DNA of 64,000 nt from NCBI RefSeq assembly GCF_014931715.1, contig NZ_CP063164.1, positions 868,001 through 932,000 on the forward strand, read 5' to 3'. Of this stretch, positions 1-64,000 are shown piece by piece. Within the stretch, counting starts at the first letter, position 1; the number at the start of each line of letters is the position of its first letter. The notes under the pieces were generated by a model, which did not search any database, had not been told where the DNA came from, and saw only the letters and a list, made by a program, of their open reading frames with translations. The position numbers and the translations under genes were made by a program. The DNA comes from Sulfurovum indicum (GTDB lineage Bacteria > Campylobacterota > Campylobacteria > Campylobacterales > Sulfurovaceae).

Positions 1-2253
1 ATCAAACGCAAGGAGGTGGATGAAGCGGCATGTATTGAGAAATTCGGCGTACGCCCGGAAGATTTTGTAGACTTCCAGGCGATTGTAGGAGACAGTTCCG
101 ATAATGTGCCGGGTGTCAAAGGTATCGGAGTCAAAGGTGCGGCAAAGCTGATCAATATGTTCCACACCCTGGAGAATATCTATGCCAACATAGAAAAAGC
201 CGGTACACCGCGTATACAGAAACTTCTGCTTGAGGGTAAAGAGAGCGCTTTCCTTTCACGTGAACTGGTGCGTATGCGTGATGATGTATATACTGACCTC
301 GATCTGAGCCAGTTTATTTTTGAAGACAAGAACTATCTCAGCTGTCTTGCGGATGAATTTGAAAAATATGAAATGAAGCGGGCACTGCAGAAAGCCAAAA
401 ACGGAGAGAATGGTGAGGGAGGAGACAAGGCTGTCAAACCGGTGACGCAACCTAAAAAACCGACACTTGCTTTTGAAGCAGTGACACTCGATACCAGGGA
501 GAAACTTGAGAGTGTCATAGGAACATTTGACAAAGAGACAATGGTGGCATTCGATACGGAAACGACCGGTTTGGATACCAAAAAAGCAGGAATGGTCGGT
601 TTCAGTTTCTGTACCTCCGCTGATAAAGCCTACTATGTTCCTGTCGGGCATAACTATCTTGGTGTGGAAGATCAGGTAAGTGAGACCGATGCTGTAGCTG
701 CGATAAAGAAGCTGATGCAATGCAAAGTGATCGGACAGAACCTTAAGTTCGACCTCTCATTACTCTATAACCGGTACGGTCTGGATGAGGTAGTCCCCTA
801 TGCAGATACGATGATTATGGCATGGCTGAGTGATCCGGGAAGCAAGGTGGGGCTTGATGCATTGGCACAGAAATTCTTCAAATATGAGATGAAACCTTTC
901 AAGGAGATGGTAAAGAAAGGGGAGGATTTTTCTGCAGTTGCTATTCCTGAAGCGACATTCTATGCTGCAGAAGATGCATGGATGACCTATCTGCTTTATG
1001 GTGTTGTCAAGAAGAAGATGGAGCTGGGTTCACTGACGCATCTGCTGAAGGAGGCACAAAATGTGGAGTACCCTTTCATCAATGTACTTATCCGTATGGA
1101 ACAACTGGGTATCAAGGTCGATCAGAACAGGCTGCATATGCTTCAAAAGCAGTTGAGTGAAGCTTTGGCCGCTTTGACAGAAGAGATCTATGCACTTGCA
1201 GGAACAGAGTTTAACATCCGATCAACACAGCAGCTGGGTGTCGTCCTCTTTCAGCAGCTTGGACTCAAAGGCGGTAAAAAAACAAAGACCGGCTACAGTA
1301 CCAATGAAGCGGTTCTGCAGTCACTCAAGGGAGAACACCCGATCATTGCCAAGATCCTTGCATACCGTGAATATCAGAAGATGCTCTCCACCTATGTGGA
1401 ACCGCTGCTCAAACTGGCGAAAAAGGATGAAAAGAGCCGTATCTATACTTCGTTCCTGCAAACGGGAACAGCAACAGGAAGACTCAGTTCCAAAGATCCA
1501 AATCTTCAGAACATACCTGTGCGTTCAGAGCTTGGAAGAGAAGTAAGATCTGCCTTTGTTGCCAAAGAGGGGTACAGGCTGGTGAGTATCGACTACTCTC
1601 AGATCGAACTGCGTCTGCTTGCCCATTTCTCCCGGGATGCGGCACTGCTGGAAGCTTTTAGGACCGGTGTGGATATCCACATGGCAACAGCGGTCAAACT
1701 TTTTGGAGAGGAGGAAGCCAAAGCAAAACGTAACTTTGCCAAATCGGTCAACTTCGGACTGCTTTACGGGATGGGACCTAAAAAGCTTTCTGGTGAACTT
1801 GGTATATCCCAGGCAGAAGCCAAAGAGATCATTACAAACTACTTTGCCTCCTTTCCGACTGTCAAGAGTTTTCTTGAAGGTATACAGGAGCGTGTCAAGG
1901 CAGATGGTTATGTCGAGACCATTCTGGGACGGAGAAGGCTCTTTGACTATGAAAATGCCAATGGTATGCAAAAAGCTGCTTTTATGCGTGAATCGGTCAA
2001 TACTGTTTTTCAGGGCTCCGCAGCCGACCTGATCAAACTCTCGATGAACCAGATAGACAGTATGATACAGGATGAGAAGCTCGATGCCTTTATGCTGCTT
2101 CAAATTCATGATGAACTGATCTTTGAGATCAAAAAAGAAAAGGTAGAAGAGATCAGCAGGCGTTTTGTGCACATTATGGAGAATGTCTATGAACTCAATG
2201 TACCGCTGGAGTGTTCAGTCAGTATCGGAGAGAGCTGGGGAGAGCTGAAGTAG
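1..2253 (+). CDS. polA: DNA polymerase I (5'-truncated by window edge)
   Basis: DNA repair and Okazaki-fragment-processing polymerase. The frame is open from base 1, so about 750 residues of a family of roughly 900 are present and the start of the 5' nuclease lies outside the window. Visible parts in order: the end of the 5'-3' nuclease with the DNA-binding helix region (DSSDNVPGVKGIG); a 3'-5' exonuclease with intact metal ligands (FDTETTGLD, GQNLKFD, YAAEDAW), so proofreading is probably active; and the polymerase with motif A (SIDYSQIELRLLAHF), motif B (RNFAKSVNFGLLYGM) and motif C (QIHDELIFE). The GTG at 16 is internal, not the start. Confidence 0.97.
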   Translation: MKRKEVDEAACIEKFGVRPEDFVDFQAIVGDSSDNVPGVKGIGVKGAAKLINMFHTLENIYANIEKAGTPRIQKLLLEGKESAFLSRELVRMRDDVYTDLDLSQFIFEDKNYLSCLADEFEKYEMKRALQKAKNGENGEGGDKAVKPVTQPKKPTLAFEAVTLDTREKLESVIGTFDKETMVAFDTETTGLDTKKAGMVGFSFCTSADKAYYVPVGHNYLGVEDQVSETDAVAAIKKLMQCKVIGQNLKFDLSLLYNRYGLDEVVPYADTMIMAWLSDPGSKVGLDALAQKFFKYEMKPFKEMVKKGEDFSAVAIPEATFYAAEDAWMTYLLYGVVKKKMELGSLTHLLKEAQNVEYPFINVLIRMEQLGIKVDQNRLHMLQKQLSEALAALTEEIYALAGTEFNIRSTQQLGVVLFQQLGLKGGKKTKTGYSTNEAVLQSLKGEHPIIAKILAYREYQKMLSTYVEPLLKLAKKDEKSRIYTSFLQTGTATGRLSSKDPNLQNIPVRSELGREVRSAFVAKEGYRLVSIDYSQIELRLLAHFSRDAALLEAFRTGVDIHMATAVKLFGEEEAKAKRNFAKSVNFGLLYGMGPKKLSGELGISQAEAKEIITNYFASFPTVKSFLEGIQERVKADGYVETILGRRRLFDYENANGMQKAAFMRESVNTVFQGSAADLIKLSMNQIDSMIQDEKLDAFMLLQIHDELIFEIKKEKVEEISRRFVHIMENVYELNVPLECSVSIGESWGELK

Positions 2254-2354
2254 GGAAGTGTACCCGTACAGCCTGCCTGTTCGGGCCAGATCATCCTGAT
2301 AATAATTGAAGGATAAAATTTGTCCCAATTAACATACCGTTAGCAAACATCGGT

Positions 2355-2360
2355 TATAAT
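2355..2360 (+). promoter_or_regulatory. -10 box of ccsBA
   Basis: TATAAT about 46 bases before the ccsBA ATG, with no recognisable -35, as usual in Campylobacterota. The SD-like AAAGGGA lies near 2393-2399. Confidence 0.6.
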
Positions 2361-2406
2361 CGCCACTTATCACGGCTGTATATACGGTCTTAAAGGGACG
2401 ATAACG

Positions 2407-5400
2407 ATGTTAAAGAAGATATTATCGATGAAAATGGCAGTACTGATGCTGTTTCTGTTTGGTGTCATAGCAGGTGTTGCTACTTTCATTGAGAACGATT
2501 ACGGTACACAGACTGCACGCGCGCTGATATACAAAGCTAAATGGTTTGAGGTGTTTCTTGCTTACTTCATTGCCATATTGACCTATCAGATGATTAAATA
2601 CAAGAGTTACAAAACGAAATTTCCCGTCTTTTTGTTCCACTTCTCTTTTATCCTTATTGCTATGGGTGCATTGATCACACGCTATGCCGGGTATGAAGGT
2701 ATTATGCATATCAGAGAGGGGCAGACAAGCAACAAGATGGTCTCCGATGTCAAGATGCTGGAGGTTTTTGCCAAGACCAAGGAGGAGAATGCTTCACTCG
2801 AGAAAGAGCTCTACTTCTCCACAATGACTGAAAATCATCTCTCAGAGCGTCTCAAAGTGGGAGACAAAGAGGTGAGAATAACACTTGAACAGTATCTTCC
2901 TACGGCTGATGAAGAGGTAGTGGCCGACCCAAATGGAGGTACTCTTCTTGAGATGAAGGTCTCGGCAGGGGGAAGAGGAGAGATACACTATTTTAAAAAA
3001 GGAAGCATCAAGGATTTTGGTGCATTCTATATCTCATATGGTGTGGAGAATATACCTACGGACAAACCAACCTTCAAAGTAACAGGAGAAGCGGATGATC
3101 TTAAGGTTCACTTCCCGTTCATCCTGAAAACACTCAATATGGAGACCAAATCTTCTGACGAGCTTAAGCCGGGAGATAACACCCTTACACGCCGTATGCT
3201 CTACCGTTTTGGGAATAATGCTGTTGTACTCAAGGCAGTTCACAGGAAAGCAGCTTTGAAAACAGTCTCGCATTCACTGAAAACGAAGTCAGGTCAACCT
3301 GAGTATATCAAGCTCAGAGTCAGTGTAGGTGACAAAAGTAAAGAGGTGGTCTTTAAATCCTATAAAGGACAGGCGGGTGACTTGAAACAGTTTTCACTCG
3401 ATGGTGTTGATATCCAAATGCGTATCGGTGCCAAACTGATAGAGTTGCCGTTTTCCATCAAATTGGTTGATTTCGAGTTGGAGCGTTATCCGGGATCTAT
3501 GACTCCTGCATCCTATTCAAGCAGAGTGGTGCTTATAGATAAAGAGCAGAACCTTGAAATGCCGTACCATATCTATATGAACCATGTTCTTGATCATCGA
3601 AACTACCGTTTCTTCCAGTCCTCTTACGATCCGGATGAGAAAGGAACAGTACTCTCGGTCAACCATGATCCGGGAACACTTCCGACCTATATTGCCTATT
3701 TCCTGCTTGGTCTGGGAATGCTCTGGAGTCTTTTCATTCCAAACGGACGTTTCCAAATGCTGCTTAAAGGGGCACGCAAACTTCAGCATGGTGCAGTTGC
3801 TGTTTTATTTACAGTAATGTTGGCTCTCTCACCTCAGGTAAGCCATGCGGCTGCGCCTCAAGTGGACCCGCAGATGCTCAAAGCCATGCAGGCTTATGAT
3901 GCTGAGCATGCAAAACACTTTGCTACTTTGGCTGTCCAGGATCACCAGGGACGTATGAAGCCTATGGATACGGTCGCACATGAAGTGATAGCAAAGATTA
4001 CAGGAAAATCCTCATTTTTTGGGATCGAACCGACACAGATGTTCCTTGGAATGATTATGCAGCCTGAGATCTATCAGAATGTGCCGATGATCAAGATCGG
4101 GCATAAGAAGATCGCGCTTGACCTTGGACTGCCCGAAGATACAAAGTATGCAAGGTTTACAGATTTCTTCAGTAAAACAGACAACAGTTACAAACTTTAT
4201 GATGCCGTTACCAAAGCCAGCCGTAAAAAACCGCTGGAGAAGTCACAGTACGACAAAGAACTTATCAAAGCGGATGAACGCCTTAATGTCTCCTATATGG
4301 CCTATCAGGGAACACTTATGCGTATCTATCCAAAGCCAAATGATGAGAATAACAAGTGGGTTGCTCCAATGGATGCACTCAAGACCTTCCCGCCGGAACA
4401 GATCAAAGAGGTACAGCTTACGATCTCTGCCTATTTTGCATCTGTAGCACAGGGACTGAAGACAGGGAAATGGGAGAATGCAGATCTTAGTCTCAAAGCG
4501 ATCAAAGTCTATCAGAAAAAGTATGGTTCGGAAGTGATGCCAAGTGCCAGACATATTAAAATGGAGATATGGTATAACAAACTGGGACTCTTTGGAAAAC
4601 TGGTACCGCTCTATCTTCTTCTTGGTGTAATACTGCTTGTGTTTGCCTTTGTTCATGTACTTAAACCGAACTTCAGCATGAAATGGATCATGCGTTTTGC
4701 CTGGGCGACGCTGATTATAGGATTTACTCTGCATGTTGCAGGACTGGGGATCCGATGGTATATTGCCGGGCATGCGCCATGGTCGAATGCCTATGAATCT
4801 ATTGTCTTCATTGCTGCTTCAACAGTATTGGCCGGTATTATTCTGGCGCGAAGATCACCGTTTGCACTGGCTGGTACGGCTATATTGGCCGGTGTGACGA
4901 TGGGGGTTGCACATATGAGCTTTATCAACCCTGAGATCACCAATCTCGTACCGGTACTCAAATCATACTGGCTGATGATCCATGTGGCAACTATTATCTC
5001 CGGGGACGGTTTCCTCGGACTTGGATCCATCCTCTCCCTTATGGTACTGATCCTGTTCATTATCCGTGGCAAGAGTCGAACAGGAAATATCGACCGTTCC
5101 ATCAAGGAGTTGACAAATCTTTCGGAGATGGCACTGATCATTGGCCTGATGCTCCTTACCGTAGGGAACTTCCTGGGCGGTGTCTGGGCAAATGAGAGCT
5201 GGGGTCGTTACTGGGGCTGGGATTCAAAAGAGACCTGGGCTGCGGTGACCATTCTCATTTATGCAGCAGTAATCCATATGCGTTTTATTCCAAAACTCAA
5301 CAATGTGTTCATTTACAATGTTGCAGCGACATGGGCATATTCAACAGTCCTGATGACCTATTTTGGGGTCAACTACTACCTCTCAGGGCTCCATTCCTAT

Positions 5401-5511
5401 GCAGCAGGTGATCCTGTTCCGATACCGATGTGGGTCTACTATGCGATCGCAGGGCTTTTTGTCCTGACCCTGCTTGCCGCACGTAATAGACATTTGAAGC
5501 AGCGCGCCTAA
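2407..5511 (+). CDS. ccsBA: Fused cytochrome c synthase CcsBA (ResB-CcsA, system II)
   Basis: Exports haem and ligates it to CxxCH motifs of periplasmic apocytochromes. At 1034 residues it is the single-chain ResB+CcsA form known from Helicobacter and relatives. The N-terminal half has ResB-type membrane helices (residues about 10-100) and a large periplasmic domain. A helix pair near 420-480 precedes a second periplasmic stretch. The C-terminal CcsA half (from about 730) is a run of helices carrying the haem-handling WWD signature WGRYWGWDSKETWA near 940. ATG 2407 follows AAAGGGA and a TATAAT promoter, so it is probably its own transcription unit. Its substrates would include the CxxCH proteins at 49.4 and 50.7 kb. 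Confidence 0.95.
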   Translation: MLKKILSMKMAVLMLFLFGVIAGVATFIENDYGTQTARALIYKAKWFEVFLAYFIAILTYQMIKYKSYKTKFPVFLFHFSFILIAMGALITRYAGYEGIMHIREGQTSNKMVSDVKMLEVFAKTKEENASLEKELYFSTMTENHLSERLKVGDKEVRITLEQYLPTADEEVVADPNGGTLLEMKVSAGGRGEIHYFKKGSIKDFGAFYISYGVENIPTDKPTFKVTGEADDLKVHFPFILKTLNMETKSSDELKPGDNTLTRRMLYRFGNNAVVLKAVHRKAALKTVSHSLKTKSGQPEYIKLRVSVGDKSKEVVFKSYKGQAGDLKQFSLDGVDIQMRIGAKLIELPFSIKLVDFELERYPGSMTPASYSSRVVLIDKEQNLEMPYHIYMNHVLDHRNYRFFQSSYDPDEKGTVLSVNHDPGTLPTYIAYFLLGLGMLWSLFIPNGRFQMLLKGARKLQHGAVAVLFTVMLALSPQVSHAAAPQVDPQMLKAMQAYDAEHAKHFATLAVQDHQGRMKPMDTVAHEVIAKITGKSSFFGIEPTQMFLGMIMQPEIYQNVPMIKIGHKKIALDLGLPEDTKYARFTDFFSKTDNSYKLYDAVTKASRKKPLEKSQYDKELIKADERLNVSYMAYQGTLMRIYPKPNDENNKWVAPMDALKTFPPEQIKEVQLTISAYFASVAQGLKTGKWENADLSLKAIKVYQKKYGSEVMPSARHIKMEIWYNKLGLFGKLVPLYLLLGVILLVFAFVHVLKPNFSMKWIMRFAWATLIIGFTLHVAGLGIRWYIAGHAPWSNAYESIVFIAASTVLAGIILARRSPFALAGTAILAGVTMGVAHMSFINPEITNLVPVLKSYWLMIHVATIISGDGFLGLGSILSLMVLILFIIRGKSRTGNIDRSIKELTNLSEMALIIGLMLLTVGNFLGGVWANESWGRYWGWDSKETWAAVTILIYAAVIHMRFIPKLNNVFIYNVAATWAYSTVLMTYFGVNYYLSGLHSYAAGDPVPIPMWVYYAIAGLFVLTLLAARNRHLKQRA

Positions 5512-5601
5512 TCTACGGCGGGCTGCTTTCCGCCATACCACCCCTTCACACCACTATCACTCTACACTATCACTCATTAACTTCGGTTTGACTTTCTCGT
5601 G

Positions 5602-5607
5602 TATAAT
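5602..5607 (+). promoter_or_regulatory. -10 box of the 5637 gene
   Basis: GTATAATACC 30 bases before the chosen ATG; the TTGACT upstream is only 8 bases away and cannot be its -35. Confidence 0.6.
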
Positions 5608-5636
5608 ACCTCCAAGTGAATCATCAAAGGAGAGTC

Positions 5637-6854
5637 ATGAAGTATTTACCTGTCAGCCTGTTGCTGCTTTCTTGCCTTCATGCAGATTGGACTGCAGATA
5701 TCTTTAAAAAGAGTACAGAACTCTATGATGAAACCCGTGAAAAGACCATACAGATATATAAAGATACCCTTGAAACAAAACCGTTGAGCCATGAAGAGTT
5801 AAGAAAAGAAAGACTGGAAAAAGCATGGGATAATGTGGTTGATGAACTTCAAGAGGGGATCCACTATATTGATGAACTTAAAACCGCACCTGATTCAAGC
5901 TGGATCGGCAGGGATAAAGAGGAAATTCAGGAAGATATTGACCGACTGTTTGATAAGATCATAGAAGGGCTGGTAGGCGGGGACTTGACAGTATATAAAA
6001 GCCAGATGCAAAAGTTTCGTAAAGAGATAGATGAGAACAAAGCGAAGATCCTGACCTACCGTGAGAAAAAGATCGGTGCACCTGATTCCAGCAAGCTCTA
6101 TACGACTAAAGAGGAGTATGATGAAAAGATCAGGGATATAAAAAATGAGAACAAGATCCTTGAAAATGAGATGCGCATTATCAAAGAGAGTCTCCGTCAA
6201 AGTTTTGCAGATATCGGTGTAGAGTTGAGTATCGGACAGATCGATGTCCTGCTTACCAGAGTAGATGGTGATGATATCATACAGATCTCATTGGTGATGG
6301 ATACACTCAAAAATATTACACAGCAGATACTCTATCTGATGCGTGAGAGCAATGAAGAGCTCAGGCAGGCCAAAAAGTATTACGGTATGCATCAAGTACT
6401 TTTGGAGCTTGTCGTCTACATCCAGCAAAAGTATATTGACAAGACAAACAGTATTTATCTTCCAAAGATAAACAGGGTTATCCTTGAAGCGCAGGAGATG
6501 ATCAGCCAGACCAAGCGTCTTAAAGCCAATGAAGAGGATGACAAACGTATTTCTGTATATGCACATAATATAGAGGCACAGGAGTGGACATTGAAGGTTG
6601 CCAAACGTTACAGGGAAGATCTTATTCGCTCCAGAGATAAAATGATAGAAGCGCAAAAGGTGGCTATGGCCAACCTCAAAGTCTCCAAAAACACTTATGA
6701 GACAGTCTCTCTCACTGCCGACCTCTATACACTGATCTCCGAGAGTCAGGAGATGTTCCTTGAAGTAAGTAAAATACAGGTACCGGATATAGTACCGTTT
6801 GAAAATATTCAGATACAGCAGAAGTATAAAGAGCTGACCGATAAGATAGAGTAG
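5637..6854 (+). CDS. Secreted coiled-coil protein, unknown function
   Basis: I do not recognise this 405-residue protein. It starts with a signal peptide (MKYLPVSLLLLSCLHADW) and is then almost entirely charged and helical, rich in Glu, Lys, Asp and Arg with heptad-like spacing, so long coiled coils are expected in the periplasm. No catalytic motif is visible. I prefer ATG 5637 because AAAGGAGAG (5626-5634) sits just before it; an in-frame GTG at 5616 would put charged residues ahead of the signal peptide and overlap the promoter. It ends 7 bases before the convergent tcdA-like gene. Confidence 0.8.
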   Translation: MKYLPVSLLLLSCLHADWTADIFKKSTELYDETREKTIQIYKDTLETKPLSHEELRKERLEKAWDNVVDELQEGIHYIDELKTAPDSSWIGRDKEEIQEDIDRLFDKIIEGLVGGDLTVYKSQMQKFRKEIDENKAKILTYREKKIGAPDSSKLYTTKEEYDEKIRDIKNENKILENEMRIIKESLRQSFADIGVELSIGQIDVLLTRVDGDDIIQISLVMDTLKNITQQILYLMRESNEELRQAKKYYGMHQVLLELVVYIQQKYIDKTNSIYLPKINRVILEAQEMISQTKRLKANEEDDKRISVYAHNIEAQEWTLKVAKRYREDLIRSRDKMIEAQKVAMANLKVSKNTYETVSLTADLYTLISESQEMFLEVSKIQVPDIVPFENIQIQQKYKELTDKIE

Positions 6855-6861
6855 ACGGAGG

Positions 6862-7497
6862 CTATTTGATAATACGTTTGATCGCCTCCGAACAGACGGT
6901 CAGTCCAACTGCACCTGTGACAGCAACACAGGAGCCTTTCTCTGTGCACTTTGCCTCCTCAGGAGAGAAGACCACGGTAAAGTTTCTGTCGAATTTCGCT
7001 TTTTTGAGTTCGTTGCGTATCTTTCTTGCCAATGCATCCCCATGGGTTTTCCAGATGGATGCCACTTCGATCTTGCTGGTATCGTAACGTTTGGCCGAAC
7101 CAAGCGCCATAATGAGTTTTTTGTAGCACTTCCTGGCTACTTCGATCTTGACTTTTGTCGTATCGGCTGCATCAATGATGATGTCGTAAGGCTCGAAGTC
7201 AAACGTCTCCACCCATGCCATATCCATGCGCTGGTTAATTGTCTTGACAGAAGGATAGATTTCTTTGAGCCGGTCAACTTTTACCATGCCTACCGCTTCA
7301 GAGCCTATCTGTCTGTTCTGGTTTGTTTCATCATAGATATCGAAGTCCAGAATGGTAATGTCACTGACTCCGGAGCGGTAGAGGCAGTCAAGGGCATAGG
7401 AGCCCACACCGCCTACACCGAGAATGAGTATTTTTGCCTTTTGGAGTTTTTCAAAGTCTTCATCTCCAAAGAGCATTCTGCAGCGTTCGTATCTCAT
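6862..7497 (-). CDS. tcdA: ThiF/MoeB-family protein, TcdA-like tRNA t6A dehydratase
   Basis: E1-like adenylating enzyme of the TcdA (YgdL/CsdL) group, which cyclises t6A37 in ANN-decoding tRNAs. The 211 residues show the ATP-binding GVGGVGS near residue 23, the acidic strand ILDFD, the NQNRQ Arg motif and DAADTTKVK typical of the ThiF fold. The protein is shorter than E. coli TcdA (about 268), as is common in this phylum. Start chosen at ATG 7497 (MRYERCRMLFG), preceded by GAGAAG; a longer in-frame reading would run into surE. The related role of ThiF in thiamine synthesis is the main alternative, but no sulfur-carrier gene is nearby. Confidence 0.8.
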   Translation of the reverse strand: MRYERCRMLFGDEDFEKLQKAKILILGVGGVGSYALDCLYRSGVSDITILDFDIYDETNQNRQIGSEAVGMVKVDRLKEIYPSVKTINQRMDMAWVETFDFEPYDIIIDAADTTKVKIEVARKCYKKLIMALGSAKRYDTSKIEVASIWKTHGDALARKIRNELKKAKFDRNFTVVFSPEEAKCTEKGSCVAVTGAVGLTVCSEAIKRIIK

Positions 7498-7530
7498 CGT
7501 TCTTCTCCGAAAACGCAATGAGAGTGAATC

Positions 7531-7563
7531 GTGTCGGTAAGCATTGCTGTGCAATACTTTTGT
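7531..7563 (+). repeat. Intergenic hairpin repeat, copy 1
   Basis: GTGTCGGTAAGCATTGC followed by TGTGCAATAC forms a small stem-loop. A near copy lies at 8966-8998. It sits in the spacer between surE and the tcdA-like gene and may act as a weak terminator. Confidence 0.45.
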
Positions 7564-7579
7564 TGATGGGATATTTGTT

Positions 7580-8362
7580 TCATTGTTCCACCCACTTTTG
7601 GAGGTTTTGTATCTCATTATGCGCTGTCATATCAAGCTGGATGGGGGTGATGGAGACATAGCCGTCATTGACTGCTTCAAAGTCTGTAGTATGTCCCTTG
7701 GTATCCATCCAGCCAAGTTCGGGGAGTCCTATCCAGTAGTACTCTTTACCGCGGGGGTTGTAGTGCACCTCTGCATTGTGTGCGTAGAGCCTGTTGCCTG
7801 CACGGGTGACCTTGAAGCCTTTGCACTGTACTTTTGGGATGGGAGGGATGTTGATGTTGAGGAATTTGCGTGGCGGCAGCGGGAAAGTGCCTGCAAAGAT
7901 CTTTTGAACCAGTACTGCAATACTCTTTTGTGCCAGAGTGTAGCCGAACTCTTCGATACTTTTGCCTGACTCTGCATAAACCTGGGATATTGCAATGCCC
8001 GGAATGCCCTGAAGTACTGCTTCCATGGCTGCCGATGCTGTGCCGGAGTAGGTAATATCCTCCCCCATGTTCGAACCGATGTTTATGCCGGAGATAACAA
8101 TGTCGGGTTTATGCTCTTTAAAGAGCTTGTTGAGTGCCAGAAAGATACAGTCAGACGGAGTACCGTCATCAAGCTTGTAGAAGTTTTCCTCAAGTCGAAT
8201 GAAGTGCAGCGGACGGGTGAGGGTAAGCGAATGTCCGCAGGCGGATTTTTCCGTACTGGGTGCAACGACAATGACTTCTCCCAGCGGTGTGAGTGCTTCA
8301 ATGAGTGCTTTCAGGCCTTCTGATTCATAGCCGTCATCGTTGGTGATCAATATTTTTTTCAT
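7580..8362 (-). CDS. surE: 5'/3'-nucleotidase SurE
   Basis: Metal-dependent survival protein that dephosphorylates nucleoside monophosphates. The 260 residues match the family. The N-terminus ILITNDDGYES holds the paired aspartates of the metal site, followed by VAPSTEKSACGHSLT (the Ser/Asn region) and ISGINIGSNMGEDITYSGTASAAMEA, of which GINIGSNMGEDITYSGT is the family hallmark. ATG 8362 (MKKILITND) was chosen; the preceding purine-rich GAAGAGA is a weak SD. It is divergent from greA, with both promoters in the shared 98-base spacer. Confidence 0.96.
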   Translation of the reverse strand: MKKILITNDDGYESEGLKALIEALTPLGEVIVVAPSTEKSACGHSLTLTRPLHFIRLEENFYKLDDGTPSDCIFLALNKLFKEHKPDIVISGINIGSNMGEDITYSGTASAAMEAVLQGIPGIAISQVYAESGKSIEEFGYTLAQKSIAVLVQKIFAGTFPLPPRKFLNINIPPIPKVQCKGFKVTRAGNRLYAHNAEVHYNPRGKEYYWIGLPELGWMDTKGHTTDFEAVNDGYVSITPIQLDMTAHNEIQNLQKWVEQ

Positions 8363-8396
8363 AAATGTCTCTTCTCTGTATGTGAAAATAAGTGTT

Positions 8397-8402
8397 ATTA
8401 TA
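8397..8402 (-). promoter_or_regulatory. -10 box of surE
   Basis: Reads TATAAT on the minus strand, 35 bases before surE ATG, and lies 10 bases from the greA -10 on the opposite strand. Confidence 0.55.
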
Positions 8403-8412
8403 ACCTTTTTGC

Positions 8413-8418
8413 TATAAT
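8413..8418 (+). promoter_or_regulatory. -10 box of greA
   Basis: GCTATAATAC, 42 bases before the greA GTG; probably drives greA-argC and the genes behind. Confidence 0.65.
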
Positions 8419-8460
8419 ACAAACAATTGTGAACCAATAGACTATTTAAAAGGATGGATC

Positions 8461-8952
8461 GTGCAAAAAGAGCCGATGTTACAAGAGACCTATGTCAAGC
8501 TTTCAGAAGAGCTGGAGCAGCTTAAAACCCATGAGAGAGGAAAGATCGCAAAGGTGATCGATGAAGCCAGAGAGCTGGGTGATCTCAAGGAGAATGCGGA
8601 GTATCATGCAGCCAAAGAGAAGCAGGGACTGATGGAAGCACGTATAGCCGAGCTGACTGACCTTATCGGACGTGCACAGGTGGTAGATCCGTCTACTCTG
8701 GCCCATGAGCGTGTCAGTTTCGGATCGACAGTATGTTTGACCTGTCAGGAGAGCGGAGAGGAGGTCAAGTATACTATCGTGGGAGGTGTAGAGTCCTATC
8801 CTGAAAAAGGACTTATCTCATTCCACTCACCGATGGCAAGGGCTCTGATAGGTAAAGAAGAGGGTGAAGAAGTAGAACTGAACCTTCCAAGCGGCAAAAA
8901 AGTATATGAGATTGAAGAGGTGTTGTATGAGGAGATCAAACTGGCTGAATAG
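8461..8952 (+). CDS. greA: Transcription elongation factor GreA
   Basis: Stimulates transcript cleavage by backtracked RNA polymerase. The 163 residues hold the N-terminal coiled coil with the tip acidic pair in ARELGDLKENAEYHAAKEKQG (shown in part: GDLKENAEYHAAKEKQ) and the C-terminal FKBP-like domain with SPMARALIGKEEGEE. A GTG start at 8461 is preferred over ATG 8476 because KEPM is conserved at the start of Helicobacter GreA and AAGGAT precedes it. First gene of a run with argC, the phosphoesterase and yqaA. Confidence 0.95.
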   Translation: MQKEPMLQETYVKLSEELEQLKTHERGKIAKVIDEARELGDLKENAEYHAAKEKQGLMEARIAELTDLIGRAQVVDPSTLAHERVSFGSTVCLTCQESGEEVKYTIVGGVESYPEKGLISFHSPMARALIGKEEGEEVELNLPSGKKVYEIEEVLYEEIKLAE

Positions 8953-8965
8953 TCAAGAGAGAAAA

Positions 8966-8998
8966 GTGTCGGTATGCATTGCTTTGTAATGCCGTGAT
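8966..8998 (+). repeat. Intergenic hairpin repeat, copy 2
   Basis: GTGTCGGTATGCATTGC TTT GTAATGC, a 7-bp stem (one G-U) with a 3-base loop. It matches the copy at 7531 in 20 of the first 24 or so bases and in the same orientation. It lies between greA and argC. Confidence 0.45.
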
Positions 8999-9021
8999 TA
9001 TAAAATATAAGGAATGGTGAA

Positions 9022-10029
9022 ATGGTAAAAGTAGGTGTTGTGGGTGCCAGCGGATATACAGGGCTGGAACTGGTCAAGATGCTGACAAGTCATCCGGGAT
9101 TTGAATTGACCTATCTGGCGACCACACAGGGAGATACGCTTATAGAGTCACTGCATCCGTCACTGGAGGGTGTCATAACCATGCCTGTGGAAAAAGCAGA
9201 TGTGAATGGTGTGCTCAATGCATGTGACCTGGTCTTTCTTGCTCTGCCGCATAAAGCCTCTATGGGCTTTGCCAAAGGCCTGTTGGAAAATGGGCTGAAG
9301 GTAGTCGATCTCTCGGCAGACTATCGTTTGCAACTGGATACATATGAAGAGAACTATTGCCCACATGAAGACAAGGAGCATTTGGATGAAGCAGTCTACG
9401 CACTGATAGAGTATTACCGTGAAGAGCTTAAAGGTACTGATCTTGCAGCAGGCCCGGGTTGTTACCCAACGGCAACACTCCTGGGTATCCTACCCTTTAT
9501 CCCCTACCTGGATACTTCGGCACCGCTTTTTGTTGATGCCAAATCGGGTGTAAGCGGAGCGGGGAAGAAATTGAGCGAAACAACCCATTTTGTAACGGTC
9601 AATGACAATATCTTCGCCTACAATCCACTTAAACATCGCCATGCACCCGAAATTTCCGAGAAGATTGAAAAGGTACACGGTGTGAAGATGCATGTCAATT
9701 TCGTACCGCACCTTATTCCTGCCACTCGCGGGGAACTTGTCTCTGTCTATGCGACACTCAAGGCGGATATTGACCCGCTGATGGTGCTTAAAGAGCACTA
9801 TGCCAACGATCCGTTCATACGTATCCGTGACAAGCCTGTGGATATAAAGAGTACGGCAGGTACGCACTTTTGTGATATATATGCGGCAAAGAACGGTAAT
9901 GCCCTCTTTGTCAGTTCTGCCATAGACAATCTGCTTCGCGGTGCCAGTTCTCAGGCTCTTGCAGCAGCCAATCTTATGTGTGGGTATGAAGAGGGGATGG
10001 GAATTCCTGTGATCGCCTATGTCCCATAA
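9022..10029 (+). CDS. argC: N-acetyl-gamma-glutamyl-phosphate reductase
   Basis: Third step of arginine synthesis: NADPH reduction of N-acetylglutamyl phosphate to the semialdehyde. The 335 residues begin with the dinucleotide-binding VGVVGASGYTGLEL, and the catalytic Cys is in AAGPGCYPTATLLGI near residue 147. SGVSGAGKKLSE and HRHAPEI are also characteristic of the family. ATG 9022 follows AAGGAATGG. No other arg gene is in the window, so the pathway is dispersed, as is usual in this group. Confidence 0.97.
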   Translation: MVKVGVVGASGYTGLELVKMLTSHPGFELTYLATTQGDTLIESLHPSLEGVITMPVEKADVNGVLNACDLVFLALPHKASMGFAKGLLENGLKVVDLSADYRLQLDTYEENYCPHEDKEHLDEAVYALIEYYREELKGTDLAAGPGCYPTATLLGILPFIPYLDTSAPLFVDAKSGVSGAGKKLSETTHFVTVNDNIFAYNPLKHRHAPEISEKIEKVHGVKMHVNFVPHLIPATRGELVSVYATLKADIDPLMVLKEHYANDPFIRIRDKPVDIKSTAGTHFCDIYAAKNGNALFVSSAIDNLLRGASSQALAAANLMCGYEEGMGIPVIAYVP

Positions 10030-10051
10030 GTGATCAAGTGAGGAGTAAGGC

Positions 10052-10768
10052 ATGAGGAATAAAGAGTGCAGAGTCGTTATCAAAGAGGGAGCACTCTTTG
10101 TTGCCGATTCCCACTATCCGCATCATGGAGATGATTTTTTAACCCTGATTCAAAAGCTTGATGAAGGTGTACTTGAGGTACCGCAGCTTTTTCTGATGGG
10201 TGATAATTTTGATCTTCTCTTTGGCTACAATGATTATATTCAGACTTTCTCCTCTGAAGCTATTGCACTGCTGCAAAAGCTTTCCAAAAAGCTTGAGATC
10301 CACTACTTTGAAGGCAACCACGACTTTTGTCTGCAAGCGCTTTTCCCGAATATGACGGTTTACAGCAGGGAGGAACAGCCTGTCAGGTTCACTTTGGATA
10401 ACAAGGTAGCGGCCATATCCCACGGGGACAAGTATGTAACGGGATTTGGTTATGACCTCTATTGCAAACTGCTGCGCAGCAAAACCACACTGACTCTTCT
10501 GAAGCCGTGGGAAAAGAAGATCATTGACCATCGTATGGGAAAACTGGCACGAAAGAAGATCTGTCGTACATTTCATGGCTTTGAAAAAAGAGTTGATGCA
10601 ATACTTGAACATTATGAAGATGAAGATCTGGTGATAGAAGGGCATTTCCATCAGGCAAAGATATTTGGAAAGTATGTCTCTCTTCCTTCTTTGGCATGCC
10701 AGAAGGAAGTTGCCATGGCTGAAAATGGCAATATCGTTTTTAAAAAGGCAGATACTCTCTCTGCATGA
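10052..10768 (+). CDS. LpxH-like metallophosphoesterase
   Basis: Calcineurin-fold phosphoesterase of 238 residues, resembling UDP-2,3-diacylglucosamine hydrolase (lipid A synthesis). Metal-site blocks are complete: ADSHYPHHGDD (D-x-H), MGDNFDLLFG, FEGNHDFCL, SHGDKYV, and GHFHQAKIF near the end. Family LpxH normally has DLHL in the first block, so substrate is not certain. It follows argC by 22 bases (SD GAGGAGTAAGG) and its stop overlaps the yqaA start (ATGA). A lipid A role is an inference; a general phosphoesterase is the alternative. Confidence 0.8.
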   Translation: MRNKECRVVIKEGALFVADSHYPHHGDDFLTLIQKLDEGVLEVPQLFLMGDNFDLLFGYNDYIQTFSSEAIALLQKLSKKLEIHYFEGNHDFCLQALFPNMTVYSREEQPVRFTLDNKVAAISHGDKYVTGFGYDLYCKLLRSKTTLTLLKPWEKKIIDHRMGKLARKKICRTFHGFEKRVDAILEHYEDEDLVIEGHFHQAKIFGKYVSLPSLACQKEVAMAENGNIVFKKADTLSA

Positions 10769-11187
10769 TTTATCTTTCCCTTTTTTTCATTGCGTTTGCT
10801 TCTGCTACTCTGCTGCCGCTTGGCAGTGAAGCAGTTCTTCTTTACGATCTCTCTCTGGGCTACTCTGTTCTGCTGTTATGGAGTGTGGCAACACTGGGCA
10901 ATACACTTGGAGCGGTGGTCAACTATTGGCTTGGTCTCAAAGGAGAGGGGTTTCTTGAGAAAAAAGGATATCTCTCTTCTGTTAAAATGGAGAAGGCACA
11001 TCAGAGGTTTGAAAAGCAGGGCGGCTGGGTGCTGCTGCTTTCCTGGGTTCCTGTAATAGGTGATCCGTTAACTTTCATAGCCGGAGTACTGCGTTATGGG
11101 TTTAAAAAATTTTTACTGATCGTTGCTTTGGCAAAAGGAGTGAGATATCTGGTAGTGATCGGGGGATACTGCTGGGGAGTTTCGTAG
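10765..11187 (+). CDS. YqaA-type small DedA/VTT membrane protein
   Basis: Integral membrane protein of 140 residues with three to four helices. Family marks are the N-terminal FASATLLPLGSEAVLLY, TLGNTLGAVVNYWLG (the re-entrant G-N-xx-G region) and the charged-turn block SWVPVIGDPLTFIAGVLR, as in the YqaA subgroup of the VTT (DedA) superfamily, some members of which flip lipids or influence membrane potential. Start overlaps the phosphoesterase stop by 4 bases, so the two are translationally coupled. Confidence 0.8.
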   Translation: MIYLSLFFIAFASATLLPLGSEAVLLYDLSLGYSVLLLWSVATLGNTLGAVVNYWLGLKGEGFLEKKGYLSSVKMEKAHQRFEKQGGWVLLLSWVPVIGDPLTFIAGVLRYGFKKFLLIVALAKGVRYLVVIGGYCWGVS

Positions 11188-11209
11188 GTTGGCATCTGCC
11201 AAACCTACG
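11183..11209. terminator. Bulged hairpin between convergent genes
   Basis: CGTAGGTTGGCA, TC, TGCCAAACCTACG: a 12-bp stem with one bulged base at the end of yqaA, overlapping the stop region of the minus-strand DUF3817 gene; then CTTTTACCTTTT. Probably works in both directions. Confidence 0.55.
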
Positions 11210-11516
11210 CTTTTACCTTTTGCAGGGAAACAGCATATTTTGTTTTCAGAAGTTTATCTGTATAGAATGATCCGAACGGCAGCAGTGAGAGACCAAAGTA
11301 GAAAGCTGTCTCTTTCCATGAGAAGCCTTCCTCATTTTTGGCTTCAATTATCTGATAGATAAAGGCAAAGACAAGCAGACCATGGATCATACCGACGATC
11401 TTGGTAGCAACAGGGTAACCGAAACTGTACTTTAGCGGCATGGCGATAAAAAGCAGAACAAGGAAGGATATTCCTTCGATCTTATTAATAATACGGAATT
11501 TTTTTAATTCAGACAT
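11205..11516 (-). CDS. DUF3817 integral membrane protein
   Basis: 103-residue membrane protein matching DUF3817: an N-terminal amphipathic RIINKIEGISFLVLLFIAMPLKY, then GMIHGLLVFAFIYQI and a third hydrophobic stretch with SLLPFGSFYTDK. Function unknown. ATG 11516 follows TTAGGAGAAAAT, a strong SD. Monocistronic as far as seen, with its own -10 box upstream. Confidence 0.85.
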   Translation of the reverse strand: MSELKKFRIINKIEGISFLVLLFIAMPLKYSFGYPVATKIVGMIHGLLVFAFIYQIIEAKNEEGFSWKETAFYFGLSLLPFGSFYTDKLLKTKYAVSLQKVKA

Positions 11517-11541
11517 ATTTTCTCCTAATTAGATATGCGAA

Positions 11542-11547
11542 AGTATA
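11542..11547 (-). promoter_or_regulatory. -10 box of the DUF3817 gene
   Basis: TGCTATACTT on the minus strand, 26 bases before the ATG at 11516. Confidence 0.5.
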
Positions 11548-11695
11548 GCAGAAGAAGATTAACGGAGAATGAAGCTTTTGTAGATCAGAGAGAAAGTGTA
11601 TACGACAAACTGTTTCTCGTTCCGTATCTTCATTATATCAGATCGAAAGCAAGTTATTTGTTAGGTCAGTGAATGTAGAGTAGGGAGGTTATTTA

Positions 11696-11761
11696 ATGAA
11701 GAGAGGCTATAAAATAGTCATGGCACTTGGTGTATATGTTCCATACTGTTTGGAGATGTAA
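11696..11761 (+). CDS. Candidate 21-residue micropeptide
   Basis: Reads MKRGYKIVMALGVYVPYCLE then M and stop. The only support is a strong ribosome-binding site, AGGGAGG, 9 bases before ATG, in a region with no other use. The mix of basic start and hydrophobic middle would suit a small membrane peptide. It could equally be chance or a gene remnant. Confidence 0.25.
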   Translation: MKRGYKIVMALGVYVPYCLEM

Positions 11762-11835
11762 AACAAGGAATGAATATTGTAGCTACTTAATCATTACTTT
11801 TTAACACTAAAAGCGCCTAAAAATGTCTGCTATTT

Positions 11836-12801
11836 TTACTGCTTACTGTTTGTATTGACAAAAAAGAGTTCTTTTACTCCACAACTTTCACAAACTTTAT
11901 AAAAATGATTTTTATTTTTTTTTGTTCTTGGCTTGCATGAAGGTTTATTGCAGGTATGTTTGATCGGCATATTGCTGTCGCAGTTTAGGCATTTAAAATA
12001 ATAACCATATTTGCCATATCGTATTTCAAGACTTTGATTGTCACATTTTTTGCATCTATAAGTATGTGGTTTTAGTTTATCATAGTGTAATGCATCTTCA
12101 TTAATGCTATTGTTTTCTAAAGATATACTATTTTGTTTTGATACTTGAAGCGGCTTATTAAGTGTATGTTGTTCTTTTAAAAAGTATGCAATTTTTTGTT
12201 GTGTCCCGTGATATAGAATAATGTGCTTTGGAATTATTTCAGTGATAACATTTTTTTTACGTCGTGAAATCAACTCATTTATTTTGTCAGGAATAGCATC
12301 GGCTTTATGCACTTCAGGAAGATTTATGTCGTCACGTTCGATAATTCCATTATCAGAAATAGCGATCAATACATCAAAAAATAAATCGTCGTAGGTATGT
12401 TTGATTAACTTACTTATCAGTGTGTCTCTAAAAAGGTTTAAACCGTATTTATTGAGATATGACTTTAAAAATAGAGCTTGTCTTTTTGCTTGCTGAATAG
12501 GTGAGGGCATACCTTTTTCCTCATTCGCAAAAACACGTTTCCATTCTCCATATTTATTTACACTAACTTTTGTGCTCACACTCTTGGATTCTATGATAAT
12601 AAAACCACATTCATGTATAACAAAATGATCAATCGGTGCTACATCGTCATTATTAACTAATCGTAAATCGTTGATGATTAATACATTTTGTGAATTTTCA
12701 AAAGCTCTTTTTAGGTAGAAGCTCATTTGTTTTTCAGCAGAATATCCTGCTTGAATGAGTTTATCTTTTGAGTCTTTAGGATCGGTCGTTTTGATAATCA
12801 T
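11836..12801 (-). CDS. NERD-domain nuclease-related protein with zinc ribbons
   Basis: 321 residues. The N-terminal half is a NERD (nuclease-related) domain of the PD-(D/E)xK type: AGYSAEKQM (helix with Glu), APIDHFVIHECGFIIIESKS (D...E-x-K catalytic core) and PIQQAKRQA. The C-terminus has zinc-binding clusters: CKKCDNQSLEIRYGKYGYYF then CLNC, a CNKPSCKPR stretch and CESCG, like topoisomerase-type ribbons that bind DNA. ATG 12801 is preferred, with GAAGGG upstream; GTG 12828 is an alternative overlapping metF. The gene is clearly more AT-rich than its neighbours and lies 27 bases behind metF, so it may be transferred and read from the metF transcript. Biological role unknown; defence is only a possibility. 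Confidence 0.8.
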   Translation of the reverse strand: MIIKTTDPKDSKDKLIQAGYSAEKQMSFYLKRAFENSQNVLIINDLRLVNNDDVAPIDHFVIHECGFIIIESKSVSTKVSVNKYGEWKRVFANEEKGMPSPIQQAKRQALFLKSYLNKYGLNLFRDTLISKLIKHTYDDLFFDVLIAISDNGIIERDDINLPEVHKADAIPDKINELISRRKKNVITEIIPKHIILYHGTQQKIAYFLKEQHTLNKPLQVSKQNSISLENNSINEDALHYDKLKPHTYRCKKCDNQSLEIRYGKYGYYFKCLNCDSNMPIKHTCNKPSCKPRTKKNKNHFYKVCESCGVKELFFVNTNSKQ

Positions 12802-12827
12802 ATTCTGTCTTTTCCCTTCTATCAACA

Positions 12828-13769
12828 CTAATTATGAGAGGTGCTTAATTCTCCTATTAGGTCCGAACACAGATCAAAGCGGTTATGCGTCATCAGATGC
12901 ACTTTGCCATGCAGTTTCATCATCTCGTCAAAGATCGATTTAGAGAGTGCAAAGCCTATTTCCTGCTCTTTCTCTTCCCCGTCCATAGCTGCAAGATTCA
13001 TCTCGTCAATGATCCCTTTTGGTACGGAGATACCCGGTACTTTGTCATCGATAAAGTTCGCTGTCCTGGCACGGACGATGGGGAACTGTCCCAGAACAAG
13101 CTGTGCTTCTTTTGCAGTCTCCCTGATACTCATCTCTTTTGCCTCTTCAAAAAGTGCCAGAAGTTCTTTGGCATTCTCAAGATCATAAACAGGTTGGGTA
13201 ATGATGGCTCTTGCACCGTAATTCAGTTTTTTAAGCATTCTCTTTTGCAGTTTTTTCATATCTTTTGCATAGGAGTTGCTTACAGCAAAAGGGTAGATCG
13301 GTCTGGGTGCAGGGTTAAGCGGTTTGTTGGAGTAGTCTACACCGTTGTTAAGATGATAGATGATGCTCAAAAGCAGGGTAGAATCACGCTCGAGTACTCC
13401 TTTGACCTCAGGCTGGTCTGAGAGCTTTGCCGGGTCACCGGTAAGAGCGAGGATGCAGCGAAGATCAAAATCGTTGGCACCAAGCAGTGTGGATTGTAAA
13501 GAGAGTTTGTTCTTGTCTCTCATACTCATTGTAGCGATAACAGGTTTACCGAAAGTCTGCTGTACTTTTATGGCTGAGAGTACACCGCTCATTTTCAGTT
13601 TTGCCAGAGGATTGTCGGTACAGGAAAAGCCGCTGACTTTTTCATGCAGGTTGTGTTTTCTGATGTCTTCTATGATTCCGTCAAGTGATGCACCATGCGG
13701 GGGATTGATCTCTACAGTAATGAATTTTTTGGTCTTATTGCATAAAAAGTCGCAAAATGTTTCGAACAT
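12828..13769 (-). CDS. metF: 5,10-methylenetetrahydrofolate reductase
   Basis: Makes 5-methyl-THF for methionine synthesis with FAD as cofactor. The 313 residues show the TIM-barrel features TVEINPPHG (catalytic Glu on strand 1), ILALTGDPAK (flavin region), and the substrate-side GARAIITQPVYD. It differs from E. coli MetF in detail but is typical of the broader MTHFR family in Campylobacterota. Start ATG 13769 has only a weak purine-rich SD. It is preceded by an unusual leader (13770-13920), which could control it. Confidence 0.9.
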   Translation of the reverse strand: MFETFCDFLCNKTKKFITVEINPPHGASLDGIIEDIRKHNLHEKVSGFSCTDNPLAKLKMSGVLSAIKVQQTFGKPVIATMSMRDKNKLSLQSTLLGANDFDLRCILALTGDPAKLSDQPEVKGVLERDSTLLLSIIYHLNNGVDYSNKPLNPAPRPIYPFAVSNSYAKDMKKLQKRMLKKLNYGARAIITQPVYDLENAKELLALFEEAKEMSIRETAKEAQLVLGQFPIVRARTANFIDDKVPGISVPKGIIDEMNLAAMDGEEKEQEIGFALSKSIFDEMMKLHGKVHLMTHNRFDLCSDLIGELSTSHN

Positions 13770-13920
13770 TAGTTATACTCTTTCTCTTTTATTTGGACGC
13801 AAAACGGACTTGGTCCATTGTTGCTACGTTAATACCGGGTTGGTCCTCACTGTGTTGAGGAGATTGACACGCTTCAGCAGCAGGACTACACGACAGGTCG
13901 TGTTGATTTATTGTTTGTCA
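13770..13920 (-). promoter_or_regulatory. metF leader with competing stems and an open frame
   Basis: Upstream of metF on the minus strand lie three GUCC segments (plus-strand 13795, 13806, 13883) and two GGACC segments (13812, 13842) that can pair in alternative ways, plus stems CCUCA/UGAGG and ACACGA/UCGUGU. The same stretch is open for 42 codons (13789-13917) ending in SPQHSEDQPGINVATMDQV and a short tail, but without ATG, GTG or TTG near its beginning. It matches no riboswitch I know. Confidence 0.4.
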
Positions 13921-13955
13921 ATATGTAAAAATGCTTACTTTTTCAGTAATATTGC

Positions 13956-13961
13956 TATAAT
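13956..13961 (+). promoter_or_regulatory. -10 box of serB
   Basis: GCTATAATTC, 37 bases before the serB ATG; T-rich upstream, no -35. Confidence 0.6.
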
Positions 13962-13992
13962 TCTACCAAAATTATGCATAGAGGTATCTATA

Positions 13993-14616
13993 ATGGCTAA
14001 GTTGGCTGTATTTGATTTTGATTCGACACTGATGGATGGTGAAACCATCGACTTTCTGGCTGCACCTTTGGGGCTTGAAGAGCAGGTAGCTGCTATTACT
14101 GAACGCGCGATGACAGGTGAGTTGGACTTTTTTAAGTCACTGATCTCACGTGTGGCCCTTCTGGAGGGCTTGGAGAAAAGCAGGGTCGATAGCATCTGTG
14201 CCGACCTTCCTATGATGCCCGGAGCATTTGAAACAGTGGCAGGGCTTAAAGAACGCGGCTATACGGTCGTCTGCTTCTCCGGCGGTTTCCGCAATGCCAC
14301 CCAGCCTGCTTGTGAAAGATTGGGGGTTGATGCAGAGTTTTCAAATTTTCTGCATGATGAGAACGGTATTCTTACCGGGCGTGTCGGTGGCGAGATGATG
14401 TACTCAGATGCCAAAGGTGATATGATCGTACGTATACAGAAACTTTTGGGAGTAGATCGTAAAGACACCCTGGTGGTCGGTGACGGTGCCAACGATATAA
14501 GCATGTTCGCCCATGCCGATACCCGTATAGCATTCTGTGCCAAGCCTGTACTTAAAGAGGCGGCGACACACTGTGTGGATAAAAAAGACCTCAGAGAGAT
14601 ACTAAAGATCGTATAA
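13993..14616 (+). CDS. serB: Phosphoserine phosphatase
   Basis: HAD-family enzyme for the last step of serine synthesis. The 207 residues hold motif I VFDFDSTLMDGE (nucleophile DFD), motif II VVCFSGGF, the Lys before DAKGDM and motif III VVGDGANDISMFAHAD. The cap region EEQVAAITERAMTGELDF is characteristic of SerB, so a related HAD phosphatase is less likely. ATG 13993 was chosen for its upstream GAGG and the TATAAT promoter; the frame continues far upstream through metF antisense, which is not coding. It ends 6 bases from the convergent iron-sulfur gene. Confidence 0.93.
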   Translation: MAKLAVFDFDSTLMDGETIDFLAAPLGLEEQVAAITERAMTGELDFFKSLISRVALLEGLEKSRVDSICADLPMMPGAFETVAGLKERGYTVVCFSGGFRNATQPACERLGVDAEFSNFLHDENGILTGRVGGEMMYSDAKGDMIVRIQKLLGVDRKDTLVVGDGANDISMFAHADTRIAFCAKPVLKEAATHCVDKKDLREILKIV

Positions 14617-14622
14617 TTGTCG

Positions 14623-16092
14623 TTACCCTCCTGAACGGGTATGAAATTGATGTTTTGTAGCGGGTTGAAGGTCTTCAGCCTTCACCTTGTGTTGTATACT
14701 GTGTGAGTGATGCGGTTTTCTTCCGTAGGTATCCAGAATGTATTCCCGATAGATATTAACCGCGATAAAGAAGAAGATAAGCAGTGCGGCGAACGGATAT
14801 GCAAGCACTTTTCTAACCTTGGCAGCATTGATAAATTGCATACGATGATACAAAATATAAAGTGCCCAGACTACGGCGATCCATCTAAAGAGGTGCAATA
14901 CCTCAAGCCATTTATTCCCATGTTTTACAAACGGTTCTACATCGACCTGCATACCGAAACCCCATGCAAATCCTTCGATGATACGGGCACTATTACCTGT
15001 GAGAAAGAACTCCCACGCATGTGCCATGGATGCCAGTAGGAATAACGGTGCGAAAGCGTACCCTAAGGTGTAAAAGACTGTGCTGAACTTCTGTTTCATG
15101 ATGACAGATGCAAGGAACATCCCCAAAACGGCAAAGAAAACAGAAAAGATGACAGCATAGACAAACGCAAAAAGACCTACAGCATCGATACTGCCAAAAT
15201 CGATGTACTGCTTGGCAAAGGTTGCTGTTTTTGCCCAGAGCATCTCATCTGCCACATTACTTCGTCCCAGACCATGGTGAAATGCCATGCTTATAGGAAT
15301 AGCGGCAAGGATCAGGATAAAGACCCATACTTCTGCTTTGATGACCTTGAATTTCTGGTAGATGGCATAACCGGGTTTAAGCACTTTGAATTTGAGAGCG
15401 GCACAACTGTCCGTACAATCCATACAGAGTGTACAGTCTGACATGCTTTTCTTTTTTTTGAAATTGAAAGGGCTCAATCCGTAAGGACAGCTTTTCGCAC
15501 AGTCGAATGTCTTACAGTCACTACAGGCAGTATCGTAAGAACCGAACCATGTTGCAGAGAGTTTGCCGTATCCGCGCAGTGCGGTACCGATAGGACAGAT
15601 GTAGGTACAGTAGGACATCTCTCTGAAAAGAAAGTAGAAAACAAAGGCAACGAGTGTCATGATGGCAAAGAGCATTGCCGAACCGTAAGGTGTACGGTAG
15701 AGAGAAGGGAACATATAGTAGACACCCCACCATCCAAAAACCAAAAGTGCTACACCGATGAAGCGGTTCTGCAGCCATTTTGGCATTTTATGTTTCAGAC
15801 CGATCTTTGTAATGTATTTTCCTAGGAAACCGTGAGGACAGATACCGCAGAAGATCCTTCCAAACAGCGGCAGGGTTGTTACGATGAAAAAAGGCCAGAA
15901 TAATCCCCAAAAGAGTGCATGTGTAAACGTGTTCTTCTTTCCGGGTTCACTGAAGCCGAGGTAGATGGCATAAAAAAAGAGTGCTGCCACCGTAATACGT
16001 ACAGCAAATACGAACTGTTTATTCGTAAAAATGAAACGAAAGAGACGGTAACGAAATAAATCGTTAACGGCTCTATGATGTTCTGTTACCAT
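14623..16092 (-). CDS. Membrane 4Fe-4S protein (NapH/CcoG-like)
   Basis: 489-residue polytopic membrane protein with cytoplasmic-type ferredoxin clusters: CGICPHG and CTYICPIG at helix ends (NapH/NosR-like), then CSDCKTFDCAKSCP and CTLCMDCTDSC, enough for two 4Fe-4S clusters near residues 185-230. At least eight hydrophobic segments, with a long helical C-terminal half unlike NapH. The tail is His-rich (KPHHSHSIQH). It follows the TonB-dependent receptor by 25 bases on the same strand, so the two probably form an operon; an electron-transfer role in reducing an imported metal complex is inferred. Confidence 0.8.
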   Translation of the reverse strand: MVTEHHRAVNDLFRYRLFRFIFTNKQFVFAVRITVAALFFYAIYLGFSEPGKKNTFTHALFWGLFWPFFIVTTLPLFGRIFCGICPHGFLGKYITKIGLKHKMPKWLQNRFIGVALLVFGWWGVYYMFPSLYRTPYGSAMLFAIMTLVAFVFYFLFREMSYCTYICPIGTALRGYGKLSATWFGSYDTACSDCKTFDCAKSCPYGLSPFNFKKKKSMSDCTLCMDCTDSCAALKFKVLKPGYAIYQKFKVIKAEVWVFILILAAIPISMAFHHGLGRSNVADEMLWAKTATFAKQYIDFGSIDAVGLFAFVYAVIFSVFFAVLGMFLASVIMKQKFSTVFYTLGYAFAPLFLLASMAHAWEFFLTGNSARIIEGFAWGFGMQVDVEPFVKHGNKWLEVLHLFRWIAVVWALYILYHRMQFINAAKVRKVLAYPFAALLIFFFIAVNIYREYILDTYGRKPHHSHSIQHKVKAEDLQPATKHQFHTRSGG

Positions 16093-16117
16093 GATGATCC
16101 TTTATGTTTTCGTAATC

Positions 16118-18268
16118 TTAGAACCTGTATCTCAAACCAAGATAGAAGAGACGTCCCGGATCGACGGTAATAGATGCATCTTCCGCATCGAGTACACCGT
16201 CATAATTACTATCGCTAAAGAGGTAAACGGTACGGTAGTACTGTTTGTCGAACACATTTTCCATTTTTGCAAAGATCTCAAGGTTCTCTGTCGGCGAATA
16301 GTTTGCAAACAGGTTCATCTTTCCGTAACCAGGCATCGTAACAAGGTTGGTCTCATCGGCATAGTATTCGGACTGGGCATAGAATTCCGCACTTAGCTCC
16401 AGGTTGGAGCGTATCTTATAGTGAACGAAGAGATCCAGTTTATGGTGTGGTACTCTTGGAAGCTGGTTTCCGTTGATGTCATAGGTCACATCATCTGCTG
16501 CAGGGTCTACACTTCTTACGTAAGGATTACCTAATGAGACTGTAAAAGGAGTATGCGATGTATAGTAGGCATCAAGATAGGTGTAAGCCAGGCTGAAGGA
16601 GAGTGCTTTTCTTCTGTCACTTTTCAGGCTGAGTTCCACTCCTCTGTTTCGTGCATCACCTACATTGTCAAACATAATATCTGCATTGCTGCTGTAGTAG
16701 GTTCCTCCGTTTTTGGCAATGATATCTTTCGTATCGGTCAGGAAGAGGCTTGCTTCATAATAGATGGACTCAAGCAGGGTTCCTCTCAACCCGATCTCGT
16801 AGTTGATAGTTGTTTCCGGATCAAGATTTGGATTATTGACGTAATCCTGAGGGTCAAAGTCACCTGCATATATTTGGGAAACAGTCGGATTTCTGAAACC
16901 TGTAGAGACATTGGCAAAAAGTGTATGGCGGGTCATAAAGTCATAGGTAGTTCCCAGACGATAGCTGCAGTTTGTAAAGGAAGTATCGTTATCTGCTGTA
17001 ATAACACCGTCCGCAGCACTGTAGGAGAGTGACGTGTAGTTATATTTGTCATAGTCTATACGCAGGTTTGCGATTGCTGTCCATGCAGAAGTGATCGCAT
17101 ATTTTCCTTCTCCGTAAACTGCCAGACGATCTTCTGTATTCGTACTGTCAGTATAGTCACCCTGTTTTCCTCTATATGTATCTTCAAGCTGAACTCTGTA
17201 TTTGTCAAAGATGCGTTGACCCGTATCCAGACCGACCATATAAGCTAGGTTCTCAAGAGAGGCACGGTATTCTGTCTTGACACCATACTGTTCGATATTG
17301 TCATTGTTGTCATTGAGATAGAAATCATCAATAGTATCGCCGTCTATATCCTGTGGGGAACTTTTGTAGTCATACTCATCTTTGTAGTAATAGGCATTAG
17401 CCATGAACTGCCCGCCGTTTGAGAACTCTTTCTCATAACGTAAAAAATACTTTTGGAGAGTAGAGTAGTAGTCACGGATGTAGGACCAGTCTCCTTCGAT
17501 ACCTTTGGGGTAGAGTTCGGCGTTGGTAACACCTGTTACACTTCCTCCACCAGCTTCAAATCTGTCTGTATAGTTGATCCCAAGCGTGACATCGCTTGTT
17601 TCGTCGATATAATACTGAAGCTTTCCGTTGACAGACTTATTCCAGTTCTCTCCCTCTTGATCCCAGTAGCTGTCATCATCCAGGAAGTTGAGGTTGAGGC
17701 TGGCTGCATATTTGTCCGTAGCATACTTCAGGTTGGTTTCGGCATTCTTATATCCGTAACTTCCTCCCTCGACACTGATCCAGCCACTGGTCTTGTTCTT
17801 CGCTTTTTTGGTTGTGATGATTACAGCACCGGCTAAAGCATTGTTTCCGTAGAGGTAGCTGGCTCCGCCTTTGATCACTTTGATCGACTCTATTTCATCA
17901 ATGTTGAACTTGATCTTTCCGCCGTTTTGGAGTACCGGAACACCATCGATGACGATGGCTACACCGGTATCTTCCCACATAAACTCCTGCTGTGAGATAC
18001 CGCGGATATGTATCTCGACCGCGCTGTTACGTACATCTGCTGTAATACCGGGAATGGTTTGGAGCAGATTGTTGATGTTCTTTGGATTGATCTTGGTGAT
18101 CTCCTCTTCATTGATGGTATTGACGGTCGAAGGCTCTGTTTTCATATCCTCTGCTATGTCGACAATAGTGGATGACTGTACCGTAATAGGTGCCAGTGTT
18201 GTTTCTTCTGCAAAAAGTGCTGTTGCACAGAGAACCACAACGGATAGTGTTATTGTCTGTTTGTTCAT
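16118..18268 (-). CDS. TonB-dependent outer-membrane receptor
   Basis: 716-residue receptor for energised uptake of a metal complex or other scarce ligand. Signal peptide (TITLSVVVLCATALFAEE), plug domain (residues about 40-150: NNLLQTIPGITAD, IHIRGISQQ, VIDGVPV, IKVIKGGASYLYGNNALAGA), then a 22-strand-type barrel rich in aromatic residues and ending with the C-terminal FYLGLRYRF outer-membrane signal. Strong SD TAGGAGG. The ligand cannot be read from sequence; pairing with the membrane 4Fe-4S protein points to iron or copper. Confidence 0.92.
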   Translation of the reverse strand: MNKQTITLSVVVLCATALFAEETTLAPITVQSSTIVDIAEDMKTEPSTVNTINEEEITKINPKNINNLLQTIPGITADVRNSAVEIHIRGISQQEFMWEDTGVAIVIDGVPVLQNGGKIKFNIDEIESIKVIKGGASYLYGNNALAGAVIITTKKAKNKTSGWISVEGGSYGYKNAETNLKYATDKYAASLNLNFLDDDSYWDQEGENWNKSVNGKLQYYIDETSDVTLGINYTDRFEAGGGSVTGVTNAELYPKGIEGDWSYIRDYYSTLQKYFLRYEKEFSNGGQFMANAYYYKDEYDYKSSPQDIDGDTIDDFYLNDNNDNIEQYGVKTEYRASLENLAYMVGLDTGQRIFDKYRVQLEDTYRGKQGDYTDSTNTEDRLAVYGEGKYAITSAWTAIANLRIDYDKYNYTSLSYSAADGVITADNDTSFTNCSYRLGTTYDFMTRHTLFANVSTGFRNPTVSQIYAGDFDPQDYVNNPNLDPETTINYEIGLRGTLLESIYYEASLFLTDTKDIIAKNGGTYYSSNADIMFDNVGDARNRGVELSLKSDRRKALSFSLAYTYLDAYYTSHTPFTVSLGNPYVRSVDPAADDVTYDINGNQLPRVPHHKLDLFVHYKIRSNLELSAEFYAQSEYYADETNLVTMPGYGKMNLFANYSPTENLEIFAKMENVFDKQYYRTVYLFSDSNYDGVLDAEDASITVDPGRLFYLGLRYRF

Positions 18269-18300
18269 TGGTTCTATTTCCTCCTAAAGAATAAGTGGCT

Positions 18301-18306
18301 ATTGTA
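18301..18306 (-). promoter_or_regulatory. Possible -10 box of the TonB-receptor operon
   Basis: TACAAT on the minus strand within TGTTACAATAG, 33 bases before ATG 18268. No clear operator (Fur box) seen. Confidence 0.35.
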
Positions 18307-18454
18307 ACAGTGGGGTGTTAATTTTGTGTTAAGTTTTTCAGGCAGTGAAAATAAGGCTTTTATCTTTTTTCACGTTATACATGGGAAGCTGTATATCAAG
18401 AAGAAAAATGTAAAGTATTTCTCTAAATCTCTTATCACTAAAAAAGGAGTCTCT

Positions 18455-18601
18455 ATGCCAAAAGAGAGCAAGAGGAAAGAAGAAAAGAAACAACTGAAAA
18501 GAGAGTTGGCAAATGCTGAGGAAGAAGCAGAAAAGAAGAAGAGAGAAGAAGTCTGCAATGAGAAAAGCCAAACAGCATCCTCATCAATCACCTCTGTTTA
18601 G
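18455..18601 (+). CDS. Small highly charged Lys/Glu protein
   Basis: 48 residues, no recognised family. About half the residues are Lys, Glu or Arg (KRKEEKKQLKRELANAEEEA) and should form a single helix, followed by a Ser/Thr-rich tail. A strong SD AAAAAGGAG (18441-18449) sits 5 bases before ATG. The frame is open further upstream but without a ribosome-binding site. Confidence 0.6.
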   Translation: MPKESKRKEEKKQLKRELANAEEEAEKKKREEVCNEKSQTASSSITSV

Positions 18602-18650
18602 GTGAGCGGCAAAAGAGGGTATCTCTAATCCTCTATAAACAGTATCTTGG

Positions 18651-18656
18651 TATAAT
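18651..18656 (+). promoter_or_regulatory. -10 box of the ABC exporter gene
   Basis: GGTATAATTC, 23 bases before ATG 18679, giving a very short leader. Confidence 0.5.
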
Positions 18657-18678
18657 TCCCAAAAACAGACGGATCAGA

Positions 18679-20442
18679 ATGAAAGAGCAGTGTACCGTAC
18701 GCAGCATTCTCAAGGAGCTGCTACAATATAGAAAAGAACTCATACTAGGTAATATTGTCGCCATCTCCGCTACACTTCTGGTAGTGATCATCCCTCTTTT
18801 TATCCCTATTATTGTTGATGAACTGCTGTTGGGGAAAGACCACCATTTTATCTCCTGGATATCAGAACATATCTGGCAGAGTGATACCAAAGGGTATGTA
18901 TTGGGTGTATTGGCATTTATTCTGTTTCTTCGGCTTCTGAGCACTGCGCTCTCAATTCTGCAGACAAAAATATTTGTCTCTATATCAAAAAATATCACAT
19001 ATAAAATGCGTCAATCCCTCTTGTGGCATCTCAGGCATGTTTCACTCAAAGAGTATGAAATGATGCGGGTAGGAGCGGTCACTTCCAAGCTGGTAACGGA
19101 TGTAGAGACCATAGACGGTTTCGTAAGTACAACTATCTCCAAACTCATTGTCTCAGCACTTATTCTTGTTTTCTCGTCAGTGGTACTGCTGTGGATACAT
19201 TGGCAGCTTGCCCTTTTCATATTGCTTACCAACCCCATTGTGGTACTTTTTACAGTGAAGCTTTCACGTAACATTGGCAAACTTAAAAAAGAAGAGAACA
19301 AGGCTGTTGAACTCTTTCAGTCAAGCCTGAATGAAACCCTGGAGCTTTTTCATCAGATACGGGCAGCTAATAAAGAAGCCTATTTTTTTAAACAGAGTGA
19401 AGAAAAAGCGGCAGAACTCAAAGAACATTCAACGAACTACGGCTATAAAAGCGATGCTGCGATGAAGCTTTCGTATCTTGTTTTTTTGGCAGGCTATGAG
19501 GTTTTCAGAGCAGTGAGTATCCTGGCTGTTGCCTACAGTGATCTGAGTGTAGGGCTCATGCTTGCGATATTCTCCTACCTTTGGGTCATGGTCTCACCTA
19601 CGCAGGATATTATCAACTTCCAGTATGTCCTTGCCACAGCAAAAGCTGCCTGTAAACGGATCAACATGCTCTTTGAGATGGAGAAGGAACCTCTGGTGAA
19701 AGAGGAGGTGAATCCTTTTGCAGCGGAAGAGGTGATTGATATTGATGTTCGTGGTCTTACATTCGGCTACCGGGAAGATAATTATATATTAGAAAATATC
19801 AATATGCATATCGGAGCCGGATCAAAAGTGGCAATTGTCGGTGCCAGTGGAAGCGGAAAGACGACATTGGCAAACATTCTTGTAGGTTTCTATCCTCTTA
19901 AAGAGGGAGAGATCTTCTATGGCGGTGTATCAAACCGCAGGTTACAACTTTCGACAATTCGTGAAAATATTTATCTTATCTTGCAACACCCTAAACTCTT
20001 TAATGATACAATGCTGTTCAATCTTACCTTAGGCAACAGCTACACTATGGAAGCGATTCAAAAAGCACTTCATATTGCGCAGTTGGATGATGTCATAGCG
20101 AGATTGGACAAAGGGCTTGAAACCCTGGTTGGGAAAGATGGCATTAAGCTTAGCGGCGGTCAGCGTCAGAGAGTTGCCATTGCCAGAATGGTCCTGAGTG
20201 ACCCCAAAGTAGTGATTTTCGATGAGTCAACATCGGCACTTGACGTGCATACCGAAGCGAAACTCTTTGAAGCACTGCATGATTTTCTTCAGACCAAGAC
20301 GGTCATTACTATCGCACATAGGCTCAGTACTATCAAAAGTGCAGAGCTTATCTATGTGCTAGGAGAGGGGCGGCTGGTAGACAGCGGGACACCACAGGAA
20401 CTCCTTGCCAAAGATGAGAGCTATTTTAGTTCGATGATATAA
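18679..20442 (+). CDS. ABC exporter, fused permease and ATPase (MsbA/MDR-like)
   Basis: 587-residue half-transporter that would act as a dimer. Residues about 20-310 form six membrane helices (ABC type 1 exporter fold); 340-587 form the ATPase with Walker A GASGSGKTTL, Q-loop ILQHPKLF, signature LSGGQRQR, Walker B VVIFDES and switch IAHRLST. Substrate unknown: lipid, peptide or drug are possible. MsbA is an alternative but the residue pattern does not settle it. uppP follows after 91 bases, which fits an envelope role only loosely. Confidence 0.9.
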   Translation: MKEQCTVRSILKELLQYRKELILGNIVAISATLLVVIIPLFIPIIVDELLLGKDHHFISWISEHIWQSDTKGYVLGVLAFILFLRLLSTALSILQTKIFVSISKNITYKMRQSLLWHLRHVSLKEYEMMRVGAVTSKLVTDVETIDGFVSTTISKLIVSALILVFSSVVLLWIHWQLALFILLTNPIVVLFTVKLSRNIGKLKKEENKAVELFQSSLNETLELFHQIRAANKEAYFFKQSEEKAAELKEHSTNYGYKSDAAMKLSYLVFLAGYEVFRAVSILAVAYSDLSVGLMLAIFSYLWVMVSPTQDIINFQYVLATAKAACKRINMLFEMEKEPLVKEEVNPFAAEEVIDIDVRGLTFGYREDNYILENINMHIGAGSKVAIVGASGSGKTTLANILVGFYPLKEGEIFYGGVSNRRLQLSTIRENIYLILQHPKLFNDTMLFNLTLGNSYTMEAIQKALHIAQLDDVIARLDKGLETLVGKDGIKLSGGQRQRVAIARMVLSDPKVVIFDESTSALDVHTEAKLFEALHDFLQTKTVITIAHRLSTIKSAELIYVLGEGRLVDSGTPQELLAKDESYFSSMI

Positions 20443-20460
20443 TTAAGGAGCGTTCACAGC

Positions 20461-20529
20461 GTTCAGTGTGTAGCTATGGTCTACGTGCTGAAGACTGAAC
20501 ATTGTACGCTTCAATTCCAAAGGAATTGA
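20461..20529 (+). promoter_or_regulatory. Structured leader of uppP
   Basis: Two stem-loops. GTTCAGT (20461) pairs with ACTGAAC (20494-20500), enclosing GTAG/CTAC. Then TCAATTCC-AAA-GGAATTGA (20511-20529), whose loop and 3' arm contain the AAAGGA ribosome-binding site 5 bases before the ATG. Pairing would hide the SD. Confidence 0.45.
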
Positions 20530-20533
20530 TTTA

Positions 20534-21298
20534 ATGGATATATTTCAAGCGGTAATCATCGGGATTATCGAAGGTTTTACGGAGTTTCTGCCCATCTCCT
20601 CAACAGGGCATATGATTGTAGCGGCAAAGTTTCTCGGAGTAGCTGAAACCGATCTGACAAAAGCGTATGAGGTTATTATCCAGTTTGCGGCGATTATAGC
20701 GGTCATGCTTATTTACAGAGAGAAGATCACATTTAAAAAGATCGACCTCTGGATGAAGCTTCTGCTTGCTTTTTTCCCTCTTGCCATTGTCGGTTTTATT
20801 TTTAAAGATCAGATAAAAACCCTTTTCAATGTTCAGACAGTAGCATGGATGTTCATCATAGGAGGTATTATATTTCTTATTGTGGAGTATTTCTACAAAG
20901 AGAAGGAGACTCATATCCAGGATGTAGAGAAAACAACCTATATGCAGGCACTCTGGATAGGTGTTGCGCAGATATTCTCTCTTATCCCCGGTACAAGCAG
21001 AGCAGGAGCAACAATTATAGGCGGATTGCTGGCCGGGCTGGACAGAAAAGCTTCGGCAGAGTTCAGTTTTCTGTTGGCGATCCCTGTAATGGCAGCGGTC
21101 AGCGGCTATGATCTGCTTAAGCATTATCAGGATTTTGCCGATGCAAACTGGACCGCTTTTCTTGCAGGATTTGCGGTTGCTTTTGCTGTAGCTTATGTGA
21201 CGATAAAACTCTTTTTGGCATTTTTGCAGCGTTTTACCTTTGTGGCATTTGGTATATACCGGATCGTATTCGGGATAATCCTGTTGATGGTATTGTAA
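20534..21298 (+). CDS. uppP: Undecaprenyl-diphosphatase UppP (BacA)
   Basis: Recycles the C55 lipid carrier by removing phosphate from undecaprenyl pyrophosphate; needed for peptidoglycan and O-antigen synthesis and gives bacitracin tolerance. The 254 residues contain both family active-site loops, EGFTEFLPISSTGHM near residue 15 and LIPGTSRAGATIIGG near 160, with about eight membrane helices. Translation may be limited by the hairpin over its SD. Confidence 0.97.
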   Translation: MDIFQAVIIGIIEGFTEFLPISSTGHMIVAAKFLGVAETDLTKAYEVIIQFAAIIAVMLIYREKITFKKIDLWMKLLLAFFPLAIVGFIFKDQIKTLFNVQTVAWMFIIGGIIFLIVEYFYKEKETHIQDVEKTTYMQALWIGVAQIFSLIPGTSRAGATIIGGLLAGLDRKASAEFSFLLAIPVMAAVSGYDLLKHYQDFADANWTAFLAGFAVAFAVAYVTIKLFLAFLQRFTFVAFGIYRIVFGIILLMVL

Positions 21299-21319
21299 CC
21301 GGCGGCTTATACCGCCGTT
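21298..21319 (+). terminator. Hairpin after uppP
   Basis: CGGCGG, loop CTTATA, CCGCCG, directly at the uppP stop; no T-run follows, so strength is unclear. Confidence 0.5.
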
Positions 21320-21341
21320 CAAAAGAGGGTTTGGATTTAAT

Positions 21342-21363
21342 GGAACTTCCTGCAGGAAGTTCC
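21342..21363. repeat. 22-bp perfect palindrome before the DEAD-box gene
   Basis: Arms GGAACTTCCTG and CAGGAAGTTCC with no spacer. It sits 50 bases before ATG 21413 and could be an operator or a second hairpin of the leader. Confidence 0.6.
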
Positions 21364-21412
21364 CTCAAGTTCAAAATATTATTTTGGACAAAACTATGCA
21401 GGAGAGGTATGT

Positions 21413-22816
<1,404 letters not shown>

Positions 22817-22885
22817 TTGGCTGTTTTTAACTGCTCACAAGCAAAACTGTTTTAAAATTTGTAAACTAAATAATAAGGTGTCCAT

Positions 22886-23128
22886 ATGGAATATAGTTTA
22901 GTAGGCGAGAGTCTTAAATTCATGCTTTTGGGAATGCTTATTGTATTTGTCTTCCTTGTTCTGCTTGTTCAGATAATGAAGTTGCAGGCAAAGATCATCA
23001 ATAAATATTTTCCTGAGAAAGCACCTGAAGTGCCAACTTCTTCTCCTCAAGCCGATACAACGCAGGAAGCACACCATGTTGCTGCCATTGTGGCTGCTAT
23101 CGCAGAATTTCGTAAAAATAAATCGTAA
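22886..23128 (+). CDS. oadG: Oxaloacetate decarboxylase gamma subunit-like (OadG)
   Basis: 80 residues: one membrane helix (LKFMLLGMLIVFVFLVLLVQIM) and a soluble tail, the layout of OadG, which anchors the carboxyltransferase subunit to the membrane pump. It is followed by oadA after 13 bases and oadB, confirming the assignment. The C-terminal part is short and lacks an obvious His/Pro-rich zinc tail. Confidence 0.85.
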   Translation: MEYSLVGESLKFMLLGMLIVFVFLVLLVQIMKLQAKIINKYFPEKAPEVPTSSPQADTTQEAHHVAAIVAAIAEFRKNKS

Positions 23129-23141
23129 ACAAGGTATCTAA

Positions 23142-24938
23142 ATGGCTAAAAAATATATTGATGTAATGGATACGACCTTCAGGGACGGGTTTCAGTCTGT
23201 CTTTGGCGGCCGTGTTCTGATGGATGACTTTTTCCCTGCTGTGGAAGCAGCGAAACAGGCGGGTATTACCCATTTCGAGTTTGGAGGCGGCGCACGCTTC
23301 CAGTCACTTTTCTTCTATCTTCAGGAGAATGCCTTTGAAATGATGGACGGTTTCAGAGAGATCGTCGGACCTGATGCGAACCTTCAGGTACTTTCCCGTG
23401 GTATCAATACAGTAATGCTTGACACGGGAAGCCGTGAAATGATCGAACTTTTTGCAAAAATGTTTGCAAAGCACGGAACAACAACGGTAAGAAACTTTGA
23501 TGCACTCAATGATGTAAACAATCTGATGTATTCGGGAGAGATGATCAAAAAGCACGGTATGAACCATGAAGTCGTTGTAACCATTATGGATCTTCCTCCG
23601 GGATGCAAGGGGGCACACGATGTCTCTTTCTATGAGAAGACACTCAGAAATATTCTTGACAGCGGTATTACATTTGATTCTGTCTGTTTTAAAGATGCAT
23701 CCGGAACGGCAAACCCGCATAAAGTCTATGAGACGATCGCTATGGCCAGAAAGCTTCTTGGCGACAGTGTACATCTCAGACTCCATACCCATGAGACAGC
23801 AGGTGTTTCCGTAGCATCATATCTGGCAGCACTGGAAGCAGGGGCAAACGGTATCGATATGGCTGCATCACCGGTAAGTGGAGGAACTTCACAGCCTGAT
23901 ATTCTTACCATGTTACATGCAACAAAGGGAACGAACTATAATCTTGGAGACCTGAAGCTTGATAAAATACTCAAGTATGAAGAGAGACTCAAAGAGTGCC
24001 TTTCTGAGTATATGATACCGCCTGAAGCGACACAGGTTTCACCTCTTATCCCATTCTCTCCAATGCCTGGAGGGGCACTTACTGCGAATACACAGATGAT
24101 GAGAGATAATGGTGATCTTGAGAAGTTCGATGAAGTGATCAAGGCGATGAAAGAGGTTGTTGAACGAGGCGGTTACGGAACATCAGTTACACCAGTCAGT
24201 CAATTCTACTGGCAGCAGGCATATGCGAATGTGATGTTCGGCCCATGGAAACAGATAGCTCCGGGTTATGGCCGTATGGTACTCGGCTACTTCGGCAAAA
24301 CACCTGTAGAACCTGACCGTGAGATCGTTGAACTGGCAAGTCAGAAACTTAAACTTGATCCGACAACCGAGAACCCTCTTGATATTGCAGACAGAGATGA
24401 AACAAAGTCTATTGCACACTGGACCAAAGTACTTGAAGAAGAGGGTCTGGAGGCAACAGAAGAGAATATCTTCATTGCAGCAGCATGTGATCAGAAAGGT
24501 ATTGCGTTCTTGAAGGGTGAAGGCCCTCTCATGATAAGAAAAGGTAAAGAAAATAATAGTGGAGAAGGAAATATGGCAGGAAATTATACAGTAGTAGTAG
24601 ATGGTAAACAGTACAGTGTTCAGGTAGCAGAGGGAAGCGGTGATGTTCAGATCACTCCTGCAGCAGCACCGGCGGCAGCTCCCGCAGCAGCACCGGCAGC
24701 GACTCCTGCAGCAGGTGGAGCAGGAAGTGTAGAGATCCACTCTCAGACTCCTGGTAATGTATGGAAGATCCTTAAAAATCCGGGTGATGCTGTGGCAGAG
24801 GGTGATGTGATCATGATCCTTGAAGCAATGAAAATGGAGATAGATATTGCTGCACCTCAGGCAGGTACGGTTAAGTCGATCAATGTGAACGTTAACGATG
24901 CGGTCGCTGACGGACAACTTCTCGCAACAATGGAGTAA
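23142..24938 (+). CDS. oadA: Oxaloacetate decarboxylase alpha / PycB-type biotin carboxyltransferase
   Basis: 598 residues. The N-terminal carboxyltransferase barrel carries [15 protein letters not shown] (metal site and DxxQS region), the Lys in [12 protein letters not shown] and metal-binding [11 protein letters not shown]. An Ala/Pro-rich linker (residues about 505-527) leads to the biotinyl domain with the attachment site [10 protein letters not shown] near 565. It moves a carboxyl group between oxaloacetate and biotin; with OadB the step drives Na+ export. The DxxQS segment reads [11 protein letters not shown] rather than the LRDAHQSLLAT of classical OadA. Pyruvate carboxylase subunit B is the alternative; the OadB and OadG partners favour the decarboxylase. 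Confidence 0.9.
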
Positions 24939-24940
24939 GC

Positions 24941-26290
24941 ATGAAGCTCAAACATCTTTTACTCTCCGTTCTTTTTGCATTTGCCTTTTTGACAAATGCA
25001 GCGACAGCGAGTGAACATGAAAATAGTGCGGCGGCCAAGACAACACAGGAAGAGCGAAAAGCTCATGAAGCGCAAACATATGAACCAAAGAGCGTCACAC
25101 AGCTGATCGTCAGTTTTTTCCATACTACAGGATTGGATGCGATCATCAATCCCAAAGAGGGGCTGAAAAACGGTCAGGGTGTTGAAATGTCAACGTTCGC
25201 ACAGAGCTGGGGACGTGTGATCATGTTCCTGGTCGTATTTATTCTTTTCTATCTTGCGATTGCAAAAGGATTTGAACCATTACTGCTTCTGCCTATTGCT
25301 TTTGGCGGATTGCTGGCAAATATTCCTATTGCAAACATGACCGGCCCTCACGGAATGCTCGGGATCATCTACAATATGGGTATTGCCAATGAATTTTTCC
25401 CTCTGCTGATCTTTATGGGTGTCGGAGCAATGACAGACTTCGGTCCGCTTCTTGCCAATCCCAAAACTGCCTTGCTGGGCGGTGCGGCACAGTTCGGAAT
25501 TTTCGGTTCACTGGTAGGTGCAGCTGCGCTTTCACAGTATACAGGCATGGTAGACTTTACTCTTAAGCAGTCGGCAGCGATCTCTATTATCGGCGGTGCT
25601 GACGGCCCGACATCGATCTTTATTGCTTCTGCGCTTGCACCGGAGCTTTTGGGTGCTATTGCAGTTGCGGCTTACTCCTATATGGCACTGGTACCGGTCA
25701 TTCAGCCTCCGATCATGAAGGCACTGACTACAGAAGAAGAGCGTAAGATCGTGATGACGACAAGCAGAAAGGTCAATAAGCTTGAGAAGCTGATTTTCCC
25801 GTTGGTGGTTATTATGATGATCGCTCTGATCCTTCCGGATGCAGCACCGCTTATGGGTGCCTTTGCTTTCGGTAACTTTGCCAAAGAGTCAGGTGTAGTT
25901 GACAGACTTTCCAATGAAATGCAGAATTCTCTTATCAACATTGTTACCATTTTCCTTGGTTTCGGTGTAGGGATGACGCTTCAGGCAGACAAGTTCCTTG
26001 TAGCTGAAACACTGGGGATCATGGTTATCGGTCTTCTTGCTTTTGCAGCAGGTACGGCAGCCGGTGTGATCATGGCAAAAATCATGAACAAGTTCTCCAA
26101 AGAGCCTATCAACCCGCTGATAGGTGCTGCAGGTGTTTCTGCGGTACCGATGGCGGCAAGGGTTGCAAGCAAAGTAGGTTCCGAGGCAAAACCGGGTAAC
26201 ATTCTTCTCATGCATGCAATGGGCCCAAATGTGGCCGGGGTTATCGGTTCGGCAGTTGCAGCAGGTGTATTATTGTCGATTTTTAAATAA
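24941..26290 (+). CDS. oadB: Na+-translocating decarboxylase beta subunit
   Basis: 449-residue membrane pump that decarboxylates carboxybiotin and exports Na+. Begins 3 bases after oadA. It has an N-terminal hydrophobic segment resembling a signal peptide and a charged linker (residues 1-70) beyond the bacterial core, then about nine helices. The Na+-site signature is present in [19 protein letters not shown], and the GNI..G-like end block [15 protein letters not shown] follows. A long N-terminal extension is common in this phylum. Confidence 0.93.
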
Positions 26291-26410
26291 TTTCAAGATA
26301 GAGTAAGGCTTCTTACTCTATCATTCGCTTTAAAGAATAGGTCAGAAAAACATGATTTTTTTGACTTATGCTTTAGCATATTGAAACTACAGAAAAATAA
26401 AGAGGATACT

Positions 26411-28003
26411 ATGAGTACCAGAACGCCCAACGGACTTGACAAGCTCGGGTTGAAAGACATAAAAGAGGTCTATTACAATCTGAGCTATGATGAGTTGCAA
26501 GCGCATGAAATCAACAGGGGAGAGTGTAAGATCTCTACATCAGGCACAGCAATGTGTGATACCGGTATTTTTACCGGAAGAAGTCCCAAAGACAAATACT
26601 TTGTAGATCAGCCGCCTTCCAATCAGCATATTGCATGGGGTGATGTTAACAGACCGATCAAAAAAGAGATCTATGAGGAGCTGCTTGACCTGACACTGAC
26701 ACAGCTTTCAGGGAAAAACATCTATGTAATGGATGTTTTTGCCGGTGCAAGTGAAGCAAGTAAGCGTTCGATCAGATTTGTCACAGAAGTAGCATGGCAG
26801 GCACACTTTGTAAAAAATATGTTCATACGTCCGACAGAAGAGGAATTGGAAAACTTTGAACCTGATTTTACGGTTTATAATGCCTGTAAAACTGTTGATG
26901 AAAAGTATAAAGAGCATGGACTCAACTCGGATGTCTTTGTTGTATTCAATATTGAGGACAATGTCTCCATTATAGGTGGTACATGGTACGGCGGTGAAAT
27001 GAAGAAGGGTATCTTCTCCATGATGAACTATTGGCTGCCGCTTGAGGGAAAACTCCCTATGCACTGTTCTGCGAATGTCGGGAAAGAGGGAGATGTATGT
27101 CTCTTTTTCGGACTTTCCGGAACGGGAAAAACAACACTCTCGACAGATCCGAACCGTGCACTTATAGGTGATGATGAACATGGATGGGACGACAACGGAG
27201 TCTTTAACTTTGAAGGCGGATGTTATGCGAAAGTGATCAACCTTGATCCACGATCAGAGCCTGAGATCTATGGTGCTATTACAAAAGATGCACTTTTGGA
27301 GAATGTCGTTGCGGATGAGACGGGAAATGTAGACTATGCAGACGGTTCCAAAACGGAAAATACACGTGTCTCCTACCCGATCGAACATATCAAGAACCAC
27401 AAGCCGGACCTTCAGGCTGGGCATCCCAAAAATATTATTTTCCTTACAGCCGATGCATTCGGTGTCTTGCCTCCGGTAAGCAAGCTGACAAAAGAACAGG
27501 CGATGTACTACTTCCTCAGTGGCTATACTGCCAAGGTTGCAGGTACTGAGCGGGGGATTACCGAGCCTGTTGCAACCTTCTCTGCCTGTTTCGGTGAAGC
27601 TTTTCTGCCATTGCATCCAACCGTATATGCTGAGCTGCTTGGTAAAAAGATCGATGAACACAATGTAAACGTCTATCTGGTCAATACAGGATGGACAGGC
27701 GGGCCTTACGGTATCGGTAAGCGTATGAGTATTAAAGATACCAGAGCATGTATAGACGGTATTCTTAACGGTTCTATCAACGATGCTGAGTTTGAAACGC
27801 TTCCGACTTTTGATCTTCAAATACCGAAAGTTCTTGAAGGTGTAAAGGACAACAATGTCCTGAACCCAAGAAATACATGGGAAGACAAAGCGGAATATGA
27901 TGCAAGTCTGGCAAAGCTTGCAGCTATGTTCATTGAGAACTTCAAGCGTTATGATGACAAGGGCAGAGAGTTCGACTTTGCTTCAGCAGGTCCACAGCTT
28001 TAA
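26411..28003 (+). CDS. pckA: ATP-dependent phosphoenolpyruvate carboxykinase
   Basis: Converts oxaloacetate + ATP to PEP + CO2 (gluconeogenesis; reversible). The 530 residues show kinase-1a [13 protein letters not shown] near 240, kinase-2 [18 protein letters not shown] and the ATP-type active-site Lys/Arg blocks ([22 protein letters not shown]). ATG 26411 follows AAAGAGGATACT; it is 120 bases behind oadB, with no strong hairpin between, so co-transcription is likely. A hairpin follows. Confidence 0.97.
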
Positions 28004-28011
28004 TCTTCTTT

Positions 28012-28029
28012 GGCGGGATATCTCCCGCC
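28012..28029 (+). terminator. pckA terminator hairpin
   Basis: GGCGGGA, loop TATC, TCCCGCC, 8 bases after the stop, then a pyrimidine-rich stretch. Confidence 0.65.
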
Positions 28030-28114
28030 TCACTCTTCACTTTCATAAAATGCTCGTTTATCTTCATAGATAAAGAGATCTCTTTTCATACACAGCTACT
28101 ACACACATATATTC

Positions 28115-28120
28115 TATACT
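28115..28120 (+). promoter_or_regulatory. -10 box of the fad cluster
   Basis: TCTATACTTG, 31 bases before GTG 28151; likely start of the beta-oxidation operon. Confidence 0.45.
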
Positions 28121-28150
28121 TGTTACAGTTTGCTTCTGAAAGGAGATGCT

Positions 28151-29896
28151 GTGAAGGATCAATTTACCCATTTCGGAGAGCTTTACCGTTACCTGGAACT
28201 TCAGCCCCCGAAAGAGGCGTTTTTACATTACCGGGTGGAGGGTGTCTATAAAAACATCTCCAAAAGCGAATTTCTTCAGACAGTACGTTATCTTGCTCTC
28301 GCCTTCTATCAGAACGGATGGAAAGGAAAACAGATAGGTATTGCAGTGTCACCTTCCCCGTACTGGCTTATGCTTGACTATGCCCTGATGCTCAGCGGTG
28401 CGGTCAGTGTTCCCATTTTTACAAATATCTCCTCAAAGAACTTGCACTTTCAGATCATGAATGCAGATCTGGGGACTGTTTTCATAGAAAACAGAGAACA
28501 GGAAGAGCTCATCAGCCGTGCAGGAAAAGATGTGGTCAGCGTCTATCTTGAAGATATACCGAATCATAAAGTATTCAGCGGCTATGTTGAAGAGGGCAGA
28601 AAGATAGATGCACAGAACCCTTCTGTTTTTAAAACACTGATCTACCAGATAAGCCCTTTGGATCTGGCGACGATCGTTTACACTTCAGGAACCTCTGGAA
28701 CACCAAAGGGTGTGGAACTGACACACAGAAACCTTATTTCCCAGATACATTCAACTGCACAGAACTACCGTTTTGACAGAGATTCTGATCTCGCTTTTTC
28801 CCTGTTGCCGCTTGCACATATCTTTGAACGAATGGTAATGCACTTTTATCTTTCCCGGGAACTCAGTATCTACTTTGCAGATGATGTTAAAAATGTAGGT
28901 ATTTTACTTAAAGAGGTCAACCCTACAGTCATGACGGTCGTACCAAGGCTGCTTGAGAAGGTTTTTTTTAAAATGAGAACAAAAGCACTGGAAGGAAGTT
29001 TTCTTAAAAAGTGGCTTGTGCATCTTGCATTTTACCGTGCTACGACCAAAGATCCCTACGGAGACCTGACTCTCTTTGACAAACTGCTTGACCGTATTGT
29101 GTACCATAAACTGCGTCAGGCATTTGGTACAAGAATGCGCATGATGATCAGTGGTGGTGCGGCCCTTTCGGACAAGCTTTACCGTTTCTATCTGAATATA
29201 GGTATACCTCTTTATCAGGGCTACGGATTGACGGAGTCAAGTCCGGTTATCTGTTCCAATACTCCTGATAACAACAAGATCGGTACCTGCGGCAAAGCAT
29301 TCCCGGGAGTTAAAGTCAAAGTCACCCCGGAAGGTGAACTGTTGGCATGCGGTCCCAATATAATGAGAGGATACCACAATAACAAAAAGGCAACTGATGA
29401 AGCGATCGATGAGGAGGGATGGCTGCATACGGGTGATCTGGCGAGTATTGATGAAGATGGTTATGTACGTATTACGGGAAGAAGAGATGAACTCTTTAAG
29501 ACCTCTACAGGAGAATTCATCTCTTCGGTATATATAGAACAGGCATTGACGGGTAACGGATGGTTCGAGCATGCACTTGTTGTCGGTGAAGCAAAGCCGT
29601 ATGTGGTAGCGCTTCTTTTTATAGAACATGACTTTTTGGAACGTCTGGCAGTACAAATGCAGACAGCACCGTCAATGATACTTGAGTCACAAAAATTTGA
29701 AACGATGGTACGCAATTTTATAGGCAGTGTCAATAAAAAGCTTAACCATTGGGAAAAGATACGAGATTACAGGGTTATCAGTGATAGGCTCAGTATAGAG
29801 GAGGGGCACATTACTCCCTCGATGAAATTGGGTAAAAAGCATTTGATGGATCTCTACCATAAAGAGATAGGTGAAATGTACAAGGGGCATCTATGA
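28151..29896 (+). CDS. Long-chain acyl-CoA synthetase (AMP-forming)
   Basis: Activates fatty acids with ATP and CoA, first step before beta-oxidation. 581 residues with A3 TIVYTSGTSGTPKGVELTH near 175, the palm-region YQGYGLTESSPV, A7 WLHTGDLASIDEDGYVRITGR and A8 near the end (SIEEGHITPSMKLGK). GTG 28151 is chosen because AAAGGAGA sits 5 bases before it; a TTG at 28130 has no SD. The stop overlaps the thiolase start by 4 bases. Chain length preference is inferred from homology to FadD-like FAA family. Confidence 0.9.
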   Translation: MKDQFTHFGELYRYLELQPPKEAFLHYRVEGVYKNISKSEFLQTVRYLALAFYQNGWKGKQIGIAVSPSPYWLMLDYALMLSGAVSVPIFTNISSKNLHFQIMNADLGTVFIENREQEELISRAGKDVVSVYLEDIPNHKVFSGYVEEGRKIDAQNPSVFKTLIYQISPLDLATIVYTSGTSGTPKGVELTHRNLISQIHSTAQNYRFDRDSDLAFSLLPLAHIFERMVMHFYLSRELSIYFADDVKNVGILLKEVNPTVMTVVPRLLEKVFFKMRTKALEGSFLKKWLVHLAFYRATTKDPYGDLTLFDKLLDRIVYHKLRQAFGTRMRMMISGGAALSDKLYRFYLNIGIPLYQGYGLTESSPVICSNTPDNNKIGTCGKAFPGVKVKVTPEGELLACGPNIMRGYHNNKKATDEAIDEEGWLHTGDLASIDEDGYVRITGRRDELFKTSTGEFISSVYIEQALTGNGWFEHALVVGEAKPYVVALLFIEHDFLERLAVQMQTAPSMILESQKFETMVRNFIGSVNKKLNHWEKIRDYRVISDRLSIEEGHITPSMKLGKKHLMDLYHKEIGEMYKGHL

Positions 29897-31206
29897 GAAA
29901 CGAAAGTGTGAAAAAAAAGCAAGAGCGTATTGCGATTGTATCGGGTCTTCGTACACCAATGGCAAGGGCAGGTGGGCGTTTTGCCAAAATAGAGGCAGAC
30001 AGACTGGGGGCACTGCTTTTTCGTGAACTGATGCTTCGGTCACCGATAGAGTATGAAGAGGTGGACGAGGTTATTATAGGGAATGTTGCCCAACCTATCC
30101 ATGCAGCGAATATTGCAAGGGTTATTGCACTGCGTGCAGGATTCCCCGAGTCTACACCGGCTTTGACAGTGCACCGTAACTGTGCGTCAGGTATGGAGTC
30201 GATCACCACAGCTGCTTCCCGTATTCATGCAGGTGAAGGCAGCATCTATGTCTGCGGGGGTGTGGAATCAATGTCTAACATACCACTTGTCTATAATGAA
30301 AGAATGACAAGCCTTTTTAGTAAGCTGGCGGCATCCAAGACAGCTGTTGACAAAGTACGTGCTCTGTTTGGTTTTAGACCCTCTTACCTTAAACCGGTAG
30401 TAGGACTGATGTCAGGACTGACTGATCCTGTCAGCGGACTGATGATGGGTTCTACTGCTGAAGTTCTTGCACAGGATTTTGGTATCAGCAGGGAAGCACA
30501 GGATCTCTTTGCACTCCGTAGCCACCAAAAAGCACAAAAAGCAAAAGAGAGCGGGCGCTTCTCGTTGGAAAGTATGGCTGTTGTCTATGATCTTTATGAG
30601 GGTAGGTATCTGGATTATGATGATGGTATACGCAAAGCACAGACACTTGAAAAGCTCCTGGTCCTGAAACCTTTTTTTGACAAAAAGAACGGTACAGTGA
30701 CAGCAGGCAACGCATCTCAGATCACAGATGCTGCTGCGGGAGTAGTGATTATGAGCGAAAGTGATGCCAGAAAACGGGGGATTGAACCTCTTGGTTACCT
30801 GCGCGACTACACCTATTCCGGGCTTGAACCCAAACGTATGGGGCTTGGTCCTGTCTTTGCAACCTATAAACTTTTTGGACAAACAGGCCTTGGAATGGAT
30901 GATATGCAGATCGTAGAGATCAATGAGGCTTTTGCAGCACAGGTCATCGCATGTGAAAAAGCATTTGCATCCAAAAAATTTGCAAAGGTGCACTTTGGGG
31001 AGAATAAAGCTGTCGGTGCTATTGACCCGGATATTCTGAATGTTAACGGTGGTGCTGTGGCATTGGGGCACCCTGTGGGAATGACGGGTACGAGACTGGT
31101 GATTACTTTACTGCATGAGCTTAGACGACGCGGACTTCAACGAGGTCTGGCAACTCTGTGTGTCGGTGGCGGACAGGGTGCAGCACTTATGCTGGAGGTA
31201 AAGTGA
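29893..31206 (+). CDS. Acetyl-CoA acyltransferase (thiolase, FadI/FadA-like)
   Basis: Cleaves 3-ketoacyl-CoA with CoA to acetyl-CoA. 437 residues with the acylation Cys in HRNCASGMES (near 98), EINEAFAAQ, the His in NVNGGAVALGHPVGMTG and the second Cys in LCVGGGQG. Length and sequence resemble the FadI type, which includes an extra loop region (FRPSYLKPVVGLMSGLTDP). Overlaps the upstream gene (ATGA) and the FadJ-like gene downstream (TGATG), so translation is coupled across the cluster. Confidence 0.93.
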   Translation: MRNESVKKKQERIAIVSGLRTPMARAGGRFAKIEADRLGALLFRELMLRSPIEYEEVDEVIIGNVAQPIHAANIARVIALRAGFPESTPALTVHRNCASGMESITTAASRIHAGEGSIYVCGGVESMSNIPLVYNERMTSLFSKLAASKTAVDKVRALFGFRPSYLKPVVGLMSGLTDPVSGLMMGSTAEVLAQDFGISREAQDLFALRSHQKAQKAKESGRFSLESMAVVYDLYEGRYLDYDDGIRKAQTLEKLLVLKPFFDKKNGTVTAGNASQITDAAAGVVIMSESDARKRGIEPLGYLRDYTYSGLEPKRMGLGPVFATYKLFGQTGLGMDDMQIVEINEAFAAQVIACEKAFASKKFAKVHFGENKAVGAIDPDILNVNGGAVALGHPVGMTGTRLVITLLHELRRRGLQRGLATLCVGGGQGAALMLEVK

Positions 31207-33335
31207 TGAACAATGTAGAGACGAAAAACTTCAAGTTCCATATGCATGAGAACGGTATAGCGACACTGATTTTCGATACCCCAGGTACGACGGTTAATGT
31301 ACTGAGTTTTGAAGTGCTGTATGAATTTGATGAACTACTGAGGCAGTTTGAAATTGATAAAAGCATCAAAGCACTCTTTATTGAGAGCGCAAAGGAAGGT
31401 ATTTTCATTGCCGGTGCGGATATCCATGAGATAGAAGCATTGAAAGAGAAGAGTGATATCCTGGAAAAACTGGAGCATGGACAGGCGATTCTCAATCGTC
31501 TGGAAGATCTTCCCTTCCCGACCGTTGCAGTCATAGACGGTGCCTGTCTTGGTGGAGGGCTGGAGCTGGCGATGGCGTGTGACTACCGTATCGTTTCGAA
31601 TGATCCCCATACACGAATAGGGCTTCCGGAAGTGAGCCTTGGGATCATTCCCGGTCTTGGCGGTACGCAGCGGCTGCCGCTGCTGGTAGGTTTTTCCAAA
31701 GCTATAGAGCTTATTACTGCATCCAAACGTCTCAAGGGTGACAAAGCACTGAAGCTTGGTCTGGTCGATGCTTCCGTACCTTCAGGATATCTCGGTTTTA
31801 AAAAAGAGGTTTACAGCAGAGAGATACTTGCCGGCAGACTTAAAAAGAAAGCAGCCGGAAGAGAGCATGGCATCAAATGGTATGAGATGCTTTTCCCGGT
31901 CAGAATGTTCATAGGTATGATGGCACGCAGGGCAGTTCTAAAACAGACGGATGGACACTATCCTGCACCGATACGGGCTGTTGATGTAGTTGAAAAGACA
32001 CTTTCCCTGCCCCTTGAAGAGGGCCTGCGCATGGAGCGGGAAGCATTTGCTCCGCTGGCCATATCAGAGATAAGTAAAAATCTCATTGGACTTTTCTTTA
32101 CCTCCGAAGCATTGAAAAAAGAGCCTTTTTCTGCTGCCAAAGCGAAGCCTCTCAGGAGTGCGGCGGTTATCGGAGTGGGTACCATGGGTTCGGGGATTGC
32201 ATGGGTACTGGCACAGGCGGATATCCCTTTAAGACTGGGAGCAAGGAAAATGGGAAGTATCTCCCGGGCGATAGCCAGAATGATGAATAGCTTCGAAAGT
32301 CTCAGGCTCAGAGGACGATTGACAGGGAGGGAGATAGGGCTTAAAATGGACCGGGTGACCTATGCTTCCGATATGGAAGGCTTTGAAAAGTGTGACATTG
32401 TCATTGAAGCGGTAAGTGAAGATGCTGTGCTCAAACAGCAGATCTTCTCCTCTATAGAAGAGAGGGTAGGAGATGATGCAGTCATTGTCACCAATACTTC
32501 TTCGTTGGCGATAACCGATCTGCTTAAAGAAGCAAAGTATCCTGAGCGTTTTGCCGGAATGCATTTTTTTAACCCTGTCTCCAAAATGCCGCTGGTCGAG
32601 GTGATCGCCGGAGAGAAGACATCGGATGAGACCATTGCGACTGTGGTTGCTTTGGCCAGAAGACTGGGCAAGATACCTATAAAAGTAGGTGAGTGTGCCG
32701 GTTTCCTCGTTAACCGTATTCTCCTTCCCTACCTGAACGAATCGGCAAAGATGTTCGAAGAGGGTGAAAGTATTGAGCGCATCGACAGGCTGCTGAAAGA
32801 GTTCGGTATGCCGATGGGTCCTTTTATACTTGCAGATGAGGTGGGTATAGATATCGGTGAAAAGGTTTCCAATATCCTGTATGAGGCTTACGGTGAGCGT
32901 ATGTTCCCCTCTCAAATTCTTTCAACGATGGTAGAAAAAAAGTGGCTTGGCAAGAAAACGGGCAGAGGATTCTACCTGCACAAGAAGAGAAAAAGATCGG
33001 TGAATGATCTGCTTAATGTATTGCAACGACATGGTACTGCATTGGAAGAGGGTGTCATACGGGACAGAGCAATACTCATTATGGTTAATGAAGCAGCACG
33101 CTGTCTGGAGGAAAAGGTAGTTGCCAATGCACGCTACCTGGATATGGCAATGGTAATGGGGACAGGTTTTCCGGCATTCAGAGGAGGAGTGCTTCGCTAT
33201 GCAGACAGCAGGGGAGCGGCAGATATCGTGGTCACACTAAAAAATCTTGAAGAGCAGTTTGGTGACCGTTTTGCACCAACGTCACTTTTGGTGAAGATGG
33301 CTGAAGAAGATAAAATGTTCTATAAAGAGGTTTAA
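31206..33335 (+). CDS. Multifunctional beta-oxidation protein (FadJ-like)
   Basis: Enoyl-CoA hydratase plus 3-hydroxyacyl-CoA dehydrogenase in one chain, 709 residues. The hydratase half has the oxyanion-hole GADIHEIE, IDGACLGGGLELAMACDYRI and the catalytic Glu in LPEVSLGIIPGLGGTQRLP; the NAD half begins at about residue 318 with AVIGVGTMGSGIAWVLAQA and has HFFNPVSKMPLVEVI. Start ATG 31206 (MNNVETKN) overlaps the thiolase stop. Forms the trifunctional complex with the preceding thiolase in known systems. Confidence 0.93.
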   Translation: MNNVETKNFKFHMHENGIATLIFDTPGTTVNVLSFEVLYEFDELLRQFEIDKSIKALFIESAKEGIFIAGADIHEIEALKEKSDILEKLEHGQAILNRLEDLPFPTVAVIDGACLGGGLELAMACDYRIVSNDPHTRIGLPEVSLGIIPGLGGTQRLPLLVGFSKAIELITASKRLKGDKALKLGLVDASVPSGYLGFKKEVYSREILAGRLKKKAAGREHGIKWYEMLFPVRMFIGMMARRAVLKQTDGHYPAPIRAVDVVEKTLSLPLEEGLRMEREAFAPLAISEISKNLIGLFFTSEALKKEPFSAAKAKPLRSAAVIGVGTMGSGIAWVLAQADIPLRLGARKMGSISRAIARMMNSFESLRLRGRLTGREIGLKMDRVTYASDMEGFEKCDIVIEAVSEDAVLKQQIFSSIEERVGDDAVIVTNTSSLAITDLLKEAKYPERFAGMHFFNPVSKMPLVEVIAGEKTSDETIATVVALARRLGKIPIKVGECAGFLVNRILLPYLNESAKMFEEGESIERIDRLLKEFGMPMGPFILADEVGIDIGEKVSNILYEAYGERMFPSQILSTMVEKKWLGKKTGRGFYLHKKRKRSVNDLLNVLQRHGTALEEGVIRDRAILIMVNEAARCLEEKVVANARYLDMAMVMGTGFPAFRGGVLRYADSRGAADIVVTLKNLEEQFGDRFAPTSLLVKMAEEDKMFYKEV

Positions 33336-33450
33336 GTACTTTACCGGTGTAGTGTTTTTTAGGACGGTTCACATACAAAAAAGTATTTTTATACTCCACA
33401 CCCAATACACACCTTTGATGGTATCATCGGGTAAATAACGGAGGTACAAG

Positions 33451-35778
33451 ATGACCGTGTTTCTTTTTATCACAGGGGTAGTGGTGCTGGCCTATTTTTC
33501 TGCACCATTGTGGATATGGTTCATCGGACTGTCTGGAGTGCTGTTCTACAGCAATGCTGCTTTATGGTGGTGGATACCTTTTATAGGTGCAGGGGCGGTA
33601 TTTCTTATTAGGGAGATACGTATCAGACTTGTCACCCAACCGCTTTTTTCTATGCTTGAGTCCAAAGGTCTGCTGCCAAAGATATCTGATACAGAAAAAA
33701 CGGCTCTGAGGGCTGGTGATATCTGGATAGAGGGTGAACTTTTTTCGGGAAAACCGGATTTTCAAAAGATATTTGAAAACGCTTACCCCAAACTGACGGA
33801 TGAGGAGAAGGCATTCCTTGATAATGAAGTCAATGAGGTCTGTGCCATGACATCGGACTGGGAAGTCTTTGAGAACAGAGATCTTCCCAAAGAGGTTTGG
33901 GAATACATAAAAGAGAAAAGATTTTTTGGTATGATCATACCAAAAGTATATGGTGGACTCGGTTTTTCAGCCTATGCACACTCATGTGTCATCGAAAAAC
34001 TGGCATCCTGTTCCCAGGTACTTGCTATTACCGTGATGGTTCCAAATTCTCTGGGGCCGGCTGAACTTCTTTTGCATTACGGATCAGTTACTCAGAAAAA
34101 ACACTATCTTCCCCGTCTTGCTGTCGGAAGGGAAATTCCCTGTTTTGCGTTGACTGAACCTGAAGCCGGCTCCGATGCTGCTTCCATACAGTCTGAGGGG
34201 GTCGTATTCAGGGATGATCACGGAGAGATAAAGATAAGGCTCAATTTTGAAAAACGCTATATCACACTTTCAGCTATTGCCACAGTTATAGGGCTTGCCT
34301 TTGTACTTAAAGATCCAGAGGGTCTGCTTGGTAAAGGTAAAAAAGAGTGGGGAATCACCTGTGCACTTGTCGATGCCAAAAATGATGGGGTAGATCAGAG
34401 CAGACGGCATGATCCTCTAAGTGTACCTTTTGTCAATGCCCCGCTGCTGGGAAAAGATGTGATCATCTCTATTGATGATGTTATCGGCGGCAGGGAAGGA
34501 CTTGGAAAAGGGTGGCAGATGTTGATGGAGTCACTGGCTGTTGGAAGGGGTATTTCCCTTCCTTCGACCAGTACAGGAGGTTCGAAACTTGCAACCTTCG
34601 TGGCCTCTACCTATGCGGTGGTACGCTACCAGTTCGGTCTGAGTATAGGAAAGTTCGAAGGGGTTGCCGAGGTTATCGGCAGGCTGGGTGCAAGTACCTA
34701 TATGCTTGATGCTGCAAAGACTTTTACGCTTGGGGCCATAGACAAAGGGGTCAAACCTGCTGTAGCCAATGCCATTATGAAGTATCAGAGTACGGAAATA
34801 TTCAGAAAAAATATAATGGATGCCATGGATATTCAGGGAGGAGCGGCTATTAGCAGAGGGCCACGGAATCTCTTGGCACATGCTTATTTCGGTGCACCTG
34901 TTGCTATTACGGTCGAAGGTGCAAATATCATGACCAGAACACTCATTATGTTCGGACAGGGAATGATACGCTGTCATCCTTATATCTACCCCCAGATAGA
35001 GGCACTTGAAGAGGGGGATATTGAAGCTTTTGATGATCTGCTCTTCTCACATATCGGGCATGTGGTCCGCAACAAGGCCAGGGCGTTGGTTCTTGGTATG
35101 ACGCGTGGATATGCCTATCCTGCAGTAAGCAGAGGAAAGGCGAAACGTTATGAGCAGAAGCTGGCATGGGCTTCGGCAAGGTTCGCCTATTTGTCCGATC
35201 TAACATTGGGAGTTGTGGGAGCCTCTTTGAAAAGAAGGGAGTCTGTATCGGGACGCTTTGGAGATATATTGGCACAAATGTATCTCATTACAGCAGCACT
35301 AAAACGCTTTGATGTAGAGGGCAGACCTAAAAGCGATGAAGTCTTTTTGGAAGTTGCCGTGGAAGAGGCCTTTGGAAAAATAGACCTTGCATTTAAAGGT
35401 ATCCTTGAGAACCTTCTTCCCGGAATATCCGGTATACCGTTTAGATTCCTCTCCTGGTATACAGCTATGAACCCCATGGGTAAAACGATCAAAGATACTT
35501 CTCTTCACCGTATTGCCAAAGAATTGACTGAGAATGACAGCGTACGGCAAAGGATCTGTACCAATATCTATATGGGTGAACGTCAGACACAACTCAAAGA
35601 AGCTACACATAAGATGCAGTCTGTCAAAACAGCACTGGAGAAAGAGAAAAAAGGCGAGATGCTGAGTGAAGAGGAAGCGATTGAATTGGCAGCGGCCAGA
35701 GTATTACAGCATGAGATCATTACGGTGGATTCTTTTGAGCATGATGTCTATATGGGAAGAGCAGATAAAAAGGTTTGA
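33451..35778 (+). CDS. Acyl-CoA dehydrogenase (FadE-like)
   Basis: FAD-dependent first oxidation of acyl-CoA. At 775 residues it is the long FadE type (E. coli 814), not the 380-residue family. It has two N-terminal hydrophobic stretches (residues 1-55) that would hold it at the membrane, the substrate and flavin block CFALTEPEAGSDAASIQSEG, FVNAPLLGKDVI, and the C-terminal FadE-specific region. ATG 33451 follows GGAGGTACAAG. The gap of 115 bases to the FadJ gene is the widest in the cluster and could hold a second promoter; TATCAT near 33421 is a weak candidate. Confidence 0.92.
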   Translation: MTVFLFITGVVVLAYFSAPLWIWFIGLSGVLFYSNAALWWWIPFIGAGAVFLIREIRIRLVTQPLFSMLESKGLLPKISDTEKTALRAGDIWIEGELFSGKPDFQKIFENAYPKLTDEEKAFLDNEVNEVCAMTSDWEVFENRDLPKEVWEYIKEKRFFGMIIPKVYGGLGFSAYAHSCVIEKLASCSQVLAITVMVPNSLGPAELLLHYGSVTQKKHYLPRLAVGREIPCFALTEPEAGSDAASIQSEGVVFRDDHGEIKIRLNFEKRYITLSAIATVIGLAFVLKDPEGLLGKGKKEWGITCALVDAKNDGVDQSRRHDPLSVPFVNAPLLGKDVIISIDDVIGGREGLGKGWQMLMESLAVGRGISLPSTSTGGSKLATFVASTYAVVRYQFGLSIGKFEGVAEVIGRLGASTYMLDAAKTFTLGAIDKGVKPAVANAIMKYQSTEIFRKNIMDAMDIQGGAAISRGPRNLLAHAYFGAPVAITVEGANIMTRTLIMFGQGMIRCHPYIYPQIEALEEGDIEAFDDLLFSHIGHVVRNKARALVLGMTRGYAYPAVSRGKAKRYEQKLAWASARFAYLSDLTLGVVGASLKRRESVSGRFGDILAQMYLITAALKRFDVEGRPKSDEVFLEVAVEEAFGKIDLAFKGILENLLPGISGIPFRFLSWYTAMNPMGKTIKDTSLHRIAKELTENDSVRQRICTNIYMGERQTQLKEATHKMQSVKTALEKEKKGEMLSEEEAIELAAARVLQHEIITVDSFEHDVYMGRADKKV

Positions 35779-35779
35779 G

Positions 35780-37897
35780 ATGAAACTGACAATATGGCTT
35801 TCATCGCTGCTTATTGGTCTGATACGAAAGCTTTCCGGCGCAAATATAACGATCTCCGGTGAAGAGATACCTGAATCTCCTGTACTCTTTGTTGCAAACC
35901 ATTTTACACGATTTGAAACATTGGTTGTCCCGTATATGCTGTATGAAAGACATGGGAGAGTTACAAGGTCTTTGGCAGATGACGATATCTTTGTTGGGAT
36001 AGTTGGCAGGTTCATGCGTTCAGTGGGAGCATTGTCAAATAAAAACAAAGATCGTGACTGCATCATCGTCGAAGAGTTGCTTTCAGGTAAGATTGACTGG
36101 ATCATATATCCGGAAGGTTTCATGGTGAAAAACAAACATATCACTTTTGATATGGGTGAGTTCTGTACCCATTCTCCAGAGTATGAAGGCCCTATCCATA
36201 CTGGTGCAGCACTTATGGCACTCAAGGTAAAGATACTGCAAACAAGAGCCAGGATCGATAGTTCAGAGAGATTGAAACGTTTTTGTGACGGTATGGATAT
36301 AGATAGTTCGAAAATAGACAAAACACTGGATATAAAAGTGGTACCTGTTTCCATAACATACTACCCGATACGACCGGGTAAAAACCGTTTCCTGATCTGG
36401 GTCGACTCTATTATGAAGCAGCGTGATACAAGATTTTTTGAAGAGCTGGAGATAGAAGTGAATCTTCTTATGGATGCACATATGAATCTTCGTTTCGGAA
36501 AAGCTATTGGTCTGGACAGTTATATGGATGAACTGTCACAAAACAAAAAGGATATTTATGACGGAGAGAAGGTCAATGCTTTTATAGACAGTAAGAGAAA
36601 AATACTGACAAATGATATCATGCGAAGAGTTTATTCCCAGATACAGATACACTTTGATCATATTTTTATTCTGAGTCTGGTAACAATGTCGACAGTGAAA
36701 GTCTGCCCCTCATATTTAAAAGCACTTATCTATAAGAATGTCCGTTCTCTCCGTTTGAAGAAAGGATACAATCTACATAAGGAATTACAACAGGAACTGT
36801 TTAAACTTATACTTGATGAGAACTATGAACCGTTCAGATCAGTCATTGATATTGCTCTTAAACAGCATATACTCTATCTTGACAGTGACGGCGAGTACCT
36901 GTTTGACAGATCATTGCTTGAAAAGGAGTACCCTTTCCATAAAATACGTGTGAAAAATACACTTCAGGTCATCCTCAATGAGATCAAATGGCAGAAACCT
37001 GTCGTAGAGATGGCAACAGCCAACAGCCAATACTCCGAGCAGGAGTTGAAGGAAGATAACTTCAGGCATTTACGTAAAAGAGAGTGGGAGTATTTTGAAA
37101 AAGAGTATAAAACCTATTTGGGAGAAGTCCCTACAGAGGAAGATAAAGGTGCCCCTATCGTTCTTTTTAATGAAAAGAATGATGTGGGGGTGGTCTTCTC
37201 CCACGGGTATATGTCAGCACCCAAAGAGATACGTGCACTAGCCGAGTATCTGTTTGAAAAAGGTATTAATGTCTATGGGTTGAGGCTGCGTGGACACGGA
37301 ACAGATCCTGAAGCATTGAAGCAGGTCAGCGCAAAGGATTGGGAAACAGATTTTGAACGTGCATTTACTGCTATGAGGGAGGTGTGTTCACGTGTATTTA
37401 TCGGCGGTTTTTCCATGGGAGGATTGCTGGCTTTGATTCATGCTTCCCAGTACAAAGTAGACGGGGTGATCGCATTGAACTCTGCAATGAGACTTCATGA
37501 TCTGCGTGTCGCCTATGTTGTACCGACATTACATTTTTTTAATGAAATGATCGCATATCTCAATACAAAAGGCATTAAAGAGTGGATAGACAATTCCCGT
37601 ACCGAACAGCCTGGGATAAACTATACAAAACATCCGCTCTCTTCAGTCGTCCAGATGGAAAAAGTCATGAGCAGGGCACAGAGTATGCTTAAGAAGGTTA
37701 CAGCTCCCATCCTGATCATTCAGGGGGACAATGATCCTGTCGTCAAAAGAGAAAGTGCCAGGCTTATTTACGACACCATCCGTTCAAAAGAGAAAAAACT
37801 CCTTCTTCTTCCCAGAGAGAAACACAGCATACTTTCCGATGAAGGTAACAGGGAGGTATTTGAAGCGGTAAGTCACTTCATACAGACCCATCTTTGA
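35780..37897 (+). CDS. PlsC-like acyltransferase fused to alpha/beta hydrolase
   Basis: 705-residue two-domain protein. Residues about 1-190: glycerolipid acyltransferase with VANHFTRFETLV (in the position of HX4D; here H-x4-E) and the acceptor block IIYPEGFMV. Residues about 190-450: helical linker of no known domain. Residues about 460-705: monoacylglycerol-lipase-like hydrolase with FSHGYMSAP, LRGHGTDP, nucleophile GFSMGGLLAL, Asp in GDNDPVV and His in EKHSILSDE. Starts 1 base after the FadE stop, so it is part of the beta-oxidation operon. The fusion suggests coupled release and transfer of acyl chains between lipids; no family name known to me. Confidence 0.8.
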   Translation: MKLTIWLSSLLIGLIRKLSGANITISGEEIPESPVLFVANHFTRFETLVVPYMLYERHGRVTRSLADDDIFVGIVGRFMRSVGALSNKNKDRDCIIVEELLSGKIDWIIYPEGFMVKNKHITFDMGEFCTHSPEYEGPIHTGAALMALKVKILQTRARIDSSERLKRFCDGMDIDSSKIDKTLDIKVVPVSITYYPIRPGKNRFLIWVDSIMKQRDTRFFEELEIEVNLLMDAHMNLRFGKAIGLDSYMDELSQNKKDIYDGEKVNAFIDSKRKILTNDIMRRVYSQIQIHFDHIFILSLVTMSTVKVCPSYLKALIYKNVRSLRLKKGYNLHKELQQELFKLILDENYEPFRSVIDIALKQHILYLDSDGEYLFDRSLLEKEYPFHKIRVKNTLQVILNEIKWQKPVVEMATANSQYSEQELKEDNFRHLRKREWEYFEKEYKTYLGEVPTEEDKGAPIVLFNEKNDVGVVFSHGYMSAPKEIRALAEYLFEKGINVYGLRLRGHGTDPEALKQVSAKDWETDFERAFTAMREVCSRVFIGGFSMGGLLALIHASQYKVDGVIALNSAMRLHDLRVAYVVPTLHFFNEMIAYLNTKGIKEWIDNSRTEQPGINYTKHPLSSVVQMEKVMSRAQSMLKKVTAPILIIQGDNDPVVKRESARLIYDTIRSKEKKLLLLPREKHSILSDEGNREVFEAVSHFIQTHL

Positions 37898-38732
37898 TAA
37901 AACTTACGATCTCCTCAGCCACCTCTTTACTGTCGAGTATTTTTCTGTGTCCCAGTCCTCTGGTAGATCTCAGTATCGCCCAGGGCCATAGTCTGCAGAG
38001 TTGTTTTGAGTGTTCTATACCGATTTCCCTGTCATTGACATCATGAAAAATGAGTGTAGGAAGATGAAGGTCTGATTTGAGTATATCACTCCAGTCGTTT
38101 CCGTATTTTTTAAAACGGCTTTCATTCTGCTGCCATGTGTAGGTACGCATTCTCCGGATGATTTCCGGCGGAATTCCGAAATGTTCTGCAAATTTGTCTG
38201 CAACCAGGATGATGTTGTGAATGGGAGCAATCAGAACGATCTTTTTGGTATCAAGTCCCAGTTTTGATGCAGCAGTGAGTGCTGCACCTCCAAAAGAGTG
38301 TGCAATGATACACTCTACAGGAGCGATCTCTTTCATAACAGCTTGTATACTGTCTGCCCAGCCTGCAAGGTCTGAAGCTTTGCCTTTGCTCTCTCCGTGC
38401 TGTATGGCATCATAGGAGATGACCTGGTAGCCGTTTCTAAGAAGCGTGTTTAGAAAGTTACTCATACTTCGGGATGTTGTTGACCAGCCATGCACAAGAA
38501 GTACAACAGGATGATGCATACTGCCCCAGCGGTATGCTGCAAGTTGCGTTTCTCCATCCACTTTGATCCAGAAGCGTTCGGGTGAGGGTATCTGTATCTT
38601 GTTGTCACTTCTTTTTGTGTTGAGCGGATGGTGAAAAAACCTGTGGGCAGAGATCACTGCCAATTGGGGGAACAAAAAGCTTACTATACGAAAATAAATA
38701 CGAATCAGTCTTACTTTGAACGGATGATGCAT
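37878..38732 (-). CDS. Alpha/beta hydrolase
   Basis: 284 residues with VLLVHGWSTTSRSM (oxyanion), nucleophile AHSFGGAAL (GxSxG with Ala first), Asp in NDREIG and His in GLGHRKIL, i.e. a complete triad. An N-terminal hydrophobic segment (FRIVSFLFPQLAVISA) may tether it to the membrane. Start ATG 38732 has the SD AAGGATC; ATG 38756 lacks one. Its 3' end overlaps the fusion gene's stop on the other strand by 20 bases. Substrate unknown; its location hints at a lipid ester or thioester. Confidence 0.82.
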   Translation of the reverse strand: MHHPFKVRLIRIYFRIVSFLFPQLAVISAHRFFHHPLNTKRSDNKIQIPSPERFWIKVDGETQLAAYRWGSMHHPVVLLVHGWSTTSRSMSNFLNTLLRNGYQVISYDAIQHGESKGKASDLAGWADSIQAVMKEIAPVECIIAHSFGGAALTAASKLGLDTKKIVLIAPIHNIILVADKFAEHFGIPPEIIRRMRTYTWQQNESRFKKYGNDWSDILKSDLHLPTLIFHDVNDREIGIEHSKQLCRLWPWAILRSTRGLGHRKILDSKEVAEEIVSFIKDGSV

Positions 38733-38837
38733 CGAATGATCCTTTTTCTTCTTCATTTTAACATAATCCGTAATCAGGTCATTGAGAGGTGATTATTGGG
38801 ATGTTTTTAGTCTTATTTTATCCTAAGGAATCTATTG

Positions 38838-38843
38838 TATAGT
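38838..38843 (+). promoter_or_regulatory. -10 box of the DUF2892 gene
   Basis: TATAGT, 29 bases before ATG 38872. Confidence 0.35.
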
Positions 38844-38871
38844 TACAAAAAAAATTTTGAAGGAATCTATT

Positions 38872-39060
38872 ATGGACGTAAACAAGATCAGAAAAGTATG
38901 CAGACCGATCAGGATCGTTGTCGGGCTTACCCTGATAGGTGCAGGTGTCTATACAGGGAACCAGTGGTTCTACCTGGGTATCATTCCACTTATTGCAGGG
39001 TTGGCGAATTTCTGTCCGCTCTGTATCATTACCAAAAAGTGTGACATTCCTGCAAAATAA
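38872..39060 (+). CDS. DUF2892 (YgaP-type) membrane protein
   Basis: 62-residue protein of the DUF2892 family: basic start MDVNKIRKVCRPIRI, two helices (GLTLIGAGV; LGIIPLIAGLANFCPLCII) and the family CP.C turn (NFCPLC). Similar domains stand alone or follow rhodanese domains. SD AAGGA before ATG. Confidence 0.85.
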   Translation: MDVNKIRKVCRPIRIVVGLTLIGAGVYTGNQWFYLGIIPLIAGLANFCPLCIITKKCDIPAK

Positions 39061-39126
39061 TTCTTCTGCAAAGGGAGTCTTCGTCCTCCCTTTTTTTGAC
39101 TGTTTCCATAATTCAATCAATTTAAG

Positions 39127-39132
39127 TATAAT
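39127..39132 (+). promoter_or_regulatory. -10 box of mgtE
   Basis: AGTATAATTC, 36 bases before ATG 39168. Confidence 0.55.
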
Positions 39133-39167
39133 TCCAGTAGCTTATTTTCTTAACAAGGGGGCATGGG

Positions 39168-40496
39168 ATGGATAAACTGAAACAATATCTTAATACACGT
39201 CCGCAAGATGAACTGCACCCCTCGGAGATCGCCAATCTTCTCAAAGATCTGAATGAGAAGTATTTTGATGAGGCGGTCCAGTCCATTCCCAAAGAGCTTA
39301 TTGCAGATGTGGCACTGGAGTTACCAGACCGCTATTTTGGTGATGTGGTTGAAAACTTTACACCGCAGGAGATTGCCGAGTCGCTCTCGGAGATGGAGTC
39401 GGATGATCAGACGGACTTCATTCAGGAACTTGAAGAGCATGATGATTCCAAAGCCAAACAGGTTTTCGAACAGCTTGATAAAGAAGACCAGCAAGATATT
39501 TTACAGCTTAAACAGTATGAAGAGGATGAAGCCGGTGCCTATATGCAGGTGGAGGTTTATGCTGCAAAGCTGGATCAGAAGGTAGAGGATGTCATCAAAG
39601 AGTTTGCAGAGCTTAAACGAAAAGATGAACTGGAGAATATCAACTATCTTTTCGTGACTGATGAGGAAGGACATCTGCGTTACGGTGTCGGACTGGATGA
39701 TCTGATACTCTTTGACTTCAAGAAGACCCTGAGAGAGAATATTCAGGAAAACCCGGAAAAATTCAGACCGGTAATCGGACATGACTATGATGATATAAGA
39801 GAGATCGTACAGAAGTTTCAGGAGTACGATCTTAATTCCATGCCGATCGTTGATACATACGGTAAACTGCTTGGACGTATTACCTCTGATGATATTTATG
39901 ATATCATTAATGAACATGCAACCGACCAGATGTATAATCTTGCAGGGGTAAATGACGAGGCAGAAGAAGATGTTGATCTGATCAAAGCGGGTAAGGCCCG
40001 TGCGATCTGGCTGGGGATCAATCTTTTGACCGCAATTGCCGCTTCTCTGGTCATTGGTCTTTTTGAAAATACACTGCAGACATATGTGGCTTTGGCAGTA
40101 CTGATGCCGATCGTTGCTTCTATGGGAGGCAATGCCGGGACACAGTCTCTGACCGTTGTTGTACGTCAGTTGGCACTGGGTGACATTGCCAAGCATGATG
40201 CCTGGAGGACGATCAAAAAAGAGGTGATCCTCTCATTGGGGAACGGACTGCTTTTTGCTCTGGTCATGGGCATCATTGCCTGGGTATGGTTCGACAAAGC
40301 AATGCTGGGTATTGTCATTGCACTCTCGATGATCATCAACCTGCTCAGTGCAGGATTTTTCGGTTCAATGGTACCGCTTTTGTTAAAGAAGCTAAACATT
40401 GATCCGGCTATCGGTTCTACGGTGATCCTTACCACAGTAACGGATGTGGTTGGATTTTTCAGTTTTCTTGGGCTTGCAACCCTTATTTTGCTATAA
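39168..40496 (+). CDS. mgtE: Magnesium transporter MgtE
   Basis: 442 residues: N-terminal superhelical domain (1-130), two CBS domains (130-260) that close the pore when Mg2+ is high, and a five-helix channel (from about 280) with the selectivity block PIVASMGGNAGTQ. Uptake of Mg2+ and perhaps Co2+. Followed by the DUF21/CBS gene after 18 bases. Confidence 0.96.
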   Translation: MDKLKQYLNTRPQDELHPSEIANLLKDLNEKYFDEAVQSIPKELIADVALELPDRYFGDVVENFTPQEIAESLSEMESDDQTDFIQELEEHDDSKAKQVFEQLDKEDQQDILQLKQYEEDEAGAYMQVEVYAAKLDQKVEDVIKEFAELKRKDELENINYLFVTDEEGHLRYGVGLDDLILFDFKKTLRENIQENPEKFRPVIGHDYDDIREIVQKFQEYDLNSMPIVDTYGKLLGRITSDDIYDIINEHATDQMYNLAGVNDEAEEDVDLIKAGKARAIWLGINLLTAIAASLVIGLFENTLQTYVALAVLMPIVASMGGNAGTQSLTVVVRQLALGDIAKHDAWRTIKKEVILSLGNGLLFALVMGIIAWVWFDKAMLGIVIALSMIINLLSAGFFGSMVPLLLKKLNIDPAIGSTVILTTVTDVVGFFSFLGLATLILL

Positions 40497-40514
40497 AAGG
40501 ATGTTATTACATAC

Positions 40515-41567
40515 ATGGACTTGTTAATATTTTATTTTTTGGCAGCGGTACTTATCTCGTTTATCTGTTCGGTATTGGAGTCTGTACTACTCTCTGTTAA
40601 CATGCCGTATGTCTCTGTTCTGGAAAAAGAACGGCCCAAGGTAGGCAAACTGCTCCGTTCTCATAAAACATATATCCATAAATCGATCGCTTCCATTCTT
40701 ATTCTCAATACGATCGCCAATACTCTTGGAGCAGCGGCAGTGGGAGCACAGGCAGAGAAGATCTATGGCGCAGGAGCTGTCTTCTATGTCTCCATTATTC
40801 TTACTTTTGCTATTCTATTCCTCTCAGAGATCATTCCCAAGACCATTGGCGCGGTCTACTGGAAATCCCTGGCTCCTTTTGCAGCCTATGTGATACAGTT
40901 CTTCATCTGGGTTACCTACCCGATCATTCTGATGACACTGTTTGTGACCAATCGTATTCAAAAGGGAGAGGAGGGGCACAGCCTGAGTAAAGAAGAGCTT
41001 TTGGAGAGTGCACTGTTGAGTGAAGATGAGGGAGTACTTGATGAACAGGAGTCGGATGTCATCGAAAATATTCTTAAACTTGATGATATCAAGGTACATG
41101 ATATTCTGACCCCGAGAAGCGTGGTATTTGCACTCAACGGCAAGCGAACGATCGCGGATATCGTAAAGAATGAAGCGGACATTTTCAAATATTCCCGTAT
41201 TCCTGTCTATGAAGGAAGTATAGAGAATGTAACAGGAATGATCATGACAAAACAGCTCTTTGCACAGGCACTCAAAGATGACAGTGTTCTGCTTGAGAAG
41301 ATACAAAAAGATATCTATCGTATCAATGAGCAGGTACCGGTCTCCTGGGCACTTGACCTTTTCATTGAAAAAAAAGAGCACATGTTCCTTGTACTTGACA
41401 AATATGATCAGGTAGAGGGGATCGTAACGCTGGAGGATTGTGTCGAGACCATTCTGGGTGTCGAGATTGTTGATGAGAGTGATGCCCATGTAGACATGCG
41501 TGAGCTGGCGAAACTTAAAATGCGTCTGCAGCGCAGACGTCAGAATAGTGACCTGAACCTAGACTGA
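40515..41567 (+). CDS. DUF21/CBS transporter (CorC/CNNM family)
   Basis: 350 residues. N-terminal DUF21 membrane domain of four helices (LISFICSVLESVLLSVNM), LSEIIPKTIGAVYWK conserved in the family, then a CBS pair (VHDILTPRSVVFAL; GIVTLEDCVETILG). No CorC/HlyC C-terminal domain. Often involved in Mg2+ efflux or sensing, and it is next to mgtE, so Mg2+ homeostasis is likely. Its stop overlaps the next start (TGATG). Confidence 0.9.
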   Translation: MDLLIFYFLAAVLISFICSVLESVLLSVNMPYVSVLEKERPKVGKLLRSHKTYIHKSIASILILNTIANTLGAAAVGAQAEKIYGAGAVFYVSIILTFAILFLSEIIPKTIGAVYWKSLAPFAAYVIQFFIWVTYPIILMTLFVTNRIQKGEEGHSLSKEELLESALLSEDEGVLDEQESDVIENILKLDDIKVHDILTPRSVVFALNGKRTIADIVKNEADIFKYSRIPVYEGSIENVTGMIMTKQLFAQALKDDSVLLEKIQKDIYRINEQVPVSWALDLFIEKKEHMFLVLDKYDQVEGIVTLEDCVETILGVEIVDESDAHVDMRELAKLKMRLQRRRQNSDLNLD

Positions 41568-42901
41568 TGTTGTTTTCATCTTTCAAACTTTCACCGAAAC
41601 TTCTGGAAGCTCTTGAAAAAGCAGGTTTCAGAGACCCTACACCGATACAGAGAAAGCTTATCCCTGCGCTGCTTGCTTCGAACAACGTTATTGCTTCAGC
41701 ACAGACAGGAAGCGGCAAGACACTGTCCTATCTGCTGCCGGCACTGCAGCTGATGAACCCGTCAGCAGAGCAGGTAGAACACCATTATCCAAAATTTTTT
41801 ATCCTCTCTCCCACCAAAGAGCTGGCACAGCAGATCTATGAGGTAGCCAAACCGTTTGTAGCGGCTTTGGGCTTTAGAGCTGTACTTCTGCAAGGCGGCG
41901 GAAAGCGGACGGATGAGACCAAACGGCTTGAACGGGGAGCAGATGTGATCATCGCTACACCTCAAAGAGCATTGGAACATATCGAAGCACGCCATATTGA
42001 TATTAAAGCCATCCGGCATTTTGTGGTCGATGAAGCAGATATGATGTTTGACATGGGTTTTGTAGGCTATCTGGAGAAGATCTTCGCAAAGATGACGGAA
42101 CGTTCCCAGAAGATCATTATCTCAGCTACGATCACGCCAAGGGTCGTCAAGCTTGCCAAGGTATATATCAAGCCTCTCAAGCGTATTGAGCTTGATCCTC
42201 CCGGGAAGATCGCCGATACGATCACACAGATGCTCTATCCTGTCGTGCGAAGCAAAAAAGAGGCACTTCTTGCATGGCTTATCTCTTCGAACCATTTGGA
42301 GAGGGTATTGGTATTTGTCCGTAAAAAAGAGCTTGCAGACGGTGTGGCCGATAGCCTGAAGGAGTGGGGATACAAAGTAGGTATATTGCATGGTGAGCGT
42401 ATGCACCATGAGCGAAAACAGTCTCTGCTTGCCTTCAGGGAAGGACGCTGTCAAATTCTGGTTGCTACCGATATTGCTGCAAGGGGACTGGATATTTCAG
42501 ATCTTGATGTGGTGATCAATTATGACATACCGCATGTCAAGCATGACTTCATCCACCGTGTGGGACGTACTGGCAGAGCCGGAAAAGAGGGGATGGCCAT
42601 TACGCTGGTCAGTCCTGATGAGATAGAACAGCTCTATGATCTGCAAAAGGTGCTTGGCAGCAAGATCAAAGAGGTTATCATACCTGAATATGCTCCCAAA
42701 GAGGTTAAAGCAAGAGGCTATCTGCTGCACCCTCCCCAACGGAAAAGAAGAACTCCTTCTACCAAGAAACAGACATCCGGCACTGCAGGTATTAACAAAA
42801 AAGGGAAAAAGCGCAAAACGACCAAGCGTGATGGTTTCAAAGCGTTGGATGCCGCTAAAGCAAAGTCTAAAAAGAATACCCGAAAACCTAAAAACAAATA
42901 A
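41567..42901 (+). CDS. DEAD-box RNA helicase (RhlE-like), with basic tail
   Basis: 444 residues: PTPIQRKLIPALL (Q), AQTGSGKTLSYLLP (I), PTKELA (Ia), VVDEADMMFDMGF (II), SAT (III), VATDIAARGLDI (V), HRVGRTGRAG (VI), then a Lys/Arg-rich tail of about 65 residues (KRKTTKRDG, KKNTRKPKNK), suited to RNA binding. Distinct from the helicase at 21413. Coupled by overlap to the DUF21/CBS gene. Confidence 0.94.
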   Translation: MLFSSFKLSPKLLEALEKAGFRDPTPIQRKLIPALLASNNVIASAQTGSGKTLSYLLPALQLMNPSAEQVEHHYPKFFILSPTKELAQQIYEVAKPFVAALGFRAVLLQGGGKRTDETKRLERGADVIIATPQRALEHIEARHIDIKAIRHFVVDEADMMFDMGFVGYLEKIFAKMTERSQKIIISATITPRVVKLAKVYIKPLKRIELDPPGKIADTITQMLYPVVRSKKEALLAWLISSNHLERVLVFVRKKELADGVADSLKEWGYKVGILHGERMHHERKQSLLAFREGRCQILVATDIAARGLDISDLDVVINYDIPHVKHDFIHRVGRTGRAGKEGMAITLVSPDEIEQLYDLQKVLGSKIKEVIIPEYAPKEVKARGYLLHPPQRKRRTPSTKKQTSGTAGINKKGKKRKTTKRDGFKALDAAKAKSKKNTRKPKNK

Positions 42902-42996
42902 TTGAAACTCTAGTTAACATTCATCTGTCAAGAATCATCTTTTTGTTAAAGTTATTTAAGTATTATTCTATCAAATAAAAATAATAAGGAAAATAA

Positions 42997-43173
42997 ATGG
43001 CAGTACCTGAAGATATTGGATGTAGCAATGAAGCATGTGTCGAAGCACCAAAATGTCAAAGAACAGTGATTTATGAAAACGGTACAGCAAGAGAAGTAAA
43101 AAGTTTTGGAGGAACACCGGATAAAGGGTGTGGTAAATTTATTCCTCGTAAAGATCAGGAAGAGAAGAAGTAG
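42997..43173 (+). CDS. Small Cys protein, unknown
   Basis: 58 residues, not recognised. Cys at 9, 14, 20 and 45 (GCSNEACVEAPKC, GCGKF) suggest metal binding. SD AAGGA before ATG 42997; a TATTAT-like -10 lies near 42961. It ends exactly at the convergent truD stop (43174). Too small for most gene callers; codons and SD support it. Confidence 0.65.
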   Translation: MAVPEDIGCSNEACVEAPKCQRTVIYENGTAREVKSFGGTPDKGCGKFIPRKDQEEKK

Positions 43174-44265
43174 CTACTTCTCTTTCAATGAAAACTTTCC
43201 TATCTCTTCGAGGAAAGTGGTGGCATATGCTCCCCTGGGCAGGTAAAAGTCTACTGTAAGATGCTGCTTTTCTTTATTGTAAACTGTCTCAACCTCTTCG
43301 GGCCATATCCATGCAAACCGCCTCTCCCCTTTGAGTGAACTCAGCTCTGTATCGTCATAAGGCTCTTCGAGGTAGTATGCATCGCTTTGTGAACGCAGTG
43401 CATTGGCACCGCAAAGCAGTCCGGTAGGAGAGAGTTTTCCCTCTTTAAAGAGTTTGCTGCTTTGCATCATCTCTTTTACAAAGGAGGGTTTTCCATACGG
43501 GTAGGGCATGACGATATCACCTAAAAAGAGTTTGAAGAACTGCGGTTGAGAGGCAAGTACATGGACGAGCTCTTTAGGGTACTTCAGTTTTTTGGCTGCC
43601 GTATCGGGTTTTTCTGAAGCGATGATCTTTGAGAGCTTTACACGTGACCCCAGCCACTGATTGAAAAGATGGCTCTGGTAGGCAGCGACCATCAGCTTCT
43701 CTCTGCTCCCTTTAAGCTTTTTCCCGGAATGGGCGATCTCTTTCCCCTGAAGATAACTTTTGGCATCTTCACCGAAACGCTGATAGCCGTAGTAGTTAGG
43801 TATTCCTTTGGTCTGCATCATTTTGGCCGTAGTATTGAAGAACTTTGCCTCTCTCTCATTGATCCTGTGTAGAATGATGGAAAAACGGTTGCCTTTGAGG
43901 TGGCCTATTTTGATAGGTGCTTTGTTGTAGGTTCGTTCAAGTATATCGACTCTTTCGGTAGTCAGGTTTTTGTTGAGCTCTTTTTCATATTTTTTGGGCA
44001 GGGAGATATATTGAATGGTCGTTGCACTTTTGTCCTTCAGCCCGGCATATCCTATGTCTCTTTCTTCAAGACCTGTAGCTTTTGCCAGTACGGTAATGAG
44101 CTTCCATGTACTCATATCGGTTTTTTTTATCTTAAGTATGAGGTAGTTCCCGTTACCGGTAAACCTGTAAAGAGGGATCTCCTCTACAAAAAAGCGTTCG
44201 ATGGTCTGTTTGAAATCAAACTGAAGAGGAGTGTGTGGATAGGCGTAGTGTTTTATATGATTCAT
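43174..44265 (-). CDS. truD: tRNA pseudouridine synthase TruD
   Basis: Makes pseudouridine at tRNA-Glu position 13. 363 residues with the catalytic Asp in GYAGLKDKSATT near 80, IPNYYGYQRFGED and the C-terminal LPRGAYATTFLEE typical of TruD. Follows the SafE-like gene by 21 bases on the same strand. Confidence 0.95.
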   Translation of the reverse strand: MNHIKHYAYPHTPLQFDFKQTIERFFVEEIPLYRFTGNGNYLILKIKKTDMSTWKLITVLAKATGLEERDIGYAGLKDKSATTIQYISLPKKYEKELNKNLTTERVDILERTYNKAPIKIGHLKGNRFSIILHRINEREAKFFNTTAKMMQTKGIPNYYGYQRFGEDAKSYLQGKEIAHSGKKLKGSREKLMVAAYQSHLFNQWLGSRVKLSKIIASEKPDTAAKKLKYPKELVHVLASQPQFFKLFLGDIVMPYPYGKPSFVKEMMQSSKLFKEGKLSPTGLLCGANALRSQSDAYYLEEPYDDTELSSLKGERRFAWIWPEEVETVYNKEKQHLTVDFYLPRGAYATTFLEEIGKFSLKEK

Positions 44266-44286
44266 AAAGCGAAGTATATCAAAATT

Positions 44287-45072
44287 TTACCCGCATTTTC
44301 CCGGTGCACATTTCATTCCGCCGCATTTTCCTTCTATTTTGCTTTTGATGCTGCCGGTCTGCATACTGTCGATCATCTGCTGCATCTCTTGCGGATGGGC
44401 GATAAACCTATAACCTTTATAGAGTGTATAGAGACCGTAAAAGACCACAAGCATTGCTGCCAGCTTCATCATCGTTCCGCGCAGTGAACCACGTTGGAGG
44501 AACTTGGTAATGGCTCCCAGAAAGAAAAGTGCCGGGATGGTAGCCAATCCGAAGGTAGCCATGACGATCGCACCCCAAAGGGGACTTGCTGTACTGGCTG
44601 CAAAGATCGCAAAAGAGTAGACAAGGCCGCAAGGAATGATACCATTAAGCATTCCCAACAGGTAGAAGCTGGAGAGAGAACGGCTCTGGATGAGGGTTCT
44701 GAATGTATTCTGGTACCATCCATGTTTGGAAACGGACCATTCTGCAGAGTTGAGGAACTTGAAGTTGCCAAGCAGTGAAGCACCTGCTAGGAGCATTAAT
44801 GCTCCTGTCAGTACAAAGAGAACACCTTTGGTCGTAGGGGTGAAGGCAATAGCTTTGCCTATGAGTCCAAAGAGTGCACCCAGCATGGTATAGGTAGTAA
44901 CACGTCCGAAGTTGTATGCCAGATGGGAGAGGGTCTGTGTACTCCATGGTGAGGTCTGGTCGATCTTGCTTGAACTGTAGGCGACAACAATTCCTCCACA
45001 CATACCGATGCAGTGACCGACACTTCCAAGAAAGGCCGTACTTAAAATAATGACAAGATCAATGTTGTTCAT
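44287..45072 (-). CDS. SafE/UreH-like membrane protein with EGKCG tail
   Basis: 261 residues, six helices, of the sulfite-exporter/UreH-transmembrane group whose members near cbb3 oxidase genes are linked to copper handling. The N-terminal SVGHCIGMCGGIVVAYS motif is the family hallmark with two Cys; GMLNGIIPCGLVY also conserved. The C-terminus carries EGKCGGMKCAPGKCG, a metal-binding tail shared with the efflux proteins at 51-56 kb. ATG 45072 (AAAGAG before) is preferred over an upstream in-frame start. Probably transcribed with truD. Confidence 0.85.
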   Translation of the reverse strand: MNNIDLVIILSTAFLGSVGHCIGMCGGIVVAYSSSKIDQTSPWSTQTLSHLAYNFGRVTTYTMLGALFGLIGKAIAFTPTTKGVLFVLTGALMLLAGASLLGNFKFLNSAEWSVSKHGWYQNTFRTLIQSRSLSSFYLLGMLNGIIPCGLVYSFAIFAASTASPLWGAIVMATFGLATIPALFFLGAITKFLQRGSLRGTMMKLAAMLVVFYGLYTLYKGYRFIAHPQEMQQMIDSMQTGSIKSKIEGKCGGMKCAPGKCG

Positions 45073-45145
45073 GATACTCTTTATGAAAAAAATAATAAAA
45101 CTATAGTATTTTTTTGTTAAAATGGTGTTAATTGTAAGCAAAATA

Positions 45146-45167
45146 TTATTACCGGACCGGGTAATAA
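45146..45167. promoter_or_regulatory. Inverted repeat in the divergent SafE/TerB spacer
   Basis: TTATTACC, six bases GGACCG, GGTAATAA. Perfect 8-bp arms between the divergent starts at 45072 and 45208, consistent with an operator for a dimeric regulator. Confidence 0.4.
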
Positions 45168-45207
45168 AACAGAATTTTTGAAATTCGGGTTTTCAGTAAG
45201 GAAAAAT

Positions 45208-45648
45208 ATGTTTAAATGGCTCAGACGCAATCTTATGAAGATGTTCCGGGAGTTTCTTGTCTACCATCACAGTTCTCTGGAGTTTCGTGCAAAGCTTCTG
45301 ACACTGATGGTCTCAAGTGACGGTGAAATGTGTGAGTGTGAGAAACAGAAGCTCAAAGAGATCGCTCATGAGATTTACCATGATGAAGAAGAGAGAGCCG
45401 AGTTGCTTATAGATACTGTCAAAGAGTATCATAATAAGATCATCACAAAAAACGGTCTTGATTTTGAACATCTGGTCCAGTTGGTGAACAAAGAGGTACA
45501 TGAGGTTAAACGTTTTTGTGAAAAGATCGATATCGAAATGCTGATGAAGCTGCATGAGTGTACTGACGAAGAGGATACGGATGGAAGGCTTTTTCAGTTG
45601 CGTATCATAGAGTTCCTTCAGGGACTGAAAGATGAATGCAAGGTATAG
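45208..45648 (+). CDS. TerB-like protein
   Basis: 146-residue helical protein resembling TerB/tellurite-resistance fold: FRAKLLTLMVSSDGEMCECEKQKLKEIAHEIY with the acidic metal-binding region, then VHEVKRFCEKIDIEMLM. Role unknown. ATG 45208 has TAAGG upstream; an in-frame TTG 45178 does not. Followed by acylphosphatase after 3 bases. Confidence 0.7.
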   Translation: MFKWLRRNLMKMFREFLVYHHSSLEFRAKLLTLMVSSDGEMCECEKQKLKEIAHEIYHDEEERAELLIDTVKEYHNKIITKNGLDFEHLVQLVNKEVHEVKRFCEKIDIEMLMKLHECTDEEDTDGRLFQLRIIEFLQGLKDECKV

Positions 45649-45651
45649 TAA

Positions 45652-45933
45652 ATGGAGTGGTACAGGTTTATCTCTTCAGGCAGAGTGCAGCATGTTTTTT
45701 ACAGAAAGTTCGTCTCTCAGGCCATGATGCATGCAGGGTTCAACGGGTATATACGCAACCTTGATGACGGTACGGTTGAGACGGTGGTGTTCATTGAAGA
45801 TGATGAAGCAGATCTGCAGAAGGCAATCATGATACTCAAAGAGGGATCTCCCATGAGTGAGATTGAAGATATACGGTATGAAACTGTTGATGATATACAG
45901 ATTGATACGGATGGATTTGAGATACGGTATTAG
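45652..45933 (+). CDS. Acylphosphatase
   Basis: 93 residues hydrolysing acyl phosphates. SGRVQHVFYRKF holds the phosphate loop and catalytic Arg18; GYIRNLDDGTVE holds Asn36, both as in the family. Canonical GVFFR is HVFYR here. Coupled to the TerB-like gene. Confidence 0.9.
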   Translation: MEWYRFISSGRVQHVFYRKFVSQAMMHAGFNGYIRNLDDGTVETVVFIEDDEADLQKAIMILKEGSPMSEIEDIRYETVDDIQIDTDGFEIRY

Positions 45934-45973
45934 ATTTTGGTGATAGTGACAGTGGAGCATGATAAAAAATGTG

Positions 45974-45979
45974 TAGAAT
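45974..45979 (+). promoter_or_regulatory. Possible -10 box of the 46017 gene
   Basis: GTGTAGAATAC, 37 bases before ATG 46017. Confidence 0.35.
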
Positions 45980-46016
45980 ACATATTTACGCATTCGAAAA
46001 ATAAAGGAGTCTGATC

Positions 46017-46217
46017 ATGGCAAGTGGTTGGGGTTGTCAGTATTTGGGAAAGAACGGTGAGATAAAAGAGTGGTGTATGAAGCTGCACCATCCGTGTGAT
46101 CCGGGGTGCAGAGGATGTATTATTTACGGAAAGGTTGAGTTTTCCCAGCCTCAGATCGATGAAGAGCAGGAGAGAAAGGTCAAAAAGCGGAGTGACAATC
46201 CGCTGGGAGAGAGATAA
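46017..46217 (+). CDS. Small Cys-rich protein, unknown
   Basis: 66 residues with five Cys (7, 20, 27, 31, 34) and paired His: WCMKLHHPCDPGCRGCIIYG. This spacing suits an iron-sulfur or zinc site. SD AAGGAG precedes ATG 46017. The acidic-basic C-terminus (DEEQERKVKKR) is disordered. Not the same family as the protein at 42997. Confidence 0.65.
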   Translation: MASGWGCQYLGKNGEIKEWCMKLHHPCDPGCRGCIIYGKVEFSQPQIDEEQERKVKKRSDNPLGER

Positions 46218-46241
46218 AGTGGCTTACTGTGCTACTTTATC
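46213..46241. terminator. Hairpin between convergent genes
   Basis: GATAAAGT (46213) and ACTTTATC (46234), 13-base loop, at the end of the Cys-rich gene and within the msrA 3' end. Confidence 0.45.
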
Positions 46242-46754
46242 ACTGAACTTCTCCATCAGTTTTGCGATCTTTGGCGGAATGACAGCATTACAGTAACCCT
46301 GCATGGGATTCTGTCTGTAATAGTCCTGATGATAATCCTCTGCCGGATAGTAGTTTCTTAGCGGTTCCAATGTAGTGACAATGGGATCGCTGTAGTCTCT
46401 CTGTGCACGCTCAATGGCACGTTTTGCCGTTTCAAGTTCTTCGTCATTTTTATAGCAGATACATGAGCGGTACTGTGTACCCACATCAGCACCCTGACGG
46501 TTGAGTGTTGTCGGGTTATGGGTGGTAAAGAAGATATCCAAAAGGGTGTCAAGGTCAATTGTCTCATCATCATAGGTGATCTTGATAACTTCTGCATACC
46601 CACTGTCGCCTCCGCAAATCATACGGTAATTGGGGTCTGGTATATCGCCGTTGGCATAACCACTCTCTACATCACTGACCCCTTTAAGCCTTTCAAATAC
46701 CGCTTCGGTACACCAGAAACATCCGCCGCCGACTATAAGTTCTTTTGTTGCCAT
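46224..46754 (-). CDS. msrA: Peptide-methionine (S)-S-oxide reductase
   Basis: Repairs methionine-S-sulfoxide. 176 residues with the active-site GGGCFWCTEAVF near the N-terminus, VESGYANGDIPDPNYRMIC (usually GYAGG) and the GTQYRSCICY block. Monocistronic; divergent to trxC, a likely electron donor family. Confidence 0.96.
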   Translation of the reverse strand: MATKELIVGGGCFWCTEAVFERLKGVSDVESGYANGDIPDPNYRMICGGDSGYAEVIKITYDDETIDLDTLLDIFFTTHNPTTLNRQGADVGTQYRSCICYKNDEELETAKRAIERAQRDYSDPIVTTLEPLRNYYPAEDYHQDYYRQNPMQGYCNAVIPPKIAKLMEKFSDKVAQ

Positions 46755-46782
46755 GTTTATCCTTTAAGAAATCTATTATTAT

Positions 46783-46817
46783 CAATTGACACTATCACTA
46801 TCAACTATCACTAACAC
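46783..46817 (-). repeat. GATAGT-type repeat, msrA side
   Basis: TTGACACTATCACTATCAAC followed by TATCACTAAC, an inverse copy of the longer stretch at 47353-47410. Confidence 0.5.
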
Positions 46818-46824
46818 AGAACAC

Positions 46825-46852
46825 TGAAAATGCAACCTCAGGTGCATTTTCA
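46825..46852. promoter_or_regulatory. 10-bp inverted repeat upstream of trxC
   Basis: TGAAAATGCA, eight bases, TGCATTTTCA, ending 16 bases before the trxC -10. Candidate operator or a stem-loop terminating the minus-strand msrA leader. Confidence 0.4.
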
Positions 46853-46867
46853 CTCTTGCTTGTGTGC

Positions 46868-46873
46868 TATAAT
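46868..46873 (+). promoter_or_regulatory. -10 box of trxC
   Basis: GCTATAATACC, 52 bases before ATG. Confidence 0.6.
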
Positions 46874-46924
46874 ACCTCAGAAAGATGAAAAATATCTAAA
46901 GTAGAGTTATTCGGAGGTATAAAG

Positions 46925-47353
46925 ATGACTGTAAATGTTGTATGTCCACACTGTTTGAAGATAAACCGCATTCCAAAGAAGGATTCCTATAGCAAGGCAA
47001 ATTGCGGCGCATGCAAGAACTCACTGCTGGAAAGCAAACCTGTTGAAGTCGGTGTTTCACAGTTTGGTACGTTCATAGCGAACTCTGATCTGCCTGTTGT
47101 AGTGGACTTCTGGGCACCATGGTGCGGTCCATGCCGTATGATGGCACCGGCTTTCGAAGATGCTGCAAATGCTTTACCGTTGAAAGCACAGTTTTTAAAG
47201 GTCAATACCGAAGAGCAGCCGCAGTTGGGGAGTCAGTATGGTATACGCAGTATCCCGACAATGGTGCTCTTCAAGGGAGGCAAAGAGGTTGACAGGGTGA
47301 GCGGTGCACTCAGTGCAGAGCAGATAAAACAGTGGGTAGCACGATATATTTAG
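46925..47353 (+). CDS. trxC: Thioredoxin 2 (zinc-binding TrxC)
   Basis: 142 residues. N-terminal zinc motif CPHC...CGAC (residues 9-32) identifies TrxC rather than TrxA; the thioredoxin domain has FWAPWCGPCRMM and the cis-Pro SIPTMVLF. TrxC is a disulfide reductase linked to oxidative stress, and msrA next door may use it. SD GGAGG before ATG 46925. Confidence 0.94.
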   Translation: MTVNVVCPHCLKINRIPKKDSYSKANCGACKNSLLESKPVEVGVSQFGTFIANSDLPVVVDFWAPWCGPCRMMAPAFEDAANALPLKAQFLKVNTEEQPQLGSQYGIRSIPTMVLFKGGKEVDRVSGALSAEQIKQWVARYI

Positions 47354-47410
47354 TGATAGTTGATAGTGATAGTTGATAGTGTCAGTGATAGTGACAGTTG
47401 ATAGTGATAG
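47353..47410 (+). repeat. GATAGT-type tandem repeat, after trxC
   Basis: Repeated units GTGATAGT and TGATAGT in tandem. Its inverse copy lies on the other side of trxC (46783); smaller relatives at 5552-5577, 45941-45957 and 63473-63488. Confidence 0.6.
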
Positions 47411-47467
47411 AAAAGATATGGTATCATCACCTACACTTTAATTGATATAAAAAGGATCAGTACCACC

Positions 47468-48139
47468 ATGAGCAAGATCTTATTGTTGGAAGATGATACC
47501 AACCTTAATGAAACAGTAACAGAGTTTCTGGAAAACAAGGGTCATAAAGTTGTCTCTGTGTTTGACGGGTATGAAGCGCAGGAGAAGCTTTATGAGAGCA
47601 AGTATGACCTGTTGCTGCTTGACATCAATGTACCGGGCATAAACGGATTGGAGCTTCTTAAAGAGAGTCGGGGAGAGGGAGTGGTCGCACCTGCGATATA
47701 TATTACTTCTATGGACAGTGTCGATGATCTTGAACGGGGATTTGAAAGCGGATGTGACGATTATATCCGTAAACCTTTTGCACTGAAAGAACTGCTTATC
47801 CGTGTAGAAACACTGCTTAAGCGTGGTTTCTACCATGGATCAAAAGAGCTGCTTCCAATTGCTGAGAATATTGAATATGATATAAAAACAGGAGAAGTGG
47901 TCATTGACGGAGAACATCTGGCGCTGGGGAACAAAGAGTCAAAGCTTCTGAAACTCTTTATGACAACAGAAGGTGAAGTACTCTCGCATGAACGTATCTA
48001 TGAATATCTGTGGAATTATGATGAGGAACCCAGTGATTCGGCACTGCGAACCTATATCAAGAACCTTCGTAAACTTATAGGGAAGGAAAGAATTGTCAGC
48101 ATTAAAAAACAGGGCTACAAATTCGTTACTGAGAAGTGA
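47468..48139 (+). CDS. OmpR-family response regulator
   Basis: 223 residues: receiver with KILLLEDDTNLNETV and phospho-acceptor Asp in LLLDINVPG, Lys in YIRKPFALKELLIR; C-terminal winged helix ending RTYIKNLRKLIG and KKQGYKFV. Overlaps the sensor kinase gene by 47 bases. Target genes unknown; the cytochrome-like genes behind are candidates. Confidence 0.93.
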   Translation: MSKILLLEDDTNLNETVTEFLENKGHKVVSVFDGYEAQEKLYESKYDLLLLDINVPGINGLELLKESRGEGVVAPAIYITSMDSVDDLERGFESGCDDYIRKPFALKELLIRVETLLKRGFYHGSKELLPIAENIEYDIKTGEVVIDGEHLALGNKESKLLKLFMTTEGEVLSHERIYEYLWNYDEEPSDSALRTYIKNLRKLIGKERIVSIKKQGYKFVTEK

Positions 48140-49280
48140 AAAGAAGTCTCTCCGCCGTTTTCTGACACTTTATGTAGCGATGGTGGTCTTTGGGATCACA
48201 CTGCTTTCACTCTATTACTATGAAAGCCAACGTCAGCTGATGCTCTCCAACAAGCGTGCCGAACTGGCTCAGTATGCCTACATACAGACAAAACGTCTTA
48301 AAGTGCTTCATCACTTTTTCCCCGAGAGAAGAGAGTACCCTCGTGATCCCCGTTTCACTTCTGCTATCTACGATATCGAGTTCAATAGAATATTCTCATT
48401 GAATCATCTTGAACGAGTGAATTTCGATGAAGAGATCTATGTCGAACATGGATATATTCATTTTGTGAAAGGACTTGATACATACTACCTGGGAACACGA
48501 TATCTTGTGATAGAGATCAAAGATGACGGTCTGTGGCTCAAGCAGATATGGAAAGATATCATTATATACGGTACAGCTGCTTTTATACTTTTTATGCTTT
48601 TTGGTCTCTATTTGGCAAAACTTTTTTTGAAACCGATGAGAGACTCCATTATACTGCTTGACCGCTTTATCAAAGATACTACACATGAACTCAATACGCC
48701 GCTTTCGGCTATATTGGCGAATATTGAGATGATGGATACCGGTGTCATGGTAGAAAAAAACAGGAGAAAGCTGGAACGTATCAATATTGCAGCAAAGACG
48801 GTCTCAACACTTTACAAGGACCTTACCTATCTGACACTTGAACAGGAAAAAGAGAATGAAGATGAGATGCTGAGCCTTAAAGAGATCATTCGGGACAGAG
48901 TAGAGTACTTTGATGTCCTGGCACGCTCAAAACAGATTACTTTCAAGCTTTCTCTGGCAGATACAACGATTAAGATGGACAGGCGAAAGTTCGTCAGGGT
49001 TATTGACAATCTTATATCCAACGCTATTAAATATAACAAAAGAAATGGTGAGATAAGTATCATTTTAGAGAAGAATAAACTCATGATTGCAGATACAGGG
49101 ATTGGCATCTCCAAGGAGAAGATCCCGTTTATGTTTGACCGGTATCTACGTTTCAACAGCAGCGAAGGAGGTTTCGGTATAGGATTGAGTATCGTTAAAA
49201 AGATACTGGATGAATATCATATCACTATAGAAGTGATATCAAAGGAAGGAGAAGGAACAAGAATGGTACTTGTATGGTAG
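48093..49280 (+). CDS. Sensor histidine kinase
   Basis: 395 residues; two helices (TLYVAMVVFGITLLSLYY; IIIYGTAAFILFMLFGLYLA) flank a short periplasmic sensor of about 110 residues. Phospho-acceptor His in DTTHELNTPLSAILANI, N box NLISNAIKYN, G1 IADTGIGI, F box FMFDRYLRF, G2 GGFGIGLSIV. No clear HAMP. Start at TTG 48093, preceded by AAGGAAAG and inside the response-regulator gene; the next ATG would remove the first helix. Confidence 0.88.
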   Translation: MSALKNRATNSLLRSEKKSLRRFLTLYVAMVVFGITLLSLYYYESQRQLMLSNKRAELAQYAYIQTKRLKVLHHFFPERREYPRDPRFTSAIYDIEFNRIFSLNHLERVNFDEEIYVEHGYIHFVKGLDTYYLGTRYLVIEIKDDGLWLKQIWKDIIIYGTAAFILFMLFGLYLAKLFLKPMRDSIILLDRFIKDTTHELNTPLSAILANIEMMDTGVMVEKNRRKLERINIAAKTVSTLYKDLTYLTLEQEKENEDEMLSLKEIIRDRVEYFDVLARSKQITFKLSLADTTIKMDRRKFVRVIDNLISNAIKYNKRNGEISIILEKNKLMIADTGIGISKEKIPFMFDRYLRFNSSEGGFGIGLSIVKKILDEYHITIEVISKEGEGTRMVLVW

Positions 49281-49289
49281 GACCCGTTA

Positions 49290-49353
49290 GGAAGACGTGA
49301 ACTGTTTTCCGTTGGCAGGGCGGAACCATGCAAGTCAGGATAGTAAGCCAATG
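49290..49353 (+). ncRNA. Candidate structured RNA between kinase and cytochrome genes
   Basis: GGAAGAC/GTTTTCC (49290-49310, 7-base loop) is followed by CGTTGGC (49310) pairing GCCAATG (49347-49353). No tRNA T-loop or riboswitch consensus recognised; could be a terminator or leader. Confidence 0.25.
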
Positions 49354-49393
49354 AGATGGAAATTTTAAACATAAAATAAACAGGATATATTGT

Positions 49394-49729
49394 ATGAAGC
49401 ACAAACTTATATTTTTACTGGTCATCTTTTCCAATATGGTATCTGCAGCGGATATCTATGAAAGACGCTGTGTTCCCTGCCATAAAGACCTTCCAACTTC
49501 CCTGCAGCAGATGTTTAAAAAATATCTGCTGATCTACAGCAGTGAAAAGTTCGTAAAGGCAGGGCTGAAACACTATTTGAGAAATCCGTCAAAAAGTATT
49601 TCTGTCATGTCGGAACTTTTTATAGATACCTACGGGATCAAAAAGAAGACAATATTGTCCCCGAAAGAGTTGGATGAAGCGATTGATATTTATTGGGAAA
49701 AATTTAAGGTTTTTGATAAGTTGAAGTAG
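49394..49729 (+). CDS. Small monohaem c-type cytochrome-like protein
   Basis: 111 residues: signal peptide (KLIFLLVIFSNMVSA), haem site CVPCH at 26-30. The mature part is short and mostly helical without an obvious Met ligand, except possibly SVMSEL near 70. Periplasmic electron carrier or sensor; first of four small exported proteins behind the two-component system. Confidence 0.7.
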   Translation: MKHKLIFLLVIFSNMVSAADIYERRCVPCHKDLPTSLQQMFKKYLLIYSSEKFVKAGLKHYLRNPSKSISVMSELFIDTYGIKKKTILSPKELDEAIDIYWEKFKVFDKLK

Positions 49730-49730
49730 C

Positions 49731-49736
49731 TATAAT
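49731..49736 (+). promoter_or_regulatory. -10 box of the 49793 gene
   Basis: AGCTATAATATT just behind the upstream stop. Confidence 0.55.
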
Positions 49737-49792
49737 ATTTCAAGGTTGCATAGTTTGCAATAACTAAAAGTTATACTTGAAAGGTTCATTAA

Positions 49793-50113
49793 ATGAAAAA
49801 ACTGCTTACAATTTTGGCTCTCTCGTTTTTTGTAACGGCTACTATGCCGACAACTGTCATGGCAGGTGCAAAAAAAGGACAAAAGATCTTTAAGAAAAAA
49901 TTCCGTAAAAAATGTGGATTCTCAGGTGTACGATTTGCAAGACACCATACACAGTCTGAGTGGGAAGATATCTATGACGAGGGAAAATTCAAAGAGGAAG
50001 CCAAAAAGATCTGTCCGAGGCTGAAAGTGGATAAGATCAAAAAGTCATGGTGGAAGCACGTTTATGAGTTCTCATATAAATATGCGTCGGATGGTGTTGT
50101 CCCCAAGTGTTAA
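49793..50113 (+). CDS. Haem-less cytochrome-like periplasmic protein, paralogue 1
   Basis: 106 residues with signal peptide. The start of the mature part looks like a class I cytochrome (KKGQKIFKKKFRKKC), but the haem site is CGFSG instead of CxxCH. Shared with paralogue 2: CGFSG, HTQ.EWE, GKF.EE, ICP, YASD and a C-terminal Cys; three Cys conserved. Function unknown. Confidence 0.8.
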   Translation: MKKLLTILALSFFVTATMPTTVMAGAKKGQKIFKKKFRKKCGFSGVRFARHHTQSEWEDIYDEGKFKEEAKKICPRLKVDKIKKSWWKHVYEFSYKYASDGVVPKC

Positions 50114-50140
50114 ACCTGTTTGATATGAATGTAACTTCTT

Positions 50141-50172
50141 GAAGCAGTTTTAGAGTAACTGCTTCATTTTTC
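50141..50172 (+). terminator. Terminator after paralogue 1
   Basis: GAAGCAGTT, 7-base loop, AACTGCTTC, then ATTTTTCC; a classic intrinsic terminator. Confidence 0.75.
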
Positions 50173-50207
50173 CTAAACTTCTTCACAATCTTTTCACAAT
50201 TTCATGC

Positions 50208-50213
50208 TATGAT
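50208..50213 (+). promoter_or_regulatory. -10 box of paralogue 2
   Basis: TGCTATGATAC, 34 bases before ATG 50247. Confidence 0.5.
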
Positions 50214-50246
50214 ACTTTTGTCTTAAAAAAATTAAAAGGATGAATA

Positions 50247-50561
50247 ATGACAAAAATGACTAAAATTGCAGTAGCTGCACTTCTTGGTATGGCTGTACTC
50301 TCTACAACTGCAACTGCGGATGCAGCAAAAGGTAAAAAGATCTATATGAAAAAATTGAAAGCTGCATGTGGTTTCTCTGGTGCAAAGTTCGCAACCAAAC
50401 ATACACAGGATGAGTGGGAAAAGATCAAAAATGCCGGTAAATTCCAAGAGGAAGTTGCAAAAATATGTCCAGGTGCGAAGCTGAAAGACAAATATGTGAA
50501 TGATGTATATGATTTTGCATACGAGTATGCATCTGATTCAGGTAACGTACCATCTTGCTAA
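50247..50561 (+). CDS. Haem-less cytochrome-like periplasmic protein, paralogue 2
   Basis: 104 residues with signal peptide (TKIAVAALLGMAVLSTTATA). KGKKIYMKKLKAACGFSGAK aligns without gaps with paralogue 1, and the tail DFAYEYASDSGNVPSC matches its YKYASDGVVPKC. No CxxCH. Strong SD AAAGG. Has its own promoter, terminator upstream, and a hairpin after it. The two copies are distinct at DNA level, so the duplication is old. Confidence 0.8.
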   Translation: MTKMTKIAVAALLGMAVLSTTATADAAKGKKIYMKKLKAACGFSGAKFATKHTQDEWEKIKNAGKFQEEVAKICPGAKLKDKYVNDVYDFAYEYASDSGNVPSC

Positions 50562-50564
50562 ACG

Positions 50565-50592
50565 CTTCATGCATCTGTGTATGATGCAGAAG
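50565..50592 (+). terminator. Hairpin after paralogue 2
   Basis: CTTC-A-TGCATC, TGTGTAT, GATGCAGAAG, one bulge; no T-run. Confidence 0.45.
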
Positions 50593-50652
50593 AGAGATTC
50601 GGATACAAGCAGGCGTTGAGGTGGCTCACACCTCTGTTTAAAGGATGCATGT

Positions 50653-50658
50653 TATAAT
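50653..50658 (+). promoter_or_regulatory. -10 box of the cytochrome c553 gene
   Basis: GTTATAATTCC, 33 bases before ATG 50691. Confidence 0.6.
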
Positions 50659-50690
50659 TCCACGCAATTTCAACACAAAAAGGAAATATT

Positions 50691-50987
50691 ATGAAAAAAA
50701 TCGCAATCGCAATGTTATTTGCAGGTTCTACACTACTTATGGCTGACGGTGCTGCACTTTATGCTAAGTGTGCAGGTTGTCACGGACAAAACGGAGAAAA
50801 ATCTGCTCTTGGAAAATCTGCGATCATCAAAGGTCAGGATGTTGCAAAAACTGTTGAGCAGCTTCACGGTTACAAAGCAGGTACACTTAACCAACACGGT
50901 ATGGGTGCATTGATGAAAGGTCAGGTTGCTTCTATGAGCGATGATGATATCAAAGCAGTAGCTGAGCATATCGCTGGTCTTAAGTAA
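50691..50987 (+). CDS. Cytochrome c553-like, class I
   Basis: 98 residues: signal peptide ending ADGAA, haem CAGCH at 27-31, Met ligand candidate in MGALMKGQVASMSDDD, and C-terminal helix DIKAVAEHIAGLK. Periplasmic electron donor to terminal oxidases in related bacteria. Matured by CcsBA. Confidence 0.93.
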   Translation: MKKIAIAMLFAGSTLLMADGAALYAKCAGCHGQNGEKSALGKSAIIKGQDVAKTVEQLHGYKAGTLNQHGMGALMKGQVASMSDDDIKAVAEHIAGLK

Positions 50988-50994
50988 GACCTCT

Positions 50995-51020
50995 GTTCAA
51001 AAGCCTTTTGGCTTTTGAAC
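50995..51020 (+). terminator. Terminator after cytochrome c553
   Basis: GTTCAAAAGCC, TTTT, GGCTTTTGAAC: perfect 11-bp stem, followed by a pyrimidine-rich run. Confidence 0.75.
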
Positions 51021-51153
51021 CCTTCTGTCCACTCTTAGTTTCTTCTTTTTTTATTTCATCTGCTTTTTAGCTTAAATAACGTATATTTTTTCCCAATTTT
51101 TACAGGCCGGCTTATCTTTTGTGTGAAATACTTTATATTGTGACGACAAATGA

Positions 51154-51531
51154 CTAATTACTGCCGCACTTTCCCGCTTCACACTTCATGACGGATGTCT
51201 CTTTGACGGGTACTTTTGTTGTATTATCCGTTGAACACTTGGTTGTTAAACGTCCTGTTCTGCTGTCTCTTACACAATCATACAGTATTTTTGTCGAACT
51301 TGCTTTGAGTACACAGTCTCGTCTGCTGTCATCTTCCCGCATCTGCTCCAGAATATTCATCTTCTTTTTGATCAGTACAGCAGAACCGTCTACCATACTC
51401 GCACCGCATTTTCCCGGACCACACTTCATACCGCCTTCTGTAAGTGATTCGGTCTTTTCTTTATCGCTGCAGCCTGATATTAGAAGTACAGCTGCTAATA
51501 TCAGGAGTTTTGTGATCATACGCGAAAACAT
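51154..51531 (-). CDS. Lipoprotein with two MKCxxGKCG motifs
   Basis: 125 residues. Signal peptide and lipobox LLISGC (lipidated Cys 21). Mature part has GGMKCGPGKCGAS near 35 and VMKCEAGKCGSN at the very end, plus three further Cys (DCVL, YDCV, KCST). Likely Cu(I) or Ag(I) binder at a membrane face, last gene of the efflux operon (13 bases behind cusA). No database name known to me. SD AAGGAG before ATG 51531. Confidence 0.75.
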   Translation of the reverse strand: MFSRMITKLLILAAVLLISGCSDKEKTESLTEGGMKCGPGKCGASMVDGSAVLIKKKMNILEQMREDDSRRDCVLKASSTKILYDCVRDSRTGRLTTKCSTDNTTKVPVKETSVMKCEAGKCGSN

Positions 51532-51544
51532 TTCTTTCTCCTTT

Positions 51545-54500
51545 TTAATATTTAATTTTTAATTTTCTTTTTTCATACATCATATAGAAAATAGGTATCA
51601 AAAGCAAGCTTAATACGGCTGAACTGACAACTCCTCCAATCATAGGAGCAGCTATACGCTGCATGACTTCCGATCCGACACCATGGGTATACATAATAGG
51701 AAGAAGTCCTGCCAAAATAGCAAAGACTGTCATGAGTTTTGGGCGTACCCTCTGTACAGCTCCTTCGTAGATGGCTGCATCGAGTGCAGCAACATCAAAT
51801 TTATCACCAAGCCTCTCTTGTGCCTCGTCCACAGCCTCTTTGAGATAAACGATCATGACAATAGCTGTTTCTGCTGCCACACCCAGAAGTGCCAGGAAGC
51901 CGACAATAATGGCAATGCTCATATTGAACTGCAGCATATCGATATAGAAGAGTCCGCCCAGAAGTGCGAAGGGAAGAGTAAAAAAGACGATCAGTGTCGG
52001 TATCATTTCTTTAAGAGCAAAATAGATGAGTACCAGGATCACGAGCAGTACTGTGGGAATGATCCAGATGATCTTTTCCATAGCAGACTCCAGATACTCA
52101 GACTGTCCTGCCCATTCTATATAGTAGCCTGCCGGCAGCTTTATCTTCTCAAGAACTTTCAGTGCCTCCTCTTTATAGGTGACCACACTCATTCCCAGTG
52201 TCGGCGTGATATAGATGAAGGTAACCGGTGTAGCCATCTCACTCTTGATGACCGAAGCACTCTGTCTGTACTCTATTTTTGCAAAAGTAGATAAGGGAAC
52301 GAAGCCCAGTGGTGTCTTAACCTGGATGTTGCGTATCGCATCGAGGTTTCTGCGTTCCTCTTCTTTGAAACGCAAAGTAATAGGGTAGCGTTCCAGACCT
52401 TTGTACATAGTAGAGATCTGTTTCCCCCCTATGGCTGTGGAGGTATATTCGAGTATCAGATCTTTACTGATACCATAGTGTTTGAGAGCTTCAGTATCAA
52501 TGTTGATGTCAATGAAATAGCCGGCACTGGCCTGATCAGAGATGACCGACTGTGTACTTTTGAGATTGCGTAGTGCATTTTCTATCTGCTGTGCGATCTC
52601 CTGTAAGCCCTTTGCATCTTTACCGTAAAGTTTAATACCAAGCGGGGTACGGATACCTGAGAGAAGCATATCTATACGCCCCCTGATGGGGTAGGTCCAT
52701 GAGTTCACCAGACCGGGTATCTGCAGAGCTTTGTCCATTTCAGCCATCAGTTTTTCCGTTGTCATCCCTTCTCTCCATTCACTTTTTGGTTTGAAGGTGA
52801 TGATGGTTTCTATCATCCCAAGCGGTGCAGGGTCTGTAGCTGTATCGGCACGTCCGCCTTTGCCAAATACTGTCTCCACTTCAGGAAAACTTTTAAGTAT
52901 GGCATCTGTTTTCTGCGTCAATGCTTTGCTCTGGTCCACAGAGATACCGTAAGGTGTGACAGGCATATACATGACTGTCTGTTCATCCAGCATCGGCATG
53001 AACTCCCAGTTAAGTCCTTTGTAGAGAGGTACAGCCAAAACAAGGAGTGCGGCAGCTGCGGCAATGACTAGATATCTGAGCTTTAAACCCCAAACCAAAA
53101 GAGGAGTGTAGAGCCAGATGAAAAAACGATTGAGCGGGTTTTTTGATTCAGGGATGATTCTGCCCTTGACGAAATAGATCATTAAAACCGGTACCAGAGT
53201 TACAGCAAGCAATGCGCCGGCTGTCATCGCAAAAGTTTTGGTAAAAGCCAAAGGTGTGAAGAGTAGTCCCTCCTGACCGGAAAGTGCAAAAATAGGCAGA
53301 AAAGAAACAACCACGAGAGCAAGTGCAAAGAAGATGGGACGACCAACCACCTGCGATGCCTGCACAATGGCAGAGATACGTTCTTTGTTATTCAGGTTGC
53401 GTCCAAGTTTTCCCTCTTCTTTATGTATGACTTTATGCGCATTCTCGATCATGACGATGGAAGCATCAACCATAGCCCCTATGGCAATAGCGATTCCTCC
53501 GAGGCTCATAATATTGGATCCGATACCAAAGAGTTTCATAAGAAGAAAGGTAAGCCCGATGGTCAACGGTAATACAATAAGTACAATAAGAGAAGAGCGA
53601 AGATGCATCAGAAAAAGCCCGATGATGATTACAACAATGATACTCTCTTCGATCAGCGTACGTTTAAGGGTATTGACTGCTTTGGAAATAAGATCGGAGC
53701 GATCGTAGGTGGTAATGACATCCACCCCTTCAACTTTAAGCTCTTCCATCTTGTTTTTGATACGCTCCAGGGCACTGTAGACATCCTCGCCGTAGCGCAG
53801 CATTACGATACCGCCGACCACTTCTCCTTCACCGTTAAGGTCAGCCATACCACGGCGTGCAGCAGGTATTTTCTCTACCTGTCCGACCTGTGCAACAGTG
53901 ATGGGGATACCGTTCCTGGAAGCAATGACAAGATTGCGTATCTCATCAAGGTCTTTGATATAGCCTTTTGCCTGTACCATCCATTCATAGCCGTTCTGTA
54001 TAACGATCCGTCCACCGGTATCGTTGTTGTTCTTTTTGAGTGTACGTGCTACATCTTTGATGGAGAGGTTGTAGCGTATAAGTGCATCATTGTTCACTGT
54101 TACCTGGTAGGTTGGTATGAACCCGCCGATGGTCGCCACCTCCGAAACACCGTCTACACCCATCAGGGCATACTTGTAGTAATAGTCCTGCAGCGTACGC
54201 AGTTCATCAAGTGTTTTGGTCTGTGAAACCAGTGCATATTCATATGCCCAGCCTACACCGGAAGCATCAGGTCCCAGACTCACCTCCATTGTATCAGGCA
54301 GTTTACTCTGGATGGAAGCCAGCTGTTCGAGAACACGGGAACGTGCCCAGTAAAGGTCAGTCCCCTCTTTGAAGATAATATAGATCAGAGCATTTTCATA
54401 GGTAGAAAAGCCCCGTACAGTCTCAATATTGGAAATAGCAAGGAACTGTGATACCAGCGGATAGGTTCCCTGGTCCTCAATGATCTCAGGACTCTGCCCC

Positions 54501-54661
54501 TTCCATGTTACCTGCACGATCACCTGTGGCGGTGAGAGATCCGGCAGGGCATCAAGCGGAGTATTTCGCATGGACCATACTGATCCCAGAATTATAAAGA
54601 GGGTGGCCATCAGGACAAGAAAACGGTTCTTGACACTAAAGGCTATCAGTTTTTCTATCAT
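51545..54661 (-). CDS. cusA: CusA-like Cu(I)/Ag(I) RND efflux pump
   Basis: Proton-driven inner membrane transporter of heavy metals. 1038 residues starting MIEKLIAFSVKNRFLV (ATG 54661, SD GAAAGG); a longer in-frame start at 54721 is unlikely. Family blocks: TPLDALPDLSPPQVIVQV, YPLVSQFLA, proton relay helix IGAMVDASIVMIENAHK, typical of the monovalent CusA type, and 12 membrane helices. Adaptor and outer-membrane genes precede it. Confidence 0.95.
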   Translation of the reverse strand: MIEKLIAFSVKNRFLVLMATLFIILGSVWSMRNTPLDALPDLSPPQVIVQVTWKGQSPEIIEDQGTYPLVSQFLAISNIETVRGFSTYENALIYIIFKEGTDLYWARSRVLEQLASIQSKLPDTMEVSLGPDASGVGWAYEYALVSQTKTLDELRTLQDYYYKYALMGVDGVSEVATIGGFIPTYQVTVNNDALIRYNLSIKDVARTLKKNNNDTGGRIVIQNGYEWMVQAKGYIKDLDEIRNLVIASRNGIPITVAQVGQVEKIPAARRGMADLNGEGEVVGGIVMLRYGEDVYSALERIKNKMEELKVEGVDVITTYDRSDLISKAVNTLKRTLIEESIIVVIIIGLFLMHLRSSLIVLIVLPLTIGLTFLLMKLFGIGSNIMSLGGIAIAIGAMVDASIVMIENAHKVIHKEEGKLGRNLNNKERISAIVQASQVVGRPIFFALALVVVSFLPIFALSGQEGLLFTPLAFTKTFAMTAGALLAVTLVPVLMIYFVKGRIIPESKNPLNRFFIWLYTPLLVWGLKLRYLVIAAAAALLVLAVPLYKGLNWEFMPMLDEQTVMYMPVTPYGISVDQSKALTQKTDAILKSFPEVETVFGKGGRADTATDPAPLGMIETIITFKPKSEWREGMTTEKLMAEMDKALQIPGLVNSWTYPIRGRIDMLLSGIRTPLGIKLYGKDAKGLQEIAQQIENALRNLKSTQSVISDQASAGYFIDINIDTEALKHYGISKDLILEYTSTAIGGKQISTMYKGLERYPITLRFKEEERRNLDAIRNIQVKTPLGFVPLSTFAKIEYRQSASVIKSEMATPVTFIYITPTLGMSVVTYKEEALKVLEKIKLPAGYYIEWAGQSEYLESAMEKIIWIIPTVLLVILVLIYFALKEMIPTLIVFFTLPFALLGGLFYIDMLQFNMSIAIIVGFLALLGVAAETAIVMIVYLKEAVDEAQERLGDKFDVAALDAAIYEGAVQRVRPKLMTVFAILAGLLPIMYTHGVGSEVMQRIAAPMIGGVVSSAVLSLLLIPIFYMMYEKRKLKIKY

Positions 54662-54764
54662 AATGTCAAACCTTTCGTTATATTGTGAGAAGATGAATCT
54701 ACCTGCAGCTGAAGCGGACACAATGTATCGACGTTGTCAAATAATATATCTGTGATACTGTACA

Positions 54765-55877
54765 TCAGTATACTCCATTGATCTGTGCATCTGAATCCAT
54801 CATGAAGAGTGCATTGTTGACCACTTCATCTCCCTCTTTTAATCCGTCAAGCACTTCAAAGTATTGGTTGTCCAAGGGTTTAAGCTCTACTTTTAGAGGC
54901 TCATATTCGCCTTTGAATTCCGTTGCAAGAAAGACATACCACTGGCCATTTTTCCGTATGACTGCTGTTCTGGGAATCAGCAGTCGGGCTTCTTCTTTGG
55001 AAGAGGCGTATGCAGTAGCATACATTCCCGGTTTCAGCAGTTCATTTCTGTTCTCTATAAGCAGCCTGAGAGTGGCTGTTGCCTCTTTTGGGTCCAGTCT
55101 GGGATAGAGCAGACTCTTTTCTGCTTTGAAGGTTGTGTCTATACCTTCGGTTCTTACGGTAAAGTGCATCAGGGTATTCAGTTTTTCCAATTCATTCGGA
55201 TAGAGTTTCGCTTCCAGCCATACTGTGCCGGTATCCACGATCTCAAAGAGTCTGCTTCCTGATTTGAAAGAAGATCCTTCATTGATATTTTTCTCAAAGA
55301 TCCAGCCTGAAGCAGGTGTGACCAGGTCAGTATATCTGTCGACACGCTTTGTCTCTTCGATCGCTTTGATCTCCTGCTCATTTACATTGAGAAGCTGAAG
55401 TTTGACCCTTGAACTTTTTACCATGGAAGGTGAGGGGCGTTTGGCATTAAAGTTGAGTGCATTGAGATAATCCTGTTTTGCTTTATAGACTTCAGGTGAA
55501 TAGACCTTTGCAAGCACTTCTCCTTTTTTGACTTTTTGGTAATGGGTATTGGCATAGAGTTCGACAACGAAACCGGAGTACCATGCGGTAATGTCGAACA
55601 CTTTACTCTCATCGGGAACGATATATCCGTAATTGACTTGTGACGGAGCTGTTACCTTTTTACTGATGCGGGTCGTTATGACATTGAAAAGCTGTTTTAC
55701 GGTGACTTTTTGTGTGCGGAGTGTTTTTTCCTGTTTTGTTTTTTCCGGTGTTTTCGGCAGTATCTTCTTTGGTGTTTCCATCGCTGCACCGCATTTGCCC
55801 GCTTCACATTTCATTTCAGCATAGGCAGATGTTGCAGCAAGAAGTGCAATTAAAAGTATAGTAGTCGGTTTTTGCAT
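54765..55877 (-). CDS. cusB: CusB-like periplasmic adaptor with N-terminal MKCEAGKCG
   Basis: Membrane fusion protein linking pump and outer-membrane channel. 370 residues: signal peptide ending TSAYA, then EMKCEAGKCGAAM exactly at the mature N-terminus, a disordered Lys-rich stretch, barrel/lipoyl regions (VTAPSQVNYGYIVPDESKV; GEVLAKVYSPEVYKAK; LVTPASGWIFEKNINEG) and a C-terminal domain (LKEGDEVVNNALFMMDSDAQ). E. coli CusB uses Met residues near its N-terminus to take up Cu(I); here the Cys motif probably does that. The start overlaps the cusC stop by 1 base (TAATG). Confidence 0.93.
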   Translation of the reverse strand: MQKPTTILLIALLAATSAYAEMKCEAGKCGAAMETPKKILPKTPEKTKQEKTLRTQKVTVKQLFNVITTRISKKVTAPSQVNYGYIVPDESKVFDITAWYSGFVVELYANTHYQKVKKGEVLAKVYSPEVYKAKQDYLNALNFNAKRPSPSMVKSSRVKLQLLNVNEQEIKAIEETKRVDRYTDLVTPASGWIFEKNINEGSSFKSGSRLFEIVDTGTVWLEAKLYPNELEKLNTLMHFTVRTEGIDTTFKAEKSLLYPRLDPKEATATLRLLIENRNELLKPGMYATAYASSKEEARLLIPRTAVIRKNGQWYVFLATEFKGEYEPLKVELKPLDNQYFEVLDGLKEGDEVVNNALFMMDSDAQINGVY

Positions 55878-57070
55878 TATATCTCTCCTGTGAGTGCTTT
55901 AAGTTTTGCTTTGGTTCTGAGGTATTCTGCCACAACTGCAATACTCTCTTCTTCCAGTGACAGTTTTTGCTCAAGTATATTGGTATAGGTGAAGAGATCG
56001 GCCCCCTTTTCAATGGCTGCAGAACTGAGCTCAAGCATATGCGAAAGCTGAGGAAGGCTTTTTTCCTGGATAATGAAGTAGATACGGGATGCCTCCTTGA
56101 GTCTGGCATAGTTGGATCTGATCTCACTTTCAAGAAGGGATCTGTAGTCAAGAAGATCGCTCCGGGCTGAGAGCCTCTCTTTCCGTGCGATCTCGGAATT
56201 GAGTGTTTCAGTGCCGTAAATCGGTACGGCAAAGCCTACAGTAACAGAAGCATAATCTTCAAAGTCATTACGATGGAAATAACCCATTTTGACATACGGA
56301 TCAGGTGTTGCTTCAAGATCGACCAGTGCTTTGTTTGCTGCGGCAATCTTCTGTTTGGAATCTTTCATACGGTAGGTAGGGTTGTTTGACATTTTAGAGA
56401 GGTAATGCTTAAGAGACGGAAGTCGGCTAATATACAGTCTGTCGTCTATTTTTCCCACTTTGCTCTGAACAAGATAGGCAAGTTTCTCCTTCTGTGCTTT
56501 AAGCAAAGCACTGTAACGCTCCATTCTCACTTCGATCTTTGAGAGAGAAAGCTCAGCGGTGATACTTTCTGCATGGCTCATGGAATCCGTAGCGATCGTA
56601 TCGGTATAGAGTTTTATGTTCTGTTTTGCCAGTTGAATGTATTTACGTAAAATATAGATACGTGCTTCGAGTTCTTTGACCGTATAGCTGGTTATCTTGA
56701 TCTGAAGAGCAAGTGCCACCTTCGCAGCATCGTAAGAGTTAAGAAGCAGGTGTTTACGTGCTTCCTCCACGTCCTTTCGTGCCTTCAGCTTTCCGAACCA
56801 GGGGAACTTCTGGGTTACATTGAGTGCTTCATACTGCATAGGCTCCAAAGAGCGGTTGGAGAGATCACTGAACTGAATATTGTTGACAGTAAAGCTCAGG
56901 TCAGGATTTTGCCACTTCTGACTTTTAAGGATACGTTCATCCATTGCGGTTAAACGATGTTTGATCGTCTGTAAAGAGGGGTGTTTTTTGAGTGATTGTT
57001 CTACAAGCCGGCTGATACTTTGTGCCTGTACCAGATTTACAAGTAAAAGTATGGAGAGAATTGTGCGCAT
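55877..57070 (-). CDS. cusC: TolC-like outer-membrane channel (CusC-like)
   Basis: 397 residues, shorter than E. coli CusC (about 460). Signal peptide (TILSILLLVNLVQA), then two repeats of helical hairpin and beta segments typical of outer-membrane efflux proteins (LDLEATPDPYVKMGYFHRNDF; GFAVPIYG). No lipobox. First gene of the minus-strand operon cusC-cusB-cusA-lipoprotein. Confidence 0.88.
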   Translation of the reverse strand: MRTILSILLLVNLVQAQSISRLVEQSLKKHPSLQTIKHRLTAMDERILKSQKWQNPDLSFTVNNIQFSDLSNRSLEPMQYEALNVTQKFPWFGKLKARKDVEEARKHLLLNSYDAAKVALALQIKITSYTVKELEARIYILRKYIQLAKQNIKLYTDTIATDSMSHAESITAELSLSKIEVRMERYSALLKAQKEKLAYLVQSKVGKIDDRLYISRLPSLKHYLSKMSNNPTYRMKDSKQKIAAANKALVDLEATPDPYVKMGYFHRNDFEDYASVTVGFAVPIYGTETLNSEIARKERLSARSDLLDYRSLLESEIRSNYARLKEASRIYFIIQEKSLPQLSHMLELSSAAIEKGADLFTYTNILEQKLSLEEESIAVVAEYLRTKAKLKALTGEI

Positions 57071-57404
57071 CTTTTTTTGCCTTGTTTTGTTTAATGGCTA
57101 ATTGTACTTTGAATTTGTGCAATATGTGTGCATATATTCCTTAAAATATTTTTAACATTAAATTACAATGTAATAAAATCTATTGATTTACTTGACAATG
57201 ATTTTGTTTTTAGTTAAACTACCATATGCATTTGCACAAAGCACTTGTAAAAACCCTAGATATTCACATGGACAAGGGCATTTGTTTTTTTTTAAGATTG
57301 TTGTAGTCTCCCCTTTATATTGTTGAATTTTAAACCGAAATCAAATGTTGTGGATCTCTGGGGTATTTAGAGGTGCTTTTAATTTCTAAACATAAAGGAC
57401 GATT
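57071..57404. other. AT-rich divergent spacer (cusC / DUF4395)
   Basis: 334 bases. TTGACA (57192) and TAAACT (57215) with 17-base spacing form a candidate plus-strand promoter; no hairpin or clear operator seen. A 26-codon ATG frame at 57226 has no SD. Likely also holds the efflux-operon promoter on the minus strand. Confidence 0.45.
57192..57220 (+). promoter_or_regulatory. Candidate promoter towards DUF4395-rrf2-metY
   Basis: TTGACA and TAAACT 17 bases apart, one of the few full sigma-70 layouts in the window; the leader would be about 180 bases. Confidence 0.3.
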
Positions 57405-57860
57405 ATGTCTCCGTCATGTCCTATTTCAACTAGACGTGTTGATACCAATCTTGTAAGAGTTGTCTCTTTTCAGGTACTTCTTTTTACACTGCTGTTCGCT
57501 GTTACACAAATAAAACTCTTTATTTTTATCATGCTTTTTGACTTTATCGTCAGGGCTTTGAGGCAAGAGAGCTACAGTCTGTTTGCCCAGACGGGAAAAC
57601 TGATCCTGAAACAATGGAAAGCTGTTCCGAAATATTCCGATGAGGCCCCCAAGCGATTTGCACTCTATCTTGGTCTTGCAGTTACTTTAATGATTATTCT
57701 GTTCTCATTGCTGGGGTTTGCCAAAATGGCTACTGCCATAGCATTTATCCTGATGATCTGTGCATTTCTTGAAGTTTTATTCGATTTTTGTATAGGATGT
57801 AAGCTATACTATGCTTTACAACTATGCAAGGTAAGAATATATGATAGGAATTTCAACTAA
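57405..57860 (+). CDS. DUF4395 membrane protein
   Basis: 151 residues matching DUF4395: N-terminal CPISTRRVDTNLVRVVSFQV, four hydrophobic segments and a late FDFCIGCKLYYAL with two Cys. Family function unknown; often found beside rhodanese or thiol genes, which fits the methionine/cysteine genes next to it. The 3' end overlaps rrf2 by 20 bases. Confidence 0.82.
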   Translation: MSPSCPISTRRVDTNLVRVVSFQVLLFTLLFAVTQIKLFIFIMLFDFIVRALRQESYSLFAQTGKLILKQWKAVPKYSDEAPKRFALYLGLAVTLMIILFSLLGFAKMATAIAFILMICAFLEVLFDFCIGCKLYYALQLCKVRIYDRNFN

Positions 57861-58254
57861 GACCATTTATGCAGTAGCGGCACTTCATGAGCTGGGCACG
57901 ATCCAGACAGGCGGAGTCTTGAAGATCAAAGAGATCGCTGCACGTGCATCCATCCCCCAGAGTTTTCTCGAGCAGATCCTTCTTGAACTCAAAAAACAGG
58001 GTGTACTTACGAGTGTCAAAGGGGCACACGGAGGTTATAAACTGGCCAAAGAGCTTAAAGATATCACACTCAGAGAGATCGTACTGATCTTGGAGACCGA
58101 TGCCTTTTCAGATCTTTGTCGTACGAACAATGCTGTACTGAAACTATTTTGGGAAGATATCAAAAAAGGGGTTTCCGAGGTATTTGATGTACCACTTTCA
58201 GAGCTGAAGAACTACCAGATGAAAGCCAATAAAACGCTCAATTATTCTATCTAG
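57841..58254 (+). CDS. Rrf2-family transcription regulator
   Basis: 137 residues with winged helix (KEIAARASIPQSFLEQILLELKKQGVLTSVKGAHGGYKLAKE). Lacks the three clustered Cys of IscR; a single Cys in DLCRTNN. CymR-like regulators of cysteine metabolism have this form, and metY-like gene follows after 9 bases, so control of sulfur amino acid genes is inferred. Confidence 0.9.
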   Translation: MIGISTKTIYAVAALHELGTIQTGGVLKIKEIAARASIPQSFLEQILLELKKQGVLTSVKGAHGGYKLAKELKDITLREIVLILETDAFSDLCRTNNAVLKLFWEDIKKGVSEVFDVPLSELKNYQMKANKTLNYSI

Positions 58255-58263
58255 GACAGAGAT

Positions 58264-59517
58264 ATGGAAAAAGATTTCAATTATTACAATACCCTGCTTG
58301 TACAAAGTGTGGGTTCGAAAGTAGGGCCTGTTGCACCGACAGTCGTACCTTCTGCTGCGTATGGTTATACCGATGCACAGGAGGCGGAAGGTATTTTTGC
58401 CGGGGAAATCAATAAACCGCTTTATGCCAGGGTAGGGAATCCGACGAACGGGAAACTTGAATCTATTGTGGCAAAAATGGAGGGTGGATTTGGTGCGATA
58501 GCGACAGCTTCGGGAATGGGGGCACTTGCCATGGTGACCACTGCACTGCTGAAAGCGGGTGATGAGGTACTGTGTATCGGAGGATTCTTCGGCGGTACCT
58601 ATACTTTGATCAATGAGACACTTAGGCGTTTTGGTATAGAGAGCAGTTTCTGTGATGTCGATGACTTTACGCATATGGAGAAGAAACTGGCTGCAGGTGT
58701 AAAGATGGTTCTTATGGAGAGTGTGGGAAACCCAAGCCTCAGACTGCCGGATATGAAACGTATTGCAGATCTCTGTAACAGCTATGAGACCCTGTTGGTG
58801 GTAGACAATACCGTTACACCGCTTTTGGTACGCCCATTGGAGCTTGGTGCAGATATCGTTATACATTCAAGTACCAAGAACATGAGCGGTCACTCTGCTG
58901 CACTGGGCGGTATAGCTGTATTTAGAGCAGTCAAAGAGGAGGGTGACAAACTCCACAATGAGAAGTATAAAGATCTTCATCCCATCATTCGGAAGGCAGG
59001 GCATAAAGCATTTATTCCTATCTGTAAAAAACGTGCGATCCGTGATATGGGAATGACAGCCAATGCTTTTGGGTCATTTTTGACAATGCTTGGGCTTGAA
59101 ACCCTTGCACTGCGTATAGAGCGCGTGAACAGGTCTGTAGCAAAAGTAGCTGAAATACTCGAAAAATCGTTGCCTGAAGGTATTGAGGTGAAGCACCCGT
59201 CACTGCCCCGAAGTGAAGATTATGCGCGTTATCAGCTTGATTTTCCCAATGGCTGCGGTCCTCTGCTGACACTGGACTGCGGTACGGCGGAACGGGCCTT
59301 TGCACTGCTCAATGCCCTGAATCTTGTCACACTTACAGCCAATATCGGCGATAACAGAACACTGGCACTGCATATGGAGAGTACGATCTACAGCGATTTT
59401 GATGCAGAGATACGTAGATTTCTTGGTGTAACGGAAGGCCTTATTCGTGTATCCATAGGTCTTGAAGATCCCGAAGAGATCGCGAAAGATTTTCTGCAGG
59501 CAAGTACCTATGTATAG
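58264..59517 (+). CDS. PLP-dependent O-acetylhomoserine sulfhydrylase / Cys-Met enzyme
   Basis: 417 residues of the Cys/Met metabolism family. Substrate/PLP blocks: YARVGNPTNGKLE, TASGMGALAMV, VDNTVTPLLVRPLELGADIVIHSSTKNMSGH (PLP Lys in SSTKNMSGH, where the family has SATKY). MetY (homocysteine from O-acetylhomoserine and sulfide), MetB or MetC cannot be separated by eye. Confidence 0.85.
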   Translation: MEKDFNYYNTLLVQSVGSKVGPVAPTVVPSAAYGYTDAQEAEGIFAGEINKPLYARVGNPTNGKLESIVAKMEGGFGAIATASGMGALAMVTTALLKAGDEVLCIGGFFGGTYTLINETLRRFGIESSFCDVDDFTHMEKKLAAGVKMVLMESVGNPSLRLPDMKRIADLCNSYETLLVVDNTVTPLLVRPLELGADIVIHSSTKNMSGHSAALGGIAVFRAVKEEGDKLHNEKYKDLHPIIRKAGHKAFIPICKKRAIRDMGMTANAFGSFLTMLGLETLALRIERVNRSVAKVAEILEKSLPEGIEVKHPSLPRSEDYARYQLDFPNGCGPLLTLDCGTAERAFALLNALNLVTLTANIGDNRTLALHMESTIYSDFDAEIRRFLGVTEGLIRVSIGLEDPEEIAKDFLQASTYV

Positions 59518-59615
59518 TTGATGAGTACTCTTCTGCCGGATACAGACAAAGCATACAGGTATGTACTGCTTTTGTATTTAAAATCTGCTTTGAGTCCTTA
59601 AAATACTTCTTTGTT

Positions 59616-59646
59616 CTCCTGTTCCCGTGTTGTAAGCGGGAAGGAG
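59616..59646. terminator. Hairpin between convergent metY-like and sppA genes
   Basis: CTCCT-GT-TCCCG, loop, CGGGAAGGAG, near a T-rich region; bidirectional. Similar core to the hairpin at 62293. Confidence 0.55.
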
Positions 59647-59655
59647 TGGGAGTTG

Positions 59656-60510
59656 CTACAGCTCGGCTTTTAACCCGTAAAAGTAACTTTGTACTTTAAA
59701 GAGAGCCTGTGAGGAAAGCTCTTCTATAAATGACTCCAGTTTGTCTTTTTTCTTCCATACCGGTTTGGTAATATTTGTCTCTTTGAGAAGCGCATCTTTC
59801 GCATTGCTGATGATGCCTACTTCATCAATAAGTCCGACTTCTTTTGCTCTGTGTGCCAGAAAAATATGTGCATCGGCATAGGTTTTTGAATTGTTGATAT
59901 CCAGGCCTCGGGCTTTGGCAACATCAGAGATGAAAAGATCGTAGGTATCTTTAGTAAGTCTCTCAAGTTCTGCACGCTCTTTGGGTGTCCACTCACGTGT
60001 CGGTGTACCCGCCTCTTTGTACTCTCCCTGCTTGACCAGCTGTGGTTTGATGCCTATCTTGTCCATCAGCTCTTTGATGTTGGCACTCTCCATGATGACA
60101 CCTATGGAGCCGATGATGGCTCCGGGATTGGCGATGATCTTTGTTGCATAGATAGCGCTGTAGTAACTTCCGCTGGCCATGATGCCGGAAGCATAGGCAA
60201 TAACCGGCTTTTTTTTCTGAAGTGCACGGATGGCATAGGAGATCTCTATGGAAGGCGGGACCGCACCGCCCGGAGAGTTGACATTAAGCAGGATACCTTT
60301 GATATTTTCATCTTTTTTTGCCTCATCGATCTCTTTGATTATCTTTTCTGCATCCATGATAGGCCCAAAGAGCTTTATCTCCTGGAGGTTTGCTTTCCTG
60401 AGAGGCTCGTGAGAGCTTGGCAGAAAGACGATCAGTACGATAAGCAGGAAGAGCATACCCATAAAGTGCTGACCGATCCATTTGATGATATCGCTGATCT
60501 TTTTAAACAT
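59656..60510 (-). CDS. sppA: Signal peptide peptidase SppA
   Basis: 284-residue short form. One N-terminal membrane helix (FMGMLFLLIVLIVFLP), VNSPGGAVPPSIE, catalytic Ser in GIMASGSYYSA and general-base Lys in QGEYKEAGTPTRE. Degrades cleaved signal peptides in the membrane. SD AAGGAG before ATG 60510; overlaps the deaminase stop by 8 bases. Confidence 0.94.
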   Translation of the reverse strand: MFKKISDIIKWIGQHFMGMLFLLIVLIVFLPSSHEPLRKANLQEIKLFGPIMDAEKIIKEIDEAKKDENIKGILLNVNSPGGAVPPSIEISYAIRALQKKKPVIAYASGIMASGSYYSAIYATKIIANPGAIIGSIGVIMESANIKELMDKIGIKPQLVKQGEYKEAGTPTREWTPKERAELERLTKDTYDLFISDVAKARGLDINNSKTYADAHIFLAHRAKEVGLIDEVGIISNAKDALLKETNITKPVWKKKDKLESFIEELSSQALFKVQSYFYGLKAEL

Positions 60511-61717
60511 ACTTTTCTCCTTCGATATAGACACTCTCTGCCTCTTTGGTATGCAGAATGCTCCAAAGTGCGATCTCTTCGGGACGTTTTGGAAGTTCGG
60601 GCAGGGTTACGAGTACAAAATCTGCATCTTTTCCAACATGCAGGCTGCCGCAGTTGAGTCCCAGTGCTTTGGCTGCGTCCAAGGTGATGTTCCGAAGCAG
60701 TTGCAGGGCAAGTGTCTGGATATCGATGTTGTGATGGAACATCAGTGCAGCACGAAGTTCATCGAAGATATTGAGTGAATCGTTGGAACTGAGTCCGTCT
60801 GTTGCGAGCGAGAAGGGAAGCTGAAGTTTCTCGATAGCCAGTCTGCCGCATCCCAGGTAACGGTTTGATCTTGGACAGTGTGCAATAGAGTGGCCTTTTT
60901 CTGCCAGGTATGCCAGCTCTTTCTCTGTGGCCTGTACACAGTGTACGAAATGTGTAGGGTATGTGTCGAAAGCATGCATGAACTCCTCAATGGTCGTAAC
61001 CGGGGTAGAGGTATTGAAGAACTTTTCAAAAAAAGCTTTGAACTCGCCTTCGCCCCTTTCCAGCCATTCCCGTTCAGCCTGTGATTCCAAAAAGTGTGCT
61101 GTAAGCGGCATTTGGTTCTGTTTAGCCAGTGCTACAGCTCTTTGCAAAATTACCGGATGCACTGAATAGGGTGAATGGATGGCAACAGCAGGGGTGATGC
61201 GGCTTTTTGCTGCACAGCTTTGGGAGGCTTTGACGCGCTCCTGGAAATCACTGTAGAGCATATCGGCATACTGGGCGTTGGAACCGATAAGTTCATTGAA
61301 AAACACGACGCGCTGGGGAGTCTCTTCGCAGACTTGAAGCTCTGTTCCGAAACTGGATATGGCACCAAAGGCAGTGATTCCGGAGCGCAGCATCTGCTCA
61401 CACTCTTTTTGCATGGTCTCATTGTTACAATCCTTCATCAGGTCGTCACGATGTTCGATGACAGAGTCCAGCCATGGCATGAAAGAGCCATACTTGAGTG
61501 ATGTTTTGTTTGCAGAAAACTCCAGGTGAACATGGGTGTTGATAAAACCGGGGTAGAGTACCGTATAGGGTTTGGCACGAATGAGTTCGGCCCCGGGGTA
61601 CTGCTTCAGAAGTCTTTCCGGCAGATCGACAGCCTGAATATGTGTCTCGAAAGCTATGGCAAGATTTTCGATAAACCTGCCGTCGATGTAGAGATAATCG
61701 GCAATGATGATCTTCAT
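60503..61717 (-). CDS. mqnX: Aminodeoxyfutalosine deaminase-like amidohydrolase
   Basis: 404 residues, resembling Helicobacter HP0267, which deaminates 6-amino-6-deoxyfutalosine in the futalosine route to menaquinone. Metal ligands: NTHVHLEF (HxH), LTAHFLES, FVHCVQ, and Asp in LATDGLSSND. Other amidohydrolases (chlorohydrolase, guanine deaminase) share the scaffold, so the substrate is inferred from phylum. Divergent from aroQ. Confidence 0.85.
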   Translation of the reverse strand: MKIIIADYLYIDGRFIENLAIAFETHIQAVDLPERLLKQYPGAELIRAKPYTVLYPGFINTHVHLEFSANKTSLKYGSFMPWLDSVIEHRDDLMKDCNNETMQKECEQMLRSGITAFGAISSFGTELQVCEETPQRVVFFNELIGSNAQYADMLYSDFQERVKASQSCAAKSRITPAVAIHSPYSVHPVILQRAVALAKQNQMPLTAHFLESQAEREWLERGEGEFKAFFEKFFNTSTPVTTIEEFMHAFDTYPTHFVHCVQATEKELAYLAEKGHSIAHCPRSNRYLGCGRLAIEKLQLPFSLATDGLSSNDSLNIFDELRAALMFHHNIDIQTLALQLLRNITLDAAKALGLNCGSLHVGKDADFVLVTLPELPKRPEEIALWSILHTKEAESVYIEGEKYV

Positions 61718-61783
61718 GACATCTCCTTTTAATTCCTATTTGGATAAAATAATACCCAAAATATACATTAAGAAGGCAGTTAA

Positions 61784-62269
61784 ATGAAAATAGTAGTAAT
61801 TCAAGGTCCAAATTTGAATATGTTGGGAGTCCGGGAGCAAAATATCTACGGCCCGATGAAACTGGAAGATATTCATGCACAGATGAAAGCATTTGCAGAG
61901 CAGAACAAACTTGAGATCGAATTTTTCCAGAGCAACCTTGAAGGCGAGATCGTAGACCGTATCCAGGAGTGTATAGGAGATGCTGACGGTATTATCATCA
62001 ACCCGGCAGCCTATACACATACTTCTATTGCGATCCGTGATGCACTGGCAGCAGTGAAGATCCCTACGATCGAAGTGCACTTGAGTAATATCCATGCGAG
62101 AGAAGAGTTCCGCCACAACTCTCTCACTGCACCTGTATGTGCAGGGCAGATAGTAGGTATGGGACCATTTGGATACCATTTGGCGATGGTAGGTATGACA
62201 CAGATCCTGAATGAAGTCGCTGCGATGAAACAGGCACAGCAGCAGGCACAGAAAGCACAACAAAAATAG
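61784..62269 (+). CDS. aroQ: 3-dehydroquinate dehydratase, type II
   Basis: 161 residues for the third step of the shikimate pathway. [18 protein letters not shown] (catalytic Tyr region, loop), [17 protein letters not shown], and [15 protein letters not shown] with the catalytic His. A short Gln/Ala-rich tail ([12 protein letters not shown]) is added. SD AGAAGG. Confidence 0.96.
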
Positions 62270-62292
62270 GTTTCATTCTATCTCGTTAATCC

Positions 62293-62319
62293 TGTTCCCG
62301 CATTAGAAAAGCGGGAACA
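62293..62319 (+). terminator. Hairpin after aroQ
   Basis: TGTTCCCGC, loop ATTAGAAAA, GCGGGAACA, 9-bp stem, no T-run. Core TGTTCCCG/CGGGAA matches the hairpin at 59616. Confidence 0.6.
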
Positions 62320-62449
62320 CACCTGAACTACCCAATACCTCCAATCTGTAAAATGGCTACTATGCATTCCAAGAAGGATCATGGCACCGGGTTTAGTGAG
62401 GTCAATCAAACTTTACTTTCAGATAGACAACTCTTATAAAGGCTTAATT

Positions 62450-63469
62450 ATGAACTATATGCTCAAAGACGAAAATGCCATTTACTACGAATGTGGTTAC
62501 AGTTGTGACAATGCACTCTACCTGCGTTTGGGGAAGGAGGCATTTTTCATTACGGACAGCCGCTACACTATTGATGCGCAAGAACATGTAAAGAGTGCCA
62601 AAGTGGTCATTGAGCGTGATCTGTATGCCAAAGCAGCGGAGATAATAAAAAAAGCAAAGGTCAAAAAGATCGTCTTCGACCCCAAAGAGTGGAGTGTTCA
62701 CGGATTTGAACTTCTGCGTTCTCAGACAAAGGCAGAGTTCAGACCGGAGATGGATTTTTCACATAAAAAACGCATCATCAAGAGTGATGAAGAGCTAAAG
62801 ATCCTGGGAAAAGCAGCCAGGCTCGGCAGCAAAGCTTTTAAAGCACTGGCAAAAACATTCAGGGAAGAGGGGTTTGGGAAAGATGAGTTCGCTTTGACCC
62901 ATACTGCAAAAAGTGTGCTGGGCGGTTTTGGCAAGTATGATCTCAGTTTCGATCCTATTGTCGCTATCAATGCCAATGCAGCCAAACCGCATGCCACGCC
63001 AACGAAAAGGAGACTTAAGGAAGGTGATCTGCTGCTGGTGGATGCCGGGCTGAAGTACAAGCGTTACTGTTCTGACAGAACTCGTACGGTCTTTGCCGAC
63101 AAAGGCTTTGCTTTTAAGACCAAACAGTCTTTTGGCAGGAAAAAGATTCAAAAAGTGTACGATACTGTACTGCGTGCCCATGACAATGCCATTGCCAATG
63201 CAAGAAGTGGTATGAAAGCCAAAGAGATCGATGCCCTGACACGTGATATCATTGAGAAAGCAGGCTTTGGCAAGTATTATGTACACTCGACCGGGCACGG
63301 AGTGGGGCTGGATATTCATGAGATGCCCTATATCTCTTCTAAGTCAGAGATGGTCATTGAGGACGGAATGGTATTTACCATTGAACCGGGTATCTATATA
63401 CCGGGAGAGTTCGGTATACGTATCGAAGATATGGTAGCTATGGTGGATAGCAAAGCACAGGTGCTTTAA
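62450..63469 (+). CDS. pepP: M24 family aminopeptidase (PepP/PepQ-like)
   Basis: 339 residues: creatinase-like N-domain, then metal site VDAGLKYKRYCSDRTRT (two Asp), HSTGHGVGLDIHE (His), FTIEPGIYI (Glu) and GIRIEDM (Glu). Xaa-Pro cleavage is inferred. ATG 62450 was chosen because MNYMLKDENAIYYECGY matches relatives; ATG 62381 also has an SD and would add 23 residues. Confidence 0.9.
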   Translation: MNYMLKDENAIYYECGYSCDNALYLRLGKEAFFITDSRYTIDAQEHVKSAKVVIERDLYAKAAEIIKKAKVKKIVFDPKEWSVHGFELLRSQTKAEFRPEMDFSHKKRIIKSDEELKILGKAARLGSKAFKALAKTFREEGFGKDEFALTHTAKSVLGGFGKYDLSFDPIVAINANAAKPHATPTKRRLKEGDLLLVDAGLKYKRYCSDRTRTVFADKGFAFKTKQSFGRKKIQKVYDTVLRAHDNAIANARSGMKAKEIDALTRDIIEKAGFGKYYVHSTGHGVGLDIHEMPYISSKSEMVIEDGMVFTIEPGIYIPGEFGIRIEDMVAMVDSKAQVL

Positions 63470-63513
63470 ACCAGTGATAGTCGATAGAGAAGTAAAGTAG
63501 AGAAGGAAACTGT

Positions 63514-64000
63514 GTGGTAAAAAGAAAAAAACTGAATGATACGCTGACATTGATTTTTACCCCACATTTTCCCTATAATGCAAAAAGAAATTCACGAATG
63601 CGTTACAGAGCACTATTAGGCATCGGTGGGAATATCGGTGATGTTGTTCGCCGTTTTGAGCATCTGTTCGTCTATTTGCAGCACAGCAGGTCTGTGCATC
63701 TGTTGGAGACGGCACCAATTTTGAAGAATCCTCCGTTCGGTTTTACGGAACAGGAAGACTTTATGAACTCACTGCTTCTGATAGAGACCGATATGACACC
63801 AAGAGAGTTGTTGCATTATGTACTGCATGCGGAAAAAAGGTTTGGCAGAAAGCGTCTTTTTAAAGATGGCCCGCGAACATTGGATATCGATTTGATATTT
63901 TATGAAGATATAACGATGGAGAGCAGGGAACTGACACTCCCTCATCCGGGATGGATGAAACGGACCTCGGTTCTGGTCCCGCTTTCGATGATGAAAAAGG
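63514..64000 (+). CDS. folK: 2-amino-4-hydroxy-6-hydroxymethyldihydropteridine diphosphokinase (3'-truncated)
   Basis: Folate pathway kinase; 162 codons seen. LLGIGGNIGDVVRRFEHL (start block), APILKNPPFG, EDFMNSLLLIET, and RTLDIDLIFYE (the metal Asp pair) are present. GTG 63514 (SD AGAAGGAAAC) adds an N-terminal stretch (KLNDTLTLIFTPHFPYN) that I recall as typical of this phylum; ATG 63598 is the simpler choice. Runs off the window. Confidence 0.9.
   Translation, partial: MVKRKKLNDTLTLIFTPHFPYNAKRNSRMRYRALLGIGGNIGDVVRRFEHLFVYLQHSRSVHLLETAPILKNPPFGFTEQEDFMNSLLLIETDMTPRELLHYVLHAEKRFGRKRLFKDGPRTLDIDLIFYEDITMESRELTLPHPGWMKRTSVLVPLSMMKK

Follow-up and report, generated by a model that had tools for sequence, protein, structure and literature searches.

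Among the described sulfur carriers, SoxY is a periplasmic protein with a C-terminal cysteine, DsrC has a near-terminal reactive cysteine, and Sud delivers sulfur to the periplasmic polysulfide reductase. Members of the phylum Campylobacterota are major sulfur cyclers at vents, and their activation and catabolism of zero-valent sulfur are described in one published report (PMC10045233) as not clearly understood. The same report cites psrA1B1CDE of a Sulfurimonas isolate, which includes psrD and psrE. A Thiovulum operon, as mentioned in PMC9938260, comprises genes for a rhodanese, molybdoenzyme subunits, and one protein "related to cytochrome c"; this last gene may belong to the family that is described here. 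With regard to regulation, two papers on the Campylobacter DccRS two-component system (PMC9449129, PMC7118207) report a regulon of periplasmic and membrane proteins and growth phase as the trigger.

In this study we analyzed a 64,000-nucleotide stretch of the 2.21 Mb genome of Sulfurovum indicum (contig NZ_CP063164.1, positions 868,001 to 932,000; hereafter the window), in which an initial annotation had singled out a tandem pair of cytochrome-like proteins without a haem motif. Among the matches listed from the open-licence PMC subset, no paper on this family was recognised, and a search of the same subset for DUF3373 together with polysulfide found none.

Organization of the locus

Two tandem exported paralogues of cytochrome-like length and without CxxCH (P0001 and P0002) are encoded in the window and, as the initial annotation had described, lie between two CxxCH proteins (CVPCH and CAGCH) and behind genes for a response regulator and a kinase. 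The features of this region are as follows.

46925..47353, + strand: thioredoxin-2-type protein, PF00085 over cut-off; 5' of the regulator; recurs in the cassette
47468..48139, + strand: OmpR-type response regulator (PF00072 and PF00486)
48093..49280, + strand: sensor histidine kinase (HisKA and HATPase_c); start codon uncertain
49394..49729, + strand: P0003, 111-aa exported CxxCH protein (CVPCH); homologues recur in the same cassette
49793..50113, + strand: P0001, A-type paralogue, 106 aa, export-signal-like start (signal peptide)
50140..50166, + strand: terminator-like hairpin and T run, between P0001 and P0002
50182..50197, + strand: direct repeat TTCAC-N6-TTCAC, 5' of P0002, followed by a TATGAT-like -10
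50247..50561, + strand: P0002, B-type paralogue, 104 aa, export-signal-like start (signal peptide)
50691..50987, + strand: P0004, 98-aa monohaem cytochrome c (CAGCH); homologues recur in the same cassette

P0001 and P0002 share approximately 50% identity. The cysteines of P0001 lie in KKCGFSG, ICP, and a C-terminal PKC (tail DGVVPKC), those of P0002 in AACGFSG, ICP, and a C-terminal DSGNVPSC; mature P0001, with the start of the mature part assumed, has a pI of 9.8. P0004 matches PF00034 at 37.8 bits (cut-off 21.3), P0003 has no Pfam match over cut-off, and the thioredoxin-2-type protein shows a Zn-ribbon match that is below cut-off. The S. indicum genome also carries a third three-Cys paralogue and one haem-motif relative.

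On the opposite strand, a peptide methionine sulfoxide reductase gene (46224-46754; PF01625) lies 5' of the thioredoxin and two-component genes and recurs in 3 of the 42 loci that were viewed first (i.e., the window, L120, and L122-L161). Also on the minus strand are a small ORF (51154-51531) that resembles a Cys-rich lipoprotein and contains the motif MKCxxGKCG several times and, beside it, a gene that by eye resembles a heavy-metal RND efflux pump (51545-54721); this pair recurs in 4 of the 42 loci (clusters 17-19), all of the Sulfurovum type.

Family extent and conserved cysteines

Neither P0001 nor P0002 matched any Pfam or NCBIfam model above cut-off. P0002 had homologues in 48 of the 60 relatives searched, and the family was present in 160 of 397 genomes searched (phylum Campylobacterota). 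Most of the close relatives of P0002 that carry a name come from Sulfurovum records. A scan of GTDB r220 (one genome per species), which detects close relatives only, yielded 29 loci, 28 of them labelled Sulfurovum, Campylobacterales, or other epsilonproteobacterial; the 29th (L056) is a 4.3-kb "Lutibacter" contig with two Sulfurovum-type family genes, and is probably mis-binned. A search of a plasmid collection with P0002 gave no match.

Conservation of three cysteines (in CGFSG, in ICP, and at the C-terminus) had been proposed from the window alone, and all three were invariant in 118/118 unique close homologues. After deduplication, 39 of 49 loci from near relatives retained the tandem pair, which is thus, given this retention and the invariant cysteines, not a chance arrangement. 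Further invariant columns in the alignment of the 118 sequences are G39, K45, G56, W68, F107, and P119. CGFSG is not invariant as a whole; its Cys and its final Gly are (118/118), whereas the second residue is Gly in 105 and Arg in 10 of the 118 sequences.

Descent from cytochrome c

Haem-bearing relatives, which have the same DSGNVPxC-type tail and carry CxxCH at the site, surfaced by searching weakly matching genomes. CxxCH and a later second His are invariant in a 15-member set of these haem forms, and this His would be the distal axial ligand of the haem-bearing sister group. PF13442 matches 13/15 members of the set at E <= 0.01; among five haem members scanned against Pfam cut-offs, one exceeds those of both PF13442 and PF00034, two exceed one of them, and two exceed neither. 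Comparison of the haem-free with the haem alignment by hhalign gave a probability of 99.7 (E 5.6e-27). When a joint profile was searched against PDB sequences, only two chains fell below E 0.01, both cytochrome c-552 (7.8e-4 and 2.2e-3); at E 0.04 and above, c-type cytochromes were mixed with unrelated chains, including AP-2. The origin from cytochrome c with loss of haem that the initial annotation had suggested is thus borne out by a CxxCH sister group with the same tail, by the hhalign result, and by the three of five haem members that pass a Pfam cut-off, and on these sequence comparisons we regard descent of the P0001/P0002 family from cytochrome c as nearly certain.

An ungapped reading sets KKCKxCHGNG of the haem forms against KKLKAACGFSG of the haem-free forms, such that Cys, Cys, and His of the haem motif correspond mostly to L/F/M, A/K/P, and Cys, respectively; placement of the CGFSG Cys shifts by one residue depending on the alignment, with mafft putting it at the second haem Cys. 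In a tree of 90 of the 234 unique sequences (thinned at 70% identity, trait columns removed), the haem forms were located on one side of a branch with moderate support (90/93), and the three-Cys forms were one group (100/96). State changes on this tree, which is unrooted and was built from few columns with the bootstrap unsettled, numbered two, the minimum possible, as compared to a mean of 35.5 after shuffling. The simplest reading would be one loss of haem followed by one gain of the core Cys pair, although this direction is an inference, as the tree has no outgroup root; the opposite direction, gain of a haem motif, is proposed for another domain in PMC12889525. The family appears to record, with intermediates, the shedding of haem while the protein body stays.

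Structure predictions were consistent with this descent. AlphaFold models of full P0002 (A1; pLDDT 79.2) and of mature P0002 with a 72-row alignment (A3; pLDDT 88.9) are both all-helical, with a less certain tail. Because neither had a Foldseek/PDB match at E <= 0.001, we do not claim the fold from structure alone; c-type entries were 12 of 14 (A1) and 3 of 10 (A3) Foldseek matches, all weak (E >= 1.6), and all listed rows of second-look alignments (26 for A1, 17 for A3) were c-type cytochromes or proteins with c-type domains, with a best Z of only 5.0. That other families are missing from these lists does not count against them. The models thus agree weakly with the sequence result and would not stand alone.

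A core Cys pair in place of the haem motif, and a conserved tail Cys

Scoring of Cys and His at aligned columns of the 234 unique sequences distinguished three states: 58 sequences carry CxxCH, 158 carry a core Cys pair, and 18 have neither the haem motif nor the core Cys. The tail Cys is kept in 228/234, accompanying the core pair in 155 sequences and CxxCH in 57 and occurring by itself in 16; the core pair alone was found in three sequences, CxxCH alone in one, and none of these features at aligned columns in two, one of which ends in PAGC, so that its tail Cys may be misaligned. Among the 176 haem-free sequences, the two core Cys are either both present (158) or both absent (18), with no mixed case, a pattern that supports a putative disulfide at the core rather than haem; the initial annotation had suggested disulfide or metal chemistry for the conserved Cys. 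CxxCH within the same subfamily, which that annotation had named as evidence to the contrary, occurs in 0/158 three-Cys sequences, and these form the single group (100/96) noted above.

Exactly three Cys are present in 154/158 three-Cys forms and, with two of them inside CxxCH, in 52/58 haem forms, while among the 18 forms without the core pair, eight have exactly one Cys and nine have two or three; judged by these numbers, most forms would offer the tail Cys no free partner within its own chain. Of the 155 three-Cys forms with a tail Cys, 153 end with this residue. The tail Cys is absent from members L099, L100, and L110, of which the haem-free L099 and L100 keep the core pair and stop before the tail Cys (DSGAIPA and DSGGVPA, respectively); L144, a longer locus of L100, holds PsrA/PsrB-like genes. 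Further haem-bearing subfamilies (L257-L266) have other Cys tails (DSEHIPTCN, MGVVRSCDGLNCG), and a response-regulator gene is located near the DSEHIPTCN-type members L258-L261.

These states also bear on whether a cofactor is retained. Haem binding through a single Cys or non-covalently might be considered since one core Cys lies near the old site, but CxxCH, which comprises both attachment Cys and the proximal His, is absent; the second His, present in 58/58 haem forms, is found in only 4/176 haem-free sequences; and the remaining Cys is always accompanied by a second core Cys, which is missing from haem forms, making haem retention extremely unlikely. With no CxxCH, and with the second His lost from 172/176 haem-free sequences, a haem-binding pseudocytochrome was considered improbable. 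Binding of copper or zinc by the three Cys and the His of an HTQ motif, which is kept in 113/118 close homologues, would fit the RND-efflux-like gene and Cys-rich lipoprotein that adjoin the pair (51154-54721; by eye), yet the 18 haem-free members without the core pair include 16 that keep the tail Cys, and the efflux neighbour is confined to the 4/42 Sulfurovum-type loci while sulfur markers recur across families; we consider metal binding very unlikely.

Gene neighbourhoods

The neighbourhood set comprised 54 haem-free loci, most of approximately 10 kb and several from one genus or one genome. Marker genes were picked after the 42 loci defined above had been viewed. The PsrA marker is a molybdopterin oxidoreductase with thiosulfate reductase PhsA as the nearest model (473.7 bits, below the cut-off of 694); other markers are NrfD/PsrC (PF03916), a rhodanese with three PF00581 stretches, a DUF3373 protein (PF11853), and an SQR-like flavoprotein, nearest to the type III SQR model, below its cut-off. 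A PsrA/PsrB/PsrC, triple-rhodanese, or SQR-like gene was found near the family gene in 24/54 loci, a DUF3373 gene in 18/54, and one or the other in 35/54; a marker gene was adjacent (<= 300 bases between stop-to-stop frames) and on the same strand in 26/54. Sulfur and DUF3373 markers were absent from haem-form loci (0/8 of approximately 10 kb and 0/19 of 4.6-8.8 kb), and control regions from 20 genomes had markers in 2/40, as weak PsrA/PsrB matches of 23-39%. Since the markers were chosen after the first 42 loci were seen, the 20 loci fetched later represent the fair test; these had sulfur markers in 9/20 and sulfur or DUF3373 markers in 15/20, as compared to 2/40 controls (Fisher p 4e-4 and 3e-8, respectively, values that are optimistic because the genomes are related). 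As related genomes are not independent, these linkage counts, like the repeat counts given below, overstate the number of independent events.

Sulfur markers recur across families. In L178, psrABC, a family gene, and psrA follow each other on one strand. Linked PsrA proteins in L128, L153, L172, L174, and L178 start with SRRxFLQ, which we take to be a Tat export signal and which would place them in the same compartment as the family protein. The window copies P0001 and P0002 have no adjoining psr or sqr; the window cassette (regulator, kinase, and P0004-type cytochrome) was found in 12/54 haem-free loci, with the P0003 type also present in 9 of the 12, and in 7/54 both the sulfur markers and the two-component cassette are missing. 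An ABC-transporter ATPase-like gene (cluster 11) lies near family members in 7/42 loci (L132, L135, L136, L138, L149, L157, and L159).

Same-strand adjacency to psrC, triple-rhodanese, or DUF3373 genes is also what would be expected of a docking, assembly, or maturation partner that carries no sulfur and binds Psr, SQR-like, or DUF3373 proteins through its basic body and tail, as a structural subunit with its tail Cys in a mixed or intermolecular disulfide. The high pI of both window proteins and conservation of the tail in haem and haem-free forms alike, as would be seen for a docking motif, agree with such a role, but the neighbours vary by locus (psr, SQR-like, DUF3373, or the two-component cassette), so that a single invariable complex would not account for every locus, and P0002-type genes are separately regulated (see below); we thus regard this alternative as unlikely.

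Promoters and regulation

The initial annotation had assigned each paralogue its own promoter. For P0002, this is supported by the hairpin that separates it from P0001 (50140-50166) and by a conserved repeat; for P0001, which has no repeat, it is not, and a generic sigma-70 scan of 49150-51150 gave 5 matches against a chance mean of 5.9. The repeat, TTCAC-N6-TTCAC, occurs as a single exact copy in the window (50182-50197), at the -35 region of P0002, as a direct repeat that would correspond to the DccR box of Campylobacter jejuni. Within 160 bp 5' of B-type genes, it was found exactly in 45/133 and within one mismatch in 72/133, many of these genes being from near-related Sulfurovum and hence not independent events, while A-type genes (0/41) and haem genes (0/52) had no copy within one mismatch; 2560 plus-strand background windows had 0 exact copies and 10 within one mismatch, and control regions had 2 exact repeats in 412 kb on both strands. 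An earlier exact count was 45/134 for B-type, 0/41 for A-type, and 0/58 for haem genes; the denominators 133 and 52 exclude short upstream stretches and haem rows unreached by the first profile. The repeat is not enriched in the S. indicum genome (9 exact copies vs 7 for the reversed pattern) or, with one mismatch allowed, in the window (7 vs 5.92), and only its conservation at B-type genes is informative. One promoter element common to P0001 and P0002 was rejected, as the repeat occurs only before B-type genes.

The repeat is also found upstream of S. indicum soxY (PF13501, 48.3 bits, cut-off 28.4; near position 2,130,050; L287), which is flanked by genes that look by eye like soxD and soxZ. 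An exact repeat was present 5' of soxY in 8/26 loci, including that of S. indicum, and one more locus had it at one mismatch (these loci are among L287, L288-L291, L293, L295, L296, and L306); the 26 loci exclude 4 of 30 that gave no SoxY ORF, and two-mismatch repeats (7/26) were not counted as support. The repeat before soxY is thus a candidate regulator site for a sox cluster. Neither this shared promoter element nor the linkage to sulfur-metabolism genes had been noticed in the initial annotation.

P0001, which is on the kinase side of the hairpin and has no repeat, looks like a part of the regulator unit. This position, together with the absence of the repeat from A-type genes and the co-occurrence of regulator, kinase, and P0004-type cytochrome with a family gene in 12/54 loci (9 with the P0003 type), would be compatible with a periplasmic thiol/disulfide sensor for the adjacent kinase, in which the core pair or the tail Cys, through its redox or sulfane-sulfur state, modulates the kinase and induction of P0002 represents feedback. 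This proposal suits P0001 better than P0002, and 39/54 haem-free loci have no kinase marker; we thus consider it a rather improbable account of the family.

Discussion

Loss of haem, retention of the tail Cys, and the frequent location of family genes beside sulfur-respiration genes are the basis on which we propose a sulfur-handling role. A role of the family in periplasmic sulfur metabolism is likely, and the family may represent a new kind of sulfur-handling protein. For the specific proposal that its members are periplasmic sulfane-sulfur carriers or partners, with a core disulfide in place of haem and a free thiol on the tail, we see about an even chance, and for the tail Cys itself carrying sulfur, a chance somewhat short of even. 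The most extended version, in which a cytochrome c became a cofactor-free carrier whose pre-existing C-terminal Cys arm acts throughout Campylobacterota as a periplasmic persulfide shuttle for Psr, SQR-like enzymes, and rhodanese, with the regulator of SoxYZ in control, is put forward tentatively.

According to the sulfur-carrier proposal, the ancestor would be a periplasmic monohaem c-type cytochrome that lost haem once and gained the Cys pair later; the core pair would form a disulfide that takes the place of haem as a structural staple, and the one thiol still free would be that of the tail Cys. This thiol, on a less ordered arm, may carry sulfane sulfur (as persulfide or polysulfide) or dock to enzymes that do. 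Sulfur could be received from SQR-like enzymes or by way of the DUF3373 protein, presumably located in the outer membrane, and passed on to polysulfide reductase or rhodanese, which would make the protein comparable in function to SoxY, DsrC, or Sud. In Sulfurovum, the repeat probably allows the neighbouring two-component system, or one related to it, to induce P0002 along with soxYZ, while P0001, apparently in a transcription unit with the kinase and P0003, may be a regulatory or accessory copy.

Several considerations weigh against sulfur carriage. First, the tail Cys is also present in 57/58 haem forms, whose loci have no sulfur markers, and its role may therefore predate, and differ from, sulfur carriage. 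Second, PMC10045233 reports that the four PsrA of S. indicum lack Tat or signal peptides and are hence cytoplasmic, which would put them beyond the reach of a periplasmic carrier. Third, if the repeat is a DccR box, the trigger of DccRS, growth phase and not sulfur, counts against the sulfur reading. Further points on this side are the position of the window copies away from psr and sqr, the 7/54 haem-free loci with no marker or cassette, the members without a tail Cys, and the absence of similarity to SoxY or rhodanese at E <= 1. This widespread, unnamed protein with a Cys tail, which gene order and promoter connect with psr, SQR-like, rhodanese, and sox genes, provides a candidate that can be tested with a single gene.

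P0001 and P0002 had no Pfam match at E <= 1 to SoxY (PF13501), rhodanese (PF00581), or families such as DsrC and Sud, to which the family is likened as a putative Cys-based carrier. Like SoxY, the family has a C-terminal Cys and a sulfur-oxidiser context, and the TTCAC repeat promoter is common to soxY and P0002-type genes in S. indicum and some relatives, but the SoxY loci show a GGC-type end whereas the family tails are DSGNVPSC and DGVVPKC, and no SoxZ-like partner was identified. With regard to PsrABC operons, family genes are located in or beside psr-like clusters (e.g., L128, L131, L134, L153, L154, L174, L175, and L178), although the family protein differs from PsrA, PsrB, and PsrC; it might correspond to psrD or psrE of the Sulfurimonas isolate. 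To the class I c-type cytochromes (PF00034 Cytochrom_C and PF13442 Cytochrome_CBB3; c6/c552 type), finally, the family is homologous through its haem-bearing members, and it resembles them in length and export signal, but P0001 and P0002 have neither CxxCH nor the second His and have instead a new core Cys pair and a C-terminal Cys tail.
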